Shown here: piece after piece, positions 1 to 64,000 of the stretch | Layout: every line of letters starts with the position of its first letter | Numbering within the stretch: the first letter of the stretch is position 1 | From: Verrucomicrobiia bacterium | Lineage (GTDB): Bacteria; Verrucomicrobiota; Verrucomicrobiia; Limisphaerales; Fontisphaeraceae | Assembly: GCA_026414565.1 (NCBI GenBank) | Contig: JAOAIT010000064.1 | Location: 1 to 64,000, forward strand | Direction: 5' to 3' | Length of the DNA stretch: 64,000 nt | Made by a program: the position numbers and the translations under genes | The notes under the pieces: model-generated | What the model was told of the DNA's origin: nothing | The model's database searches: none | The model's input: the letters and a program-made list of their open reading frames with translations, nothing else

Positions 1-3000
1 CCCCTCCAGCGGCGCCTCAAAATCCCCGTTCACCACATAGTTGCTGCCCCCTCCCACCACCGTCCCCTCCTCAACCCGCACATCGTCCAGCCACACCTCC
101 CCCGCATTGCTGAACCGAAAATATAAATTGGTCTGATTCAAGGTCAGCACGTTGCTCAACGTGAACGACTTGAACTGCCAGGTGGCATGGTTGGCCCAGT
201 TGATGACGCGGCGGATGTCCCGGCGGGGATCTTTCAACTGCAGCGCGCCATTGGCGGTGTCCGGAGGCCAGGGGGGATTCGGCTCGTAGCGGACCTGGGC
301 AACAACCTGTTCACTCCCACCGGGGCGGGGTTGGAGGAGCGTAAGCGTCTCCCCGTCAGCCTGCAAGTTGCCGGGATATTCATCAAAGGCCCAAAAATTG
401 GCGCCGTAGTTCCGGGCAAAAGCGTCGCGTTTTTTGGTGAGGACGAGGTATTGACCGGGAAGTATGGCGCTACCGGCAGGGAAGGTGTAGCCCACGCCAT
501 TAATGCGCCAGCCGGAGAGGTCAAAAGTGTGATTGGCGGTGTTGTTGTGCAGCTCCAGGTATTGCGCGTCAGGCTCGCTGGGATGGTACATGATTTCAGA
601 GAAAACCAGGCTGCCCTGGGCGGCCGGGAGAGGGTTGGTGGAGATGGCGATGACCTGCTGCGGGGCGCCCACGGCGTTGCCGGCCTCGTCCAGGGCGGTG
701 ATGATCCAGAGGTTGGTGGGTTGGGTGCCGGGCACCCGCAAGGTCCAGTTGGTGACCGAGGTCCAAACGGGTTTCCAGGGGACGTTGTTGACGAGCAGGG
801 TGGTCACTTCAATGGGGGCGGTGCCGGTGAGCGTGAAGAGGTTGGTGGCGCGCACCCAGGTGTTGGTGGCAACTTGAAAATCGGCGGCGACAGCCGCCAG
901 TTGATTCTGCAGGAAACCGCGCCGTTGGGTGTACCAGAGTTTCAGCTCGCGGGGGTCGGTGAGGGCCTGGCCATCACAGAGGGTGATGCCGTTGGCCACG
1001 AGGGCGCGATATTTGGCGTCCATGAGCGGCTCGGCGATTTCCGGGCGCAGGGGACCGTCCACGGCGCGTTTGACGGCGCGGAAGTAGGCGCGGCGGAAGG
1101 GGGGGTGATTGTACATGCGGCTGACGGTGGGGTCCTCGGAGTCAAAAAGGGGCCCGGTCAGGGCGGTGAAGCCGCCGGGACCCCGCGGGGAGACCAACAT
1201 GAGCCAGTCGAGGTCGAAGGGGTAGAGCACCCATTTGCCGCCGTTGCGGGGACGGAACATGTACATGTTTTTGCCAATGTTGTGGCCCCAACTGTCAAAG
1301 TTGTTGATGATGTGCTCGAAGGCAAAAACGCCCATCCATTGCTCGACATCGGCCAGGTGCTCGGTGAGCGTGGTGTAGGGTTCGGGGGAGGTGGCATTCA
1401 AAGCGTCCACCAAAGTCATCAGTTGGGAATAATCCAGCGCGGAATCATAGCTGCGCTTGAGCCACGTCCAGCGGTAGCGTTCAATTTTTTTCTGGCCGCC
1501 GGATTGATAGACTTCGAGGCGGGGCATGGGATCGGCCACGCGGGAGCCGCTGTCATTAAACTCAAAGGCGCGGTCAATTTTATAAAAATCCCCCTCGGGT
1601 TGTTGGGGGGACCATTGTTCGAGATATTCCCCTGCGGGTTGCAGCACCGCTTCGAAAATGCCTCCCCGCTGCATGTCAGAGACCCCGTGGACAAACAGGC
1701 GGATGAAGTGGCGGTGGCTGAAGGGCAACCCCATGCCCTCGGCCAGGGCGTAGGCCATTTGCTCCTGAATGGCGGTGGTCTCACCGCCATGGCCGCCGGG
1801 CCAGTCCAACACCATATCCGTCGAGCCAAACAACCGGTCATCGGAGGGGAAGCTGAGGCTGTAACCACAGCGGTTGCCCGCCGGGGTGTTGAAGCCGGGG
1901 GCAATGTAGGGGCTGCCAGCGAAGAGGGCCTCGGCCTCGTAGATGACCCGTTCCTGGTTGAGCACGAAGGTGATGGGATGGGGCGTGTTGTCGAGTTTGT
2001 GCCGGCCGCTCCAGTTGGTGAAAGTGGCCTGGGTCATCCAGAGCCGGTAAATGGGGAAGGTGCCCGGCGGGGTAGGCTCACCAAACCGCACCAAACACTC
2101 GCGCGCCGGAGCGGCGGCGGGGTAGCGGCTGGTGGCGGGGGCGGGGTGCGCATCGGTGGCGCTCAGGTAAAAGGCCACCACGGCGCCGTTGGTTTGCCCG
2201 GGAATCAAGGCGGAAAACACCCCGTCACCCGCCTGCGCGTCCCCGGCCTGGCCGTCATCGCGAAGGGGCAGAGTGAGGTAATTGGTGGCGGGGTCCAGGC
2301 GATAGTGCAGTTGGAATGCAGCCAGGCCATCGGGGTCGTGGACACGGGCGGTGACGCGGACGCTTTGTTGCGCTGCCGGCACCAGCGGGAAATGACTCAC
2401 GGAATGGATGGCTGGCGGAGCGTTGGGCACCAGGCGGCTGTTGGGCAGGCCGGGTGTGCCCAGGTTGGACGGCAGTTCGAGCCGGGCGGCGACTTCCAGC
2501 CAGTTGCCGCGCAGGCGAAGGAGCATTTCGGGATGTCCGCGCAGCCATCGGACTTTTGCCTGCAGCGTGGCTTGCGCGCCGGTGGTCAGGGCGGAGGAAA
2601 GGCTGGCCCGCACGCGATTAATCTGGTTGTCGCCGCGGTCCAGGGCGCGGAGCCACAAGGCCCCGCCATTGTTGAGGCCGCCAGTGGCGCTCCAGGTGGT
2701 GAGGGACAACGCCCCCTCTGCCGCCCAGCCTGCCATGCCGGTGGCGAACTGGCCGTTGGGCAGGACATTCTGGCCGGAGGCATTAAGCACTGCCACGTCG
2801 TCAACCAGGTACTCGCCCGCGCCGAGAGGCAGGATTTGTAGTGAGTCTGGGCTGACGTTGCCAAGGTCAAGCAAGCCCGTGCGGGAGAGGGTGGTCCACG
2901 GGGCTTTGTTGGATTCATCGCTATCGGCCCAGTTGGCGGCCAGGCGGTTGTCGCTGCGCGGGTCTATCAGCTCAAGGCTGCTGCCGCCCTTGAAACTCCA

Positions 3001-6000
3001 GCGTCCCCAACGTCCGCCGTTGTGGTAGGTCACTTCATCCACCACCACATAAGCCTGAGGAGTGGAACTGGGATCGGTGATGATTTGCGCGGAGGTTGGG
3101 GGGGCGGCCAGGGAAGCGGCGATATGGTTGGTGACCAGGCTGGCTTCAAACATGGCCAGGGCCAGGCGTTCACCGCGGGCTGAGAGGGAGCCGCGGAAAT
3201 TGCCGAAGGTGTTGGAGGGATTAAGCTGGGGGTATTTGGCCAGCAAATTGGTCACGTTTTTGGCCACCACCAGATAGCCGTTGGGCGGCAGAACGGCTTG
3301 CGGCGGAAACTGGAACTCGATGCCGTCCACGAAGGCCCAGCCACCGAGATTCAGCGTGTTGGTGCCGCGGTTGTAAAGCTCGACATATTCGTCGTCCTCC
3401 AGGCCGCTGATGGGGGCGTACATGATTTCGTTGATGACCACATCCCGGATGAGGATGGGGGCATTGGCCGAGCCGGGGGTTTGGGCGATCAACTCCTGCC
3501 ACTCCGGCGCGCCGTCGGGGTACCGGCCATAAGCCACTTCGGTGGCTTGGGGCGGATAACGCACGGCGTCCAACACGCGGCCATCGGGGTGCCGGAAGAA
3601 AAGGGTGCCGCCGCCCCCCTTGAGGGCGAAGCCGAGTTCAAACTGGGAAAATGAGCGCCATCCGCGGGCGGGGATGATGGTGCCCTGGGGAAGGGTGAAG
3701 CGGTTGGTGCCGGTGGCATCGCTGATGGTGCACCCGGAGAGGTCCAGGGGGGTGTTGCCGCGGTTGAACAGCTCCAGATAATCACGGCCAATGATGCCCG
3801 CCGAGTGGGCCATGAATTCATTGATGACCACGGCCCGCAAGGGCTCGGGAGTCACCGGGTCCCAGCGTCCGGGAGAACCGCCGAGCTGGTCGCTGGCGGC
3901 CCAGGCCAGAGGCGAATTTTCGCCATACGACGGTCGGGCAAGGACGAGCGAATGCCCGGTGCCATCCGCTGCCACCGGCCAGGGGGGCTGGTCACGGTAA
4001 GTGACCTCCAACATGACCGCGCCGGTGCGATGCCGGAGGCGCAGCGTGCCTTTGTCGTTGGGCAGGTTATTGGTAAAAGGTCCCAGCACCGCAGGCAGGT
4101 TATAAAGGGCTTGCAGGTCCTGGGGCGAGCGGGCCACGACGAGAAAGCCGCCGCCGGGAATGACGGTGCCGGGCGGGAAGGTAAAGTCAATGTCTCCGCT
4201 CAGGCGCCAGCCGCTCAGGTCTTCCGGCTCGCCGCGGGTGTTGGCAATTTCCACAAACTCCAGGGAATTGGTGAAGGTGGGATGCGGTGCCGGCCGGTAC
4301 ATGATTTCCGAGATCACCAGGCCGGTGCGACGGCTGGAAGGCCCCATGCTTTCGCGCTCGCCGGAATACGGCACGGCGGCGGGGGAGGAGACTTCAGAAA
4401 AGCCCAAAAAATCCGCCGAGGCAGTTTGCCCCGGGGTGTGGCTGGCCACGGCAAGACCCACCCATAGGGTGGCGGGCAACTCGAGGGCGGCACTGCCCAA
4501 GAGGACCCACTTTTCTCCGTCGGCGCTGGCGTAGCCGGACAGGATATCGTTTTCGCGCTGCAGGCGCAGCCAGGTGGCAGGGTAATTGACTGGATAACGC
4601 CCTTGAATCTGGGCGACACCATCAAGCTGGCTGATGAAGTAACAACCCGCGAGCGATGGGGTGGCAAACACGGCGCCGTAGTTTTGAGATGTTTCCTCGG
4701 AGAGACGCGCCATCAAGCCGGCTCTGGCCCACAGGTCGCCAGCCTCCAACTTGCTGAGGCGGACGCGGACATCAAAATCGCCTGTGCGAGGGGTGCCGGC
4801 AAACAAACCGCCTTCCTGGGTGATTGAACTGCCGGCGCTGCCGCCGGTCAGGCGGTAGCCGCCTGGCAGCCATTCCACAGAACCGGAGGGCTGGCTGCCT
4901 TCCAAATCCATGGGGGCGAGGGCCACGGCCAGGAAATTGGTCTGGAAAGGATGGGGCATGGCATTGCCGGCGGCCGCCCGGTCCCGCAGGTTGTTAATGG
5001 TGAGAATGTAGCGCATGCCCTCGGTCATGGGGGCGGTGTGCAGCAGCACGGTGGCGCCATCTTCCGAAGGCTCCGCCTGATAGATGGTCAGCGATTCGGC
5101 CTGGGTGCTGATGAGGAAATAATTGAGCAGGTAAGTGGCGCTGGTTTCGGCAAGCGGTTCAGAAAAAACCAGCCGCACCGCGTTCAGACCTTGAGGCCGC
5201 ACCCGCAGGAGGGTGGGGGGATTGTAATCCGGGATGACCTGGACTGTGGCCACGCGGCTGGTGACGGTATAGGTGACGTTGCTCGCCACATTGGCAATGA
5301 CAGCATAGAATTGAGCGCCGTTGTCAGAAAGTGGTACGCTGGAAAGAGTAAGGGTGGGTTGAGTGGCGCCGGAGAGGAGCTGACCGTTTTTATACCAGCG
5401 GTAGGTCAGGGGGGGATACCCCTCCGCCTGTACTTGCAAAGTGGCCGATTGCAGCTCGTTGACGACAATATCTTGGGGTTGGTTGGTGATGGTCACAGGC
5501 AACTGCACGGCGGGGAAGGCATCCGGATTGGCCAGGATGACGGGCAGCCCGGCGGATTTAACCAGAATATAGTCCACCTCGAACTCTGCCAGGCCCCCAG
5601 AACTGCTGGCCGAGATACCGGGATAGCCGTTGCGCGCGGCGCGGGCGGGGATGTAATCCCAGGTCATCTGCCAGTTGGCCGGTTCCGGTTCTGAACCATC
5701 GGCACGCCAGAACTTGGCGAAGACATCGGCCGAGCCCCCCTGAGCGTTGGGTTCCTGACGCAGCCGCATCCAGTACCAGGTATTGAGTTGAAAAGAGCCC
5801 GTGTAGCCGGGGCCCCAGGCACGCAAATCGTCCAAGAGCGAGACGTGGCGGCCCGTCTGGCCCTCGCCGGTGTGATCGCGAAACAGGAAGTTGATGCCGC
5901 CGGGCTGGCTGGGGGCGGTGGGTTCAATGCAGACGGCCACACCGCAGCGGACCGGATCGCCTGTGCCCAGGTTCAGGATGCGGATGCGGGCCAGGACTTC

Positions 6001-6282
6001 TTGAGTGGTCCCGCTGGCGCCGGCCGCGGCGTAATAAAGATGGTTGGGGTCTCCGGAAGCGGAGAAGACGCGCAGGACGCCGTTGCTCACAAAATAAACC
6101 GAGGCGCCCTGGACCTGCCAGGCCGGGTTGAGGGTGGGGCCGCGAAAGTCATCCTGATAGCCGTTGAGCTGGGTGCCAATATCCAGGGGACGGTGGTTTT
6201 GAGCCCAAAGCGGCCCGGCCAAAGTGCAGAGCAGCCCCGTCAGGACGAGGCTAACTCGCCATGGATGCTGTGGACGCAACAT
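1..6282 (-). CDS. Giant secreted lamin-tail / CotH-type modular protein (3' end outside window)
   Basis: An uninterrupted minus-strand frame of 2094 codons runs off the left edge, so the stop is not seen. The ATG at 6282 has a strong purine-rich Shine-Dalgarno stretch (GGGGAGGA) just upstream and is followed by a signal peptide ending near LWAQ (about residue 28). Domains in order: a LamG-like region (about 30-250), an Ig-like domain (about 258-345, with the RWYKNG core), an SbsA/Ig-like domain near 350, a second lectin-like region (about 480-640), three lamin-tail domains beginning near residues 655, 814 and 945 (SEIMY or NEFM-type starts, then EL/EIxN), a CotH-kinase-like region (about 1490-1700, with GKNMYMFRP and the metal-site-like YPFDLDW), then a fourth lamin-tail domain near 1890. 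Such proteins are common and secreted in Verrucomicrobiota; the substrate is unknown. CotH in spores is a protein kinase, but activity here is only inferred. Confidence 0.88.
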   Translation of the reverse strand, partial: MLRPQHPWRVSLVLTGLLCTLAGPLWAQNHRPLDIGTQLNGYQDDFRGPTLNPAWQVQGASVYFVSNGVLRVFSASGDPNHLYYAAAGASGTTQEVLARIRILNLGTGDPVRCGVAVCIEPTAPSQPGGINFLFRDHTGEGQTGRHVSLLDDLRAWGPGYTGSFQLNTWYWMRLRQEPNAQGGSADVFAKFWRADGSEPEPANWQMTWDYIPARAARNGYPGISASSSGGLAEFEVDYILVKSAGLPVILANPDAFPAVQLPVTITNQPQDIVVNELQSATLQVQAEGYPPLTYRWYKNGQLLSGATQPTLTLSSVPLSDNGAQFYAVIANVASNVTYTVTSRVATVQVIPDYNPPTLLRVRPQGLNAVRLVFSEPLAETSATYLLNYFLISTQAESLTIYQAEPSEDGATVLLHTAPMTEGMRYILTINNLRDRAAAGNAMPHPFQTNFLAVALAPMDLEGSQPSGSVEWLPGGYRLTGGSAGSSITQEGGLFAGTPRTGDFDVRVRLSKLEAGDLWARAGLMARLSEETSQNYGAVFATPSLAGCYFISQLDGVAQIQGRYPVNYPATWLRLQRENDILSGYASADGEKWVLLGSAALELPATLWVGLAVASHTPGQTASADFLGFSEVSSPAAVPYSGERESMGPSSRRTGLVISEIMYRPAPHPTFTNSLEFVEIANTRGEPEDLSGWRLSGDIDFTFPPGTVIPGGGFLVVARSPQDLQALYNLPAVLGPFTNNLPNDKGTLRLRHRTGAVMLEVTYRDQPPWPVAADGTGHSLVLARPSYGENSPLAWAASDQLGGSPGRWDPVTPEPLRAVVINEFMAHSAGIIGRDYLELFNRGNTPLDLSGCTISDATGTNRFTLPQGTIIPARGWRSFSQFELGFALKGGGGTLFFRHPDGRVLDAVRYPPQATEVAYGRYPDGAPEWQELIAQTPGSANAPILIRDVVINEIMYAPISGLEDDEYVELYNRGTNTLNLGGWAFVDGIEFQFPPQAVLPPNGYLVVAKNVTNLLAKYPQLNPSNTFGNFRGSLSARGERLALAMFEASLVTNHIAASLAAPPTSAQIITDPSSTPQAYVVVDEVTYHNGGRWGRWSFKGGSSLELIDPRSDNRLAANWADSDESNKAPWTTLSRTGLLDLGNVSPDSLQILPLGAGEYLVDDVAVLNASGQNVLPNGQFATGMAGWAAEGALSLTTWSATGGLNNGGALWLRALDRGDNQINRVRASLSSALTTGAQATLQAKVRWLRGHPEMLLRLRGNWLEVAARLELPSNLGTPGLPNSRLVPNAPPAIHSVSHFPLVPAAQQSVRVTARVHDPDGLAAFQLHYRLDPATNYLTLPLRDDGQAGDAQAGDGVFSALIPGQTNGAVVAFYLSATDAHPAPATSRYPAAAPARECLVRFGEPTPPGTFPIYRLWMTQATFTNWSGRHKLDNTPHPITFVLNQERVIYEAEALFAGSPYIAPGFNTPAGNRCGYSLSFPSDDRLFGSTDMVLDWPGGHGGETTAIQEQMAYALAEGMGLPFSHRHFIRLFVHGVSDMQRGGIFEAVLQPAGEYLEQWSPQQPEGDFYKIDRAFEFNDSGSRVADPMPRLEVYQSGGQKKIERYRWTWLKRSYDSALDYSQLMTLVDALNATSPEPYTTLTEHLADVEQWMGVFAFEHIINNFDSWGHNIGKNMYMFRPRNGGKWVLYPFDLDWLMLVSPRGPGGFTALTGPLFDSEDPTVSRMYNHPPFRRAYFRAVKRAVDGPLRPEIAEPLMDAKYRALVANGITLCDGQALTDPRELKLWYTQRRGFLQNQLAAVAADFQVATNTWVRATNLFTLTGTAPIEVTTLLVNNVPWKPVWTSVTNWTLRVPGTQPTNLWIITALDEAGNAVGAPQQVIAISTNPLPAAQGSLVFSEIMYHPSEPDAQYLELHNNTANHTFDLSGWRINGVGYTFPAGSAILPGQYLVLTKKRDAFARNYGANFWAFDEYPGNLQADGETLTLLQPRPGGSEQVVAQVRYEPNPPWPPDTANGALQLKDPRRDIRRVINWANHATWQFKSFTLSNVLTLNQTNLYFRFSNAGEVWLDDVRVEEGTVVGGGSNYVVNGDFEAPLEG

Positions 6283-6511
6283 CTTCCTCCCCTCACTCTG
6301 CCATAAAACCTGCTTAAAATCCACCACTTTGCGGACCCGTACCCTATTTAATTACCCCGAGGCAAGATGCGTGGAATGGAAGGTGGCAAAATGGCGAGAG
6401 GCGGGACAACTGCCCCGCCTTTAAATAAAACCACAGGCAGAGGCGCCATCCGGAGGGTGTTTCTATTGATTTTGCAGTTTTCATTTTATGGGGGGGCGTC
6501 AAAATGGCGGC
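6283..6511. promoter_or_regulatory. Divergent intergenic region with a GC-rich inverted repeat
   Basis: This 229-base gap separates the minus-strand giant protein from the plus-strand glycoside hydrolase, so it should hold both promoters. A perfect 7-bp inverted repeat AGGCGGG / CCCGCCT lies at 6399-6405 and 6414-6420 with an 8-base loop. It is followed on the plus strand by TTAAATAAAA, which is too poor in T to be a convincing terminator. The repeat could be an operator or an RNA hairpin in the leader of the hydrolase mRNA. I could not pick out convincing -35/-10 pairs. Confidence 0.3.
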
Positions 6512-9181
6512 ATGAAAACCATGACAGCGTTGCGGCGGGGCTTTTGGCTTGCAGCCTTATTGGCGGGGCTGGGAATTGCGGGGCATGGGGCGGAGGCGGA
6601 GGCCTCGTTGTTTCCCTTTGTTTTGCCGTGGGACGATGCCACCCCGGGCATTACCGATTTGAGCGGTTCGCTGGTTAAACCCGCGGGGAGAAACGGCCAC
6701 GTGACGGTCAGCCGGGACGGACATTTTCAGGTGGGCGGACAGCGTATTCGGTTTCTGGGGGTGAACATGTGTTTTGCGGCGACGGTGCCGCAGAAGCCGC
6801 ATGCCGAAGTGGTGGCGCGGCGCCTGGCCAAGTTTGGCATCAATGTGGTGCGATTCCACCACATGGATACTGCGGATTATCCCCGGGGCATCATCAATGC
6901 CAAAGGGGGGGGATCCGGGGATATTCATCCGGAAGCGCTGGATCGCCTGCAATACTTTGTTGCCCAGCTCAAGACCAACGGCATTTATGCCAACCTCAAT
7001 CTGTTGGTGGGCCGGCGTTTTCGCGCGGCGGACGGCCTGCCGGCAGAGATTGAAAAATTGGATTGGAAGGATCGGCATCTGATTGGCTTTTGGGATGAGA
7101 AGCATTTGCAGCTTCAAAAGGATTACGCGCGGGCCTTGCTGACGGCCGTCAATCCCTACACCCGGCTGAGCTTTGCCGAGGATCCGGCGGTGGCCTTTGT
7201 TGAAATTAACAATGAGCAGGGGCTGATTCATGGCTGGTTGGGGGGCGAGATAGACCGGATGCCGGCCGTATTTCAGGAATCCCTGCGCCGCCAATGGAAC
7301 GTCTGGCTCAAGGAAAAATATGTGACCACGCCGCGCCTGCGGCTGGCGTGGGGCTCGGGGGAGGCGCCCCTGGGAGCGGAGATGCTGGCCAACGGCGGTT
7401 TTACCGAGGGCTTGCAACGCTGGAATCGCGAGCAGCACGCCCCGGCGCGCATGTCGGGGACGCTGCTGCGCGAAGTACCGCCCGGTCTGGCTGCCGGGGC
7501 GCAGGCCGTGCGCTTGACGGTGGAGCAGGTGGGGAAGGAGAGCTGGCATTTGCAGTTCAATCAAAGCGGTCTGCGGTTTGAGAAAGATCAACCTTACACC
7601 CTGGTTTTCTGGGCGCGGACGGATGCGCCGCGCGTGCTCTCGGTCAGCGCCGGGCAGGCGCACGAACCGTGGGGAAATCTGGGGTTGAGCGCGTCGGCCA
7701 GCGCCAGTGCCAACTGGACGCGATTTGAATTTGTGTTTCGCGCCTCGCAAAGTGACACCAATGGCAGGATTTCATTGAGCGGCTTTGGCGGGGCTGGCGC
7801 AGTGACCGATCTGGCGGGGTTTTCGTTGAAGCCGGGCGGTGTGATTGGGTTGCGGGAGGGCGAGCAGATTGAGACACTTTCATTTGCTTATTTTGATCGC
7901 AAGTCTATTGGCCAACGCACCCCCGCCGCGTATCGGGACTGGATGCAATTTCTTTACGAGACGGAGGATCGTTACTGGCAGACGATGTATCGCTTTTTGA
8001 AGCATGATTTGAAAGTGCGGGGGTTGGTGACCGGCACCATCGTGGGCTGCAGCCCGGCCACGCTGCAGGCCAAGATGGACTGGGTGGACACTCATGCCTA
8101 CTGGCAGCATCCCCAGTTTCCTGTGCGTCCCTGGGATGCGGAAGAGTGGATTGTACCCAACCGCACCATGGTGAACGAGCGCGGCGGCACGTTGCCGGGG
8201 CTGGCGCTCAAACGCGCGGTGGGCAAGCCCCATGCCTGCACGGAGTACAATCATCCGGCGCCCAACACCTTCAACAGCGAGGGCTTTTTATTGCTGGCGG
8301 CGTATGCGGCGTTGCAGGACTGGGACGCAATTTATCCCTTTGCCTGGTCGCACAGCGGCAGTGAGAGCTGGAACAGCCAGCGCATTGGGAGTTTTTTTGA
8401 TATTGATCAGCATCCCACCAAGCTGGTCACGCTGGTGGCCGCTCATGCCTTTTTCAACCGCGGTGACATTGCCCCGGCCAGGACGTGGGTGGTGGCGGAT
8501 TTGCCGCCGGCACGGGACGTGGAGTTGCTCATGAATGCGCGCTCCTGGAGTCTGGTGGACGCCGCCCAGGTGGGACTCCCGCGGGAGGCGAGCCTGGTGC
8601 ATCGGGTGGCCTTTAATCCGGAGGGGCGGCGGATAGCGGGCGCCCTTGCTCCCAGCCAGGTGAAGTTGCTGGACAACCGCTACGCCTCTGATACCGGCGA
8701 GTTGCTGTGGGATGTGAGTGAGAAACAGCGCGGTGTGGTTACGGTGAACAGTCCGCGGAGCAAGGCGGTGATTGGGTATGGCGGGGGCAGGACATATGCG
8801 TTGCGCGGCGTGGTGATTGCGCCGGGTGAGACCCTGCAAAATGGGTGGTGCGCGATCACGGTCACCGCCGCCGAGAATGCCGCCACGCCGCGCCGCTGGC
8901 TCGTCACCGCCACCGGCCTGGCGCAAAACACTGGCATGGTGTGGAAGAATGCGGAGAAATCCAGCGTGGGGCGGCAGTGGGGCAGGGCGCCTTCGCTGGT
9001 GGAGGGCATTCCGGCGCGCCTCACCTTTGCGCAACCGGCCTCCCGTACGGCCGCCTGGGCGTTGGACGCCCGGGGCCAGCGGGCCAAGGAATTGCCCGTG
9101 CGCGCGGATGCCCAGGGGCAGGCCGTCATTGAAATCGGGCCGCAGTGGCAGACGTTGTGGTACGAAGTGGGTTCGCGTTAA
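6512..9181 (+). CDS. Secreted glycoside hydrolase of clan GH-A type with internal carbohydrate-binding module
   Basis: 889 residues from the ATG at 6512. An in-frame ATG at 6488 is possible, but the later start gives a clean signal peptide (Lys, Arg, then a hydrophobic core ending near residue 28). The N-terminal part is a TIM-barrel-like hydrolase: FHHMD after strand 3-4, then EINNEQG with N234-E235 in the position of the acid/base Glu of clan A families. A CBM4/9-like jelly-roll insert spans about residues 290-430 (YTLVFWARTD, WTRFEFVF). The barrel then resumes, and a TEYN motif with E578 fits the nucleophile. The last 200 residues look like beta-sandwich domains. It probably cleaves plant or algal polysaccharide outside the cytoplasm; the substrate cannot be read from sequence. 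The NUDIX gene follows after 6 bases. Confidence 0.82.
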   Translation: MKTMTALRRGFWLAALLAGLGIAGHGAEAEASLFPFVLPWDDATPGITDLSGSLVKPAGRNGHVTVSRDGHFQVGGQRIRFLGVNMCFAATVPQKPHAEVVARRLAKFGINVVRFHHMDTADYPRGIINAKGGGSGDIHPEALDRLQYFVAQLKTNGIYANLNLLVGRRFRAADGLPAEIEKLDWKDRHLIGFWDEKHLQLQKDYARALLTAVNPYTRLSFAEDPAVAFVEINNEQGLIHGWLGGEIDRMPAVFQESLRRQWNVWLKEKYVTTPRLRLAWGSGEAPLGAEMLANGGFTEGLQRWNREQHAPARMSGTLLREVPPGLAAGAQAVRLTVEQVGKESWHLQFNQSGLRFEKDQPYTLVFWARTDAPRVLSVSAGQAHEPWGNLGLSASASASANWTRFEFVFRASQSDTNGRISLSGFGGAGAVTDLAGFSLKPGGVIGLREGEQIETLSFAYFDRKSIGQRTPAAYRDWMQFLYETEDRYWQTMYRFLKHDLKVRGLVTGTIVGCSPATLQAKMDWVDTHAYWQHPQFPVRPWDAEEWIVPNRTMVNERGGTLPGLALKRAVGKPHACTEYNHPAPNTFNSEGFLLLAAYAALQDWDAIYPFAWSHSGSESWNSQRIGSFFDIDQHPTKLVTLVAAHAFFNRGDIAPARTWVVADLPPARDVELLMNARSWSLVDAAQVGLPREASLVHRVAFNPEGRRIAGALAPSQVKLLDNRYASDTGELLWDVSEKQRGVVTVNSPRSKAVIGYGGGRTYALRGVVIAPGETLQNGWCAITVTAAENAATPRRWLVTATGLAQNTGMVWKNAEKSSVGRQWGRAPSLVEGIPARLTFAQPASRTAAWALDARGQRAKELPVRADAQGQAVIEIGPQWQTLWYEVGSR

Positions 9182-9187
9182 AGAACC

Positions 9188-9727
9188 ATGAGTGCCGCAC
9201 GTTTGCCCCTGTTCACGCATTGTCCCCGTTGTGGGGCGGGGGGACTGACGCACCCGGAGCCTGATGCGTATGCCTGTGGCCAGTGTGGTTTTCATTATCA
9301 CACCAATCCGGCGGTGGGTGTGGGCGGGCTGGTGTTGGATGGGCAGGGCCGCCTGTTGTTGTTGCGCCGCGCCCACGACCCCGGCAAAGGCAGGCTCGGA
9401 CTGCCGGGGGGCTTCGTGAATCCCGGCGAGAGCGCCGAGGAGGCGCTGGTGCGGGAAACCAGGGAGGAAACCGGCCTGGCCATTGAGGCGCTGCGCTTTG
9501 TGTGCACGGCGCCCAACGTGTATCCCTACCGGGGCGTCACCTACCATGTGTTGGACATCTTTTTTGCGGCGCGAGCCGTGGCCGATTCAGTGGCCTCCGC
9601 GCAATCCGAGGTGGAGGGGGTGGTTTGGATGAATCCCCATGAAGTGAAGTTGGACGATATTGCCTTTGTCTCCGTGCGTCAGGCGGTGGCCAAGTTCAAG
9701 CAAGAGCTGAGCCTGGGAAAAATATGA
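9188..9727 (+). CDS. NUDIX hydrolase with N-terminal zinc ribbon
   Basis: 179 residues. The N-terminus has a CxxC...CxxC zinc ribbon (C12, C15, C30, C33), followed by a NUDIX domain whose signature box occupies residues 75-97 and matches G-x5-E-x7-REUxEExGU exactly. This layout resembles the NudC-like group that hydrolyses NAD(H), ADP-ribose or related nucleoside diphosphates, needing Mg2+ at the box glutamates. The exact substrate is not shown. It is cytoplasmic, with no signal peptide. The gene starts 6 bases after the glycoside hydrolase and its stop overlaps the next start as ATGA (9724-9727), so these genes are almost certainly one transcript. It sits oddly between two secreted carbohydrate-active proteins. 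Confidence 0.88.
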   Translation: MSAARLPLFTHCPRCGAGGLTHPEPDAYACGQCGFHYHTNPAVGVGGLVLDGQGRLLLLRRAHDPGKGRLGLPGGFVNPGESAEEALVRETREETGLAIEALRFVCTAPNVYPYRGVTYHVLDIFFAARAVADSVASAQSEVEGVVWMNPHEVKLDDIAFVSVRQAVAKFKQELSLGKI

Positions 9728-11817
9728 AGTGCCTTCTTGCATGCTGGTGTTTATTGCTTTTGGGTTGGCCGGTGATGGCCGGGGCAGGAAGCCCAGCCGG
9801 TCAATCCCCGCTCACAGCCGCGGATTTGCGGCTGACGCAATACTTTGAAGCCGAAGTGGCCCACTTGGAAGCGGCCACGGCGCGGCTGCTGCAAAGCCTC
9901 GGCGACTGGAGGGAGTTGAAGCCCCGTCTGCGCCAGCAGGCTGCCGCCATGCTGGGGTTAAGCCCCATGCCTGCCCGCGGCGACTTGCAGCCCGTGATCA
10001 CTGGCGTCCTGGAGCATGAGGATATCGTGGTGGAAAAGCTCCATTTCCAATCGCTGCCCCGGCTTTACGTGACGGCCAATTTATACCGTCCCAAGGACAT
10101 CAGCGGCCGCCTGCCGGCGGTGTTGTACGTGTGCGGGCATGGGCCGGTGGTGACCAATGGGGTGAGTTATGGCAACAAGGTGAGCTACCAACACCATGGC
10201 GTGTGGTTTGCGCGACATGGTTATGTATGTCTGGTGATGGATACGGTCCAATGGGGGGAGATTTTGGGCGTGCACCATGGGACCTACCGGCAGGAGATGT
10301 GGTGGTGGAATGCCCGGGGGTACACGCCGGCAGGCGTGGAAACATGGAATGGCCTGCGGGCTTTGGATTATCTCTGCACCCGGCCGGAGGTGGACACCAA
10401 CCGCGTGGGCGTCACCGGCCGTTCCGGCGGGGGTGCTTATAGTTGGTTCATTGCGGCGCTGGATGACCGGGTGAAGGTGGTTGCGCCGGTGGCGGGAATC
10501 ACCGATTTGCGCAATCACGTGCTCACCGGCTGCGTGGAGGGGCATTGCGATTGCATGTATCTGGTCAATACGTACCGTTGGGATTATCCCCTGCTGGCCG
10601 TGCTGGCGGCGCCCCGGCCCCTGCTGCTGGTGAATACCGACAGCGACAATATCTTCCCCCTGGACGGCGTCATGCGGGTGGACACGTATTTACGGCGCTT
10701 TTACTCACAACTTCAGCGGCCTGGTGACTATGGCTTGGTCATCGGGCCGGGGCCGCACAAAGACACGCAAGACCTGCAGGTGCCGGTATTTCGATGGTTT
10801 AATCGCCACCTAAAAGGGGAAGATCCCATTATTCACGTGGGCGCGGTCAAGCCCTTTACCCCGCAGCAGCTCAAAGTTTTCAATGACCTGCCCGCCGACG
10901 CCATCAACACCAATATTCAAGAGGTCTTTGTGCCACCTGCGGCGTCGTCCCCGCCGCCGGCAAACGCCGCCGAATGGGCCACCTGCCGGCAACGATGGTT
11001 GAGTGAGCTGCAGGCGCAATGTTTCGCCGGCTGGCCTGCCGAGGACCAGGTCAGGATGGTCAAGGTGGCCTCGGCGAAACAGGACGGTTTGCAGTACGAG
11101 ATTTACGAGATCACCACCCAACCACACGTGGTTTTGCGGCTTTATACCCTGCAGCGAAGCTCCACGCGCCGTCCGCAACAACTGCGGCTGTGGGTGCGTT
11201 CAGGTTCACTGCCTGCGCCGCGCGGGGGGGACACCGTGGCAGTGGCAGTGCGCGAGACCTTGGCTGCGTTTGCAGGCGGAGCGGAGGCCGTGACCCCGGC
11301 GCCGGGAGAAGTCTGGCTGTCGTTTTATCCGCGGGGCACGGGGGAGGACATCTGGAGCGGGGATGCCCGTAAACAGACGCATTTACGGCGGCGCTTCATG
11401 CTGTTGGGGCAGACCCTCGACGGCATGCGGGTGTGGGACATCCGGCAGATGATGAAGGCATTGAACTTGAACGCCTCCTGGCGGGGGACCCCGCTCAAGA
11501 TGGAGTCTGAAGGGTCCATGGCGGCGAACACCCTTTACGCCGCAGCTTTGCTGCCCCGGGCCGCTGTGGGCCGGAGTGTGGTGCTGGTTTTGCATCAACT
11601 GCCCGCGTCTCATGCCCGGGGGCCGGATTATTTGAATGTCCTGAAAATCCTCGACCTCCCGCAGGCTCTGCTGCTGGCGGCCTCGGCCTGCGAGGCGGTG
11701 CACGTGCGCACGGCGCAACCCGCTGCCTTTGGCTGGACGCTCTCGGCGGCGCGTTCTTTGGGGTGGGATGAGCGTTTGCATATCCATGACACTGAATCTG
11801 GCGCGGCGGCCCGGTAA
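9724..11817 (+). CDS. Secreted two-lobed alpha/beta hydrolase (acetylxylan-esterase-like)
   Basis: 697 residues with a signal peptide (to about residue 22). The first lobe is a full alpha/beta hydrolase: the nucleophile elbow GRSGGG puts Ser at 234, an acid at D306 or D308 (NTDSDNIFP), and His at 345 (GPGPHKD). This matches acetylxylan esterase/dienelactone hydrolase-type enzymes. Residues about 400-697 resemble a second, degenerate hydrolase lobe: it contains PRGTG, then RRRFMLLGQTLDGMRVWD, where a serine nucleophile elbow is not obvious. The start overlaps the NUDIX stop by 4 bases. Next to a polysaccharide hydrolase, a role in removing ester groups from glycans is likely but inferred. Confidence 0.78.
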   Translation: MKCLLACWCLLLLGWPVMAGAGSPAGQSPLTAADLRLTQYFEAEVAHLEAATARLLQSLGDWRELKPRLRQQAAAMLGLSPMPARGDLQPVITGVLEHEDIVVEKLHFQSLPRLYVTANLYRPKDISGRLPAVLYVCGHGPVVTNGVSYGNKVSYQHHGVWFARHGYVCLVMDTVQWGEILGVHHGTYRQEMWWWNARGYTPAGVETWNGLRALDYLCTRPEVDTNRVGVTGRSGGGAYSWFIAALDDRVKVVAPVAGITDLRNHVLTGCVEGHCDCMYLVNTYRWDYPLLAVLAAPRPLLLVNTDSDNIFPLDGVMRVDTYLRRFYSQLQRPGDYGLVIGPGPHKDTQDLQVPVFRWFNRHLKGEDPIIHVGAVKPFTPQQLKVFNDLPADAINTNIQEVFVPPAASSPPPANAAEWATCRQRWLSELQAQCFAGWPAEDQVRMVKVASAKQDGLQYEIYEITTQPHVVLRLYTLQRSSTRRPQQLRLWVRSGSLPAPRGGDTVAVAVRETLAAFAGGAEAVTPAPGEVWLSFYPRGTGEDIWSGDARKQTHLRRRFMLLGQTLDGMRVWDIRQMMKALNLNASWRGTPLKMESEGSMAANTLYAAALLPRAAVGRSVVLVLHQLPASHARGPDYLNVLKILDLPQALLLAASACEAVHVRTAQPAAFGWTLSAARSLGWDERLHIHDTESGAAAR

Positions 11818-11853
11818 ATTGCTGAAGAGAGGAAGTCTGGTATTTTTAGCACG

Positions 11854-12792
11854 ATGCATTTGATTTTGCTGAGATGGCTGATGGCAGGATGCATGGCTGC
11901 CTGTCTGATGACCGGATGGGCCGCGCAAAACACCAACGCCATTCGACAACCTTACTGTCTGGCGACGAATCTGGCCTTTCCCACCTTATCACCAGATGGG
12001 CGCCAGATTGCCTGCTTTGTCCCCCGCCCAACGCCACGCATTGAGATTTGGGACCTGGAGGGCACAACCAACCGGGTGCTGGTCGAGGAGGCCCAGAGAC
12101 CCGCCTGGTCACCCGATGGACGGTGGATAGCCTTTCAACAGACGCGCATGGTGCCAGGGCTGACATCGCAGTATGGCTTTACACGCATCAATGAAACCAT
12201 GGTAATGGCCCCGCAGGGCGGCCGCCCACGGTTTGTTTATCCGGGCGCCTCCCCGCACTGGAGTGCGGATGGTCAACGCCTGTTTGTTCTGGATGAAGAT
12301 AATGGCCAGATTGTCGCCTGTTTCGTGGACAAGCCGGAGGATGAGCCGCCGGTGTGGTGGAAATTGAACAAGACCCCGGTGGCCAGGATTGCGCCCGACG
12401 GCCGCAAAGTGGTGGTGTTGACCAATGACAGCCTGGCGGTTTTGAGCCGTGAAAAACAGGAGCTGGAGTTTTTGATCCCCATCGGCAACGTGCGGAGCCT
12501 GGATTTCACGTGGTCGCCTGACAGTCAGGCGCTCCTGGTGACCGTGGGGAATACTGGCAACCAGGAGGATACCGCGGCAGCGTGGTGGGTGGATTTGCAG
12601 GCACAGAAGCTTCACTGTTTAAGTAAAGGGGTCTGGCAATCGAGTGCGGTATCACCCAAAACAGGCACTGTGGTCTTAACCCGCGTCCGGTCGCCATCCA
12701 CCTGGCTGTGGGTCTTTCCCCCGGAATGGGTGGAGGCCCGCAAGGCCGGGCGCGTCCCGCCCTTTGAGCCTCCGCCGCCGCCTGTGGATTAA
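11854..12792 (+). CDS. Secreted TolB/PD40-type beta-propeller protein
   Basis: 312 residues starting with a signal peptide (MHLILLRW to about WAAQ, residue 24). The body holds repeated WD40-like/PD40 blades: PTLSPDGRQIACF, PAWSPDGRWIAFQ, PHWSADGQRLFVL, ARIAPDGRKVVVL and FTWSPDSQALLVT. The count gives roughly five to six blades, which is enough for a small propeller. No catalytic domain is attached, unlike the tricorn-like protein at 51773. Such propellers usually bind proteins or glycans in the periplasm. It follows the esterase by 36 bases and ends 2 bases from the convergent neighbour. A GAGAGGAAG stretch lies about 15-20 bases upstream of the start, a little far for a Shine-Dalgarno site. 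Function otherwise unknown. Confidence 0.7.
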   Translation: MHLILLRWLMAGCMAACLMTGWAAQNTNAIRQPYCLATNLAFPTLSPDGRQIACFVPRPTPRIEIWDLEGTTNRVLVEEAQRPAWSPDGRWIAFQQTRMVPGLTSQYGFTRINETMVMAPQGGRPRFVYPGASPHWSADGQRLFVLDEDNGQIVACFVDKPEDEPPVWWKLNKTPVARIAPDGRKVVVLTNDSLAVLSREKQELEFLIPIGNVRSLDFTWSPDSQALLVTVGNTGNQEDTAAAWWVDLQAQKLHCLSKGVWQSSAVSPKTGTVVLTRVRSPSTWLWVFPPEWVEARKAGRVPPFEPPPPPVD

Positions 12793-12794
12793 TT

Positions 12795-15701
12795 TCAGGG
12801 TGCGAGGGGCGGCCTAAGCTCCTGCAGGCGGAAAAACTGGAGTGTTTCGCGGGCGGGATTGGTATAGGGGCCCGAGGTCACCGGGCCAGGCACATTCGTC
12901 CAAACGATGGGAGGTTGCAGGTTGGTGGTGGTTTGCAATACGAATCCTGAGCCGGCCCAGTCCAGGATGAGCTGGCCGCCGCCATGCCAGACACCCAGCA
13001 GGGGTGGTGCAGGCGGGGGTTGATATACGGCAGTAACCGTGCGATTGGTTTCGAGGGTCAGGGCAAAAAGCAGTTGCGTCGAGGCCATGCTGCCGTCCAA
13101 CACCCAGTGCTGGAAGCGGTGGTTGCCTGCCAGCGCTGGCGCGTTCAGCGTTACCTGCGTTTGGTGGGAATAATACCGGAGGAAGGGGGTGAGGGCGCCC
13201 GTCAACTGGTTGGTATCGGCGGGTTGAACCTCAATGGGCACGCCTTCGGCGGGGTTGAACGAGTGGACTTGCAGCGCCCAGACAGGCGGCGGTGGCGGGT
13301 CTTGATAAACGGCAGTGACCATGCGGTTGGTGGTCATCACCACGACAAAGGCGCGGTTGGTGGAGGCCGTTACGCCGTCCAGCCGCCATTCGGCAAATAA
13401 TTTTCCATTGACCGTGGCTGGCGCAGTCAGCGTGACGGCGGTGCCGTTGGTGTAGATGCGGGTGAAGGGGGTGTCGGCGCTGGCCAGACCTTGCGTGTCG
13501 GCGGGCTGCACCACCACCCCGACATCGGCATTGGGGTTGGAGGAAAGGACGCCCAAGGTCCAATACACCATGGGGGCGGGTGCCACATAGACCACCTCGG
13601 CCACGTGGCTGGTGCTCATGCTGATGGTGATGGTCAGGTTGGTGCTGAACGTAGCGCCGTCCAACCGCCATTCCTTGAACACCAGGTTGCCCATGTTTTG
13701 GGTGGCGGTGAGGGTGGCGCTGGCATGGGGATAGTAAAAGCGTTCAAAAGGAGTGACGCCGCTGGCCATGCCGTAGTTGTCATTGGCGGCCAGGGTGACG
13801 GGGACGGACAGGGAGAGGTCTGAGGCCAGCACGATGAGCGAGTTGGTTTGCAGCGTGGTGCGAGTGTAATACAAGGCAGTGCCGAAGACGATGTCGGGGC
13901 TGCCGGCGGAGTAATTATGCACCTCCACCGCCAGCCAGTTGGTGCCGCGCACCAAATTAGTGGATACAAGGCTGCCGCTCAGCGTGAAGAGGGCCGGCGC
14001 CTCAGCGGCGGCATCACCGTATTGCGGATGCACACCTTGTTGATAGGTGGGCGGACCGGCGGGAAAGCCGTTGGCCAGAGGGGTGCTGGTGATGACCGCA
14101 GGGGCGGCCGGCATGCGGAGGCGGTACACCTCGGTGCCGTTAAGGTAAAATACCGCGCCGTCGTCAATCAGGTTGGAAAACACCAGCGAGACGCCGGAGG
14201 GTTCTGTTGGGAATACAAAGGTTGTCCTGAAATAATAGGTAATGGGTAATTGCGGACTGGCGGAAGGCACGCCGGGGCCGCGGGGACTGGGGAGAGGGGT
14301 GTTTTTGGGGTACACGTACTCGCTGTCCTCCACGTACAACAATCCCGGCCCGGGGCCGCCCCAGGCCGAATCATTGTAGGCGGGGGTTTTCCAGGCGGGG
14401 GTGTTATCCATGCTGTTGGTGTTGTATTTCCAGCTCTGGGTGACATCAAAGAGCAGTTCCATGGGGGCGGAGCCGCTTCCGACCGGAGGGGGATTGGTTT
14501 GAGTCAGGAAAAAGCAGACGGGGCTGGCAAACTCGACCTGATTGGAGCGCGAAAGGAGGCGGAAATAATTTGTCCGCCCGGGCGGCAGGCCGGTGAGCAG
14601 CACGGTGTGGTTGGTGGTGGGGGTGGCGATCAAAGGCGAGGCATTGCCCAAGGCCGGCGTCAAACCGTATTCCACCTGGGTGGTGCCGCGGAAAGGTGTG
14701 TCCCATTGCACGATTGCCATGCTGCGGCCGGCGGTAACGCGGGAGTTTTGCAGCGGATCGGTGGGGAGTGATTTGGCATAGAAACCGATGTTGTGTCCCA
14801 CCGAGCGCATGGTGGTCTGGCCGCCGGTGGCGTAGTAAATGCTGGGATCATTGAGGATGACCGGGTCGCCGCATTCGTTGGCCATGACCATGCACGTGGA
14901 GCCGCCGCCGTCCAGATTCATGCCGTTGTACGCGCCAAAACGAATCAACCAGTCCGCCGTTTCATAATCTTTGGCCCCGTCACTGTCCGACTGGCGGCCG
15001 TCAATGACGAGCATGATGACGTAGCGGCGATCGGCGGAGATGCCGATGGCGGTGCGCGGCTGCACCCGGTGGGTGGTGTCATTGTTGTTGAGGTAGTCCC
15101 ACCCCACATTAACGCCGTTGACCACCAGGGGGTACATGCCTGGAATGGCGGTGTAAATGCCGTTGGTATCACTGAAGCCTTGCCCGTTGTACGGAATGAA
15201 TTCCGGCACCATGTTGGTGGTGAAGTAGAGCAGGGACAGGGCGTCCACGGAGGTGTCGGCGGGAGAGACTAAAACTCCTTGGGAGATGGCCGGGCCGTGA
15301 ATCCACGTGGCTGAGCCATCCGGAGCGGAATAGGCAGTATTGCCACCAAAATGCGCGCCGTTGATGGCGACGCGCAACTGATTTTCCCGCAGGAAATTGC
15401 CGGTGCGATGACTGTAAGTTTCGCGCGAATTGGCCAGCCAGTTGTTGGTGTTGGGCGGGGTGGTAAAGATGCGCACGTCTGGATCCTGTAGGTCCACGCG
15501 CAGGGCGCGCACCACGTGTTGATTGCCTGACCAGCCGGCGGCATTGGTGCCGTAGGCCAGGTCAATGCCCTTGAAGATGGGTTTCCAGGGGGTGGAGGTG
15601 ATCTGGCCGGCGGCCGGCAGCGTCAGGACCAGCGCCGCCAGCGCCAGCAGCGGCCAGAGACGGGGGCGCGCGCGCTTAATCGCCACTAAACTTGTATTCA
15701 T
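12795..15701 (-). CDS. Secreted phosphodiester glycosidase (NAGPA/DUF2233) with fibronectin-like and InlB-like repeats
   Basis: 968 residues. A signal peptide ends at about residue 32 (LPAAGQ). Residues about 45-310 form a NAGPA/phosphodiester alpha-N-acetylglucosaminidase-type domain, with the typical MNLDGGGSTC motif near residue 260 and INGAHFGG earlier. A fibronectin/purple-acid-phosphatase-like domain follows (about 325-400), then a jelly-roll region to about 615. Three tandem repeats of about 95 residues then begin near residues 619, 714 and 809, each with FxEWRLDG- or HWVLDG-type cores and AVYQ/EVVY ends, like divergent InlB B-repeats. The start lies 26 bases inside the upstream pseudopilin gene, so translation is coupled. 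NAGPA domains cleave sugar-phosphate-sugar diesters, here perhaps in cell-surface polymers (inference). Confidence 0.8.
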   Translation of the reverse strand: MNTSLVAIKRARPRLWPLLALAALVLTLPAAGQITSTPWKPIFKGIDLAYGTNAAGWSGNQHVVRALRVDLQDPDVRIFTTPPNTNNWLANSRETYSHRTGNFLRENQLRVAINGAHFGGNTAYSAPDGSATWIHGPAISQGVLVSPADTSVDALSLLYFTTNMVPEFIPYNGQGFSDTNGIYTAIPGMYPLVVNGVNVGWDYLNNNDTTHRVQPRTAIGISADRRYVIMLVIDGRQSDSDGAKDYETADWLIRFGAYNGMNLDGGGSTCMVMANECGDPVILNDPSIYYATGGQTTMRSVGHNIGFYAKSLPTDPLQNSRVTAGRSMAIVQWDTPFRGTTQVEYGLTPALGNASPLIATPTTNHTVLLTGLPPGRTNYFRLLSRSNQVEFASPVCFFLTQTNPPPVGSGSAPMELLFDVTQSWKYNTNSMDNTPAWKTPAYNDSAWGGPGPGLLYVEDSEYVYPKNTPLPSPRGPGVPSASPQLPITYYFRTTFVFPTEPSGVSLVFSNLIDDGAVFYLNGTEVYRLRMPAAPAVITSTPLANGFPAGPPTYQQGVHPQYGDAAAEAPALFTLSGSLVSTNLVRGTNWLAVEVHNYSAGSPDIVFGTALYYTRTTLQTNSLIVLASDLSLSVPVTLAANDNYGMASGVTPFERFYYPHASATLTATQNMGNLVFKEWRLDGATFSTNLTITISMSTSHVAEVVYVAPAPMVYWTLGVLSSNPNADVGVVVQPADTQGLASADTPFTRIYTNGTAVTLTAPATVNGKLFAEWRLDGVTASTNRAFVVVMTTNRMVTAVYQDPPPPPVWALQVHSFNPAEGVPIEVQPADTNQLTGALTPFLRYYSHQTQVTLNAPALAGNHRFQHWVLDGSMASTQLLFALTLETNRTVTAVYQPPPAPPLLGVWHGGGQLILDWAGSGFVLQTTTNLQPPIVWTNVPGPVTSGPYTNPARETLQFFRLQELRPPLAP

Positions 15702-16377
15702 AACCGGGGATCGGGTCGCGGGTGTAGGCGGGGTTCATGCCGTCGTAGTAAATCTTGATGCGTTTCACGTGGCCATCCACAAAGGCCACCACGCTTTCCG
15801 CGTTGTTGTAGAAGGGGGCGTTGCGGCTGCCGGTGCGGCTTTTATGCCACGAAAGCGGAGCGTGGGCCGTCCATTCCATGACCAACAACGTGCGCTCGGG
15901 GAAGCGGACGCTGCTTATTTTGCGGCCGGCAATGTTGGGGAGTCCGGGCAGATTGACGCCGTTGAACACATAACTGTTGTAGGCATGCTTGGCGCTCTGG
16001 CAGAAAGGGATGGCCTCATCGCTTAACCCCTCGTAGCCCCGGTCGGAGGGACAGGCAAAAGTTTTATCGCGTGAGGGCGGGCTGTTGGGGTTTCCTCCCG
16101 GCTTGATTTGTTCTTTGTACCACCACCAGCCCCCGGGGGGCTTGTTGTAGGTCATGGCGGGGAGGGAGTCCTGGTTGGCGGCGGCATAGAAGGCCAGCGC
16201 TGCCGCGATTTGTTTGAGGTTGGCATGGCACTGGATTTCGCGGGAGCGCTCGCGCAAGCGTGTCCCCAGCGGCAGCAGAATGGCCGCCAGCAGCATGAGG
16301 AGGGCGACCATGACCAGGGCGTCGGTCCGGGTCAGGCCCCGTTGGCTGTGGGCGGGCATGTGGAAGGGCCGCTTCAT
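15676..16377 (-). CDS. Atypical type II pseudopilin-like protein (DUF1559-like)
   Basis: 233 residues. The ATG at 16377 overlaps the previous stop as ATGA (16374-16377), which fixes the start. The leader ends in Gly and is followed by LTRTDALVMVALLMLLAAIL, an N-terminal helix shaped like a prepilin but with Asp, not Glu, at mature position 5 and without the usual FTLIE. The rest resembles verrucomicrobial DUF1559/pseudopilin proteins: NLKQIAAALAFYA, a CPSDRGY motif, and a C-terminal VVAFVDGHVKRI block. These are thought to be exported and assembled by a type II/IV pilus-like machine. No such machine is encoded in this window. It is translationally coupled to the glycosidase downstream. Confidence 0.75.
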   Translation of the reverse strand: MKRPFHMPAHSQRGLTRTDALVMVALLMLLAAILLPLGTRLRERSREIQCHANLKQIAAALAFYAAANQDSLPAMTYNKPPGGWWWYKEQIKPGGNPNSPPSRDKTFACPSDRGYEGLSDEAIPFCQSAKHAYNSYVFNGVNLPGLPNIAGRKISSVRFPERTLLVMEWTAHAPLSWHKSRTGSRNAPFYNNAESVVAFVDGHVKRIKIYYDGMNPAYTRDPIPGYEYKFSGD

Positions 16378-17024
16378 GGGGAGGAGGCTGCGGCAGCAAT
16401 TTTTTCCTTCGACCACACCTCGTACCAGGCCTCAAACCATTGCCTGGCGGAGGCGGTGGCCTGGGGGGCGGGTTTCTGCCAGGTTTGATTTACAATGGCT
16501 TTGTGCAGGACGCCCTGGAGCAGCATTTCCCGGAGTGGGATTTGCTGCGGGGTGCTGCCGGTGCAAAGGGCCACCACCCGCCCGGCCTGGCGGGCGGCCA
16601 GTTGCATTTGCTCGGCGTTCAATTCCGGCGGGCGCAGAAAAAGCACCACCACGTCCCCTGTTTTGGCGCGGCGCACGGCATCGAGAAAGGCGTCTGCGGT
16701 CAATCCGGTGGAGCGCAGGGGGTCCAGTTTGATGAGGTTGGTCACGGCCACGGTCTTGCCGGCGGCGTGGAGGGCGGCGCAAAAGGACTCGGCTTGCGTT
16801 TGGGCGGCTGGGACTTCAAAGCTTTGATAATCCCGGACAAAGAGAAGAATGCGGCCCTTGGGGCCGAGGAGGGGCAGGGCTTCTTCGGCCATGACCTGGC
16901 CCAGAGCCTGATGAGGGCGCGGGTCGAAGTCGGGGTGCGGAGTGCGGAAGAACCACAGTAGCCAGGCCAGAGAGAGCGCCGTCAAGGTGAGCGCGGCGAT
17001 GTTTATGCCCCGGGAATTGCCCAT
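16374..17024 (-). CDS. Membrane-anchored protein of unknown function between two pseudopilin genes
   Basis: 216 residues from the ATG at 17024, which has an AGGAAG Shine-Dalgarno site 7 bases upstream; an upstream TTG in the same frame is less likely. One transmembrane helix (about 6-24, IAALTLTALSLAWLLWFF) is followed by a soluble domain. That domain shows alternating strands and helices (GRILLFVRDYQSF, KTVAVTNLIKLDP, GDVVVLFLRPPEL, GRVVALCTGS), so it may have a Rossmann-like or periplasmic-binding fold. The text around DAFLDAVRRAKTGDVVVLF recalls sugar-binding regulators but I do not recognise the family. The gene starts 26 bases after the upstream pseudopilin and overlaps the next by 4, so it belongs to their operon. 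Confidence 0.7.
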   Translation of the reverse strand: MGNSRGINIAALTLTALSLAWLLWFFRTPHPDFDPRPHQALGQVMAEEALPLLGPKGRILLFVRDYQSFEVPAAQTQAESFCAALHAAGKTVAVTNLIKLDPLRSTGLTADAFLDAVRRAKTGDVVVLFLRPPELNAEQMQLAARQAGRVVALCTGSTPQQIPLREMLLQGVLHKAIVNQTWQKPAPQATASARQWFEAWYEVWSKEKIAAAASSP

Positions 17025-17050
17025 GACAAACTTCCTAGCCGGCAACGGGT

Positions 17051-17716
17051 TTAGAAAGGCGCGCGTGGGCGGGCAAACACGACGTTGGTCACGCCGCTGG
17101 CCAGGGCGTTGCTGATCTGCTCGCGCAGGCGATCGGTGCGCATCAGGTGCACGCTGCCGTCGCTGAGAAGGAGGTTGCCTTTCTCATTGTGGACACGCTT
17201 GTCCCACGCCGCATCAATGGAGGTGCCGTAGGCTTCGTTCCACATCAAATCGAGGTAACCGCCGCCGCCAGTGACGTTGTGGTCGCCGCTCAAGATGCTC
17301 TGGGGCTTGGTTTCTTCAGCCGTGGTGCCGACAAAGTAACTGACATCCTTGTCGCCCATGAGGTAGTCCCAGCGCATTTCCGGCACCTTGTCCACATCTT
17401 CCGGGCAGACGAGCAGACGGGTATTGGCCAGTTGGTTGGAAGCCACGCGGAAGTGGTCAACCCACATGTCGGAGTCCTGGCTGCCGCCGTCGGCGACTTT
17501 AAGGTGCCAGGGGAAGCGGCCGTTGTTATCGCCGGCCCAGATGCGCCAGCCAATGCCAATCTGGCGCAGGCGATTGCTGCAATCAATGCGCTTGGCCCGG
17601 TTTTTGGCCTGGGCCAGCGACGGCAGCAGGAGGGCGGCGAGGATGGCAATGATGGCGATGACAACCAGCAGTTCGATGAGCGTGAAAGCAGCGCTCCGCT
17701 GCACGCGATGGATCAT
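17051..17716 (-). CDS. Type II secretion pseudopilin-like protein with FTLIELLVV leader
   Basis: 221 residues from the ATG at 17716, preceded by GGTGAG at a good spacing; the ATG at 17734 is an alternative. The N-terminus carries the prepilin signature [20 protein letters not shown], followed by [21 protein letters not shown], the pattern of the very large pseudopilin family in Verrucomicrobiota and Planctomycetota. Residue -1 at the cleavage site is Ala instead of the usual Gly. The globular part ([31 protein letters not shown]) is typical of this DUF1559-like group. It is exported, cleaved by prepilin peptidase and left as a membrane- or pilus-associated protein. It heads a four-gene operon and is divergent from the dehydrogenase gene. 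Confidence 0.85.
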
Positions 17717-17815
17717 AGATGCAAATCTCACCATCACATTAGCCCAATTTATCCACCTCGTCAATCCCGGCGGCACGCTTTGGCGCTCGACAAGGCCGCG
17801 GAAGCCGGGCTTATC

Positions 17816-18859
17816 ATGCGCCTGCGCATGAAGGCATTATTACTGACGGAATACCGGCGGCTGGAGGTTACAGATTTCCCGGCCCCCGCGCCCGGCGCGG
17901 ATGAACTTCTGGTGCGGGTGCGGGCGTGCGGCATCTGCGGGAGCGACGTGCACGGCTATGATGGCAGCAGTGGCCGGCGCATTCCGCCCCTGATCATGGG
18001 GCATGAGGCTGCGGGCGTGGTGGAGGCGGTGGGGACGGCGGTGACCCGCTTTCGGCCGGGTGACCGGGTGACGTTTGATTCCACGGTGTATTGCGGCGAA
18101 TGCGCCTTCTGCCGGGCCGGCCAGGTGAATTTGTGTGACCGGCGGCAGGTGCTGGGGGTGTCCTGCGGCGAATACCGGCGGCACGGGGCGCTGGCGGAGT
18201 ATGTGGTGGTGCCCGAGCGGACGGTGGTGGCGCTGCCGGAGGAATTATCCTTTGTGGAGGCGGCGATGGTGGAGCCGGTTTCGATCGCGGTGCACGCGGT
18301 CAATCGCCTGCCGGTGCGCCTGGGCGATGCGGCAGTGGTGGTGGGGACGGGCATGATCGGGTTGCTGGTGGTGCAGGCGCTGCGCCTGGCCGGTTGCGGA
18401 CGCATCATGGCCGTGGATGTGGAGCCGCGCAAGCTGGCTTTGGCGCAGGAATTGGGGGCGGATGCCGGGCTGGATGCCCGCGATCCTGAGGCTGCGGCGA
18501 AAGTGGCGGCGATGACCGGCGGGCGTGGCGCGGATGTGGCCGTGGAGGCGGTGGGGGCGGCGGCTCCCGTGCAACTGGCCATTCGTTGTTTGCGCAAGGG
18601 GGGCGCGTTGGGATTGGTGGGCAACGTCACGCCCAACATTGAATTGCCCTTGCAGGCGGTGGTCACGCGGGAGCTGACGCTTTACGGCTCGTGCGCCTCG
18701 CAGGGGGAGTATCCGGCCTGCCTGGAGCTTTTGCGAAGGGGGGCTATCAAAGTGGCGCCGCTCATTTCAGCGCGCATCCCCCTGGAGGCTGCGCCGCAGT
18801 GGTTTGAGCGGCTGTATCAGCGGGAGCCGGGTTTGCTGAAGGTTATTGTGGAACCGTAG
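17816..18859 (+). CDS. Zinc-dependent medium-chain alcohol/polyol dehydrogenase
   Basis: 347 residues from 17816, where a GGAAG lies 11 bases upstream; the family norm would start at the ATG at 17828 (MKALLL). The protein has the MDR layout: catalytic zinc site [10 protein letters not shown] and GHEAAG, structural zinc cysteines with C-x2-C-x2-C-x7-C spacing ([15 protein letters not shown]), and the nucleotide-binding GTGMIG (a GxGxxG pattern) followed by AVDVEPRKL; the Asp after strand 2 suggests NAD preference. It most resembles sorbitol, threonine or galactitol-type dehydrogenases; the substrate cannot be fixed. Cytoplasmic. It is transcribed away from the pseudopilin operon and its last 17 bases overlap the convergent coiled-coil gene. 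Confidence 0.87.
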
Positions 18860-20120
18860 GCGGGGCGGGGGGATTTGAATTCACGGGCACGGCGCTGAGG
18901 CGCTCCACCCAGTAGCCGCCCCGGCGCAGGTATTCCTGATAGGCGGTCTCGCCCATGACTTCCCGCATGGTGCGCTCGACTTCCGCCCGCAGCGCCTGGG
19001 CGCCGGCGGCCATTTGCTCGGCGGTGAGGCCGGGATGGGTGACGAGCTGCCGGTACTGCTCCTCGGCAGCCTGCTTGAGGTCGTGCACGGTGGAGGCCGT
19101 CTGGGTGGGCAACTTGAGCTGCTGGAAGGCCTGGTAGATTTCGCGATAGGCGGGGTCGCGGGTGCGTTCATATTCTTGATAGCGCTCGCCCAGTGCGTTT
19201 TTCAGCTCAATCTCGCGCTGGCGCTCAAGATTCTGCCGGGCCTCGGGGGTCAAGGCGCCGGCGGCTTGAAGGGTTTTGAGCTGTTCCTGATAGCGTTGCT
19301 CGATGGCAAAGACCTGCCGGTAGTTTTCCTCGCTGGCGCCGCTGAAGGCCGTCATGCGGGTCTGGAGTTCGAGGCCCACGGGGGAGACGCGCAGGTCATA
19401 CTCGCGTAGCTCGTCCGGGGTGAGCAGGGCCCGGATTTCCTGTTCCTGCTGGGTCTGCCAGGTTTCCAACTGGGTGCGCTGCTCCGCCGTCAACGGACCC
19501 TCGTGTTGCAGGGCGAAGTCCTCGCGCAGGTCATTGTATTTTTCCTGAATCTGGCGGATGCGCGCCCGCTTGGCCTCGGGGAGGAAGGCCAGTTGCCGGT
19601 CCTGCAGTTGGAGATAGGGATTTTGGCGGGCCATTTCGGATTGGTAATCCACGCCCAGAAGATTGCGGACCAGATCGCGTTTTTCCTTCTCCAACTGGCG
19701 CAACTGACGCTGGAATTCCCGGGCCTGGGCGGGAGTGACCGCCGTGGCTCCGGCCAGCCAGTATTGGTTGGATTTGAAGTAAGGGTTGATGGCCTGCTGC
19801 TTTTGGGCATAGAGCTTGTTGATGTCGGTGATGATGATGTCGCGGATGGTTTCCTCAGGGCAGCCGATGGCCCGCAGGTTGGCGATGTAGGTGCGGTAGT
19901 CGGCCGACTCCACCACGCGCCAGATGTTGGTGATGAGGCCGGAAAGGTTGGTGGTGGAAAGGCCAGGCCGCACGACGCCGCGCACCACCACATTGGTGAC
20001 GGTTTCCTTGATGACTTGCGGCGGGGGAGCGGCGGCGGGGCGCTGCCAAAGGTACACCAAGGCTCCGGCCAGAAGCACGTTGAGGGCGGCGGAAACCAGC
20101 AAGATTTTGCGGCTGTCCAT
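18843..20120 (-). CDS. Membrane-anchored coiled-coil protein of unknown function
   Basis: 425 residues. A single N-terminal hydrophobic segment (about 6-24, ILLVSAALNVLLAGALVYLW) suggests an uncleaved anchor, with the bulk outside the cytoplasm. A Pro-rich linker (RPAAAPPP) leads into a conserved-looking block (ESADYRTYIANLRAIGCPEETIRDII), a sequence style I associate with Verrucomicrobiota proteins. Residues about 130-310 are rich in Gln, Glu and Arg and look like long helices or coiled coil (REFQRQLRQLEKEKRDL, LETWQTQQEQEIRALL). A short tail ends the protein. No catalytic motif is seen. It could be a structural or sensor protein. Its 3' end overlaps the convergent dehydrogenase gene by 17 bases. 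No clear Shine-Dalgarno site. Confidence 0.75.
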   Translation of the reverse strand: MDSRKILLVSAALNVLLAGALVYLWQRPAAAPPPQVIKETVTNVVVRGVVRPGLSTTNLSGLITNIWRVVESADYRTYIANLRAIGCPEETIRDIIITDINKLYAQKQQAINPYFKSNQYWLAGATAVTPAQAREFQRQLRQLEKEKRDLVRNLLGVDYQSEMARQNPYLQLQDRQLAFLPEAKRARIRQIQEKYNDLREDFALQHEGPLTAEQRTQLETWQTQQEQEIRALLTPDELREYDLRVSPVGLELQTRMTAFSGASEENYRQVFAIEQRYQEQLKTLQAAGALTPEARQNLERQREIELKNALGERYQEYERTRDPAYREIYQAFQQLKLPTQTASTVHDLKQAAEEQYRQLVTHPGLTAEQMAAGAQALRAEVERTMREVMGETAYQEYLRRGGYWVERLSAVPVNSNPPAPPTVPQ

Positions 20121-20202
20121 GGGGGCAGTTTAGCAAGTCTGCCGATTTTCACAAGAACCACGTCCGCCGGCCTGGCCTGACCGCCGGGCGGGATACCCTG
20201 AA

Positions 20203-20610
20203 TCATTCAGGAACAGAGGGGGAAGGAGCTGCCGGAGGCTCAAAGTAGTCGTCGTCGGCAATGTCCGGGATGCCGATGACCAGCACCCGCATGCGCCCGC
20301 GCGCGCCGTGAACCACTCCCGGCGGGATGTGCAGCAGGGAGCCCTGGGCGACGGGATGTTCCACCCCGTCGAGAATCACCGCGCCGCTACCCTCCAGGAC
20401 GTAATACAGCTCCGTTGAGCGCAAGTGATAGTGAAGTTTGGCGCCGTCAATGTCCACGGCATGGGCCCAGGCGGCTGGTGCGAGGGCGGCGTCCTCGCGG
20501 CTAATCAAACGGCAGCGCCAGCCGCAGGCGCTGCGCTCCCGGGGGGCCTGCGCTTCGTGGCGCACTAGAACTGGGCCGGCCGGAGTGGGGGTAGGGGCTG
20601 GCTTTTGCAT
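20203..20610 (-). CDS. Small cupin-domain protein
   Basis: 135 residues forming one cupin. Motif 1 reads LHYHLRSTELYYVLEGSG, with H-x-H-like, Glu and further metal ligands in place; motif 2 reads PVAQGSLLHIPPGVVHGARG with the late His. It would bind a metal ion, but enzymatic or sensory use cannot be told. The N-terminus is Pro/Ala-rich and probably flexible. The gene lies 36 bases after the TPR gene of the Bat operon and may be its last member. A 6-bp perfect inverted repeat (CCTGAA, 20197-20202; TTCAGG, 20206-20211) spans its stop codon and has no T tract. Confidence 0.8.
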   Translation of the reverse strand: MQKPAPTPTPAGPVLVRHEAQAPRERSACGWRCRLISREDAALAPAAWAHAVDIDGAKLHYHLRSTELYYVLEGSGAVILDGVEHPVAQGSLLHIPPGVVHGARGRMRVLVIGIPDIADDDYFEPPAAPSPSVPE

Positions 20611-20646
20611 ATACAGAATGGGAGCCGCCAGCCGCTCCTGAACCCG

Positions 20647-22254
20647 TCACCAATTCTTGAAAATCCGGTTTTGGTCGGGCGTGTAGGCTTCGGTGGGAGC
20701 GCGGCGGGCTTGTTCGTATTCGCGCTGTTTGTCTTCGTCTTTGACCTGATGCAGCAGGGACCAGAAACTCTCCTGTTGTTCGCGCGCAGGTTGTTCACTT
20801 TTTTGCTGGGGATCGGGTTTATGCGGATTGCGGGCGGCCAGTTGCTGGCGCATGCGGGCCAGCTCCTGCCGGGCCTGTTCCTCGCCCATGCGGGCCTGTT
20901 CATTGTTCTCAGGCTGCACTTCCTGGGAGCGCTGAAAACTGGTGGCGGCTTTTTCCATGTGGGCGATGGCGCTTTCGAGGGATTTGGCCTCCTCCTGGGC
21001 GCCGCGCTGGCGCTCGCGCTCGCCCAGCTCGTTCAACAGGGCAGGCAATTTCTTCTGCAGGGCGGCGATCTTGGGAGGAGCGGCGGTATTTTCAGGGTTG
21101 ATCTCCAGGGCTTCCTGATAATGCCGCAGGGCGCTGAGCATTTGCTGCGTGGCCTGGGCGAGATCGCGTTGTTGCTGGCGTTCACCCTCCTGGGCTTGTT
21201 GATCGCCGCGTTGCATGTGGAGGTTTTCCAGCGCCTCTTTGACCTCTTCGGCGCCCTGCTGCGCCATTTCGTTGTTGCGGTTCAATTCCAATGATTCCTC
21301 GTATTTCTCCAGGGCTTGTTCATACTTGTTAATGGCTTCATCGGGATTGTGGCGGGCGGTTTGCTGCGCCTCCTGTTGGAGCTGCCGGCCTTCCATGGCA
21401 AGCAGTTGAGCCAGCTTTTCCTGCACGCGCTGCTCGCCCTGGGCGGCCTGCTGGTTTTGCGGGTCCAGGGACTTGGCCTCCTGGAAATCGGACAGCGCCT
21501 TGCGCAATTCCTTCATGGCCTGCTGGCGCTCCCAGGAAGGGGGATTGCTTTTGGCCAGCGTGGCATCGGCTTTCTGTTCCTGGCGCTCGGCTTTTTGCGT
21601 GAACTTCTCCGCCAGTTGCTTTTCTGTTTCTGCGCGTTCCTGGCGGCGCTCCGGGTTTTCCGGGTCCAGATGCTCGGCGGTGCGCTGGTGGTCCAACGCG
21701 GCCTGCATGAGCTGAATCTGTTTCTCGATCGGGCTCTGTTTGCGGGCCTCCCGCAGCAGGTCCGCCGCCAGGCGCGCGTGCAACCGGGCCAGGCGCAGCT
21801 CCACCACCTTCAAGTTGTGCCGCACCACCTTGTCTTTCGGCTCATTGACCAGGTAAATGCGGTAGGATTCGCGGCTTTGCTCCCAGAGCTGCAGGGTGGT
21901 TTGGGGGTCGGTTTGTTCCAGCGGCTCGCCGCGCCGGAAGGAGACGTTGCCGATCTGCACCCAGACGCGGTCCCGCAGTTTGGGCGGCAGATCGCGCGTG
22001 GCCAGCTCCTGCCAGAGCTGATCGGCCCGCTCAAAATCCCGGGCTGCGTACGCGGCCACCCCCTCATTGTATTGCAGCCAGGGATCGCCGGGTTGCTGGG
22101 CGCGCAACTCACGCAGAACGGCGGCCGCCTGCTCCGGCTGGTTGGCCTTCAGCGCCCGGCGGGCCGCGCCGAGGTCGGGGGTTGCGGCCATGCCCGCCAC
22201 GGCCAGCCAGCCGCTTAGACTTAGAACCGCCCCCGCTATGGTGTGCGCTTTCAT
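20647..22254 (-). CDS. Secreted TPR / coiled-coil protein of the Bat operon (BatC/BatE-like)
   Basis: 535 residues with a signal peptide (to about residue 23, GMAAT). TPR-like units occupy about residues 28-200 (ARRALKANQPEQAAAVLREL, YNEGVAAYAARDFERADQLW, YRIYLVNEPKDKVVRHNLKVVE). The rest, to about 500, is very rich in Gln, Glu, Ala and Lys with many LENLHMQRGDQ- and EEVKEALEN-type heptads, so it is mostly helical. This is the position and makeup of BatC/BatE proteins in aerotolerance-type operons, where they are thought to act in the periplasm with the von Willebrand proteins. It starts 11 bases after batB. The role of Bat operons is still unclear, with links to stress and envelope integrity. 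Confidence 0.8.
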   Translation of the reverse strand: MKAHTIAGAVLSLSGWLAVAGMAATPDLGAARRALKANQPEQAAAVLRELRAQQPGDPWLQYNEGVAAYAARDFERADQLWQELATRDLPPKLRDRVWVQIGNVSFRRGEPLEQTDPQTTLQLWEQSRESYRIYLVNEPKDKVVRHNLKVVELRLARLHARLAADLLREARKQSPIEKQIQLMQAALDHQRTAEHLDPENPERRQERAETEKQLAEKFTQKAERQEQKADATLAKSNPPSWERQQAMKELRKALSDFQEAKSLDPQNQQAAQGEQRVQEKLAQLLAMEGRQLQQEAQQTARHNPDEAINKYEQALEKYEESLELNRNNEMAQQGAEEVKEALENLHMQRGDQQAQEGERQQQRDLAQATQQMLSALRHYQEALEINPENTAAPPKIAALQKKLPALLNELGERERQRGAQEEAKSLESAIAHMEKAATSFQRSQEVQPENNEQARMGEEQARQELARMRQQLAARNPHKPDPQQKSEQPAREQQESFWSLLHQVKDEDKQREYEQARRAPTEAYTPDQNRIFKNW

Positions 22255-22265
22255 GGGATATGGAA

Positions 22266-23291
22266 TTAAGTTACCCGACGCCGTTCGTTTAGCAACCCCT
22301 CAATTAAGAGCAGCAGGAGGCCCAGGGCGAGCGGGATTTGATAGATGTCCTGCGGATCGGTGGATTTGCGGACGTGCGTACCCTTGGGCAGGCGCTTGAG
22401 ATGTTGCTCGTAAAGCTCCAGCAAGGCTTTCCCCTGCTGATCTTCCAGGCGGGCATAGGCGCCCCGGCCCGCGGCGGCCACCTGTTGCAGCACGCGCTCG
22501 TTCATGCGCGAGACCACCTCCCGGCCAAACTCGGTTTTGGCGAATCGCAGCGGTTGGCCCCAGGTACGATCGGGAATGCGCGCGCCGGCGGCACTGCCCA
22601 CGCCCAGGGTGAAAATGGCCACTTTCTGTTGCGCCGCCTGGCGGGCGGCAAGGATGGCATCGCCCTGCAATTCCTCCCCGTCGGAGACGATCAGGATGGC
22701 CTTGCCGGCTTCCTGTTTGGCCTCGAAGGATTTCAAAGCCAGCTCGATGGCGGCCGCAATGTCGGTGCCGGGCTTGGAAACGGAGGTGGTGGTGAGGGCC
22801 AGGAGAGATCGCTCGATGGCGCCGTGGTCCTGGGAAATGGGCGAAATGAGGAAGGCTTCCCCGGCAAACGCAATCAAACCCACCCGGTCACCGGAAGGCA
22901 GACGCAGCAACTGGGTCAGGGCGCGCTTGGCGGCGGTGAGGCGGTTGGTCCCGGCGGCGTCCTCGGCGAGCATGCTGCGGGAGATGTCCAGCGCGATGAA
23001 GTAGTCAATGCCGGGCAGCTCGACGCGGACTTCGCGGTTGCCGAGCATGGGGCGGGCCAGGGCAATAATGAGTAGGGTGAGGCCACCCAGCAGGAAGACG
23101 AGCTTTTGCCGGCGGCGGGTATAGTTGACGGCCTGCAGGAATTGTTGTTGCAGGCGGGGCGCCATGACGCGGCTTAACAAGGCGCGCCGCCGTGCCGCCG
23201 CCCACCGCCACAGCCAGACGGCGGCCGGTAGGACCACGGGCAACAATAGGAGCCAGTACGGCTCGGCGAATTTTAAGGTAGCCTCCGCCAT
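22266..23291 (-). CDS. BatB-like membrane protein with von Willebrand factor A domain
   Basis: 341 residues from the ATG at 23291, chosen because it starts the BatB-type N-terminal helix (FAEPYWLLLLPVVLPAAVWLW); a longer frame upstream lacks homology-like content. A second helix follows (LVFLLGGLTLLIIALARPML), then the VWA domain with an intact MIDAS: DISRS (D-x-S-x-S), the T in NRLTAAKRAL/TTTSVSKPGTD, and SDGEEL. A final helix (IPLALGLLLLLIEGLL) gives the typical two-plus-one topology with the VWA domain on one side of the membrane. The start lies 19 bases inside the batA-like gene, so the two are translationally coupled. Partner in the MoxR-Bat system. Confidence 0.88.
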   Translation of the reverse strand: MAEATLKFAEPYWLLLLPVVLPAAVWLWRWAAARRRALLSRVMAPRLQQQFLQAVNYTRRRQKLVFLLGGLTLLIIALARPMLGNREVRVELPGIDYFIALDISRSMLAEDAAGTNRLTAAKRALTQLLRLPSGDRVGLIAFAGEAFLISPISQDHGAIERSLLALTTTSVSKPGTDIAAAIELALKSFEAKQEAGKAILIVSDGEELQGDAILAARQAAQQKVAIFTLGVGSAAGARIPDRTWGQPLRFAKTEFGREVVSRMNERVLQQVAAAGRGAYARLEDQQGKALLELYEQHLKRLPKGTHVRKSTDPQDIYQIPLALGLLLLLIEGLLNERRRVT

Positions 23292-24244
23292 AAGGTATGA
23301 GCCAGGACAAACTCCAGCAGCAGCAGCGCCGCGGCGGCGGCCATCAGCCACGGGGCGAGCTCACGATAGATCCGCTGCTGGCCTTCCTTGAAGCTGGCCT
23401 TTTCCAGCAGGTCAATCTGCTGATACACGCTGCGCAGGCCGGAGAAATCGGCCACCTGGAAGACCTGGCCGCCGGTGAGCCTGGCCATTTGGGCCATTTC
23501 ATTTTGCGCGAGATTCACCGTGGCCATCTCCCTGAAATCAATGATTTGAATCACATGTACCCGGACGCCCAGCGGCGCGATGGCGCGGGCCACTTCCTTG
23601 GGCGGTGGACCCTGATTCACCTGCTCGGCGTCGCTGACCAGGATGATCACCTTGGTCTGGTTGGTGGCGGGCAGGAGGTGCTCGGTGGCAATGAGCACGC
23701 CGGAGCCGGGGGCGGTGCCGCGCCCGTTTTTCTCGGTGGCAATGCGTTGAATCAGGTAATCATGATCGAGCGTCAGGGGACTGACGAGGAAGGCCTCCGC
23801 ATCGAAGCGCACCAGACCGAGCCGGTCTTTGGGGCGGGCGCGCATAAACTCGCTGATGACCTTGATCAGGGCCTGGGCGCGGGTCACCTTGCGGCCGTCC
23901 ATGGTGAAGTCGCGCTTGTTCATGGTGCTGGAGAAATCCAGCACCAGCATGATATTGATGCCTTTGGCCTCGACATCTTTCATGCCTTTTTCGACCTGCG
24001 GGCGCGCCAGGGCGAGGATCAGCAGCGTCAGCGCCAGCAAACGAAACCACCAAAGCCACCGGCCATGGCGGAAACGGGTGCTTTGGGCGGCGGGTTTGAG
24101 CAGTTCACCGGTGGAGAAGGGCACCGCGGCAATGGGGGCCCAGCGGCCGCGGAGCCAGGCCCACAAGGGCACCAGCAACAACAGCGGCAGCAGCCACGCG
24201 GATTCAAAGCGGAAGGTCTCCAACCACGGCTGCAGCTCTTTCAT
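23273..24244 (-). CDS. BatA-like membrane protein with von Willebrand factor A domain
   Basis: 323 residues. The N-terminal helix (AWLLPLLLLVPLWAWL) and a second one (WLWWFRLLALTLLILALARP) precede a VWA domain, and a C-terminal helix (WLMAAAAALLLLEFVLAHTLW) ends it. The MIDAS motif reads DFSST, that is D-x-S-x-T where D-x-S-x-S is usual; the change is conservative and may still bind metal. Later MIDAS parts (RGTAPGSG and SDAEQV) are present. The gene overlaps the DUF4381 stop by 4 bases (24241-24244) and batB by 19 bases. In related operons BatA and BatB are thought to form a membrane complex handled by the MoxR ATPase. Confidence 0.87.
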   Translation of the reverse strand: MKELQPWLETFRFESAWLLPLLLLVPLWAWLRGRWAPIAAVPFSTGELLKPAAQSTRFRHGRWLWWFRLLALTLLILALARPQVEKGMKDVEAKGINIMLVLDFSSTMNKRDFTMDGRKVTRAQALIKVISEFMRARPKDRLGLVRFDAEAFLVSPLTLDHDYLIQRIATEKNGRGTAPGSGVLIATEHLLPATNQTKVIILVSDAEQVNQGPPPKEVARAIAPLGVRVHVIQIIDFREMATVNLAQNEMAQMARLTGGQVFQVADFSGLRSVYQQIDLLEKASFKEGQQRIYRELAPWLMAAAAALLLLEFVLAHTLWRRLP

Positions 24245-24834
24245 GGGCGCACCTCCGGGTTGGGCGCTGGCGTGGCGGCGGGGGCGTTGGCGTCGGCGGC
24301 GCGGCGGGCCTGCTGCTCGGCCGGGGTCAAGGGCTTGAATTGGGTCTCGGTCACAAAAATCACCGCCGCCTGGTGGAGCAGCTCCAGTTCATCCACTTCC
24401 GCCGTGCCGCGGGCGAATTTAAGAAAATCACAGCATTTCAGGAATTGCCCCAATTTTTCCTGGTGCGCGGGCGCCAGTTCGGGGGCGTTGCGGGCCTCGG
24501 CGAGGAATTCCTCCGTCGAACGGCGCGGGGCGTGGATATTGAAGCGACGCTCGATGTAGCGGCGCACGATGCCTGAGACGCAGATGGCGTAGGGGCGGCA
24601 GTTTTCCCGGCTAAGCTGCCGATGCGCCTTTTCCAGCTCCTCCAGGGCATCTTCCAGGGCCTGCTGGGCCTCAACTTCGGGGGCGAGGGCGAGACGCTGC
24701 TGCCGGCGGCGTCGCCAGATCAGATAAACCAACAGTCCGGCGGCGACGGCGCCCATGAGGATTTGCAGCCACAAGGGGAGCGGGCCGGGCGGCTCCAGCA
24801 ACTGCAAATCATCAATGATGTTGGTATGGGTCAT
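24241..24834 (-). CDS. DUF4381-type membrane protein of the Bat operon
   Basis: 197 residues from the ATG at 24834; an in-frame TTG 9 bases upstream is less likely. One transmembrane helix (about 20-40, LWLQILMGAVAAGLLVYLIW) is followed by RRRRQQR, giving cytoplasmic positive charge by the inside rule. The cytoplasmic part is helical (EDALEELEKAHRQLSRENCR, IVRRYIERRFNIHAPRRSTEEFL), matching the DUF4381 pattern seen between DUF58 and VWA genes in many MoxR operons. The Pro/Ala tail is low complexity. It overlaps the batA start by 4 bases. It probably bridges the DUF58 and VWA proteins, which is an inference from position. Confidence 0.82.
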   Translation of the reverse strand: MTHTNIIDDLQLLEPPGPLPLWLQILMGAVAAGLLVYLIWRRRRQQRLALAPEVEAQQALEDALEELEKAHRQLSRENCRPYAICVSGIVRRYIERRFNIHAPRRSTEEFLAEARNAPELAPAHQEKLGQFLKCCDFLKFARGTAEVDELELLHQAAVIFVTETQFKPLTPAEQQARRAADANAPAATPAPNPEVRP

Positions 24835-24910
24835 GTGCGCCAATTAAAGGTGCAGCGGCCAGGTCTCTGGGGCCTGCAGGCGGAATCTGGATGGGGGACG
24901 GCGGGTGGCA

Positions 24911-25792
24911 TCAGGGGTGCATCCGATGGTAGCGGGTGTGGAAAAAACGGGTTAAGGAGCGCAGGTAGGGCCGGTCGGTTTCCACCTCAATGGAGTCCAG
25001 ACCGGCGCGCCGGAGGTGCTCACGGGTGCGCTCCCGCAGCTTGAGGGCATTTTGGGCAAACCAGGCGCGTGTTTCGGGTTCCGCGGTGTTCAGTTCCACC
25101 ACCTCGCCGGTTTCGGCGTCTTCAAACGCCACCCAGCCGATGTCCGGCAGCTCGCGCTCCACCGGGTCCAGGATTGGCACGGCGATTAGATCATGTTTGC
25201 GTCCCACCACCTTGAGCGCCCGTTCATAATTTTGATCCATGAAATCCGAAATCAGGAAAATGACAGCTTTGCGGGAGTGGGCGTGAAAGACGCGGTTGAG
25301 CGCGGCGGCGATGTTTGTGCGCTGGCTTTTGGGGCGGTAGGTGAGGATAAGGTCAATCATGGCCAGGACGTGCTGGCGGCCTTTGCGCGGGCTGAGGTAA
25401 CGTTCCGTGCGGTCAGAGAAGAGCAGCAGCCCCACTTTATCGTTGTTCAGCACGGCGCTGAAGGCGAGAACCGCGGCCAGCTCGGCGGCGGTTTCGCGTT
25501 TGCTCTGGTGGGTGGAGCCCAGATTGCCGCTGGCGCTGACGTCCACCACCAGCAACACCGTCAGCTCGCGCTCCTCAATGTATTTCTTGATGTGCACGAT
25601 GCCGGTGCGGGCCGTGACGTTCCAGTCAATGCGCCGCACCTCGTCGCCCGCCTCGTAGGGGCGGACTTCGTCGAAGTCCATCCCGCGGCCCTTGAAGACC
25701 GAGCGATACTGTCCCGCCATGAGGTTTTCCACCAGGAGGGTGGTGCGCAATTCAATGCGGCGGATTTTGCGCAGCCATTCGCGGGGGATCAT
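24911..25792 (-). CDS. DUF58 protein with von Willebrand-like domain
   Basis: 293 residues. The N-terminal half carries the DUF58 signature (RGMDFDEVRPYEAGDEVRRIDW, then TGIVHIKKYIEERE), and the rest is VWA-like with an intact MIDAS-type DVSAS and a LLFSDRTE block. No membrane helix is seen, so it is likely cytoplasmic or attached to its partners. It overlaps the MoxR stop by 4 bases (25789-25792), which is the standard order MoxR, DUF58, then membrane VWA proteins. DUF58 proteins are believed to be clients or adaptors of the MoxR chaperone-like ATPase. The gap to the DUF4381 gene is 76 bases, the longest in this operon. Confidence 0.9.
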   Translation of the reverse strand: MIPREWLRKIRRIELRTTLLVENLMAGQYRSVFKGRGMDFDEVRPYEAGDEVRRIDWNVTARTGIVHIKKYIEERELTVLLVVDVSASGNLGSTHQSKRETAAELAAVLAFSAVLNNDKVGLLLFSDRTERYLSPRKGRQHVLAMIDLILTYRPKSQRTNIAAALNRVFHAHSRKAVIFLISDFMDQNYERALKVVGRKHDLIAVPILDPVERELPDIGWVAFEDAETGEVVELNTAEPETRAWFAQNALKLRERTREHLRRAGLDSIEVETDRPYLRSLTRFFHTRYHRMHP

Positions 25793-26778
25793 GGCACGGG
25801 GATGTGATCCAGGAGGTGTTGCACGATGTGCTCGCTGGTCACTTCATCGGCTTCCGCCTCAAAGGTGGTGATGACCCGGTGCCGCAGGACATCCATGGCG
25901 ATGGTTTTTACATCCTGCGGGGTGACGTAACCGCGGCCGTTGAGAAACGCCACGGCGCGGGCGGCCAGGTTGAGGTAGATGGTGGCGCGCGGCGAGCCGC
26001 CAAAACGAATCTTCCCGGTCAGCGGGGGCGCATATTTGGCCGGCTGCCGGGTGGCAAACACCAGGCGGATGATGTACTCGGTGATCTGGTCGTCCACGTG
26101 GATTTGATCCACCAGCTTGCGCATCTCGAGGATTTTCTCCGGCTCAATGACCGGCGCCAGGGGGGGCAGGCGGTATGTTTTGGCCGCCAGGTGCATGATT
26201 TTCTTTTCCTCCTCCTCGTTCGGATAGGTCACCACCACCTTGAGCATGAAACGGTCCACCTGCGCTTCGGGCAGTGCGTAGGTGCCTTCCTGCTCGATGG
26301 GATTCTGCGTGGCCATGACGAGGAAGGGGGAGGGGAGGGGGTGGGAGGTTTCGCCGATGGTCACCTGCCGCTCCTGCATGGCTTCAAGCAGGGCGCTTTG
26401 CACCTTGGCCGGAGCGCGGTTGATTTCGTCGGCCAGCACGAAATTGGCGAAGATGGGACCTTTCTTGGTGATGTACGAGCCGTCCTTGGGCACGTAAATC
26501 AGGTTGCCGATCAAATCACTGGGCAGGAGGTCGGGCGTGAATTGAATGCGTTGAAACTGGCCGTGAATGCATTGAGCCAGGGCGGTGATGGCGGCGGTTT
26601 TGGCCAGCCCGGGCACGCCTTCCAGCAGGATGTGCCCGTTGGCCAGGAGCCCCACCAACATGCGGTCAATCATGTGTTGCTGGCCGATGATGACCTTGGC
26701 GATTTGCTGGCGGATGTTCTCGATCAGGGGATGCAGCCCCTGAATGGTGCGATTCAAATCTTCAATTTCAGACTTCAT
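25789..26778 (-). CDS. MoxR-family AAA+ ATPase heading the Bat operon
   Basis: 329 residues from the ATG at 26778, the usual MoxR length; a longer frame upstream has no recognisable content. Walker A is in EGVPGLAKTA, Walker B in ADEINRAPAK, followed by LLEAMQERQVTIG, and sensor-1 MATQNPIEQEGTY; the arginine finger region PEAQVDRFMLK is present. MoxR ATPases act as chaperones that help assemble or mature metal-bound VWA proteins. The next gene (DUF58) starts inside its stop, and DUF4381, BatA, BatB and TPR genes follow, giving a six-gene operon. It is transcribed leftward from the region just left of the terminator at 26968-27005, which isolates it from the gene upstream. Confidence 0.93.
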   Translation of the reverse strand: MKSEIEDLNRTIQGLHPLIENIRQQIAKVIIGQQHMIDRMLVGLLANGHILLEGVPGLAKTAAITALAQCIHGQFQRIQFTPDLLPSDLIGNLIYVPKDGSYITKKGPIFANFVLADEINRAPAKVQSALLEAMQERQVTIGETSHPLPSPFLVMATQNPIEQEGTYALPEAQVDRFMLKVVVTYPNEEEEKKIMHLAAKTYRLPPLAPVIEPEKILEMRKLVDQIHVDDQITEYIIRLVFATRQPAKYAPPLTGKIRFGGSPRATIYLNLAARAVAFLNGRGYVTPQDVKTIAMDVLRHRVITTFEAEADEVTSEHIVQHLLDHIPVP

Positions 26779-26967
26779 ATTGATGTTCTCTGCCCTTGTT
26801 CCCCGCGCGCCTGACACAAGCGCTGTTGCTCCCAGCCGGGTTTCGACGGCATGGCTTTTCCACAGGGCGAACTGGCGGACAGTTCAACATCCCCCGCACC
26901 GGTTGTAAAGCAACGGTTCCGTGACAAGGCGTGTGCAGTTTGGACTTGTCCCGGCCCCGGCTTATTC

Positions 26968-27005
26968 AAAAAAACCGCGCTTCCTGTGCGGTAGAAGCGC
27001 GGTTT
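26968..27005 (-). terminator. Intrinsic terminator after the 27041-27739 gene
   Basis: Read on the minus strand, a perfect 12-bp inverted repeat (GAAGCGCGGTTT mirrored by AAACCGCGCTTC, 10-base loop) ends in seven T residues. It lies 36 bases beyond the stop of the minus-strand gene at 27041 and about 190 bases before the MoxR start, so it separates the two transcripts. Confidence 0.9.
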
Positions 27006-27040
27006 GTCGTAGCCTGATGACCGGCAAGCCGGGCACGGAT

Positions 27041-27739
27041 TCAAGACACTCGCACGCGGGCATGATGATGCGCCAGGGCCCAGTTGGCGAAGTTGCGCAA
27101 CTCGCCCAGGCACCGATGAATCATGCTTGCCACCACCGGACTGGCCATGCGGCGCACGCCGCGCGGGGCGTTGGGGTCGCGCAGCGGGCTGGAGGCGCAT
27201 TGCAGAACTTTTTCCTCGGTCACCTCCTCCACGCGGCGCAACAGTTCCGCGGTATCCATCTCATAGACCCCCTGTTTTTTGGTGAAGCCCAACACATCCC
27301 GCAGCACCAGGTGGGCGGCGATGTCGGACATGACCACTTCCGGAGGGCCGCTGTTGGCATTGGGGTTGGTCAGGATGGGAATGCGCATGAGCTTCACAGT
27401 GCGGCCATCCGGGAAATACTCAGGCTCAAAGGGGCCGGCGATGATGCGGACCTCCTTGAGGGCGTCGCGGATGGCGTTTTCCAATTCGCCCAACTGCCCG
27501 GCAAACATGGCCGGGGGGAAGAAGTGAATGATGCCGGTTGGATCATACGGATTGCTGCCGGGGGCGGGGACAAAGAACTCGGCAAACTGCTCGTCCCAAG
27601 TGACCCCATGGCGGGCGAAGAACGGGTTGAGGGCACGCACCGTCAAAAAATCGCAAAGTGCAAAGAGCTGATGCACGTAGAGCTTTTCCGCGTCATCAGC
27701 GACGGTGACTTTCATTCTCATGGCAAAGGTGCAGTTCAT
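27041..27739 (-). CDS. Protein of unknown function, single-gene transcript
   Basis: 232 residues from the ATG at 27739; ATGs at 27721 and 27715 (MKVTVADD) are also possible and none has a clear Shine-Dalgarno site. No signal peptide or membrane helix is visible. The sequence is mixed alpha/beta (KLYVHQLFALCDFLTVRALN, GIIHFFPPAMFAGQLGELEN, RTVKLMRIPIL, DIAAHLVLRDVLGF) and ends in a basic helix. I do not recognise the family and see no catalytic motif. It has its own strong terminator and an AT-rich upstream region with repeated operator-like boxes, so it is probably regulated on its own. Base composition of the gene itself is normal for the window. Confidence 0.75.
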   Translation of the reverse strand: MNCTFAMRMKVTVADDAEKLYVHQLFALCDFLTVRALNPFFARHGVTWDEQFAEFFVPAPGSNPYDPTGIIHFFPPAMFAGQLGELENAIRDALKEVRIIAGPFEPEYFPDGRTVKLMRIPILTNPNANSGPPEVVMSDIAAHLVLRDVLGFTKKQGVYEMDTAELLRRVEEVTEEKVLQCASSPLRDPNAPRGVRRMASPVVASMIHRCLGELRNFANWALAHHHARVRVS

Positions 27740-28098
27740 AATGTCAAACAGATTTCGTATGTTCAATGCTGCGGTTTACGGACCAGTAACCAGCAACCGC
27801 AGTTGGGGGGATAGGCAGGAAGGATGCCAAAGGAGAAATTATTGTTAAATAACTTTCCTGCAATGATTTTCATAAAATAACAACAAAAATGAAAACAACG
27901 AAATATCGTAATATACGGCTTTTCGTAGTCATGTGCATTTTTATTTACGAAATATCGTTGAATCTGTTCAGAAGGGTGGTATCGTCCGTGGGGTTTGGAT
28001 AGGTGCTTGCAAGCAAACACGGCGGGTTGCTGGGAGGGTGGTGGCTTGGGTGGGTATTACCCATGAAGGATGACGGGGATTAAAGGTTTTAACATTTC
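27740..28098. promoter_or_regulatory. AT-rich divergent control region
   Basis: This gene-free stretch separates the unknown minus-strand gene from the sigma-54 activator. About 27825-27965 is strongly AT-rich against a GC-rich background. It holds the repeated boxes listed separately (27898-27958), a 10-bp palindrome GCTTGCAAGC (28005-28014) and the near-palindrome TGGGTATTACCCA (28051-28063) just before the activator start. I did not find a convincing -24/-12 sigma-54 promoter here. An AAAGG about 13 bases before the activator ATG is a poor ribosome site. Confidence 0.45.
27898..27958. repeat. Repeated operator-like boxes ACGAAATATCGT
   Basis: Two identical 12-mers ACGAAATATCGT sit at 27898-27909 and 27947-27958. 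Each is itself a near-palindrome (ACGA....TCGT). A weaker third copy, ACGGCTTTTCGT, is at 27915-27926. The centres are 17 and 32 bases apart, close to 1.6 and 3 helical turns. Repeated dyads in a promoter region are typical of binding sites for a dimeric regulator. The cognate protein is not known. Confidence 0.5.
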
Positions 28099-29745
28099 AT
28101 GCATACCCTGAGACTTGGCGCGGACTATCAGCCAGAGTTTGACTCGCTGCGCGAGCGGCTGCTGGAGATGGCGCAGATTCGGTCGGTGGATCAGTTGATG
28201 CGGCGGGTGGTGACGTTGATGGCGGAGCGTCCGCATGTGGCCCTGGCTAGGATCTGGCTGGTGGACAAGGGGGATCGTTGCGGGCGTTGCCGATTGCGTC
28301 AGGAATGTGGCAATCCGAGCCGGTGTTTGCATCTGGTGGCCAGTGCGGGGCGGCCCTACACTGATCCGATTGATTGGGCGCGATTGGATGGCGACTACCA
28401 GCGGATCCCCCTGGGTTGGGGCAAGATTGGGCAGATTGGCGAGAGCGGGCGGGCGTTGGTGGTGAAGGATTTGGCGGAGGATGCTGGGTGGCTGGAGCGG
28501 CCGGAGTGGGCGATTTTGGAGGGGATTCACGGCTTCAACGGCCAGCCCGTGCTGCATCATGACGAGGTGCTGGGCGTGCTGGCCATTTTTACGCGGATTC
28601 CGACGCCCGAGCTGGGGCCGGCCTGGCTGCGGATTTTTGCGGATCAGATTGCCGTGGCGCTGGTGAATGCGCGGGCGTTTGAGGAGATTGAGCGGTTGCG
28701 GGCGCAGTTGGAGCTGGAGAACACCTATTTACAGGAGGAGCTGCGGGAGGCGCGGAGTTTTGGGGAGCTGGTGGGGCAGAGCCGCGCCTTGCACCAGGTC
28801 CTGCGCCGGATCGAGCTGGTGGCTCCCACGGAGGCCACCGTATTGATTCTGGGAGAGTCTGGCACGGGCAAGGAGCTGGTGGCGCGGGAGGTGCATCGGC
28901 GCAGCCGTCGGGCGGGGCGTCCTTTGATTCGGGTCAACTGCGCGGCGGTGCCCCGGGAGCTGTTTGAGAGCGAATTTTTTGGCCATGCCAAAGGGGCCTT
29001 CACCGGCGCCTTGAAAGAAAGGGCAGGGCGGTTTGAGGCGGCGGACGGTGGCACCTTATTTCTGGACGAGGTGGGGGAAATCCCGCTGGAACTGCAGGGC
29101 AAGTTTTTGCGGGTGTTGCAGGAAGGTCAGTACGAGCGCCTGGGGGAGGATCGCACGCGGACGGTGGATGTGCGGATTCTGGCGGCGACCAACCGAAATC
29201 TGGAGGCGGAAGTGGCGGCGGGGCGGTTCAGGGCGGATTTGTTTTATCGCCTGAACGTATTTCCCATCCAGGTGCCGCCGTTGCGGGAGCGATTGGAGGA
29301 TATCCCACTATTGGCATCCCACTTTTTACGTTTGGCGGCCCGACGTTTGGGGATGGCCGAGCCGCCGTTGAGCGCGGCGGATGTTATGCGCCTGCAGAGT
29401 TACGACTGGCCGGGCAATGTGCGGGAGCTGCAAAATGTCATTGAGCGGGCGGTGATTCTGGCGCGCGGTGGGCGGCTGGCTCTGGATTTGCCGGGGACGG
29501 AGCTGGAGGTGGCCGCACCCCAGCCAGCGGGTGCCGTGCCCGTCCGCTCGGGAGCGAGGGGGATTTTGACCGAGGCGCAGATGCGGGAGCTGGAGCGGGA
29601 AAATTTACGGGCGGCGCTGGAGGCCACGGGCTGGCGGGTGCATGGGCCGCGGGGGGCGGCGGCTCTGCTGGGGATCAAGCCGACGACGCTGGCTTCGCGG
29701 ATGCAGAAACTGGGTCTGCGGCGTCCCTCCCGCGGGGGGAAATAA
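28099..29745 (+). CDS. Sigma-54-dependent activator with GAF sensor and cysteine cluster
   Basis: 548 residues. An N-terminal GAF-like sensor (about 1-200) contains four cysteines with C-x2-C-x5-C-x5-C spacing (C61, C64, C70, C76), which could hold an iron-sulfur centre or sense thiols. A short coiled coil (ELENTYLQEELREAR) links to the AAA+ domain: Walker A GESGTGKE near 252, the sigma-54-contact loop GAFTGA at 299-304, Walker B FLDEVGEIP, and the arginine-finger region. A C-terminal Fis-type helix-turn-helix (GAAALLGIKPTTLASRM) binds DNA. It opens sigma-54 promoters using ATP. Target genes are not shown; the AT-rich region upstream is the nearest control region. Its stop overlaps the terminator of the next (minus) gene. 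Confidence 0.93.
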   Translation: MHTLRLGADYQPEFDSLRERLLEMAQIRSVDQLMRRVVTLMAERPHVALARIWLVDKGDRCGRCRLRQECGNPSRCLHLVASAGRPYTDPIDWARLDGDYQRIPLGWGKIGQIGESGRALVVKDLAEDAGWLERPEWAILEGIHGFNGQPVLHHDEVLGVLAIFTRIPTPELGPAWLRIFADQIAVALVNARAFEEIERLRAQLELENTYLQEELREARSFGELVGQSRALHQVLRRIELVAPTEATVLILGESGTGKELVAREVHRRSRRAGRPLIRVNCAAVPRELFESEFFGHAKGAFTGALKERAGRFEAADGGTLFLDEVGEIPLELQGKFLRVLQEGQYERLGEDRTRTVDVRILAATNRNLEAEVAAGRFRADLFYRLNVFPIQVPPLRERLEDIPLLASHFLRLAARRLGMAEPPLSAADVMRLQSYDWPGNVRELQNVIERAVILARGGRLALDLPGTELEVAAPQPAGAVPVRSGARGILTEAQMRELERENLRAALEATGWRVHGPRGAAALLGIKPTTLASRMQKLGLRRPSRGGK

Positions 29746-29775
29746 AAAACCGCGAGGGCGGCAAGGCCTTCGCGG
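29744..29775 (-). terminator. Intrinsic terminator after the YceI gene
   Basis: On the minus strand the stem CCGCGA-AGG / CCCTCGCGG (with a small bulge) is followed by six T residues. It starts 27 bases after the YceI stop at 29802. It also covers the stop of the convergent sigma-54 activator, which has no T tract on its own side. Confidence 0.8.
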
Positions 29776-29801
29776 CAAAGCGGGAAAGGTTTGGCTCAGG
29801 G

Positions 29802-30419
29802 CTACTCCTTCCGCTCCTTGAGCATCCATTCCACGCCGACCTTCACGTCGTCGCCGGTCTTGATCAATCCCATGGCGAGCTTGGGTTCGGGCGGTTTGAT
29901 GCCGAAGTCGGTCATCTTCAAGTTGACCTTGGGGCTGACAATCTTGATTTTCTCGTCGTCCACCTTGGTGATGGTGACGGGCAGCGTAATTTTCTTGGTG
30001 ACACCGGAGACGGTCAGCTCACCGGTGGATTCGCATTCGAGGCCTTTTTCGAGGCTGCCCTTGACGACCTTCAATTCGCCGAGTTTGTATTCGATGAACT
30101 GGAATTGATCGGCCTTCATGTGCTCCTGCATCACTTCATCCATTTTCTCCTTGCCGCTCTTGAGGGAGCGGACGGTGATTTTGACGGCCACAGCGGCTTT
30201 GAGAGTGCCGGGGGCGCCTTTCTGGAGGGCCGCCTTGTCCACGTCGAAGTAACCGGCGATGACGTTGCCTTCGACGGTCCAGTCATGGATGTTGGAAGTG
30301 CCATCAATGGTCACCTTGCTGCCGGGGGTGCTGGTGAAGCGGGTCAGGGATTGCGCCGAGACCGTGAGCGCGGCCAGCAAGGCCCAACCGGTGAGCAGGA
30401 CGATGTTCATGCGTTTCAT
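29802..30419 (-). CDS. YceI-family lipid-binding-like secreted protein
   Basis: 205 residues with a signal peptide (to about residue 22, TVSAQ) and a YceI beta-barrel: SKVTIDGTSNIHDWTVEG at the start of the barrel, ITVRSLKSGKEKMDEVMQEHMKAD in the middle, and the conserved TGELTVSGVTKKI near 140. YceI proteins bind isoprenoid or other long hydrophobic molecules in the periplasm. The start has a good Shine-Dalgarno site (AGAAAGGA about 8 bases upstream). The gene lies 54 bases after the Gfo/Idh gene and is closed by a terminator, so the two may be one transcript. The bound ligand is unknown. Confidence 0.92.
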   Translation of the reverse strand: MKRMNIVLLTGWALLAALTVSAQSLTRFTSTPGSKVTIDGTSNIHDWTVEGNVIAGYFDVDKAALQKGAPGTLKAAVAVKITVRSLKSGKEKMDEVMQEHMKADQFQFIEYKLGELKVVKGSLEKGLECESTGELTVSGVTKKITLPVTITKVDDEKIKIVSPKVNLKMTDFGIKPPEPKLAMGLIKTGDDVKVGVEWMLKERKE

Positions 30420-30473
30420 GTCGTTTTTCCTTTCTAGTGTGTTTTAAGGTTAAAGGTTTGTGGTCGGTCAGGT

Positions 30474-31871
30474 TCACACCTGGAACCATTCTTTGCTGAA
30501 AGTGATTTTCTCGCCTTTGACGATGGCTTCGTTGGCCTTGATGGCCATGACGGTGGCCATGAGGCCTTCGGACCAGTCGGCGGCGGCGAGCCAGGCCTTC
30601 TTGAGGGAATCGCTGTTGCGGTATTCCTCGACAGCCTTGGTGTCCTTCAATTCGCCGCCCATCATCTCGAAGTCTTCCATGGCGGCGCTGAGGGTGTTGG
30701 TATTGCCGATGAAGGCCTCCACCGACTTCAGCATGGAGGTGGCGATGTACGGCTCATTGACCACGGCATCCTTGAGGATCTTGGTGTTGTCCATGCGCAT
30801 GGACAACCCCACTTCCTTGTACACCACGCCATCCTCCTTCTGGCAATAGACCTCCCAGCCGAGCAGCGGGGCATCGGCTTCCTTGAACATCCACGCGCTG
30901 TTGTCGCGGAGCAGAACGGCGGCATCGGTGCCGTAGAGGATGCCATAGGAGCCCTCGAAGGAGTTGACCAGGCCGAGGTCGAAGGTGAAGAAAACCTTGT
31001 TGGGGAATTCAATGACGGCCTGGACGGTATCATACACTTCCCGGTCATCGTTGTCTTTGTTCCAGTATAGGAGGCCCCCATGGCCCTGGATGGACTTGGG
31101 CCGCATGCCGAGGAACCAGGTGATGTGGTCCATGATATGGATGCCCTCCTCGCCCACCAAGCCGAGGGAAGTGTCGTTGTAGAGCCGCCAATTAAGCTCC
31201 TTCTCGCGCTCGGGGTTGGGCGCGGAGCGGCGCCAGGAGGTTTTCTGGGCCCACTGGGCGCGCGCGCGCACAAAATTGCCAGCGGCGCCGGCGCGGAGGT
31301 ATTTCAGGGTGAAGGGATTTTGGGGATCAGCGCGGCGTTGGAGACCGGCCTGGAAGTTCAGGTGCGGGCGTTTTTTGGCGGCAGCGGCAATGGCCCGGGC
31401 ATCGTCCACGGTATGGGCCAGCGGGGCCTCGCAATAGACGTGCTTGCCTGCGGCCAGCGCCGCTTCCACGATTTCCCGGTGTTTATGGGTGGGGGTGGCG
31501 ACAAAGACGGCCTTGATGGATTTGTCCGCCAGCAACTCCTGGTAGTTGTTATAAGATTTGGCATTGGGGGCGAGCTGGGCGGCGCGTTTAATCATGGGCG
31601 CGTAGGTGTCGCAAATGCCCGCAATGGGGGCGTTGGGCAGGCGGTTGAGGGCGGTCATGATTTCGCGGCCCTGGGCGCCCAGGCCGATAATGCCACAGGG
31701 CACCGGCGGTTTTTTTACCTTAGGAGCCTCCTGGCCGGCCGGGGCATCGGCGGCCATGAGCCGCACGCCGCCCATGAGCGCGGCCACCGTGGCAAAGGAG
31801 GTGCCGCGCAGGAAGTCGCGCCGGTTAAAGTTCGACTCGTGATTGGCATGCATAACTTCAAATTGTTTCAT
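30474..31871 (-). CDS. Twin-arginine-exported Gfo/Idh/MocA oxidoreductase-like protein lacking the EKP lysine
   Basis: 465 residues from 31871; the ATG at 31853 is an alternative. A twin-arginine signal (NFNRRDFLRG) directs export. The Rossmann domain starts GIIGLGAQGRE (60-70), and ATPTHKH follows strand 5. The family catalytic/NADP-region motif EKP is here EAP (E148-A149-P150, HVYCEAPLAHT), so the lysine that normally contacts the cofactor or substrate is absent. The C-terminal domain (GLVGEEGIHIMDHITWFLGM, GAVLLRDNSAWMFK-type sheet) is otherwise normal. Export and loss of Lys suggest a non-classical role such as sugar binding or a different reaction; this is an inference. Downstream neighbour is YceI. 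Confidence 0.87.
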   Translation of the reverse strand: MKQFEVMHANHESNFNRRDFLRGTSFATVAALMGGVRLMAADAPAGQEAPKVKKPPVPCGIIGLGAQGREIMTALNRLPNAPIAGICDTYAPMIKRAAQLAPNAKSYNNYQELLADKSIKAVFVATPTHKHREIVEAALAAGKHVYCEAPLAHTVDDARAIAAAAKKRPHLNFQAGLQRRADPQNPFTLKYLRAGAAGNFVRARAQWAQKTSWRRSAPNPEREKELNWRLYNDTSLGLVGEEGIHIMDHITWFLGMRPKSIQGHGGLLYWNKDNDDREVYDTVQAVIEFPNKVFFTFDLGLVNSFEGSYGILYGTDAAVLLRDNSAWMFKEADAPLLGWEVYCQKEDGVVYKEVGLSMRMDNTKILKDAVVNEPYIATSMLKSVEAFIGNTNTLSAAMEDFEMMGGELKDTKAVEEYRNSDSLKKAWLAAADWSEGLMATVMAIKANEAIVKGEKITFSKEWFQV

Positions 31872-31939
31872 ATCCGCTCATCCTAACAAGGGCTGTGGGG
31901 CCATTTCCACAACATTATTTTATCTTCTACCGATTAGAC

Positions 31940-31974
31940 AAAAAAAGGCTCCCGCTTATTCAGGCGGGAGCCTT
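31940..31974 (-). terminator. Intrinsic terminator after clpC
   Basis: On the minus strand a perfect 11-bp stem (AAGGCTCCCGC mirrored by GCGGGAGCCTT, 8-base loop) is followed by seven T residues. It lies 29 bases beyond the clpC stop at 32004. Confidence 0.92.
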
Positions 31975-32003
31975 CAAGTGGGCTGGCAATCGCTGCACCG
32001 GAC

Positions 32004-34526
<2,523 letters not shown>

Positions 34527-34753
34527 AGTACCTCAATAAAGTGTGGCGCGTTGGCTGGTTTGTCCAGCGTCTAAAGGAGCTTTTGGGATACCCGCCTGCT
34601 TCACTTTAGCTAGCTGCCACGCGGGCCGGCTGCGGGCGGGGGCAAACCCGCGACAGCCAACCCGCCATAACATCCTATGAGTTGGTCAAAAAATCAATAG
34701 GCACTTGGGTGATGTCGAGGTTTTTTCCGGGTTTGACGGGCTGGCGTCCGTGC

Positions 34754-35782
34754 TCAGTCCAGCGTGCCCAGGGGTTCGACCTCCCAGGCAATGGCAAGGC
34801 CGGTGATGGCGCGGACGCGCTCCTCGATTTCCCGGGCCAGGAGTACGATGTCGGCCGCGGTGCCGCCTTCATTGATGAGCACCAGGGCCTGGCGTTCATG
34901 CAGCCGCACCTTGCCCCGGCCCCAGCCCCGCAGGCCGCAAATTTTATCCAGAATGTACCCCAGCGGCACCTTGATGCATCCTTCCCCTTCGGGATAGGCC
35001 GGCAGGTCGGGGTACCGGGAGCGCAGGCGCTGAAACTCGGCGGCGGGGAGCAGGAGGTTTTTGAAAAAAGAGCCGGCCGTGCCCACGGTTTTCCAGTCGG
35101 GCAATTTGGACTGACGGATTTGGATGACGGTCTGCCGTACCTCGGCGAGGGTGGGATGGGGATGGGACAGGCGGGCACGGACCTCGGGATAAACCACGCG
35201 GGGAGGCCCGGCTTTTTGCAAAAGGAAACTGGCGCGCATGACCACCCACGCGCGGCCGGCGGGGGTTTTGAAAAAGCTGTGGCGGTAGGCCATCTGGCAA
35301 TCGCTCAGGCTCAAGCGGGCCAGCCTTCCGTCGTGGAGGTGCACGGCTTCGACCCATTCCAGGGTGTCCTTGATTTCGGTGCCGTAGGCGCCAATATTGC
35401 CGGCCACGGCGCCGCCGAGGGTGCCGGGAATGAGGGCCATGGTTTCCCAGCCGGCCAGGTTGTTCTCCACGGCCTGGGCCACCAGGGCGTCCCACTCCTC
35501 GCCGGCTTCAGCAATGACGCGCACGTGATTGCCCGTGGACTCGGCCATCGTGACGCCGCGAGCGGTCATGTGCAGCACGAGGCCGGGGAAACCGGCGTCA
35601 CTGGCCAGCACGTTGCTGCCGCCGCCCAGCACGAAGAGGGGGAGGCCGGCCTGCCGTGCCCAGGCGACTGCCTCCTGGAGGTCGGTCTGGCATTGGATTT
35701 CCGCCCAGAAGCGGGCCGGGCCGCCCACACGGAGGGTGGTATGGCGGCTGAGCGGTTCATTTTCCCGGATGTTTAACGCCAT
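34754..35782 (-). CDS. murB: UDP-N-acetylenolpyruvoylglucosamine reductase
   Basis: 342 residues, the length of E. coli-type (type I) MurB. It reduces UDP-GlcNAc-enolpyruvate to UDP-MurNAc with NADPH and FAD in the cytoplasm, an essential step of peptidoglycan synthesis. The FAD-binding part shows TLRVGGPARFW, PLFVLGGGSNVLASD and MALIPGTLGGAVAGNIGAYG. The active-site pieces are YRHSFFK (Arg and Ser), GSFFKN (catalytic Ser) and a C-terminal Glu in WEVEPLG, matching the type I triad. No other peptidoglycan genes are in the window. The region beyond the stop (34675-34753) reads as open frame in another phase, noted separately. Divergent from comB. Confidence 0.95.
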   Translation of the reverse strand: MALNIRENEPLSRHTTLRVGGPARFWAEIQCQTDLQEAVAWARQAGLPLFVLGGGSNVLASDAGFPGLVLHMTARGVTMAESTGNHVRVIAEAGEEWDALVAQAVENNLAGWETMALIPGTLGGAVAGNIGAYGTEIKDTLEWVEAVHLHDGRLARLSLSDCQMAYRHSFFKTPAGRAWVVMRASFLLQKAGPPRVVYPEVRARLSHPHPTLAEVRQTVIQIRQSKLPDWKTVGTAGSFFKNLLLPAAEFQRLRSRYPDLPAYPEGEGCIKVPLGYILDKICGLRGWGRGKVRLHERQALVLINEGGTAADIVLLAREIEERVRAITGLAIAWEVEPLGTLD

Positions 35783-35874
35783 GGAAGGCTCACGCTAAAC
35801 TTCTGCAGGCACGCTGGCAAGCGCGCAGAACTTCATGGACAGGGGCGGAAGGGCCTCATTAAGCTCTGGCCCGC

Positions 35875-36654
35875 ATGATGGAATATCTGGATGCCACCTT
35901 CAGTCCGGCGGAATTTGAGGCGTTGCGGGAGCGGGATCTTTCGGGTACGGCCTGCGTGGTTTTTGATGTATTGCGGGCCACCTCAAGCATGTTGACGGCG
36001 TTGGCCAACGGCGCCACGGCCATTGTGCCGGTGGAGGACATTCCGCAGGCGCTGGCATGGCGGCGGCGGCATCCGGAGGTGTTGCTGGCCGGGGAGCGGG
36101 ACGGCTTGCGGATCCACGCCGGGCTGACGGGGGGGGTGGAGTTTGATTTGGGCAACTCGCCCCGCGAATACACCGCCGAGCGCGTGACGGGCCGCCTGAT
36201 TGTGAGCACCACCACCAATGGGACTCGTGCCTTGAGGGCCTGCGCCCGCGCGCCGCTGATTCTGGTGGGGGGCTTCCTTAATTTACGCGCCGTCGCGGAG
36301 GAGTTGCGGCGGCGGGCTTATGGGCGGGTGCTGCTGGTCTGCGGGGGGACCTTTGAAGAGATGGCCCTGGAGGACGTGTTGGCGGCAGGCGGCCTGGCCG
36401 AGCTGCTGTTGCGAGACGCTCCGCGGGCGGCGGCGAGTGATGCCGTTCAGGTGGCATTGCAGCTTTATGCGCAACACCGCAGCGATTTGCTGGCCGCCAT
36501 GAGGCTTGCCCGTAATGGGCGCAAGTTGTTGGCCCACCCTGAGCTGTCCGGGGATGTGGCGGCCTGTCTGGAAATGAACAAGCTGGATTTGGTGGCGGTG
36601 ATGGATGAACAAGGGTTGGTGCGACGGCTGGAGCCGGCGAGCGGCTGTGACTGA
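35875..36654 (+). CDS. comB: 2-phosphosulfolactate phosphatase (ComB-like)
   Basis: 259 residues (or 258 from the second ATG at 35878). The family motifs are clear: ACVVFDVLRATSSMLTAL near the N-terminus, then LAGERDGLRIHAG, EFDLGNSPREYT and TTTNGTRALRAC, with acidic residues that bind Mg2+. ComB removes phosphate from phosphosulfolactate in coenzyme M biosynthesis in methanogens. Bacterial homologues are widespread without coenzyme M, so the real substrate here is uncertain. Cytoplasmic. It is divergent from murB, with 92 bases between, and ends 52 bases before the second Gfo/Idh gene. Confidence 0.88.
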   Translation: MMEYLDATFSPAEFEALRERDLSGTACVVFDVLRATSSMLTALANGATAIVPVEDIPQALAWRRRHPEVLLAGERDGLRIHAGLTGGVEFDLGNSPREYTAERVTGRLIVSTTTNGTRALRACARAPLILVGGFLNLRAVAEELRRRAYGRVLLVCGGTFEEMALEDVLAAGGLAELLLRDAPRAAASDAVQVALQLYAQHRSDLLAAMRLARNGRKLLAHPELSGDVAACLEMNKLDLVAVMDEQGLVRRLEPASGCD

Positions 36655-36706
36655 TTTTGCTTGGAATGGCGGGGTGATGCGTTAACGTAGGGGCACACGC
36701 AATGCC

Positions 36707-38008
36707 ATGAAAACCGCACGTTCTCTCAGCCGTCGTTCCTTTCTACGCACCAGCGCCGCCACCACCGCCGCCGCCACGCTGGCGGCTGTGGACCTGTCCC
36801 GTTTTGCCCATGCAGCGGGAGGGGATGTCATCAAAGTCGGCATGATCGGCTGCGGCGGCCGCAACAGCGGGGCGGCCTTGCAGGCCCTGACGGCCGACAA
36901 GGGGGCGCGGCTGGTGGCGATGCATGATTACTTTCTGGATCGGGTCCACAACAAACGGGAAGCCCTCAAGGCGCAAAAGCCGGAGCAGGTGGAGGTGGAC
37001 GATGCCCATTGTTTCAGCGGCTTCGAGGGATATAAGGGGGTGATTGAGGCTTCCGATGTGGTCCTGATTGCCAATGCGGCCAAGTTTCACCCGCTGCACA
37101 CCATGGCCGCGATCCAGGCGGGCAAGCACGTGTTCACGGAGAAACCGCACGGCATTGATCCGGCGGGGGTCAAGCTGATGAAGGCGGCCGCGGAGCTGGC
37201 GAAGGAGAAAAAGCTTTGTCTGGTCTCCGGTCTGCACAGCCGCTACCACGCGGGTTACGAGGAAACGGTCAAGCGCATTCACGACGGGGCGATCGGGGAC
37301 ATTGTGTCCATCGAGGAAAACTTTTTGCGCGCGCCGTACGGGCTGGGCGATCGCAATCCCAAACACTCGGAGCTGGAATGGCAGGTGAGCATTCAGTACC
37401 GCTTTGTGTGGTTGAGCGGCGATGATGTGGTGCAGTCGCTGGTGCACAATCTGGACCGCGCCAGTTGGTGCATGAAAGACGCGGCGCCGCTGCGGTGTCA
37501 TGGGATGGGTGGACGCTCGACGATGGTGGAAGGGAAATACGGCAATGTATTTGATCATCACGCGGTGGTGTATCTCTTTCCGAACAACATCCGCCTGTAT
37601 GCGTTTTGCCGGACGACGACCTTTTGTTACGACGAGTATTCCAGCCTGGTTTTTGGCACCAAGGGCCGCGCCAACATCATGGGCTGCCGAATCAGCGGGG
37701 AGACGAACTGGCGGTGGGAGGGGCAATGTGATCCATATCAAGTGGAGCATGACCGGCTGTTTGCGGCCATCCGGGCCGGGGAGCCCATCAACAATGGGGA
37801 ATACATGTGCCGGAGCACGATGATGGCGGTAATGGGCCAGATATCCTGTTACACCGGCAAGGAGGTGACGTGGGAGCAAATCAATGCTTCCAACTTTGCC
37901 TATCCGCCGCCGCCGGAAGAATGCAAGGAGGGCATGGAGGCGCCGGTCAAACCGGGGCCGGATGGCAGTTATCCGGTGTATATTCCCGGGAAGACCCAGC
38001 TTCTTTGA
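36707..38008 (+). CDS. Twin-arginine-exported Gfo/Idh/MocA oxidoreductase
   Basis: 433 residues. A twin-arginine signal (LSRRSFLRTSA, RR at 9-10) and Ala-rich core end near FAHAAG (about 37). The Rossmann motif is VGMIGCGGRN (44-53), and the EKP motif is intact (E145-K146-P147, HVFTEKPHGID). The C-terminal sheet includes SVQYRFVW-type, VVQSLVHNLD and EGQCDPYQVEHDRLF segments usual in Gfo/Idh proteins of Verrucomicrobiota and Planctomycetota. It probably oxidises or isomerises a sugar derivative in the periplasm with a tightly bound nicotinamide cofactor; substrate unknown. Compare the paralogue at 30474, which lacks the lysine. Confidence 0.9.
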   Translation: MKTARSLSRRSFLRTSAATTAAATLAAVDLSRFAHAAGGDVIKVGMIGCGGRNSGAALQALTADKGARLVAMHDYFLDRVHNKREALKAQKPEQVEVDDAHCFSGFEGYKGVIEASDVVLIANAAKFHPLHTMAAIQAGKHVFTEKPHGIDPAGVKLMKAAAELAKEKKLCLVSGLHSRYHAGYEETVKRIHDGAIGDIVSIEENFLRAPYGLGDRNPKHSELEWQVSIQYRFVWLSGDDVVQSLVHNLDRASWCMKDAAPLRCHGMGGRSTMVEGKYGNVFDHHAVVYLFPNNIRLYAFCRTTTFCYDEYSSLVFGTKGRANIMGCRISGETNWRWEGQCDPYQVEHDRLFAAIRAGEPINNGEYMCRSTMMAVMGQISCYTGKEVTWEQINASNFAYPPPPEECKEGMEAPVKPGPDGSYPVYIPGKTQLL

Positions 38009-38060
38009 GCCTTCCTTTCTTTCCTTATCGGAAGGCCGGGTGTGGGGAAGGGGGGTGGTT

Positions 38061-38082
38061 TTGTCGGAGAATCACCCGACAA
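38061..38082. other. Perfect 7-bp hairpin between two plus-strand genes
   Basis: TTGTCGG (38061-38067) and CCGACAA (38076-38082) form a perfect stem with an 8-base loop in the 148-base gap after the Gfo/Idh gene. No T tract follows on either strand, so it is not a standard terminator; it could slow transcription or protect an mRNA end. Confidence 0.35.
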
Positions 38083-38156
38083 GGCGACGGTGATTGGATG
38101 ACACGCTTTTCAGGCATCGCTCCGCTTCATTCGGGTGTGCGTTTTCCGTCAATATG

Positions 38157-38420
38157 AGTATGAAAGCAAAAGTCATGCGCACGTTGTCCATCGAGATTGG
38201 ACGCGAGAGCTACCCCCGCTGGCCGGTGCCGGTGGTGCGAATCCCATCGGTGGCGATCTGGGTGGCGGGCAACGAAGCGGCCGGAGAGCCGCCCCAGCGG
38301 CAGAAGGCCCGGCAGGCGCCTTGTGCGCATGGGATGTTAATTGCCGCGGGGGCCTTGAGTTCTCCGTTGCTGCCGGTGGTTTGCCATCATGAGGCAGCCG
38401 GTCCGATGGTCAACTTTTAA
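38157..38420 (+). CDS. Small hypothetical protein upstream of a lone receiver domain
   Basis: 87 residues if started at the ATG at 38157 (MSMKAKVMRTLSIE); starts at 38163 and 38178 are possible. The N-terminal half (TLSIEIGRESYPRWPVPVVRIPSVAIWVAGNE) has a plausible protein-like pattern with alternating hydrophobics, while the C-terminal half is Ala/Pro-rich and may be disordered. A CxxH pair (CAHG and CHHE) is present. No family is recognised. The main support for reality is position: the stop is only 3 bases before the receiver gene ATG, as in a coupled pair. A second frame through this region is also open, so confidence is modest. Confidence 0.42.
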   Translation, partial: SMKAKVMRTLSIEIGRESYPRWPVPVVRIPSVAIWVAGNEAAGEPPQRQKARQAPCAHGMLIAAGALSSPLLPVVCHHEAAGPMVNF

Positions 38421-38423
38421 GAC

Positions 38424-38813
38424 ATGCGAGAACCGGACGCAGACCTGCGGGTGGTGCTGCTGGAGGATTCGGCGCCCATAAGGCGCCGCCTGAAGGATTT
38501 GCTGTCCGAGCACTCCCGGGTGCGGGTGGTGGCCGATGTGTCATCGGTGCAGGAGGCCTTGCGGGCGGTGGAGGAGAACCAGCCGGATGTGGTCATTGTG
38601 GACATTGATCTGCCCGACGGCACGGGGATGGACCTGTTGCGGCATGTGCGTCATCACCGGCTGCGGGTCACCACCATTGTGCTGACCAACTACGACACGC
38701 CGGAATTCCGGTTGTGCTGCAAGGCGCTGGGGGCCAGTTATTATCTGATCAAATCCGAGGAGTTTGACCGGGTGCCGCAGGTGCTCAGCGCGTTGCCAAT
38801 GGCCTCGTTATAA
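38424..38813 (+). CDS. Stand-alone response regulator receiver domain
   Basis: 129 residues forming just one CheY-like receiver. The acidic pocket is in VVLLEDS (E/D pair), the phosphorylation aspartate in VDIDLPDGTG, the switch residue in VLTNYDTPE and the conserved Lys in YLIKSEEFD. No output domain follows, so it signals by protein contact, like CheY or Spo0F, or acts as a phosphate sink. No histidine kinase is in the window. The upstream small gene ends 3 bases before it, suggesting co-translation. The convergent neighbour (38834) begins after 20 bases. Confidence 0.93.
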   Translation: MREPDADLRVVLLEDSAPIRRRLKDLLSEHSRVRVVADVSSVQEALRAVEENQPDVVIVDIDLPDGTGMDLLRHVRHHRLRVTTIVLTNYDTPEFRLCCKALGASYYLIKSEEFDRVPQVLSALPMASL

Positions 38814-38833
38814 GGGGGCCATCCGCCGGCGGA

Positions 38834-39118
38834 TTACTTTTTGCCCTGCTGGCGTACTTTTTCCTTCTTTTCCTCCAGCTCGGCCAGGAGGGCCTTGCGT
38901 TCGCCGGCCAGTTGTTTTTCCAGGGCGTCCATGGCTTCCCAGTCTCCACGTTCGCGGGCCTGGGCAAGCTTGCCCTGAATGAAAATCTCGCGATCGGCAA
39001 TTTTGGCTTTGTATTCGGCGTCCAGCTCCGCGAGGCGGGCTTTTTGCTCGGGGGTGAGAGGGGTCAGGGGAGCGGTTTTATTGAGCCGCTCCATGGCCAG
39101 TTCGTAGGCGGTTTTCAT
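38834..39118 (-). CDS. Small helical protein of unknown function
   Basis: 94 residues, nearly all predicted helix with high Glu, Lys, Ala and Leu (LTPEQKARLAELDAEYKAK, DALEKQLAGERKALLAELE), so a coiled coil is likely. No signal peptide, membrane helix or motif. Its start overlaps the TPR gene stop by 4 bases (39115-39118), making it the third gene of the rhomboid-TPR operon. The Leu/Glu heptads suggest dimerisation. No function can be given. Confidence 0.75.
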   Translation of the reverse strand: MKTAYELAMERLNKTAPLTPLTPEQKARLAELDAEYKAKIADREIFIQGKLAQARERGDWEAMDALEKQLAGERKALLAELEEKKEKVRQQGKK

Positions 39119-39564
39119 GATTTTTTCTTCCAGGGCATGTCCGGGACTTTGACGTTCATTTTAACGGGGGGCGGGGGAGGCGCCTGGGCCATTTTAAGTT
39201 CGGGGTCATCCGCGGGAGCGGCACCGGGTGCGGGAGGCGGGGCCATGTTGCCCCGCCAGGAGGCGATCCGGGCCTGCAGCCCATGGTGCTCCGCTTTCTG
39301 TTTGTCACCGGCACGCATGTAAAAAAGGCTCAAATTGGTGTGCACCAGTTGCTCCTGGGGGCGCATTTGCTCGGCTTTGTGGCCTTCTTCGATGGCCTTG
39401 GCATAATCGCCTTTGCGGCAGTAGGCCATGCCCAGGGAGAGCTGGGCGTCAAAATGGTTGGGGTCTTCCGCCAGGATGGCTTTCAGCTTGGCGATGCACG
39501 AGTCAAAGTCGCCCATGCTGAAATCAAACATGGCGTCGTCGTATTGTTCCTGCAGGTTGGCCAT
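39115..39564 (-). CDS. Small TPR-repeat protein
   Basis: 149 residues with about three tetratricopeptide repeats in residues 5-105 (YDDAMFDFSMGDFDSCIAKL, AQLSLGMAYCRKGDYAKAIEEG, HTNLSLFYMRAGDKQKAEHHG), matching the small-large-small pattern. A Pro/Ala-rich tail (APPPAPGAAPAD and PPPPPVKMNVKVP) ends the protein. TPR proteins mediate protein contacts; the partner is unknown. It starts 12 bases after the rhomboid gene, and its stop overlaps the next start, so the three genes form a unit. Confidence 0.85.
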   Translation of the reverse strand: MANLQEQYDDAMFDFSMGDFDSCIAKLKAILAEDPNHFDAQLSLGMAYCRKGDYAKAIEEGHKAEQMRPQEQLVHTNLSLFYMRAGDKQKAEHHGLQARIASWRGNMAPPPAPGAAPADDPELKMAQAPPPPPVKMNVKVPDMPWKKKS

Positions 39565-39576
39565 GGGATGAGTGGA

Positions 39577-40461
39577 CTAGCGCGCCATTTTTTTGCGGGC
39601 GTCCTCCAGAATGCGGCGCTCCTCGGCGGTGAGGCTGTGGATCCCCTGGGCCGAGATTTTGTCGAGAATGGGATCAATCTCCTCGCTGCGGGGGAAATCT
39701 GAAGCGGCGCGGCCCGGGGTGGCCGGGCTTGGGTGCCTGCGCCGGGGCAGCCAGTCCCGTGGGTTGGGGAGGCGATTCCACAGGCCGCCATACTCCTGGT
39801 GGAAGCCGATTTTGACCAGCCCCATGCCGGTCAACAGGCCGCCGAGGTGGGCGGCATGGGCGACTCCCGGGTCTGTGGGGACGACGGTAAAGAAGAGCGC
39901 AATGGCCAGAGAGCCATAAAGGAGATAGGAGGCCTGGAGGGGAATGAGAAAGAACAACAAGATGGTGGCTCGTGGCTCCAGGAGGCAGAACACCGCCAGC
40001 AGGGCGCATACTCCGGCCGAGGAGCCATAGACCTCGCCGGCCGGCTGCAGGAGGCGGTCGTAATGGCTGCCGGCAAACCAGTCGGGCCAGAAAAACCCCA
40101 GCACGGTCTGGAGGATGCCGCCCATGATGCCGCCGGCAAAAAAGATGGCCAGAAATTTCTTCCAGCCCAGGTAGGATTCCACCACCCGGCCAAAGAAGTA
40201 AATGCCGAGCAGATTGAACAGCAGGTGGAACAGACCGACATGAAGGAACATATAGGTGACCGGCTGCCACAAGTACCCTTGCCGGATGCCATCGGGGCTG
40301 AGCGCCAGATAAAAGTAATAGTCGGGCTTGCGAATGTAGGCTGCGTTGATGTGCTGAAGGGCAAAGCAGACCACCATGGCCAGCATGAGCAGGGTGCTGG
40401 CGCGCCAGATCCGGAAGCCCGCACCTTCCGGTTCACGCATATAGGCTCGATCACTCAGCAT
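39577..40461 (-). CDS. Rhomboid intramembrane serine protease
   Basis: 294 residues with six or more membrane helices in the first 225. The catalytic Ser is in the loop-helix GSSAGVCALLAVF and the His in VAHAAHLGGLLTG, the two residues that form the rhomboid dyad; the WQPVTYMFLHVGLFHLLFN segment holds the usual HxxxN motif of helix 2. Rhomboids cleave membrane proteins inside the bilayer. The C-terminal 70 residues are soluble and Pro/Arg-rich, with a helical end (DPILDKISAQGIHSLTAEERRIL). It is the first gene of a set with a TPR protein and a small coiled coil; the substrate is unknown. Confidence 0.94.
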   Translation of the reverse strand: MLSDRAYMREPEGAGFRIWRASTLLMLAMVVCFALQHINAAYIRKPDYYFYLALSPDGIRQGYLWQPVTYMFLHVGLFHLLFNLLGIYFFGRVVESYLGWKKFLAIFFAGGIMGGILQTVLGFFWPDWFAGSHYDRLLQPAGEVYGSSAGVCALLAVFCLLEPRATILLFFLIPLQASYLLYGSLAIALFFTVVPTDPGVAHAAHLGGLLTGMGLVKIGFHQEYGGLWNRLPNPRDWLPRRRHPSPATPGRAASDFPRSEEIDPILDKISAQGIHSLTAEERRILEDARKKMAR

Positions 40462-40517
40462 GATATCTTGAAGTTACGCAAAAAAGGGCGAAATTCAACG
40501 CGCATTTTTGCCCTCCC

Positions 40518-41495
40518 CTAGAATGTTACACCCAGGGTGGTGCGCAGTTGAAGGTCGTTGCGAGAAACCCCTGCGGCAGGTGTGCGATCGTAAATGTCCA
40601 GCACGCTGAGGTTGAGGCTGAGGCGCTTGTAGAAAAAGTAGCGCAGGCTCAATTCGGCCCGGACGCGGAAGTCATCCAAGGGGGAAAAACGCGGGTAAAA
40701 GTCCACCGACTCCTCCAGGCGCAACTGCTCGGCGATCTGCCATTGCAGGGTTTGGGCGAGGCGGACGGAGAAGTTGTCGCGGCGGCTGCCGTCGTTGCGG
40801 CGCTCGTTTTCATAGGAGCCGCCTGCTTCCAGATCCAGGACCAGGTTGGTTTGCATGAGCAGGTGATAGCCCAGACCGGGGCCGACCTGGTAACGCAGAT
40901 CGATTTTGCGCACTTCGTCAAAGAGCGCATCCAGGTAGTTATAAACGAAGATGCGTTTGCTGAGGTCAAAGTCCGTTTTGAGGCTGCCCTCGACGCGGTT
41001 GGCATTCAGCGTGCCGTCCGTTTTGCCATAGGCGTAGTGCAGGTCAGCCAGCGAGCGGAAGCGGCCCTGGACATAACCCAGTTTGAGCCGGCTGTGATAA
41101 AGGGCGCTGTCGCGCTCGCCGCGGCGCAAATCTACGCCCACTTGCAAATCGCCACGCCAGGGGGAGGGCTTTTTAGGTTGAACGCTGCTCTGGTTGGTGG
41201 CAGGGAGGGCGGCGGTGACCGGCAAAGTGCCGGCCGGGGCGGCTTCGTTGGCCGGGGTTTGGCGTTGCACGATGGCGGCAACCTCCACGGCGATGGCCGG
41301 ATTCCAGGCGTTGCTCAGCACCAGGCGCTGTGGGGTTTCCTCCACCACCACACCGCTCAGGCGGTCGCCATTTTTTAACTGCAATATCAGGGCCTCCCTG
41401 GTTGCCGCGCGCAGCCAGCGGCTGTCGGGACAGAAAAGGAGGAGAAGCCAGGTGAAAATCGCGAAGCGCCTAATTATTCGGAGAGGCAACATCAT
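40518..41495 (-). CDS. Outer-membrane barrel protein (DUF481) with N-terminal LSM-like domain
   Basis: 325 residues from the first of two adjacent ATGs (41495; the second is 41492). A signal peptide ends near SRWLRA (about 28). A small domain (ALILQLKNGDRLSGVVVEE) of the LSM-like secreted type follows, and then a DUF481 beta-barrel region of alternating strands (SRLKLGYVQGRFRSLADLHYAYG, FRVRAELSLRYFFYKRLSLNLS), ending in an aromatic C-terminal Phe (LGVTF), the outer-membrane insertion signal. The start lies 26 bases inside the upstream gene. Function of DUF481 proteins is not known; a surface adhesin or transporter is possible. Confidence 0.86.
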   Translation of the reverse strand: MMLPLRIIRRFAIFTWLLLLFCPDSRWLRAATREALILQLKNGDRLSGVVVEETPQRLVLSNAWNPAIAVEVAAIVQRQTPANEAAPAGTLPVTAALPATNQSSVQPKKPSPWRGDLQVGVDLRRGERDSALYHSRLKLGYVQGRFRSLADLHYAYGKTDGTLNANRVEGSLKTDFDLSKRIFVYNYLDALFDEVRKIDLRYQVGPGLGYHLLMQTNLVLDLEAGGSYENERRNDGSRRDNFSVRLAQTLQWQIAEQLRLEESVDFYPRFSPLDDFRVRAELSLRYFFYKRLSLNLSVLDIYDRTPAAGVSRNDLQLRTTLGVTF

Positions 41496-42357
41496 TGGTG
41501 TTGGGCGTTGAAGACTGGGGGTCGGGCGGGGGCAGGTCGGAGGGGGAGGGGCGGCGCTGGCCGCCACTCACGAAGACCTTGCCATCGGCATCGGCGCGCA
41601 ACCGCGGGCGGCTGGTGGTGACTTCGTAAGTTTCCCGCAGGCCCAGCCGGCCGGAGGGATTGATGACCACATAATTGAAGGTGCGCGCGCCGTTTTGATG
41701 CAGCACATGGAGGTTGCTGAAGCGGTCAATCTGGCGCTCGGGCCGGCCGAAGGAAACCAGGTTGCCAACCGGGAAGGTGGCATAGATTTTGTCAGTGGCC
41801 GGATCGCTGATGCGCACGTAAAGGCGCAACTGTTTGACGGTGTTGGCCTGCAAGAGGGTGTATTTGCGGACTTCGGGGGCGCGATTGGTGGCGGGCGCGA
41901 GGGGATCTGCAGGCATCCCAAACTCCTGCTCCCAAAGCACGGTGCCGCGGATGATGGTAAAGCTGGCCGTCCCGCTGGCGATGGGGTCGGCCCATCCCGG
42001 CACCTTCAGAGTGGCGGCTACCAGGTAATTGCCCAGTTTGTCCAGACGGAAGGCCGGCTCCAAGTCCACGCGCACGCGGCCCAACTGGGCGGATTCCAGG
42101 CGAAAAGGGCCGGGCAGGCTCAGTTTGCCGGGCTGGGGGACGGGGGTGCCGTTGCGCATTTCGACGGCAAACGTCAGCCAGTCGGGTTCCTTGCCCAAGT
42201 CGAGGGCCTGACCGGATTGATTGCTGATTTCCACGAGCATGACCACCGGCTCGCCCAGCAGGTATTGCTCCTGGGCACAACGCAGCTCCACGGTCACTTG
42301 CGCGGAAAGTGTCAGGTTCAACCATCCGAGGAGGAATATCCACCGTATGATACGCAC
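41470..42357 (-). CDS. Secreted protein of unknown function
   Basis: 295 residues from a GTG at 42357, chosen because it starts a signal peptide (VRIIRWIFLLGWLNLTLSAQ); a TTG 36 bases upstream also opens the frame. The mature protein is mostly beta (VTVELRCAQEQYLLGEPVVMLVEI, RVRVDLEPAFRLDKLGNYLVAATL), like a set of immunoglobulin-like sandwich domains, and ends in a Pro/Asn-rich tail. No family is recognised and no catalytic residues stand out. It overlaps the DUF481 gene by 26 bases, so the two products probably work together at the cell envelope. Divergent from the FHA gene, with 93 bases between. Confidence 0.75.
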   Translation of the reverse strand: MRIIRWIFLLGWLNLTLSAQVTVELRCAQEQYLLGEPVVMLVEISNQSGQALDLGKEPDWLTFAVEMRNGTPVPQPGKLSLPGPFRLESAQLGRVRVDLEPAFRLDKLGNYLVAATLKVPGWADPIASGTASFTIIRGTVLWEQEFGMPADPLAPATNRAPEVRKYTLLQANTVKQLRLYVRISDPATDKIYATFPVGNLVSFGRPERQIDRFSNLHVLHQNGARTFNYVVINPSGRLGLRETYEVTTSRPRLRADADGKVFVSGGQRRPSPSDLPPPDPQSSTPNTNDVASPNN

Positions 42358-42430
42358 GCCGGTATTGTACCCCCGCCGGAGGAGGGGTGCCAAGTGGCAA
42401 AAGAACTTTTTACTTGCCGGCGAGATTCGT

Positions 42431-42436
42431 TATACT
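42431..42436 (+). promoter_or_regulatory. Possible -10 box of the FHA gene
   Basis: TATACT lies 14 bases before the ATG at 42451, a good match to TATAAT. No acceptable -35 box is found at 16-18 bases upstream (TTGCCG at 42414-42419 is only 11 bases away). A short leader would result. Low confidence. Confidence 0.25.
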
Positions 42437-42450
42437 CGCGCGCAGGCAGC

Positions 42451-43497
42451 ATGAAGACTTCACGCCATCCGGCCGGCAGCAAGGTTGAAAGCGCAGGCCG
42501 GGGTGCCGCCCGGGCGGGCGGCGGTGGACGCCTGGCTTTGCTGTGGCTGGCCGGCCCGCGCACCGGGGAGGAGCACCTCCTGCCCGAAGATCGCCCCACC
42601 CTTTGCGGGCGCAGCCGGGATGCCGACATTCGCATTGAGGATGACCTGGTTTCGCGGCGGCACACCAAAATCACCTGCACCGGCGGGCAATACGTGGTGG
42701 AGGATTTGGGTTCCAAAAACGGGACCTTTTTGAACGGCGAAAAAATTGGCGGCCCCACGATTTTGAAGGCTGGCGACTACCTGCGCATTGGGGAGGCCAC
42801 GTTCCATGTGGTGGCGCCCTGCGTGGTGGGGGAGCAGGCGCGCTCCTGGTGGGAGCACACGCAGCGGACGATGCTCACGCAGGCGCATCCGGAGCCGCTC
42901 AAGGCGGGCGCGGCTCCCATGATCAGTGGTTCCCTGAGCGAGGTTCCCTTGATGGACTTGCTGCAGTTGCTCTCCAACAGCATGAAAACAGGGTGTGTCA
43001 CCCTGCGGCAGGAGGCGCAGCGGGCCGACCTCTGGATGCGGCAGGGGCATATTTATTATGCCAGTTTGAATCAGCAGCCCTCGCCGCGTCCGGAAAAAAC
43101 GCTGATGCGCATCCTGCGCTGGTCCGCGGGGACCTTCACCTTTACGCCGGGAGTGGAGGCACCAGTGCCGGCGGAAATTGTTGAGCCAACGGCCTCGGTC
43201 TTGTTGGAGGGGGCACGCCAGGCGGATGAAATGCAGGCTTTTGATGGCGTGCTGCCTCCCTTAGATGCCCGCTTGAAGCTGGCCTTTCCACTGCCGCATC
43301 CCTTGCGCGACTGCACGCCGGAAGAATTGGATGTGTTGCAACTGGTGCTGGAGCACGGGGTCTTGGAAAAGGTGCTGGATGCCCATCCGGGGTCCGATTT
43401 GGATGCCGCGCAAGTGCTGGTGCCGATGCTGCAGAAAAAATTGCTCATGGTGGACGCGGGGGGTGCGCAGGACAACCGGGCAGCGGAAGGGAAGTGA
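42451..43497 (+). CDS. FHA domain - DUF4388 signalling protein
   Basis: 348 residues. After a 25-residue basic tail comes an FHA domain (about 27-125) with the phospho-threonine-binding residues in LCGRSRDADI, SRRHTKI and GSKNGTFLNG. A DUF4388 region (about 155-250; GSLSEVPLMDLLQLLSNSMKTGCVTL, then LWMRQGHIYYASL) follows; this domain occurs with receiver and FHA domains in bacteria that use gliding or stalk-type signalling. The C-terminal third (EELDVLQLVLEHGVLEKVL) is helical. FHA domains read phosphothreonine made by Ser/Thr kinases; none is in this window. Monocistronic, with the ncRNA locus and its terminator directly downstream on the opposite strand. Confidence 0.88.
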   Translation: MKTSRHPAGSKVESAGRGAARAGGGGRLALLWLAGPRTGEEHLLPEDRPTLCGRSRDADIRIEDDLVSRRHTKITCTGGQYVVEDLGSKNGTFLNGEKIGGPTILKAGDYLRIGEATFHVVAPCVVGEQARSWWEHTQRTMLTQAHPEPLKAGAAPMISGSLSEVPLMDLLQLLSNSMKTGCVTLRQEAQRADLWMRQGHIYYASLNQQPSPRPEKTLMRILRWSAGTFTFTPGVEAPVPAEIVEPTASVLLEGARQADEMQAFDGVLPPLDARLKLAFPLPHPLRDCTPEELDVLQLVLEHGVLEKVLDAHPGSDLDAAQVLVPMLQKKLLMVDAGGAQDNRAAEGK

Positions 43498-43515
43498 AAC
43501 AAAGGAAGCAGAAAT

Positions 43516-43560
43516 AAAAAAACCGGGCGGCACAGTCAGGGGATGACCGTCGCCGCCCGG
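43516..43560 (-). terminator. Intrinsic terminator of the 43516-43725 RNA
   Basis: On the minus strand a perfect 9-bp GC-rich stem (CCGGGCGGC mirrored by GCCGCCCGG; loop of 20 bases, itself able to pair GTCA with TGAC) is followed by seven T residues. It would end minus-strand transcripts coming from 43600-43900. On the plus strand, where the FHA gene ends, there is no T tract. Confidence 0.85.
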
Positions 43561-43725
43561 GGAATTTCGAACCAATACACGCAGGTTTTAGGGGATACTC
43601 GACAGCGGTTGTATCAGGCCGCTGCCGAAATCTGTTCGGACAGTCAAAGAACTTTGTTCTTCAGTCAGTCCGCAAATCTGGTCGCTGCGTGCGATCCCAT
43701 TTCCCCGACGCTTATCGCATCGGAC
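43516..43725 (-). ncRNA. Candidate small structured RNA (about 210 nt), possibly 6S-like
   Basis: No protein-like frame fits this stretch. It lies between an AT-rich UP-like tract with a perfect TTGACA box (43755-43760) and an intrinsic terminator, all on the minus strand. The start near 43725 is estimated from the -35 position. Read 5'-3', it can form a 7-bp hairpin at the 5' end (43705-43723), an apical rod-like hairpin closed by CGGAC/GTCCG with a perfect 6-bp tip (AAGAAC/GTTCTT around 43647-43661), and a basal helix from GGGAT (43694-43698) to ATCCC (43592-43596) plus GCAGCG to CGCTGT. The layout, a basal stem, a large asymmetric bubble and an apical stem, with length near 200 nt, resembles 6S RNA. 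I do not recognise conserved 6S sequence, so the class is open. Confidence 0.55.
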
Positions 43726-43754
43726 GCCCGTAAGAAACCACAGGCGGGGTGAGG

Positions 43755-43826
43755 TGTCAAGCGGGAATTAAAAGTATTAATTTAACTAAGTTAATAAAAT
43801 AGGTATATTAGTTATTTTAATATATA
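43755..43826 (-). promoter_or_regulatory. Strong-looking promoter of the small RNA: UP-like AT tract and -35 box
   Basis: On the minus strand, a perfect TTGACA (43755-43760) is directly preceded by about 60 bases of nearly pure A/T (43766-43826), which resembles an UP element that binds RNA polymerase alpha subunits. At 17-base spacing the -10 hexamer would be TTTCTT (43732-43737), a poor match. Such UP-plus-TTGACA promoters are usual for stable RNAs. Confidence 0.55.
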
Positions 43827-43887
43827 GCTCTGACGGCTTGAAACCTGGTTTTGGCCGCCCGGCCCCTGGTCAGGGGCGGGCGATGGT

Positions 43888-44283
43888 TTAGGCTTGGTCG
43901 GGATACTGGGCGATGATTTCGATTTCGACTTGTGCGCCGCGGGGCAGGGCGGCCACCTGCACGGTGGAGCGTGCCGGCGGGGCATGAGCGAAGAACTCGG
44001 CGTACACCTCGTTCATGGCGGCGAAGTCAGCGAGGTTGGTCATGAAGACGGTGCTTTTGAGCACGTGCTGAAAATCCAGGCCCTGGTCGGCCAACAGCAG
44101 GCGAATGTTTTCCAGGACGCGACGGGTTTGTTCGCGAATGCCGCCGGAGACCAACTGGCCGGTGGCGGGGTCAAGGGGAATCTGGCCGGAGCAGAACAGC
44201 AGGTTGCCGGCGCGGACGGCATGACTGTAAGGCCCCACGGGGGTGGGGGCGCTGGCGGGGCGGATGATTTGTTTCTGGCTCAT
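43888..44283 (-). CDS. ridA: RidA-family enamine/imine deaminase
   Basis: 131 residues, the standard RidA length. Motifs: PVGPYSHAVRAGNLLFCSGQIPLDPATG near the N-terminus and ARSTVQVAALPRGAQVEIEIIA near the C-terminus, holding the Arg and Glu of the active site that hydrolyses reactive 2-aminoacrylate-type imines. RidA forms a trimer in the cytoplasm and protects pyridoxal-phosphate enzymes. It starts 6 bases after the IscX gene. After its stop a GC-rich hairpin (43857-43884) lacks a T tract. It appears to end the operon of PaaK, ACT, enolase-type enzyme and IscX. Confidence 0.95.
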   Translation of the reverse strand: MSQKQIIRPASAPTPVGPYSHAVRAGNLLFCSGQIPLDPATGQLVSGGIREQTRRVLENIRLLLADQGLDFQHVLKSTVFMTNLADFAAMNEVYAEFFAHAPPARSTVQVAALPRGAQVEIEIIAQYPDQA

Positions 44284-44289
44284 GCAAGG

Positions 44290-44490
44290 TTATTTGCGTT
44301 CCTCGTACCAGGCCATCTGAATGTTTTCGAGGATTTTCTCATTGGAGGCGTTGGGGTCATCACCGAAGTCCTCCAGTTCGATCACCATCTTGTGGAGTTT
44401 GGGGAAGCTGAGCTTGAGGGGGTCCTGGTCAGGGAATTTATCCATGAGCGCCCAGGCGATTTCTTCGTGGTCTTTCCAGGTCAGTTTCAT
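44290..44490 (-). CDS. iscX: IscX-type iron-sulfur assembly protein
   Basis: 66 residues matching the whole of IscX (E. coli YfhJ): KLTWKDHEEIAWALMDKFPD at the N-terminus, DPLKLSFPKLHKMV, then IELEDFGDDPNASNEKILENI and a final AWYEE. IscX is a small acidic protein that binds iron and the cysteine desulfurase IscS in iron-sulfur cluster assembly. No IscS, IscU, ferredoxin or other isc gene is nearby, which is unusual. It lies 47 bases after the enolase-superfamily gene and 6 before ridA. Confidence 0.92.
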   Translation of the reverse strand: MKLTWKDHEEIAWALMDKFPDQDPLKLSFPKLHKMVIELEDFGDDPNASNEKILENIQMAWYEERK

Positions 44491-44537
44491 AAAAACACCA
44501 TTGGCCGCTCAAGAAGTAGTGGCAAACGGGGCCGGTG

Positions 44538-45941
44538 TCAAATGCCACACTCGCAGGCGGGGGGTGGCAGGGGGCGCTGAATTTCCGCCAGGCGGTAGCC
44601 AAAGCCGGGGCCGCGCACGGAGGACCAGTCCACCCGTCCCTGGCGCCGCTGGTAGAGGCCGGGATGGACGGCGGCTTCCGGCAGGGAGGCCTCGGGATAG
44701 AACTGCATGGCGTTGGTTTCCACGCCGGCGATGGTGCCGACATGCGCGGCCAGCAGCACGTGGGGGATTTGGGCGAGCATGGGGTTGGTGAGGTCCTGGA
44801 CCATGAGCTGCATCCCGTGGGTTTTAGCCCAGCAGGCGCTGAGGATGGCTCCGGTTTGGGTCTTGCAAGTTTTGAGTGCCACGCCGGTCCAGCCCAACGA
44901 CTGCCCCAGACGGATGAGTTTCCAATCGTGGGCGCTCTCGTCGAGGAAGAGCGGCTTGCGGGCGGAGACGCTGTGCACCTCCCAGGGATGGGCTTCGAGG
45001 TCATAGGGGAAGGGCTGCTCGACGTACAGCAACAGATCAAACAGGGCAGGATGCACGGCCCGGAGGCGATCCAGGATTTCGTTGACGTAAGCGGGATCGG
45101 TAACGGTGCAGTTAAAATCGGCGGACAGGTGGAGCACGCCGTTTTCGCGGGCCAGTTGGCCCACGCGGAGCAGGCGTTGATAGTCCCAGTCGGCATCGTT
45201 GCCGCGCAGCTTGACTTTGAGACATTGCAAACCGTCCCGCTGAATCCAGTCGCCGAGGAGGATGGGATAGCCATCGCGGGGATCGTCTTCAGTCAATTCG
45301 GCGGGGTCCAGCTTGTCCAGGCCGCCCACCAGGTGCCACGCCAGCAAGGATTGGGGCGGTTGGGGCGTTAGAAAATCCGCCGGGTACTTGCCGCGAAAAA
45401 GAGTGGGGGACATGCCTTCCGCCGGCTCAAGGAAAGAGGCCAGGTCCCGGTTCATGTACCCGGCGGAGTAGAGTTGATAAACTGGTTGTTGGAGCAGATG
45501 CCCGAAGGCGTCATGGACGGCCAGATCAAAGGCCGAACAGGCAACCAGCGCGGCCAGCCACGGCATGGGTTCACTCTGGCCTTCGTTGTGCAGGCGGAGC
45601 AGACCGGGCAGCACGTGCAGTTGAAAATCGTGCCCCACCTCCAGGGGGTGTCCCCAGGCCTCGAAGTCGGCCCAGGCGGCGGCCAGGCGCACACAGAAGT
45701 TTTTCAGCAGGTGATGGCGCTCGGCGTAGGGCCGGGGGCTGGGCCAGACCCATTGGACACTGAGCGGGGTTTCCCCCCAGCCTGCAGCGCGGCGTCCGTA
45801 GCGGTCCATGACGTGGATTTTGACGCGCACGCAGGTCACGCTGGTGAGCGTTTCCGGGCCGAACTTGAGGGGCACACGCGTGTGCACCGGCAGCCAGTAC
45901 ACCGCGGCGCCCACCACGCGAATATCGGTTGCCTTGGCCAT
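44538..45941 (-). CDS. Enolase-superfamily (mandelate racemase/muconate lactonizing) enzyme
   Basis: 467 residues, longer than the usual 350-400. An N-terminal capping domain includes VPLKFGPETLTSV and AFDLAVHDAFGHLL. In the barrel, LKVKLRG gives a KxK base, and metal ligands sit in LSADFN, YVEQPF and FLDES; ALKTCKT may provide the second base on the opposite side. These are the sites that bind Mg2+ and abstract a proton next to a carboxylate. Which acid sugar or amino acid derivative is used cannot be read. It is cytoplasmic and stands 50 bases after the ACT gene in the same operon. Confidence 0.88.
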   Translation of the reverse strand: MAKATDIRVVGAAVYWLPVHTRVPLKFGPETLTSVTCVRVKIHVMDRYGRRAAGWGETPLSVQWVWPSPRPYAERHHLLKNFCVRLAAAWADFEAWGHPLEVGHDFQLHVLPGLLRLHNEGQSEPMPWLAALVACSAFDLAVHDAFGHLLQQPVYQLYSAGYMNRDLASFLEPAEGMSPTLFRGKYPADFLTPQPPQSLLAWHLVGGLDKLDPAELTEDDPRDGYPILLGDWIQRDGLQCLKVKLRGNDADWDYQRLLRVGQLARENGVLHLSADFNCTVTDPAYVNEILDRLRAVHPALFDLLLYVEQPFPYDLEAHPWEVHSVSARKPLFLDESAHDWKLIRLGQSLGWTGVALKTCKTQTGAILSACWAKTHGMQLMVQDLTNPMLAQIPHVLLAAHVGTIAGVETNAMQFYPEASLPEAAVHPGLYQRRQGRVDWSSVRGPGFGYRLAEIQRPLPPPACECGI

Positions 45942-45991
45942 GCGGAATTTTGCGAAGGCAGGCGCCCGCCGCCTGCCGGGGCGCTGCCGGT

Positions 45992-46438
45992 TCAGGCTTC
46001 GCCGTTGGCGCGGCGAAAGATTTCCAGTTGATCCACCACGTTGATGTGATGGGCCTGGAGGGTTTGGACGGCGCGGTCGGGGTCGTCAAAGCGGAAGACC
46101 AGCACGCCTTTGTTCTCCTTTTTGAGGGTGAAGGCGTACATGTATTCCACGTTGATGCCGGTGCCTTCCAGGACGCCGAGCACTTCGGCCAGGCCGCCGG
46201 GTTTGTCGGGCACTTCAATGGCGACGACGTCAGTGACCTTGACGACGAAGCCGTTTTTTTCGAGCAGCTCGCGGGCTTTTTCCCAGTCCCGCAGGATCAG
46301 GCGCAGGATGCCGAAGTTTTGGGTATCGGCGATGGAGAGGGTGGTGATGTTGATGCCTTCGGCCGCCAGGACGCGCATGGGGGCGCTGAGGGCGCCGGGT
46401 TTATTCTCCAGGAAGAGAGAGAGTTGTTTAAGTTTCAT
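45992..46438 (-). CDS. Double-ACT-domain protein
   Basis: 148 residues consisting of two ACT domains: QLSLFLENKPGALSAPMRVLA (about 5-25) and AIEVPDKPGGLAEVLGVLEG (about 73-92), each with the Asn/Asp-Lys-Pro-Gly turn used for ligand binding at a dimer interface. ACT domains sense amino acids or aromatic acids. Stand-alone double-ACT proteins often sit next to phenylacetate-CoA ligase, as here (the ligase ends 17 bases upstream), where they probably regulate it. Cytoplasmic. No DNA-binding or catalytic part is attached. Confidence 0.92.
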   Translation of the reverse strand: MKLKQLSLFLENKPGALSAPMRVLAAEGINITTLSIADTQNFGILRLILRDWEKARELLEKNGFVVKVTDVVAIEVPDKPGGLAEVLGVLEGTGINVEYMYAFTLKKENKGVLVFRFDDPDRAVQTLQAHHINVVDQLEIFRRANGEA

Positions 46439-46455
46439 AAGCCGGGGGTGGTGAA

Positions 46456-47781
46456 TTACATTTTGCGTTGATCAATGACCCGTTTGGCCTTGCCTTCGCT
46501 GCGCTGGAGCGTGCGGGGGGTGACCAGGCGGACGCGGGCGCGGATGCCCACGGTGCTTTCGATGGCATGGGCCAGCCGTTGTTGCAGGTTTTCCAGTGCG
46601 CCGATGGTGTCGCTGAAGACGTCGGCGGTGACTTCGACCTGCACTTCCATTTCGTCCAAACCTTTTTCGCGGGTAAGGATGATCTGGTAATGGGGCAGGG
46701 TGCCCTCGACGCTGAGCAGAGCGGCCTCAATCTGGGAGGGATACACATTAACCCCGCGGATGATGAACATGTCATCACTGCGGCGGGAGATGCGCTTGAT
46801 GCGGCGGAGGGTACGTCCGCAGGCGCAGGGTTCGCTGGTCAGGGCGGTAATGTCGCGGGTGCGGTAGCGGATCATGGGCATGGCCTGCTTGGCGAGGGTG
46901 GTGAGCACCAGTTCGCCCTCCTGCTCATCGCCCAACACCTCGCCGGTTTGGGGGTCAATGATTTCGGGATAAAAGTAATCCTCGAAAATATGCGGCCCGC
47001 ACTGGCACTGGCATTCCATGGCCACGCCGGGGCCGACAATTTCAGACAATCCGTAGATGTCGTAGGCTTTAATGCCGCTTTCGCTCTGGATGCGTTGGCG
47101 CATGTTTTCCGTCCAGGGCTCGGCGCCGAAGATGCCGGCGCGCAGGGGCAACTCGCGCAGGTCAATGCCCATTTCAGCGGCCTGGTCAAGGATGTGGAGG
47201 AAATAACTGGGTGTGCAACAGATGACGGTAACGCCAAAATCCTTCATGACCATGAGCTGGCGCTGCGTATTGCCGCCGCTAATGGGGATGACGGTGGCGC
47301 CCAGCCGTTCCGCGCCGTAGTGCGCTCCCAGGCCGCCAGTGAACAGGCCATAGCCGTAGGCGTTTTGAATGATGTCGCCTTCATGCACGCCGCAGGCGGC
47401 AAAGCTGCGGACCATGGCCTGGGTCCAGACCTCGATGTCGGCGGCGTTGTAGGCCACCACAATGGGCTTGCCGGTGGTGCCGCTGGAGGCGTGCAGGCGC
47501 ACGATTTCATGCATTGGGCTGGCAAAGAGGCCGAAGGGGTAGGTGTCACGGAGGTCCGTTTTGACCATGAAGGGCAGCCGGCTGATGTCTTCCAGGCCGC
47601 GCAGGTCCGCGGGTTTGAGTCCGCGTTCGTCCATGCGCTGGCGAAAGAGGGCCTGGCGATCGTAGGCGCGCTGAACGATGGCCTTGAGCCGCTGCCATTG
47701 CAAGGCCCGCAGTTGAGCCGGCGGCAAGAAGTCCGGGGCGCTGACCGGATGAAACGGCAGGTCATTGACGGATTTGCTCAT
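46456..47781 (-). CDS. paaK: Phenylacetate-CoA ligase
   Basis: 441 residues, typical of this family. AMP-binding motifs: RLHASSGTTGKPIVVAY (P-loop), DIYGLSEIVGPG (A5-like), YRTRDIT (A7), and RRSDDMFIIRGVNVYPSQIE with IQSEGKAKRVID-like end. It activates phenylacetate or another aryl acid with ATP and joins it to CoA. A cluster of cysteines (ECQCQCGPHIF and CACG) is a usual ligase feature here, binding zinc. The double-ACT gene follows 17 bases on, and the enolase-superfamily, IscX and ridA genes may be in the same transcript. No paa ring-cleavage genes are in the window, so the acid used is uncertain. Confidence 0.93.
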   Translation of the reverse strand: MSKSVNDLPFHPVSAPDFLPPAQLRALQWQRLKAIVQRAYDRQALFRQRMDERGLKPADLRGLEDISRLPFMVKTDLRDTYPFGLFASPMHEIVRLHASSGTTGKPIVVAYNAADIEVWTQAMVRSFAACGVHEGDIIQNAYGYGLFTGGLGAHYGAERLGATVIPISGGNTQRQLMVMKDFGVTVICCTPSYFLHILDQAAEMGIDLRELPLRAGIFGAEPWTENMRQRIQSESGIKAYDIYGLSEIVGPGVAMECQCQCGPHIFEDYFYPEIIDPQTGEVLGDEQEGELVLTTLAKQAMPMIRYRTRDITALTSEPCACGRTLRRIKRISRRSDDMFIIRGVNVYPSQIEAALLSVEGTLPHYQIILTREKGLDEMEVQVEVTADVFSDTIGALENLQQRLAHAIESTVGIRARVRLVTPRTLQRSEGKAKRVIDQRKM

Positions 47782-48032
47782 GAGAGATGGGGAGACGCGA
47801 CGGGTTGCCTAAACGAAGGAAGGGGTTTATTGCCAAAACGCGATGAGCGCCGTGGGAGGTGGAACGCCCACGGTTGGCCATGTGACACAGCGGCCTCGTC
47901 TCTCGCGTGAACACCGGCGGCGAGCCTAACGCGGGAGCGGCGTCTGGAGCAACTGCAAATTCTGGGCCGGCGGGAAGGAAAAGTTGAAGGATAATTGCCC
48001 AGGCGCCTGACTCCACCATGAGGCTCAAAGGC
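47782..48032 (-). other. Intergenic region with one hairpin
   Basis: 251 bases between the 502-residue membrane protein and the ligase, both on the minus strand. A perfect 7-bp stem (CCGTGGG 47850-47856 with CCCACGG 47867-47873) is present, but the first run of four T residues on the minus strand is 11 bases away, so terminator status is doubtful. It could be the leader of the ligase operon. Nothing else is recognised. Confidence 0.3.
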
Positions 48033-49541
48033 TCAACGCAGGGTGGCCTCGTCCACCGGGCTGATCTGGATGCCCCAGTCGCCAACGTCCAGGCGGCTGT
48101 CAAACTGGCCGCCATCGTCCTTTTCATCCCAGCCGGGGGTGTAGATGAGGAGGGAGTCTGGGGCGACGATTTTGTAAATAAAAGGCGAGCCGTCCAGGAC
48201 GTTGCGCGGCTCGAAGGGCAGGTAGGCGGGGACCAGTTCTCCGAGGGTGGCCGGCCAGTGGCCACGGGCCAGGCGGTAGCGTTCGGCGGCGCAGGCGATC
48301 AGGAGGGCGTCACCCTGTGTTTGCCAGCGGGCGGTATGGAGCACGGATTTGCCCACGGCAGGCAGCAGCAAGCGGCTGAAAATATTGTAGGGGAAATAGC
48401 CGGTCTGCTTGATGGCGTGGTCGAAGTTGAGCACCAGGTCCTTGTCCACCTGCCGGGACTTGGGGTCGGCGGCGGGGATGGTGTATTCATGGTGAATTTT
48501 AACGAGGTTATACAGATTATGGTAAAAGAAGCCGCGGGGCATGGCCCGGAGAATGGAGGTGCCTGTGGGGCTGGTTTCCTCGCCCAGGACTTCTCTAATC
48601 TGGCCGCGGCAGAGCTGCTCGATGGTGAGGACGGCAAAGTTGCGCTCGCCGCGCATGCTGGTCTGGTAGGTTTCGAGGTAGGGGCGTTTGGCATAGTAGT
48701 CCACCCACCAGGTGAGCTGCTGGTCATTCCACAGATGCAGGGCAAGGCCCTCGCGGACGGCCTCCTGAAGCATGCGATCATTAGCGATGTGAACGAGCAG
48801 ACAAATCAAAATGGGGTCCTGCGTGAGGGTGTCATTGAGGAAGCATCCGAGGCGCAATTCCTGGAAGGCTTTGTCGGTTTGGCCGAGGTGCAGGTCGGCC
48901 AGGGCGCGCAGTTGAATTACGAGCACCAGGCCCTTGTAATTGGCGAGGTGGGGCAACCAGAGGGCGATGCCCTGTTGATAATCCAAGGGGTAGCGGCAGA
49001 GGGGGCGCTCCTGCATGGCTTGGAGCAGTTCATTTATTTGGGGGTCGTACTGGGCCAGGGCGGTGCGCACAACCTCCGCGGGAGAGGCATTGGAGGGGGC
49101 TTGGGGGAATTTGGCGTGGCCGCGATAATAATCGCTCCAGAGCTTTAGAGGGGTGCGAAGATCGTTGCGTTTGCGGCCGGGGCCATTACCCGATTTGTCA
49201 TGATCCCAATCCTCCAATGCCGCCTTGGGCCAGGTTTGGGGCGCGGGGGCAGGGGACTGGCCGTTGGTGGAAAACAGGGATGCGATGAGGGGGGTGGTGG
49301 CAAAGTTTTTTTCGTCCGGCACCGGCAGCGGTTGCAGGGCGTTCAAGTTGAAATTTTCCCCCCGGGCTTCCAGCTCAGTTTTAAGCTTCCGCCATTTACT
49401 GGTGCCGCGGATGCCTTCGAAAGCAGCGACGAGCAGGATGAGGCCTATGATGGCGGTCAGGGCAAAGGCCAGTCCCATGAGGAATCGCAGATACCAGGGG
49501 CGGCGGCTGCGGACGGAAGAAAAGGGAAGTTTAACATTCAT
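48033..49541 (-). CDS. Large membrane-anchored protein of unknown function
   Basis: 502 residues. A single N-terminal helix (about 18-42, FLMGLAFALTAIIGLILLVAAF) is preceded by basic residues, so the rest is probably periplasmic. The body is helical (VLVIQLRALADLHLGQTDKAFQEL, MLQEAVREGLALHLW) and contains an ACAAERYRLARGHWPATLGELV segment, a pattern I know from exported Planctomycetota/Verrucomicrobiota proteins of unknown role. The C-terminus is beta-rich (IYTPGWDEKDDGGQFD). It is the last gene after an ECF sigma factor and an anti-sigma-like gene, 41 bases after the latter, so it may be under their control. Confidence 0.8.
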   Translation of the reverse strand: MNVKLPFSSVRSRRPWYLRFLMGLAFALTAIIGLILLVAAFEGIRGTSKWRKLKTELEARGENFNLNALQPLPVPDEKNFATTPLIASLFSTNGQSPAPAPQTWPKAALEDWDHDKSGNGPGRKRNDLRTPLKLWSDYYRGHAKFPQAPSNASPAEVVRTALAQYDPQINELLQAMQERPLCRYPLDYQQGIALWLPHLANYKGLVLVIQLRALADLHLGQTDKAFQELRLGCFLNDTLTQDPILICLLVHIANDRMLQEAVREGLALHLWNDQQLTWWVDYYAKRPYLETYQTSMRGERNFAVLTIEQLCRGQIREVLGEETSPTGTSILRAMPRGFFYHNLYNLVKIHHEYTIPAADPKSRQVDKDLVLNFDHAIKQTGYFPYNIFSRLLLPAVGKSVLHTARWQTQGDALLIACAAERYRLARGHWPATLGELVPAYLPFEPRNVLDGSPFIYKIVAPDSLLIYTPGWDEKDDGGQFDSRLDVGDWGIQISPVDEATLR

Positions 49542-49582
49542 AATTCAGGTGTTCACTTTCGCGATGGGAGCAGCCAGAGGGT

Positions 49583-49996
49583 TCAGCCTACGCGGTTGGT
49601 AGTCATTCGACCTTCACCACGCGGGGACGGCGGGAGTTGCGAGGGCGGAACAGGCTCAGCCTCATTTTGATTGAGCCATTCCGCCAGGATGCGCTGACGT
49701 TGCGGCAGCGTTTCGTGTTGCCGGTTTTCCCCCAGGGATAAGGCGGGAGGGGAGACCGGCGTATAAGCATGTTGAACCAGGTTTCCGGCCAAGGCAACGA
49801 TCCACAAGGCAGCCACAGCGGCCCAGGCGCGTGGGCCGGGCCAGAGCAGGTATTCGAGCATCAGCCGCCAGCGACGTGAGCCGGCCTGCGGCTGGGCGGA
49901 GGCCAGGGCGGTGTCGAGGATTTCCTTTCGCCAGGCCCGGGGGAGAGGCCGCCAAGGCTGGCTGCGGAGGCGTTCTTCAAAGCAATCCTGTTGCAT
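49583..49996 (-). CDS. Small membrane protein, likely anti-sigma partner of the ECF factor
   Basis: 137 residues. A cytoplasmic N-terminal half of about 50 residues (PRAWRKEILDTALASAQ) precedes one membrane helix (about 56-74, AWAAVAALWIVALAGNLV), and the short outside part is disordered. It lies 12 bases after the ECF sigma gene, which is the usual place for an anti-sigma factor. It lacks the HxxxCxxC zinc motif of ZAS-type anti-sigma proteins, so the call rests on position and topology. Confidence 0.65.
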   Translation of the reverse strand: MQQDCFEERLRSQPWRPLPRAWRKEILDTALASAQPQAGSRRWRLMLEYLLWPGPRAWAAVAALWIVALAGNLVQHAYTPVSPPALSLGENRQHETLPQRQRILAEWLNQNEAEPVPPSQLPPSPRGEGRMTTNRVG

Positions 49997-50008
49997 AAAC
50001 CTGTTTCT

Positions 50009-50524
50009 TCAGGCGCGCAGTTCCTCATACAGAGGACGCAAGCGGGCCTGTAATTTGTCTAACCCATAGCGGTAGCGGCTGGCGGCGGTGTTGGGGGAGA
50101 TACCCAGGACGGCGCCGATGGTTTCAAAGGTCATATCCTCCCAGAGTTTGAGGTGAACCACGGCCCGCTGCTCCGGCGGCAATTCGGCCAGAGCTTGGGC
50201 CAGGGAGTGACGAAAGGTGGCCTCGTCGGGGTCGGCGGTGGGGGCGAAAACTGTTTCCGGCTCGGAAGAGAGGGCTTCTGCCCGGTTTTGCCGGACGGCC
50301 TGTCGGCGAAAGAGGTCCATCGTTTGATTGTGGGCCAAGCGCAAAAGGTACCCGCGAGGCTCCCGCAAGGCGGCCAATGTTTCGGGCTGGCGTGCCAGCT
50401 TGAGAAAGACTTCCTGCAGGATGTCGTGCGCGTCGGCCTCGTTGCGGGTCAGGTTCAGCGCGTAGGCGAACACCGCTTGCGCGTGTTCATCGTACAACTT
50501 TTCCAGTGTCGCCCGGGGCGGCAT
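50009..50524 (-). CDS. ECF-type RNA polymerase sigma factor
   Basis: 171 residues from the ATG at 50524; the open frame extends further but without sigma-like content. Region 2 (LYDEHAQAVFAYALNLTRNEADAHDILQEVFLKL, then REPRGYLLRLAHNQTMDLFRR) contacts the -10 element, and region 4 (LAELPPEQRAVVHLKLWEDMTFETIGAVLGISPNTAASRYRYGLDKL) holds the helix-turn-helix that reads the -35. ECF factors turn on small stress or envelope regulons when their anti-sigma is released. The gene is followed by an anti-sigma-like membrane protein and a large anchored protein. Divergent from pncA. Confidence 0.93.
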   Translation of the reverse strand: MPPRATLEKLYDEHAQAVFAYALNLTRNEADAHDILQEVFLKLARQPETLAALREPRGYLLRLAHNQTMDLFRRQAVRQNRAEALSSEPETVFAPTADPDEATFRHSLAQALAELPPEQRAVVHLKLWEDMTFETIGAVLGISPNTAASRYRYGLDKLQARLRPLYEELRA

Positions 50525-50686
50525 TCCAAGGCAATGACGCCTCAGGGGCGGGGATTTGTCTAATGATTTTCCGCGAAAAAAAAAGGCGGCTGATAGGCAT
50601 GAGTCCCCGGCCTGAGAGCCTCCGGCTGGAGGGGGAAGGGGATTTAGGATTGCGGAAAGAGGGGAGCGGGCCAGAATCATGGTGTT

Positions 50687-51295
50687 ATGCCCGAGCAAGC
50701 CTTGATTATTGTGGATGTGCAGCACGATTTTCTGCCCGGTGGCGCGCTGCCGGTGCCGGAGGGGGATCAGGTGATTCCGGTAATCAACCAATTGCAGCCC
50801 AGGTTTGAACTGGTGGTGGCTACGCAAGACTGGCATCCGCCCGGTCACGGAAGTTTTGCCTCCTCCCACCCCGGGCGGCGGCCGGGTGAAGTGATCACCT
50901 TGCATGGCCTGCCGCAGGTGTTATGGCCGGATCATTGTGTGCAGGGAAGCTATGGGGCGGAGCTGGCGCGCGGGCTGGAAACCACCCGGATTGCGCGCAT
51001 ATTTCAGAAGGGCACGGATCCGGCGGTGGACAGCTACAGCGGTTTTTTTGACAATGGCCACCGGCACGACACGGGGATGGCGGATTACTTGCGGCAGCAG
51101 GGGGTGCGGGTGGTGCATGTGGCGGGGCTGGCCACCGATTACTGCGTGAAATACACGGCTTTGGACGCCGTCCGGCTGGGTTTTGAGACTCACCTGCTCC
51201 TGCCGGCCTGCCGTGGGGTGAATTTGCAGCCGGGCGATGTGGAGCGGGCGGTGGAGGAAATGCGCGCCGCGGGCGTGCGAATCCTCCACACCTGA
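50687..51295 (+). CDS. pncA: Nicotinamidase (isochorismatase family)
   Basis: 202 residues. The active-site residues line up with PncA: Asp in IIVDVQHDF, the metal site TQDWHPPGHGSF (Asp, His, His), Lys in FQKGTDP and the nucleophilic Cys in LATDYCVKYTA. It turns nicotinamide into nicotinate for NAD salvage in the cytoplasm. The length is close to E. coli PncA. It is divergent from the ECF sigma gene and convergent with the rhodanese gene, so it is probably alone in its transcript. Confidence 0.95.
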   Translation: MPEQALIIVDVQHDFLPGGALPVPEGDQVIPVINQLQPRFELVVATQDWHPPGHGSFASSHPGRRPGEVITLHGLPQVLWPDHCVQGSYGAELARGLETTRIARIFQKGTDPAVDSYSGFFDNGHRHDTGMADYLRQQGVRVVHVAGLATDYCVKYTALDAVRLGFETHLLLPACRGVNLQPGDVERAVEEMRAAGVRILHT

Positions 51296-51309
51296 ATGGC
51301 TGCCGGGTT

Positions 51310-51681
51310 TCAGCCTTTGACCATGGGCCAGCCGGCGGCCACGAGGGCGCGGTAACCGCCAATCAGGGAATAGACCCGCCGGTAGCCCATTTTTTGGGCG
51401 GCTTCACAGGTCAGGGCCGAACGGTAACCACCGCCGCAGTACATGATGATTTCCGTATTGGGGTCGGGAAACCGTTTTTCAAGGTCCCGCTCGAGCACGC
51501 CTTTGCCCAGATATTGGGCACCTTCGGCATGGCCGGCGGCCCACTCGCTTTCCTCGCGGACATCCAGCAGCACCACGCGCGGGTCTTTCTGCATGAGGGC
51601 GCGGGCCTCGGCGACGGTGATTTCCTGGATGTGTTTTTTGGCTTCGTTGACCAGCCGCAAAAATCCGGGTGAATGATCCAT
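51310..51681 (-). CDS. Single-domain rhodanese-like sulfurtransferase
   Basis: 123 residues with one rhodanese domain: VVLLDVREESEWAAGHAEGA and the active-site loop IMYCGGGYRSAL, in which Cys is the sulfur carrier. Typical single-domain rhodaneses transfer sulfane sulfur to cyanide or to proteins. Cytoplasmic. An N-terminal helix of about 20 residues precedes the domain. It is divergent from the tricorn-like protease gene, and a symmetric pair of TTGACC boxes lies between them. Confidence 0.92.
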   Translation of the reverse strand: MDHSPGFLRLVNEAKKHIQEITVAEARALMQKDPRVVLLDVREESEWAAGHAEGAQYLGKGVLERDLEKRFPDPNTEIIMYCGGGYRSALTCEAAQKMGYRRVYSLIGGYRALVAAGWPMVKG

Positions 51682-51709
51682 GCCGGAAAGATGCAGGAGG
51701 GCGTGGGCA

Positions 51710-51741
51710 GGGTCAATTCCTTTGCGGTTTTCTTTTGACCC
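51710..51741. promoter_or_regulatory. Inverted repeat carrying paired divergent -35-like boxes
   Basis: GGGTCAA (51710-51716) and TTGACCC (51735-51741) are a perfect 7-bp inverted repeat with an 18-base spacer. Each arm gives TTGACC facing outward, one toward the rhodanese gene and one toward the protease. The plus-side -10 would be TATCCA (51758-51763), which leaves almost no leader. The symmetry also fits a repressor site. Confidence 0.35.
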
Positions 51742-51772
51742 TCGCAGCAGAAGTGTTTATCCAAGGCGCATC

Positions 51773-54700
51773 ATGAAATTCCAAAGTGCCTGTGGTTGGA
51801 TGCTGGCCGGCGTGGTCTGGCTGTGCGGTATTCCTGCGGCCCTGGCGCAGCCTGCGCCGGCGAAGGATGAGCCGATCCGGGGGGCGCGCCTGCCCGCCAT
51901 CAGTCCGGATGGCAAGCGGGTGGTGTTTGTGTATCAGGGAGATTTATGGCAGGTGGGGGCCTCGGGCGGTCGGGCCACGCTCATGACCACGCATGTGGAT
52001 TACGATGGTTATCCGCGGTTTTCGCCGGATGGCCGGTGGGTGGTGTTTGCCAGCAAGCGCAACGGCAACCTGGATTTGTATCTCATGCCCGCCGACGGCG
52101 GCCCGGCGCGACAGTTGACCTGGCATTCCGGCAATGAAATCCCGGGCGGGTGGAGCCGCGATGGCAAACGGCTGTTGTTTGCGGGCAAGCGGGATTCGGC
52201 CAACAACCAGCTTTTTGCGGTGGACGTGCAAACCTTGCGCACGGAATGTTTGCTGGAGGACTTTGCCCCCCTCAATTCGCCGGATTTCAGTCCTGATGGC
52301 CGTTATGTGGTTTATGGGCGGTATGGTTTCCCCAACTGGCGGCCGCGTTACACCGGCTCGGCGGCGGCGCAAATCTGGATGCTGGACACGAAAACGGGGG
52401 AGCGGCGGGCGCTGACGCAGGATCAGCGGCAACATTTGTGGACTCAGTTTTTGCCGGATGGCAAACATGTGCTGACGGTGACGGTGGGCGAAGATACGCC
52501 CAACGCCGGGCGGTTGAACGAGCCGTTGCCGCCCTTGCAGGACAACGCCCGGCGCACGCCCAACCTGTGGGTTTTTGATTTGGAAGGCAAGGGGCGGCAG
52601 CTCACGGAGTTTGTGGGAGGCAGCGTGCGCGCCCCGAGCGTGGCCCTCAAGAGCGGGGACATCGTTTTTGAGTATGAGCATGAGCTGTATCTGCTCAAGG
52701 GCGGGCGGGGCAAACCGGTGCGGCTGGTGGTTTATGCGGGGGTGGATGACAAGGAGACCTTGACGCGCCAGGAGAAAATGACCAATGGCGTGACGGAGGC
52801 CGAGCCTTCGCCGGATGGCAAATACATTGCCTTTGGTCTGCGCGGCGACTTGTGGGTGGTGCCGGTGGAAAAGCCCAAGGGGATTGCGGGCCGCGAAGCC
52901 GAGTATGCGCAGCGGCTGACGGATTGGGCGGGGGATGACTCGGACTTCATGTGGAGCACCAACAGCAAGACGTTGTTTTTCACCTCGGATCGCGAGGGTA
53001 ACACGCGCCTGTATGCATTGGAGGTGGAATCGCGGAAAGTGGAGAGCTTGTGGGCGCGGCAGGAGGATGTTTCCAATCCCATTCCTTCCCCGGATGGCCA
53101 GCATCTGGCCTTTTGGGTGGCGGGGCCGGAGGGGGGGCTGCATGTGCTTCGCCTGGCCGATCGCCAGATTCGCCGGGTGGTGCCGCTGCCAGGGCCGCAC
53201 CTGCATGGGTATGGGGGCAGTCAGGTGGCCTGGTCGCCGGACAGTCAATGGCTGGCCTACGTGGCCCGCAGTGCCAGCCGTTTCCACAATATCTTTTTAG
53301 TGAAACTGGAGGGTGGCGAACCGGTAAATCTGACTCAACGCGCCACGGGGCACGGACAGCCGGCATGGTCGCCGGATGGCAAGTACCTTTTCTTCCAGAG
53401 CAGCCGGGACGGGGGCGGGGTGTATGTATTTCCGCTGCAGCCGGAAGACGTGCTGGCGAGCGAGACAGATTTGAAATTTGAAAAGCCCAAGGAGCCGGTC
53501 AAGGTGGCCATTGATTTTGAAAATGTGCCGCGGCGCATCCGCCGTTTCATCACCCAGAATCCGGCCGCCGATCTGCAGGTCACCAGCGAAGGCCAGATTG
53601 CTTTTCTGGCGGAGGGCGATGTGTGGACCGCCAGCTATGATGGCAAGGAAACCAAGCGGGTCACCAACGGGGGCGGCAAATCCCAGTTGCGGATCCTGGC
53701 GGATGGCAAGCGGGCGTTTTTCATCCAGGGGGGTGAGCTGTATCAACTGCGCCTGCCGGAGGGGCGGGTGGAGAAGGTGGCGTTCACCGCGGAAGGGGAG
53801 CGCGATGTGCGGGCCGAGCGGCAAGCGGCCTTTGCGCAGTTCTGGCGCACCTACCATCGGGCCTTTTATGACGGCCATTTTCACGGGCGGGACTGGCGGG
53901 CCATTCGCGGGCGGTACGAGCCCTTGCTGGCGGCGGTGGGCACGCCGGAGGAGTTTGCGGGCTTGTTGCAGATGATGGTGGGGGAATTGGAGGCTTCCCA
54001 CAGTGAGGTGAATCCCCCGGAGACGCCCGCGCGGGTGACAACACCGCATCCGGGTTTTACGCTGGATTACCGTCATGCCGGGCCCGGCCTGAAAGTGTTG
54101 AAAGTGCCCGAGGGAGCGCCGGGATGGTTTAAGAAGACCGAAATCAAGCCGGGCGAGTATATATTGGAGATTAACGGGGAGCCGGTGGCCACGGATGAAA
54201 CGTTATACCGCCTGCTCAATCGCCGGCAGGGGCGCGAATTGCAATTCCTGGTGAATGACAAGCCCGAGAAGCAAGGGGCGCGCACGGTCAAATACAAGGC
54301 GCTGACGGCCGATGAATGGAATCAGTTGCACTACAACAACCGTATTGAGCGGCTGCGCAAGGCGGTGGAGTCGCGCAGCCAGGGCCGCATAGGGTACGTG
54401 CATATTTCGGCGATGGGAGGGGATAATCAAAACCGCTTCGAGCAGGAGGTGTACGAATACATGGCCGGCAAGGAGGCGATGATCATTGATGTGCGGTTCA
54501 ACCGGGGCGGCAACATATCGGACACCTTGATTGACTGGCTGGAGCGCCGCCAGCATGGATGGAGCAAACCGCGGGATTGCCCGCCGGAGCCGGCCCCGGG
54601 GCGCGCGTGGGATAAACGGGTGGTGGTGCTGATGAACGAGCATAGTTACTCCAACGGCGAAATGTTTCCCTGCGCCATGCGGCAACGGGGACTGGCCCGG

Positions 54701-54937
54701 CTGGTGGGGACGCCCACTCCCGGCTACGTGATCTGGACGTGGAGCTTCAACCTGGTGGATGGCACCCGGGCGCGCCTGCCCATGGGCGGGGTCTATCGTC
54801 TGGACGGCTCCAACATGGAAAACCAGGGGGAGCAGCCGGATGTCCTGGTGCCATTGAGCGCCGAGGACTGGCTGGCGGAGCGTGATCCGCAGTTGGACAA
54901 GGCCATCGAGCTGCTCAGCCAGCCGGCAAATCCTTGA
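51773..54937 (+). CDS. Secreted tricorn-like protease (beta-propeller, PDZ and S41-type peptidase)
   Basis: 1054 residues from the ATG at 51773 (AAGG close upstream), with a signal peptide to about residue 27 (AALAQ). Six-bladed propellers of PD40 repeats fill about residues 30-570 (LPAISPDGKRVVFV, PRFSPDGRWVVFA, QVAWSPDSQWLAYV, PAWSPDGKYLFFQ). A helical insert, a PDZ domain (KPGEYILEINGEPVATDETL near 795) and a C-terminal S41-type domain with IGYVHISAMGG, MIIDVRFNRGGN and the serine region NEHSYSNGEMFP follow. This is the order of tricorn, which trims peptides; a secreted form would degrade oligopeptides in the periplasm. Long enough to be complete. Divergent from the rhodanese gene. Confidence 0.93.
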   Translation: MKFQSACGWMLAGVVWLCGIPAALAQPAPAKDEPIRGARLPAISPDGKRVVFVYQGDLWQVGASGGRATLMTTHVDYDGYPRFSPDGRWVVFASKRNGNLDLYLMPADGGPARQLTWHSGNEIPGGWSRDGKRLLFAGKRDSANNQLFAVDVQTLRTECLLEDFAPLNSPDFSPDGRYVVYGRYGFPNWRPRYTGSAAAQIWMLDTKTGERRALTQDQRQHLWTQFLPDGKHVLTVTVGEDTPNAGRLNEPLPPLQDNARRTPNLWVFDLEGKGRQLTEFVGGSVRAPSVALKSGDIVFEYEHELYLLKGGRGKPVRLVVYAGVDDKETLTRQEKMTNGVTEAEPSPDGKYIAFGLRGDLWVVPVEKPKGIAGREAEYAQRLTDWAGDDSDFMWSTNSKTLFFTSDREGNTRLYALEVESRKVESLWARQEDVSNPIPSPDGQHLAFWVAGPEGGLHVLRLADRQIRRVVPLPGPHLHGYGGSQVAWSPDSQWLAYVARSASRFHNIFLVKLEGGEPVNLTQRATGHGQPAWSPDGKYLFFQSSRDGGGVYVFPLQPEDVLASETDLKFEKPKEPVKVAIDFENVPRRIRRFITQNPAADLQVTSEGQIAFLAEGDVWTASYDGKETKRVTNGGGKSQLRILADGKRAFFIQGGELYQLRLPEGRVEKVAFTAEGERDVRAERQAAFAQFWRTYHRAFYDGHFHGRDWRAIRGRYEPLLAAVGTPEEFAGLLQMMVGELEASHSEVNPPETPARVTTPHPGFTLDYRHAGPGLKVLKVPEGAPGWFKKTEIKPGEYILEINGEPVATDETLYRLLNRRQGRELQFLVNDKPEKQGARTVKYKALTADEWNQLHYNNRIERLRKAVESRSQGRIGYVHISAMGGDNQNRFEQEVYEYMAGKEAMIIDVRFNRGGNISDTLIDWLERRQHGWSKPRDCPPEPAPGRAWDKRVVVLMNEHSYSNGEMFPCAMRQRGLARLVGTPTPGYVIWTWSFNLVDGTRARLPMGGVYRLDGSNMENQGEQPDVLVPLSAEDWLAERDPQLDKAIELLSQPANP

Positions 54938-55009
54938 GTTTGTTCGCGCAGCGCGCGCTTCATTCAAGGCTTGTGCGCCGGGCGTGGGTTGGATTAGGAA
55001 AGCAGCCGC

Positions 55010-56191
55010 ATGACGGCATCGGCCCAGGCTGGCGCGGCCAGTGGTGTGCCACCTCTCACCTCCGGTCAGCGGATCGAGGTGGAGGTGGAGGATCTCGCCT
55101 TTGGGGGGGAAGGCGTGGCGCGCTGTCAGGATTTCGTGGTGTTCATCCCGTTCGTCATTCCCGGAGAGCGGGTGCGGGTGGAGGTGGTGGAGGTGAAAAA
55201 GAACTTCGCGCGCGCCCGTTTGCTCGAGGTGATGGCGCCTTCGCCTGCACGGGTGGCGCCTCCGTGTCCTTACTTTGGAGATTGCGGTGGCTGCCAGTAT
55301 CAACACATCCAATACGCGCGGCAGTTGGAGCTGAAACACAAGCAGGTGATGGATTTGCTGGAGCGGATTGGGGGGGTGACCCGTGCGCAGGTGGAGCCGG
55401 TGGCTGCGTGTCCGCAGCCTTACGGTTATCGGAACCGGATCATGGTGCGCAGCCAGTGGAACAAACAGGCGCAACGGCTGGTGCTGGGGTATCTGGGGGC
55501 GGACAACCGGCGGGTGGTGGACGTGGAGCAGTGTCTGATCGCAGATCCACGTTTGAATGAGCAATTGCTGGAGGCCCGCCGCCATCCGCCGCCGCGAGGG
55601 GGGCTGAAAGTGGTGCTGCGGCTGGAGCCGGAAGGCTGGGAGGTGCCGCCGGACAGTTTCTTTCAAACCAATTTTCATGCCCTGCCGCTGCTGGTGGAGG
55701 CGGTGCGGCGGTGTTTGCAGGAGGGGGGCGCAGAGTATCTGGTGGATGCCTATTGCGGGGTGGGCTTTTTTGCGCTGTCGTGTGCGGACCTGGTCCAACA
55801 TTTTCTGGGGGTGGAGGTGGATGTGGCGGCGGTGCGTGCCGCGCGGCGCAACGCCCGGCAACGGGACATCCGGAATGGTGAATTTTTCGCGGCGCGGACG
55901 GAGGACTTGTTGCCTGATATTCTCCTGCGTTACGCGCCGGAGCGGACGGCGGTGGTGCTGGATCCGCCGCGCACGGGGTGTCCGGCGCCCAGTTTGGAGC
56001 TCTTGCGCCGGCAGCGGGTGCGGCAGATTATCTACATCTCGTGCCATCCGGCTGCGCTGGCGCGGGATTTGAACATCCTGTGTGCCGGGGGTGTCTATGA
56101 GTTGGTGCGGGTGCGGCCGGTGGATATGTTTCCTCAAACCCAACACGTGGAATGTGTGGCCGATTTGCGCTGGCGCGGCGGGGGCGGGTGA
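55010..56191 (+). CDS. rlmD: RNA (uracil-5-)-methyltransferase of the RlmD/TrmA family
   Basis: 393 residues. A TRAM domain (VEVEDLAFGGEGVARCQDFVVF) starts the protein; the iron-sulfur cysteines are in CPYFGDCGGCQYQH plus a later Cys (VEQC). The methyltransferase part has the SAM motif DAYCGVGFFAL, the DPPRTG motif and the nucleophilic Cys in IYISCHPA. It adds a methyl group to uracil in 23S rRNA or tRNA using S-adenosylmethionine. The choice of RlmD (23S position 1939) over a tRNA target is uncertain, since relatives share all motifs. The DUF2723-TPR gene follows after 51 bases. Confidence 0.92.
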   Translation: MTASAQAGAASGVPPLTSGQRIEVEVEDLAFGGEGVARCQDFVVFIPFVIPGERVRVEVVEVKKNFARARLLEVMAPSPARVAPPCPYFGDCGGCQYQHIQYARQLELKHKQVMDLLERIGGVTRAQVEPVAACPQPYGYRNRIMVRSQWNKQAQRLVLGYLGADNRRVVDVEQCLIADPRLNEQLLEARRHPPPRGGLKVVLRLEPEGWEVPPDSFFQTNFHALPLLVEAVRRCLQEGGAEYLVDAYCGVGFFALSCADLVQHFLGVEVDVAAVRAARRNARQRDIRNGEFFAARTEDLLPDILLRYAPERTAVVLDPPRTGCPAPSLELLRRQRVRQIIYISCHPAALARDLNILCAGGVYELVRVRPVDMFPQTQHVECVADLRWRGGGG

Positions 56192-56242
56192 TGGTTTTTG
56201 GTTTTGCCTTTTGCTTCAACATGATTTCAACTGGGGCGGCAC

Positions 56243-59089
56243 ATGACTACTGATACCGAACAATGGGCGCCTTTGCCGGGGGCGTTTGCGCGGCGGGTTC
56301 TACCCTGGCTGGCGCTGGCAGGGGGGCTGGCGCTTTATTTGGTGACGTTGAATCCATGGGTCACGCTGGAAAGTTTGCCGCAGTGGGCGCGGGTAGCCGG
56401 GTGGGTATGGCAGCCGCCGGTGACCGAGCCGTTGACGTATGTGGTGTATTATCCGCTGCGGTGGCTGCCGCCGCACTGGCAGCCGCTGGCGTTGAACCTG
56501 GTGGCAGCGGTGTGTGCGGGCCTGACGCTGGCCCTGCTGGCGCGTTCAGTGGCCCTGTTGCCGCAGGATCGCACCAAGGATCAGCGGGTGCGCGAGGACG
56601 GGGATTTTGGCCTGCTCACCATACGGCTGAACTGGATTCCGCCGTTGCTGGCGGTGGGGGTCTGCGCATTGCAGGAGGATTTCTGGAAACATGCCATTTC
56701 CGGCACGGGCGAGATGTTCAACCTGCTGTTGTTCGCTTATGTGATCCGCTGTCTGCTGGAGTATCGGGTGAGTGAGCGGGATTCTTGGCTCATCCGCATG
56801 GCTTTTGTGTATGGCCTGGCCACCACGAACAACTGGGCCATGATCGGCTTTTTCCCGCTGGCGGTCATTGCGGTGGTGGCGTTGAAACGGATGGACCTGT
56901 TTTACAGCGGCCTGTTTCTCAAGTTGTTAGGGGCGGGGGTGGCTGGGCTGTTGTTGTATCTGTTATTTCCGTTTTTATCGCTGAAGTATGACCATGAAAA
57001 TGTGAGTTTCTGGCTTGTCCTCAAGGCCAACCTGCTGGTGCAGAAACAGGGCTTGTTTTTCTATGGCTATCGGATGCCATTCCTCATTCTGGCGGTGTCC
57101 TGCGCCTTGTTGCCGCTGGTGTTGGTGAGCATCCGGTGGCCGGCGTCCTTTGGGGACGTCAATCCTGTGAGCCAGATGCTGGTGCAATTCCTTTTCCGCG
57201 TGGTGCATGTGGGCTTCTTTGTTGTGGGACTGGTGATGCTGTGGCGGCCGCCGTTTTTGGAGACGCAAATTCAGGCCGCGGGCTTGTCTTTTCTTTCCCT
57301 GCACTACCTGGGCGCTTTATGTCTGGGATACTTTGCCGGGTATCTGCTGCTGGTGTTTGGGGTGGCGCCGGCCAAGGCCTGGCGGGCGCCCGGCCCCCTG
57401 ATGAAAGGGGTCAATTACGTGGTGGCGGGGGCGGTGTGTTTGTGCGTGGTGGCGGCGCCGGTGGCGTTGGTGCTCAAGAACTGGCCGCGAATTCAGGCGC
57501 TTAATTCACCGTGGCTGGCGCGGTTTGCCGAGCGGCTGCTACAGAGCATTCCCGAGGAGCAGGCGGTGTTGTTGAGTGATCATCCGGCCCATATATGGCT
57601 GGTGGCGGCATGGCAGACGCGGCAGCAGCAGCCGCTCAAACATGTGGTCTTGCACAGCCAGTCCCTGACTTCGCGGCTGTATCATGAAGCCCTGGTCCAA
57701 CGGTATCCTGATTTCTGGCCGCCCCTGCCGAAGCTAAAGGATGGACGGCCCATGCCGGAGCCGCTGCCGCCGCTGTTTATTCTGCAGCGGCTGTCTGAGG
57801 CGCAAAGCAAGCGGCCGCTTTATTACCTGCATCCCAGTTTTGGTTACTACTTTGAGTTGTTCCACGCCTACCCGAGCGGGCTGGCGCTGGCCCTGAAACG
57901 GGCCGGAGCGCGGGATTACCAGTTTCCGCAGATTACCAACGCCGATTTGAACTGGAATGCGCTGTTCTGGACGCGCGTGGCGCCGGATTTGCAGCAGTTG
58001 GCGGTGCAGGCGAAAGTGCCGGTGAACGATGTGGGGTTTGTGGCGCGGTCGTTCGGGCAGGATTTGAATCAATGGGGTGTGGCCTTGCAACGGCAGGGAA
58101 GGCTGCCCGAGGCGGCAGCGGCCTTTCAACAGGTGTTGACCCTGAACAGCAATCATTTGGGGGCCCAAATCAACCTGGCGTTCAACCAACAACTGCGGGG
58201 GGTGCCGGTGGATTCCAACATGGTGGCCAGGGCGGGGCGGTTGCTGGGGCAGTTTAACAATTACGAGGTGGTGTTGAGTTTGTTCCATCCGTTTGATGAT
58301 CCGGGTTACGCGGCGGTGCTGGGGCGGTTGTTCAGTCAAAATGGTCTCAACCGGCAGGCCTTACAATTTTTCTACCGGGCCTGGCCTTACCGTACCAATG
58401 ATTTGGAGCTGGAATATTGGATTGCCCAGACACATTTGCAGGCGGGGCATTATGACGAGGTTCTGGCCATGGCGGAACAGGCACGTCGGCGCGGCGGGCC
58501 GGGCTGGGACAACCTGACCAACCGCATGGAGTGGGTGCGCCTGCAGGCGCTGGCCTATTATGGCCAGACCAATGCGGCCGCAGCGGAGCAGGTTCTGCAG
58601 GGGGCGCTGACGGCGGCGCCCAATCAACCGCTGCCGCTGGCGGTGGCCACGCATGTGTATCTGGCGCGGGGGTTGGTGACCAATGCGCTGGTCTTGCTCG
58701 AGCGCCATCTGCGATTGGAGCCGGACAATCCCATGGTGCTGCTCAACCAGGGGGTGGTGTTGATGCAAATGCAACGCTACACCGAGGCGCTGGCGCCATT
58801 GACGAAGGTGCTGGAAAAAGATCCCAAGCAAACTTCCGCGCGCCTGAACCGGGCCATTGCCCAGTTGCAATCCAATCAACTGGAGGGGGCGCGGCGCGAT
58901 TACGAGGTGCTGCGGCAGTCCCATCCCCATTACTTCGCCGTCTATTACGGCCTGGGCGAAATTGCCTGGCGGCAGGGGCAGAAGAAGGCGGCCATCGAAC
59001 ATTACGAAAATTACCTGAAACATGCTCCCAAGGGGATTCAGGAGCGGCAGATGATCGAAGAGCGGTTGAGGCAGCTCAAAGGAAAGTGA
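56243..59089 (+). CDS. Membrane protein: DUF2723-type glycosyltransferase-like domain fused to TPR repeats
   Basis: 948 residues. The N-terminal half (to about 420) has ten or so membrane helices, with DUF2723 features: LYLVTLNPWVTLESLPQW, an early loop with Glu, QEDFWKHAISGTGEMF and GLATTNNWAMIGFF. DUF2723 proteins resemble O-mannosyltransferase (PMT/GT-C) enzymes. A soluble middle part follows (LLSDHPAHIWLVAAWQ), and about residues 600-940 are TPR repeats (NQWGVALQRQGRLPEAAAAF, LNQGVVLMQMQRYTEALAPL, AIAQLQSNQLEGARRDYEV). A glycosyltransferase gene begins 6 bases after it, so it is likely part of a cell-surface glycan or protein-glycosylation cassette. Donor and acceptor are unknown. Confidence 0.82.
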   Translation: MTTDTEQWAPLPGAFARRVLPWLALAGGLALYLVTLNPWVTLESLPQWARVAGWVWQPPVTEPLTYVVYYPLRWLPPHWQPLALNLVAAVCAGLTLALLARSVALLPQDRTKDQRVREDGDFGLLTIRLNWIPPLLAVGVCALQEDFWKHAISGTGEMFNLLLFAYVIRCLLEYRVSERDSWLIRMAFVYGLATTNNWAMIGFFPLAVIAVVALKRMDLFYSGLFLKLLGAGVAGLLLYLLFPFLSLKYDHENVSFWLVLKANLLVQKQGLFFYGYRMPFLILAVSCALLPLVLVSIRWPASFGDVNPVSQMLVQFLFRVVHVGFFVVGLVMLWRPPFLETQIQAAGLSFLSLHYLGALCLGYFAGYLLLVFGVAPAKAWRAPGPLMKGVNYVVAGAVCLCVVAAPVALVLKNWPRIQALNSPWLARFAERLLQSIPEEQAVLLSDHPAHIWLVAAWQTRQQQPLKHVVLHSQSLTSRLYHEALVQRYPDFWPPLPKLKDGRPMPEPLPPLFILQRLSEAQSKRPLYYLHPSFGYYFELFHAYPSGLALALKRAGARDYQFPQITNADLNWNALFWTRVAPDLQQLAVQAKVPVNDVGFVARSFGQDLNQWGVALQRQGRLPEAAAAFQQVLTLNSNHLGAQINLAFNQQLRGVPVDSNMVARAGRLLGQFNNYEVVLSLFHPFDDPGYAAVLGRLFSQNGLNRQALQFFYRAWPYRTNDLELEYWIAQTHLQAGHYDEVLAMAEQARRRGGPGWDNLTNRMEWVRLQALAYYGQTNAAAAEQVLQGALTAAPNQPLPLAVATHVYLARGLVTNALVLLERHLRLEPDNPMVLLNQGVVLMQMQRYTEALAPLTKVLEKDPKQTSARLNRAIAQLQSNQLEGARRDYEVLRQSHPHYFAVYYGLGEIAWRQGQKKAAIEHYENYLKHAPKGIQERQMIEERLRQLKGK

Positions 59090-59095
59090 CGCGGT

Positions 59096-60256
59096 GTGCG
59101 CGTCGTCCATGTCATTACGCGCTTGATTGTGGGCGGGGCGCAGGAGAACACCCTTGCCAGCGTCCTGGGTTTGCGCGAGCGGGCGGGGGTCGAGGTGAAG
59201 TTGATTTCAGGCCCCACTTCTGGCCCGGAAGGCTCGCTGGAAGAGGAGGCGCGGCAGGCGCCCGGTTTGCTGGAAATTTTGCCCTGGCTGGTGCGGCCGG
59301 TGCATCCATGGAAGGATCTGAGGGCGTGGCAGGCCCTTACCCGCCGATTTCGCCAGCTACAGCCCGATTTGGTGCATACCCACAGCGGCAAGGCCGGCGT
59401 GCTGGGGCGGCTGGCCGCCCGGAGAGCCGGGGTGCCGCTCATCGTGCACACCCTCCATGGGCCTTCCTTTGGCCCGTTTCAAGGGGGGGCGGCCAATTTG
59501 ATTTTCCGTCAGGCGGAGCGCGTGGCAGGGCGATGCACCACGCACTTCGTTGCCGTGGCGGACAGTTTGATCCGGCAATATTTGGCTGCGGGCATTGGCC
59601 GGCCGGAACAATACACCCGCATATATAGCGGGTTTGATCTGCGGCCCTATTTGGCAGCTCGCAACGATTGGGAATGGCGCCGCCGGTGGGGTATCCAGCC
59701 GGATGAGGTGGTGGTGGGTAAAATCGCCCGGCTTTTCAAGCACAAGGGGCATGAGGATTTGATTCGGGCCGCGCCCAGGCTGGTGCGTCAGTGGCCGCGC
59801 ATGAAATTTGTGCTGGTGGGAGATGGTGCCTGGCGGGGCCGCTGGCAGGCCGAGGTGGCGCGTTTGGGGTTGCAGCAGCATTTCCTCTTTGCCGGGCTGG
59901 TGCCGCCGGCGGAGGTGCCGCGGTGGGTGGGGATCATGGACATCGTGGTGCATCTCTCCCGCCGGGAGGGGTTGCCGCGCGCCCTGCCGCAGGCGTTGGC
60001 GGCGGGCCGGCCGGTGGTGGCGTACGACTGTGACGGGGCTGCGGAAGTTTGCCGGGAGGGGGAGACTGGTTTTTTGCTGCCGGTCGGGGCTGATATTGCG
60101 CCGGCCGTGCTGGCTTTGGCGCGCGATCCGGCTATGCGGCGGCGATTGGGGGAGGCCGGGCGGGAATGGGTGCGGCGGGAATTTGATGTGCATCTGATGG
60201 TGGAACGCATTTGGGAGTTGTATCAGCGGTTGCACTCTGCCCGGCAACCGGCATAA
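59096..60256 (+). CDS. Glycosyltransferase family 4-type enzyme
   Basis: 386 residues from a GTG at 59096 with a GGAAAG site 9 bases before. The GT-B fold is clear: an N-terminal domain starting VVHVITRLIVGGAQENTL, the middle HTLHGPSFGPF and IYSGFDLRPY, then VVGKIARLFKHKGHEDLIRAAP and the donor site SRREGLPRALPQALAAGRPVVAYDCDGAAEV with its E-x7-E-like pattern. It transfers a sugar from a nucleotide donor, probably at the inner membrane face. It starts 6 bases after the DUF2723-TPR gene and ends 9 bases before the WecA-like gene, so the three form one operon. Confidence 0.92.
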   Translation: MRVVHVITRLIVGGAQENTLASVLGLRERAGVEVKLISGPTSGPEGSLEEEARQAPGLLEILPWLVRPVHPWKDLRAWQALTRRFRQLQPDLVHTHSGKAGVLGRLAARRAGVPLIVHTLHGPSFGPFQGGAANLIFRQAERVAGRCTTHFVAVADSLIRQYLAAGIGRPEQYTRIYSGFDLRPYLAARNDWEWRRRWGIQPDEVVVGKIARLFKHKGHEDLIRAAPRLVRQWPRMKFVLVGDGAWRGRWQAEVARLGLQQHFLFAGLVPPAEVPRWVGIMDIVVHLSRREGLPRALPQALAAGRPVVAYDCDGAAEVCREGETGFLLPVGADIAPAVLALARDPAMRRRLGEAGREWVRREFDVHLMVERIWELYQRLHSARQPA

Positions 60257-60265
60257 TTTCGGCTC

Positions 60266-61249
60266 ATGTCATCCTTGCCGGCCTATGTTTATGCCGCCGC
60301 TTTTCTGGGGGCCTTCCTGGGGGCGGGGTTGAGTCTGCCGTGGTGGCGGCGCTGGTGCCGGCAGGCCGGAGTGGTGGATGAACCCGGGGAGCGCAAAATC
60401 CATGTGCAGGCGGTGCCGCTGGCCGGGGGGCTGGCCGTGTTCACCGGGCTGTTGGTGCCGATTTTAGGCGGTGTGGCGGCTGCCTGGGCAGGTCTGTTGC
60501 CGGAGCCGGTGGCGGAGAAAGTGCGTTATGGGTTTGGCCAGCGTTGGATTCCGCTGCTAATCATCGTGGGGGGAGCCCTGGCCATGGGCGGGCTGGGCTG
60601 GCTGGACGATGTGTATGAGCTGCGCCCGGGGCAGAAGTTCGCCGGGCAGTGTGTACTCGCGGTGCTGGCCGCCTGTCTGGGGGAGCGAATCACCTTGTTT
60701 ATTCCCTATGGGCTGGTGCAGGTGTTGTTGACGACGTTGTGGCTGGTGGCCGTGACCAACGCCTTTAATCTGAGCGACAACATGAATGGATTATGCGCGG
60801 GGCTGGCGGCACTGGCCGCGGTATTCTTTGCTCTGCAAGGTTTGTGGCACGGCTATTATCTGGTGGCCTTGTTGGCGCTTTCGGTGGCTGGAGCGACGCT
60901 GGGTTTTCTGCCGTTCAACTATCCCAGAGCAACGGTTTTTTTGGGCGACAGCGGCAGTCATGCGCTGGGCTTTTTGATGGCCAGTCTGGCCATTGTGCCC
61001 CATTACTATTCTCCGGAGCATTCCCACCGGCTGGCGGTGTTGTCACCGCTGCTGGTGCTGGCTGTACCGCTGGTGGACATGGCGTTTGTAGTGGTCACGC
61101 GGATGGCGCGGGGGCAGCCTTTCTACCGGGGGGACAACCGGCATTTATCCCATCGTCTGGCGGAAAAGACCGGCAGCCCGGCGCTGGCGGTGGCGATTTT
61201 ATGGGGGGCGGGACTGCTGGGGGGCCTGGCCGCGTTAAGTCTGTGGTGA
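60266..61249 (+). CDS. WecA/MraY-type polyprenyl-phosphate sugar-1-phosphate transferase
   Basis: 327 residues with about ten membrane helices. PNPT-family motifs: GWLDDVYELRPGQKF (the Asp pair), NAFNLSDNMNGLCAG, FLGDSGSHALGF and GDNRHLSHRL (the HxxH loop). The second motif is usually NxxNxxDGxDGL; here the final acidic residue is Asn (DNMNGL), a deviation discussed separately. The enzyme links a sugar-1-phosphate to undecaprenyl phosphate and so starts a surface polymer. It closes the DUF2723-GT operon and is convergent with rnc. Confidence 0.88.
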   Translation: MSSLPAYVYAAAFLGAFLGAGLSLPWWRRWCRQAGVVDEPGERKIHVQAVPLAGGLAVFTGLLVPILGGVAAAWAGLLPEPVAEKVRYGFGQRWIPLLIIVGGALAMGGLGWLDDVYELRPGQKFAGQCVLAVLAACLGERITLFIPYGLVQVLLTTLWLVAVTNAFNLSDNMNGLCAGLAALAAVFFALQGLWHGYYLVALLALSVAGATLGFLPFNYPRATVFLGDSGSHALGFLMASLAIVPHYYSPEHSHRLAVLSPLLVLAVPLVDMAFVVVTRMARGQPFYRGDNRHLSHRLAEKTGSPALAVAILWGAGLLGGLAALSLW

Positions 61250-61261
61250 GGGCCGGCCGGG

Positions 61262-61963
61262 TCAGCCGGTGTGCGGCTTCTGCAGTTTTTCCAAGGCGGC
61301 GCGGGCGGCGCTGCTTTCCGCGGCCTTCTTGCTTTTGCCGGTGCCGCGGCCCAGTTCCTGGCCGGCGTGGAAAACGGCGCACTCAAACACCCGGTCATGA
61401 TCGGGGCCGGTGACGGAGCGCAGCTCATAACGCGGCGGCTCGTTGGAGTGCACTTGCAGGAGCTCCTGCAATTCGCCCTTGGGATTTTCAATCAAGGGCG
61501 CGGTGCTTTGTTGGGCCAGCCGCGCCGCAAAATGATGCAACACCACGCGGCGCGCGGATTCAAATCCGCCGTCGAGAAACACCGCCCCGATGAGGGCCTC
61601 GAAAGCGTCTGCCAGGGTGGAGCCGCGCTCGCGGCCGCCGCTTTTCTCCTCGCCGCGGCTCAACACCAGATGTTTGCCCACGGCCAGTCGCCGGCTGATT
61701 TCCGCCAGGGAGCGCCGATTGACCAACTGGGCGCGGGCCTTGGTCAGCCCGCCCTCGCCCATGTCGGGGAAGCGGGCAAAAAGCTCGGAAGTCAACACGA
61801 GCTCCAGCACGCTGTCCCCCAGAAATTCCAGGCGCTGGTTGTGCTCGAGGGGGCGCTGGTTTTCATGGGCAACTGACGGATGCGTCAGAGCGGTCTGCAA
61901 CAAGTAGGGATTGCGGAAATGATATCCCAGGCGCTGCTCCAGTTCTGTCAGGGGCGAAGACAT
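61262..61963 (-). CDS. rnc: Ribonuclease III
   Basis: 233 residues. The endonuclease domain has the signature NQRLEFLGDSVLEL with catalytic Glu and Asp, and DAFEALIGAVFLDGG with the second acidic pair. The C-terminal double-stranded-RNA-binding domain runs from about 160 (NPKGELQELLQ, then GRGTGKSKKAAESSAARAALEKL). It cuts double-stranded RNA, including rRNA precursors, in the cytoplasm. The upstream zinc-ribbon gene ends 7 bases before its start, so the two are probably co-transcribed. Convergent with the WecA-like gene, with 12 bases between the stops. Confidence 0.96.
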   Translation of the reverse strand: MSSPLTELEQRLGYHFRNPYLLQTALTHPSVAHENQRPLEHNQRLEFLGDSVLELVLTSELFARFPDMGEGGLTKARAQLVNRRSLAEISRRLAVGKHLVLSRGEEKSGGRERGSTLADAFEALIGAVFLDGGFESARRVVLHHFAARLAQQSTAPLIENPKGELQELLQVHSNEPPRYELRSVTGPDHDRVFECAVFHAGQELGRGTGKSKKAAESSAARAALEKLQKPHTG

Positions 61964-61970
61964 GCGGCCA

Positions 61971-62624
61971 TCAAGGGGACGGCGGAGCGGGTGACGCCGG
62001 GGCGGCCTTCATTGTGCTCGGAGTGGGGGAATCAGGGACGGACGCCGCCGGACCGCTCGCCTGCTCGGCGCTGTGGCCGGGGGAGGGGGACGTATTTTCA
62101 GCCGTCGGGGCGGAGGGCAGACCGTGCTCCAGTAGATGGAAAACCTCACGCTGCACCTGTTCCAACTGGGTTAATTGCAGACAGGGGTCCAAAATGGTGA
62201 ACGTATCCCCCGACTGGGTGTGTTCGTAAATGAACCAGCGCTGGCCGTCGCGCTGGTAGGTTTCCTTCACCTTTAAGAGGCGCTTGCGCTCCAACATGGC
62301 GGAGAGGATGTACGCCGCTGCGGTATATTGCGGCTGATTCAGTGCCGCCAGTTTGCGCAGGAGAGTCTCGGCGGTTTCCTTTTGGATTGGCTCCGGGGGG
62401 GCGGCGGGCGGGGCTTCATAAACACCCAGCCAATGGGAGACAAAACCTTTGCGGTCCTTGGCGCCCTGACTGTACTGGGTTTCCCAGCAATTGGCACAAA
62501 CATCCAGGCGCACGAATTCCCGTTTTTCGTCAAACAGGAGCGTGTGATAGCTTTCTTGATCCGCAAAGGGCCGTGCGCAGGACTGACAGACCCGCGAGCG
62601 CGATTGTATGTTCCACTCGTTCAT
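61971..62624 (-). CDS. Zinc-ribbon-like protein of unknown function upstream of rnc
   Basis: 217 residues from the ATG at 62624 (an in-frame TTG lies 21 bases earlier). Two cysteine pairs, VCQSC near residue 12 and VCANC near 42, likely bind one zinc ion. A helical and then beta-rich middle (TAAAYILSAMLERKRLLKVKE, GQRWFIYEHTQSGDTFTIL) follows, and the last 50 residues are low-complexity Pro/Ser/Ala. It lies 7 bases before rnc, so an RNA-related role is possible but unproven. I know similar proteins from Verrucomicrobiota and Planctomycetota without assigned function. Confidence 0.78.
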   Translation of the reverse strand: MNEWNIQSRSRVCQSCARPFADQESYHTLLFDEKREFVRLDVCANCWETQYSQGAKDRKGFVSHWLGVYEAPPAAPPEPIQKETAETLLRKLAALNQPQYTAAAYILSAMLERKRLLKVKETYQRDGQRWFIYEHTQSGDTFTILDPCLQLTQLEQVQREVFHLLEHGLPSAPTAENTSPSPGHSAEQASGPAASVPDSPTPSTMKAAPASPAPPSP

Positions 62625-62683
62625 CCCACAGTACTTGCGGGGCAAATTATCCGCAGGAGAAGGATAAAGCGCAACAAAGAGTT

Positions 62684-63382
62684 TTAATGGCGATGAGGGT
62701 CAGGACGGGGCTGGGAGCGGCTCATCTGCCGCCACCACCGCCACCAGCGCCAGGCGTCACGCACCGGGTGAAACTTGCTGGTTTCGTTGCCGTAAATGGT
62801 GCGGACGGGCACGGAGAGGATGCGAAAACCGGCTGCCCCAAACTTGAGCAGCATTTCCGCCTCGATTTCATAACCCGTGGCCTGCAAACCGGCCGCCTGC
62901 CAGGCCGCCACCCGGACCAGGCGAAAGCCGCACTGGGCATCGGGAATGTCCGTGCCCACATGCCGCGAGACCTGCCGGCTGACCCATCGGTTGGCCCAGC
63001 GGCGAAGCCACGGCATGGCAGCGCAATCGCTCATGCGGTTGCCCACAATGAGATCGGCCTTACCGGCAGCCTGCAGAAAGGTGGGGATGTCCGCCGGATC
63101 ATGCTGGCCGTCGCCATCCATGAGCAAAGCCCAGGCAAATCCTTGGGCGTCGGCCCAGGTCACTCCATCGCGCAAGGCGGCGCCTTTGCCTTGCCGGTGT
63201 TCGTGGCGCAATATATTGGCGCCGGCGGAACGGGCTGCGGCCGCGGTGTTGTCGGTGGAGCCGTCATCCACCACCAGCACGGCGGGGAGGCGGGAGAGAA
63301 TGCCTTGAACGACACTGGCAATGGTGCGTTCCTCGTTCAAACACGGCACCACCGCCACGGCACCTGCACCGGGGTTTGCCAT
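62684..63382 (-). CDS. Family 2 glycosyltransferase (dolichyl-phosphate-mannose synthase-like)
   Basis: 232 residues with a GT-A fold. Motifs: VVPCLNEERTIASVV, VLVVDDGSTDNTAAAA and the metal site LMDGDGQHDPADI, then GFRLVRVAAW and YEIEAEMLLKFGAAG. There is no C-terminal membrane helix, so it resembles the short DPM1/DpmA-type enzymes that make a polyprenyl-phosphate sugar at the membrane face. The C-terminus is basic (WRWWRWWRQMSRSQPRP). It starts 18 bases after the secreted protein's stop, in the same direction, and 59 bases before the zinc-ribbon gene. Confidence 0.9.
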   Translation of the reverse strand: MANPGAGAVAVVPCLNEERTIASVVQGILSRLPAVLVVDDGSTDNTAAAARSAGANILRHEHRQGKGAALRDGVTWADAQGFAWALLMDGDGQHDPADIPTFLQAAGKADLIVGNRMSDCAAMPWLRRWANRWVSRQVSRHVGTDIPDAQCGFRLVRVAAWQAAGLQATGYEIEAEMLLKFGAAGFRILSVPVRTIYGNETSKFHPVRDAWRWWRWWRQMSRSQPRPDPHRH

Positions 63383-63400
63383 GGGGGCAGGGTGGGTGGG

Positions 63401-63985
63401 CTAATCCACCTTTTCGGGTTTGATGTCCAGGTGGACGACCTTGCCATCCTCGGCGGCTACAAAAATCTGACCGATGTCGGCCTCCTTGTTGGGCTGACGA
63501 ATCTTCTGCGCCCACAACCGAATTTTCCAGACGGGCGCGCCTTCATACTCCTCCAACTTCATTTGGGAGGCGGTGATTTTGAGGTTTTCGAGGATTTTTT
63601 CCTTCAGCGCGATTTTCAGCGCCTTGTCGGAATCAGTCTTCAACTGCTTGGGATTGAGCTGATTATCCTTGTCAGCCGCCGCTTCAATGAGGCGGAAGGG
63701 GCGTTTCACCGAGGCTACTTTGTCCCCCACAAACTTGACCTCCACCGATTTCATGGTGGCAAACTGGTCATAATACACCACATACCAGACATTGGGGGTG
63801 ACGCTGCCCACGGATTTTTCGGAGCGGATCTGGACGATTTTATCCTTGGCGTGTTCGCCGATGTGTTTGTTGCCCTCTTTGGCCAGCTCGAAGGCGGTTT
63901 TGTCCGCCGCGGCGAGAGGGCCTGCCCCCAGACCGGCAAGAAGCAGCATCATCACCATGACCCCACCTAACAAGGATGTCTTCAT
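63401..63985 (-). CDS. Small secreted protein of unknown function
   Basis: 194 residues with a signal peptide (to about residue 26, GPLAAAD). The mature part has a beta strand and helix alternation (VTPNVWYVVYYDQFATMKSVEVKFVGDK, DSDKALKIALKEKILENLKIT, VWKIRLWAQKI) and ends in DGKVVHLDIKP. This resembles PepSY-like small periplasmic folds, which are often metal or inhibitor domains, but I cannot assign a family. Lys-rich. It is close to the right edge of the window but complete: an ATG at 63985 and a stop at 63401. Confidence 0.75.
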   Translation of the reverse strand: MKTSLLGGVMVMMLLLAGLGAGPLAAADKTAFELAKEGNKHIGEHAKDKIVQIRSEKSVGSVTPNVWYVVYYDQFATMKSVEVKFVGDKVASVKRPFRLIEAAADKDNQLNPKQLKTDSDKALKIALKEKILENLKITASQMKLEEYEGAPVWKIRLWAQKIRQPNKEADIGQIFVAAEDGKVVHLDIKPEKVD

Positions 63986-64000
63986 GCTTCAACTATACCC

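Follow-up and report, generated by a model that had tools for sequence, protein, structure and literature searches.

A conserved, pseudoknotted small RNA gene with a boxA-like element in Limisphaerales/Pedosphaerales

The gap between an FHA/DUF4388 gene and a RidA gene in the window (the whole 64,000-nucleotide stretch of DNA that was analysed) contains on its minus strand, at positions 43516-43826, what is almost certainly a self-contained gene encoding a structured non-coding RNA about 205 nt long. It belongs to a real RNA family recovered in 192 of 245 genomes of Limisphaerales/Pedosphaerales ("Verrucomicrobia subdivision 3"). The best explanation of the locus, to which we assign a probability of about 0.6, is a stable RNA that would be made with the help of the Nus complex at a boxA element and would act in trans via a pseudoknotted core and a C-rich loop. 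As a preliminary description of this DNA had claimed, the gap (43498-43887, 390 bases) is gene-free and holds a UP-like tract, a TTGACA box, and a terminator. Read 5' to 3' on the minus strand, the order is an A/T-rich tract, TTGACA, a weak extended -10, about 205 transcribed bases, a stem, and seven T. The gene and its promoter are delimited by the following features:

Ends at 43497, plus strand: FHA/DUF4388 gene, flanking the gap
43888-44283, minus strand: RidA gene, flanking the gap
43766-43778, minus strand: UP-like element AATACTTTTAATT, the conserved part of the A/T-rich tract 43765-43826
43755-43760, minus strand: -35 hexamer TTGACA
43732-43740, minus strand: extended -10 TGGTTTCTT, spacer 17 (promoter logo, 98 loci)
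43517-43726, minus strand: predicted transcript (promoter logo and fold), ending in the T run

By comparison across relatives, the promoter is of the sigma-70 type with a UP-like element, and the transcript is predicted from the -10 to start at about 43725. The G+C content is 18 to 22% across 43760-43839, and the logo built from 98 loci displays a UP-like AATAATACTTT 11 to 20 nt 5' of TTGAC. Of 101 homologous loci, 98 have the pentamer where it is expected, a count for which it served as the anchor, whereas the TG before the -10 did not and is still kept in about 80% of the 98 loci; the final T of the -10 is kept in 91%. A -35/-10 spacing of 17 recurs in 85 of 101 promoter calls. The distance from the -35 to the first hairpin (P1; see below) is 93 nt in the window's genus (L001/L002) versus about 55 nt in most other loci. 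The promoter travels with the RNA across differing neighbourhoods. A mechanical scan of the window called neither promoter nor terminator, owing to the poor -10 and the interrupted stem; since it reports neither, sequence alone would leave the matter open, and it is conservation that argues for both elements being real. The silence of the scan is also what could be said for there being no gene here at all, only a chance fold beside a terminator; given that promoter, fold, and terminator are conserved throughout the order with strong covariation, we put the likelihood of this at next to nil.

The distribution of the family was established with blastn, which gave matches in 20 of 58 related genomes, and then with a covariance model (R1) built from six homologues. 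This model recovered the above-mentioned 192 genomes with E-values down to 5e-30 and the window's own genome at 2e-14, the E-values of such home-made models being rough and the relatives being mostly metagenome assemblies. The R1 search recovered none of the 288 other genomes in a phylum-wide sample, and a class-wide search admitting E-values up to 1 yielded a single match outside the order (E = 0.74) and none above noise. Thus, the suggestion that this may be a lineage-specific RNA stands, with matches confined to one order in the phylum-wide sample. Named records that carry a conserved 18-mer and match the model are mostly from Verrucomicrobia (including Verrucomicrobia subdivision 3, Limisphaerales, and Pedosphaera), and records from other phyla sharing the 18-mer by chance do not match it. 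A record titled Akkermansia muciniphila (L245; accession no. CAMCWI010000043.1) contains the RNA at 102.8 bits; it may be misnamed or contaminated, and the RNA is lacking in the class's other genomes that fall outside the order. There is usually one copy per genome, and some genomes have two or three (e.g., G052, G175, G186, and G227); one locus holds tandem copies at 1501-1653 and 1846-1995, each with its own promoter (L069), and another is likewise tandem (L251). Neither the window nor the RNA region of 14 homologous loci matched an Rfam 15 family at gathering score, and weak matches with E-values up to 10 are all far below gathering scores and were dismissed as chance. A c-di-AMP riboswitch (51.6 bits) lies close to the RNA in one relative (L019, 901-1062, minus strand). 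A 2017 survey reportedly comprises 224 candidate RNAs. The RNA is not described in the open-access literature that we searched, and it may have been reported before in a source other than Rfam.

The transcribed strand folds at -94.3 kcal/mol, compared with -70.8 +/- 4.5 for shuffles (z = -5.2). Among 101 aligned members, 95.3% of cells are paired versus 80.2% in shuffles, two-sided changes number 413 against 99 expected (none of 500 shuffles was as high), and sliding the alignment by one column halves the pairing. Strong covariation is concentrated in five elements, namely, a closing helix (P0), two hairpins (P1 and P2), a pseudoknot, and the terminator, which are placed as follows:

43705-43723, minus strand: extra 5' hairpin confined to the genus (the window and L002; alignment A1)
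43685-43691, minus strand: helix P0, 5' strand CACGCAG (fold and swap test)
43636-43673, minus strand: hairpin P1, GCGGAC ... GTCCGA, holding boxA (covariation)
43643-43652, minus strand: boxA-like GTTCTTTGAC (member count and match to the genome's own rRNA leader)
43599-43630, minus strand: hairpin P2, TTTCGGCAGCGG ... CCGCTGTCGA (covariation)
43609-43616, minus strand: P2 loop, the pseudoknot 5' strand TGATACAA (covariation and swap test)
43578-43584, minus strand: helix P0, 3' strand CTGCGTG (fold and swap test)
43574-43579, minus strand: pseudoknot 3' strand TGTATT (covariation)
43559-43573, minus strand: near-invariant unpaired linker GGTTCGAAATTCCCC (alignment A7)
43516-43560, minus strand: whole terminator, a 9-bp outer stem and an inner stem followed by seven T
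43523-43560, minus strand: terminator hairpin, two covarying stems with the C-rich apical loop ATCCCCT at 43538-43544
43516-43522, minus strand: terminator T run, seven T

P0 pairs the 5' end with the strand that follows P2. It is typically GGAUUACG/CGUAAUCC and varies to GGUUUACGG/CCGUAAACU, GAUUUGCGG/UCGCAAAUC, and GGUUUUAG/CUAAGACC; its helix score is 14.2 for native partners versus 11.8 +/- 0.24 for swapped ones, and each of its eight modelled pairs has two-sided changes when the alignment is fitted to P0. Two-sided changes are likewise present in all four pairs of P1 (92.9% of cells paired) and all nine of P2. In the pseudoknot, the P2 loop (GGUACA) pairs with a downstream strand (UGUACC), with 95.7% of cells paired and two-sided changes in five of five pairs. 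The pairs seen include GUACA/UGUAC, AUACA/UGUAU, GUGCA/UGCAC, GUUCA/UGAAC, and GCACA/UGUGC, among others, and the native energy is -7.49 versus -6.22 +/- 0.11 after swapping. The alignment used for this count was fitted to R1, and the count is not circular because R1 was built without the pseudoknot. The two terminator stems are paired in 99.7% and 95.4% of cells, and the loop keeps YCCYC while its closing pair changes from A-U to U-A. For the linker preceding the terminator no supported partner was found, and an extra helix between this linker and the segment before P1 was rejected (12.06 for native versus 11.86 for swapped partners). In the window's copy, ATCCCCT occurs twice on the minus strand, in the linker after P2 (43590-43596) and in the terminator loop. 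Conservation and covariation in relatives, on which the proposal of a stable RNA gene had been made to depend, are therefore strongly present, and the gene is upheld. The stretch of about 210 bases described earlier as a multi-hairpin rod does have a conserved fold, but this fold is a pseudoknotted multihelix junction, unlike a rod built around a central bubble. The frame is not consistently open at homologous loci, so a protein-coding gene was rejected, as was a riboswitch or mRNA leader; the next gene is convergent with the terminator in between, in keeping with the earlier exclusion of a leader.

Within the 5' half of the RNA, conservation is highest in the P1 loop at TTG(N)TCTTTGA, a stretch that includes G(N)TCTTTG(A), the core of boxA as found in the rRNA leaders of this order. 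Of 101 members, 83 contain the motif GNTCTTTG, whereas dinucleotide shuffles give about 1; most of the 18 members without a perfect copy keep TCTTT with a different base after it, and boxA is retained in members that are without the usual P1 stem (L094, L106, and L109). The rRNA leaders of the order, including that of the window's genome, have GYTCTTTGAAAATT about 110 to 170 nt before 16S; the GNTCTTTGA core is identical in these leaders and in the RNA, and the window's boxA matches that of its own rRNA leader, GCTCTTTGAAAG. Written out, the rRNA boxA is GYTCTTTGAAA versus GTTCTTTGA in the RNA, with the cores matching and the AAA after TCTTTGA mostly absent from the RNA. Unlike in an rRNA leader, where boxA is the NusB/S10 site, no rRNA follows, and an intrinsic terminator lies about 130 nt after boxA. 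In the fold of the window's copy, boxA can pair with AAGAAC in P1. A second boxA-like element, CGCTCTTTGAGACGGG, lies about 351 nt before 16S in the genome's own rRNA operon (L046) and is also seen in L045. The known boxA consensus GYTCTTTAANA was derived for gamma-proteobacteria in a study that likewise deals with boxA outside rRNA, though there in mRNA control and with non-coding RNAs left out of consideration, whereas here it lies on a non-coding RNA (PMC5725501).

In 15 of the 20 6S loci of the order (L021 to L040; e.g., L039, from contig C70 of the window's own genome), the same motif, GNTCTTTG, precedes the 6S sequence by 22 to 41 nt, and the remaining five have a near match. It also occurs in the 6S leaders of some other lineages of the phylum (L269, L271, L275, and L279) and is absent in others; a check of four SRP and tmRNA loci did not reveal it. 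That it precedes 6S genes as well points to a general function in the production of stable RNAs. In the open-access literature searched, we found nothing joining 6S RNA, boxA, and antitermination. We consider the boxA of the RNA to be probably functional, with NusB/S10 as its predicted ligand. That binding could instead be the main job of the RNA, which would then serve as a decoy for Nus factors and tune rRNA transcription or ribosome assembly. A core identical to that of the rRNA boxA and the parts of a strong promoter are consistent with this, and there is a precedent in Escherichia coli, where transcription of a lambda NutL element draws off Nus factors by titration, with a drop in rRNA expression (PMC4807359). 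However, a conserved pseudoknot and linker would be superfluous in a decoy, and boxA is also present in 6S leaders, outside the matched 6S sequence; we regard such a role as unlikely.

The preliminary description had further suggested a 6S-like regulator while recognising no 6S sequence. The latter observation is correct in that the Rfam 6S covariance model (RF00013) has no match at gathering score in the window, and the former did not hold up: the 6S RNA of this genome lies on another contig (G000:C70:75869-76057; 65.8 bits), and in place of the 6S rod with a central bubble and closing stem, we found covarying P0, P1, P2, pseudoknot, and terminator. SRP RNA and tmRNA were also found elsewhere in the genome. 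Because all three lie elsewhere, the RNA is not a drifted copy of any of them; it is like tmRNA and the small SRP RNA in being stable and structured, and tmRNA also has pseudoknots. A second, divergent 6S RNA would account for the length, the A/T-rich upstream tract, the stable RNA gene, and the boxA common with 6S leaders, but the failed Rfam match, the genuine 6S on C70, and the different covarying fold make this highly improbable. Although there is no sequence or model match, the RNA does resemble 6S RNA in its stability, its length of about 200 nt, the possession of its own promoter and, in this order, a boxA-like element, and it could be related to 6S or Ms1 RNA in effect without common descent, as a protein-binding RNA acting on RNA polymerase or another complex. 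The compact conserved fold, the near-invariant linker, and the near-universal, mostly single-copy presence in the order would suit such a role. With no 6S match at the locus, a true 6S elsewhere, no central bubble of the 6S type, and boxA as the sole link to polymerase, we do not expect this to be the case. Taken as a whole, the earlier interpretation was right about a lineage-specific stable RNA gene with a UP-like tract, TTGACA, and terminator, wrong about 6S, and silent on boxA and the pseudoknot.

We then return to the preferred reading of a stable RNA made with Nus assistance and acting in trans. As in rRNA leaders, boxA on the emerging transcript would be bound by NusB/S10, and polymerase loaded with Nus factors in this way would read through and allow the pseudoknotted core to fold properly. 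The finished RNA would, with less certainty, act in trans, where its exposed C-rich segments (YCCYC in the terminator loop and UUCCCC in the linker) could pair with purine-rich ribosome-binding sites of mRNAs; the terminator loop and the near-invariant linker would be the likeliest points of contact. We propose the antisense action in trans only tentatively, and the C-rich loop could be kept because it is part of the terminator. Small RNAs of Gram-positive bacteria with C-rich loops likewise display a conserved C-rich loop on a hairpin, but the core here is pseudoknotted and carries boxA, and we know of no sequence relation between them.

The gene neighborhoods in relatives bear on one further possibility, a nitrogen-status RNA tied to glnB/glnA via their common intergenic region. 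Upstream sequence was long enough in 93 loci; in 35 of these, the RNA is transcribed divergently from an adjacent glnB, glnA, or dnaA (glnB with glnA, 15; glnB with dnaA, 12; dnaA, 6; glnB alone, 1; and glnA alone, 1), with glnB next door in 28 and the orientation always the same. Examples in which this divergent arrangement of glnB with glnA or dnaA is conserved are L056, L058, and L062. The other 58 loci, however, have none of these genes adjoining; they include the window's genus, in which the RNA sits behind RidA and faces the FHA gene. Moreover, dnaA is a neighbour as often as glnA, and pairing between the RNA and the start of the neighbouring glnB gave no signal (-22.5 for native versus -23.7 for shuffled sequences). 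The adjacency may reflect only an ancestral position, and we think a nitrogen-status role quite improbable. The glnB start region has a conserved TTGTTAGTATC of its own, perhaps an extended -10.

This RNA is near-universal, mostly single copy, and strongly covarying in a large environmental order, and it has no Rfam entry; in a phylum with few studied small RNAs, it is a clear experimental target. It is conceivable, and we advance it with reserve, that boxA recruits the Nus complex to a set of small stable RNAs besides rRNA in this order (and, for 6S RNA, in parts of the phylum), with the pseudoknotted family as a new regulatory member that couples the state of Nus factors or ribosome assembly to gene control. 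A boxA on this RNA as well as in 6S leaders would extend the known range of the Nus complex beyond rRNA and the few mRNAs on which it has been studied.
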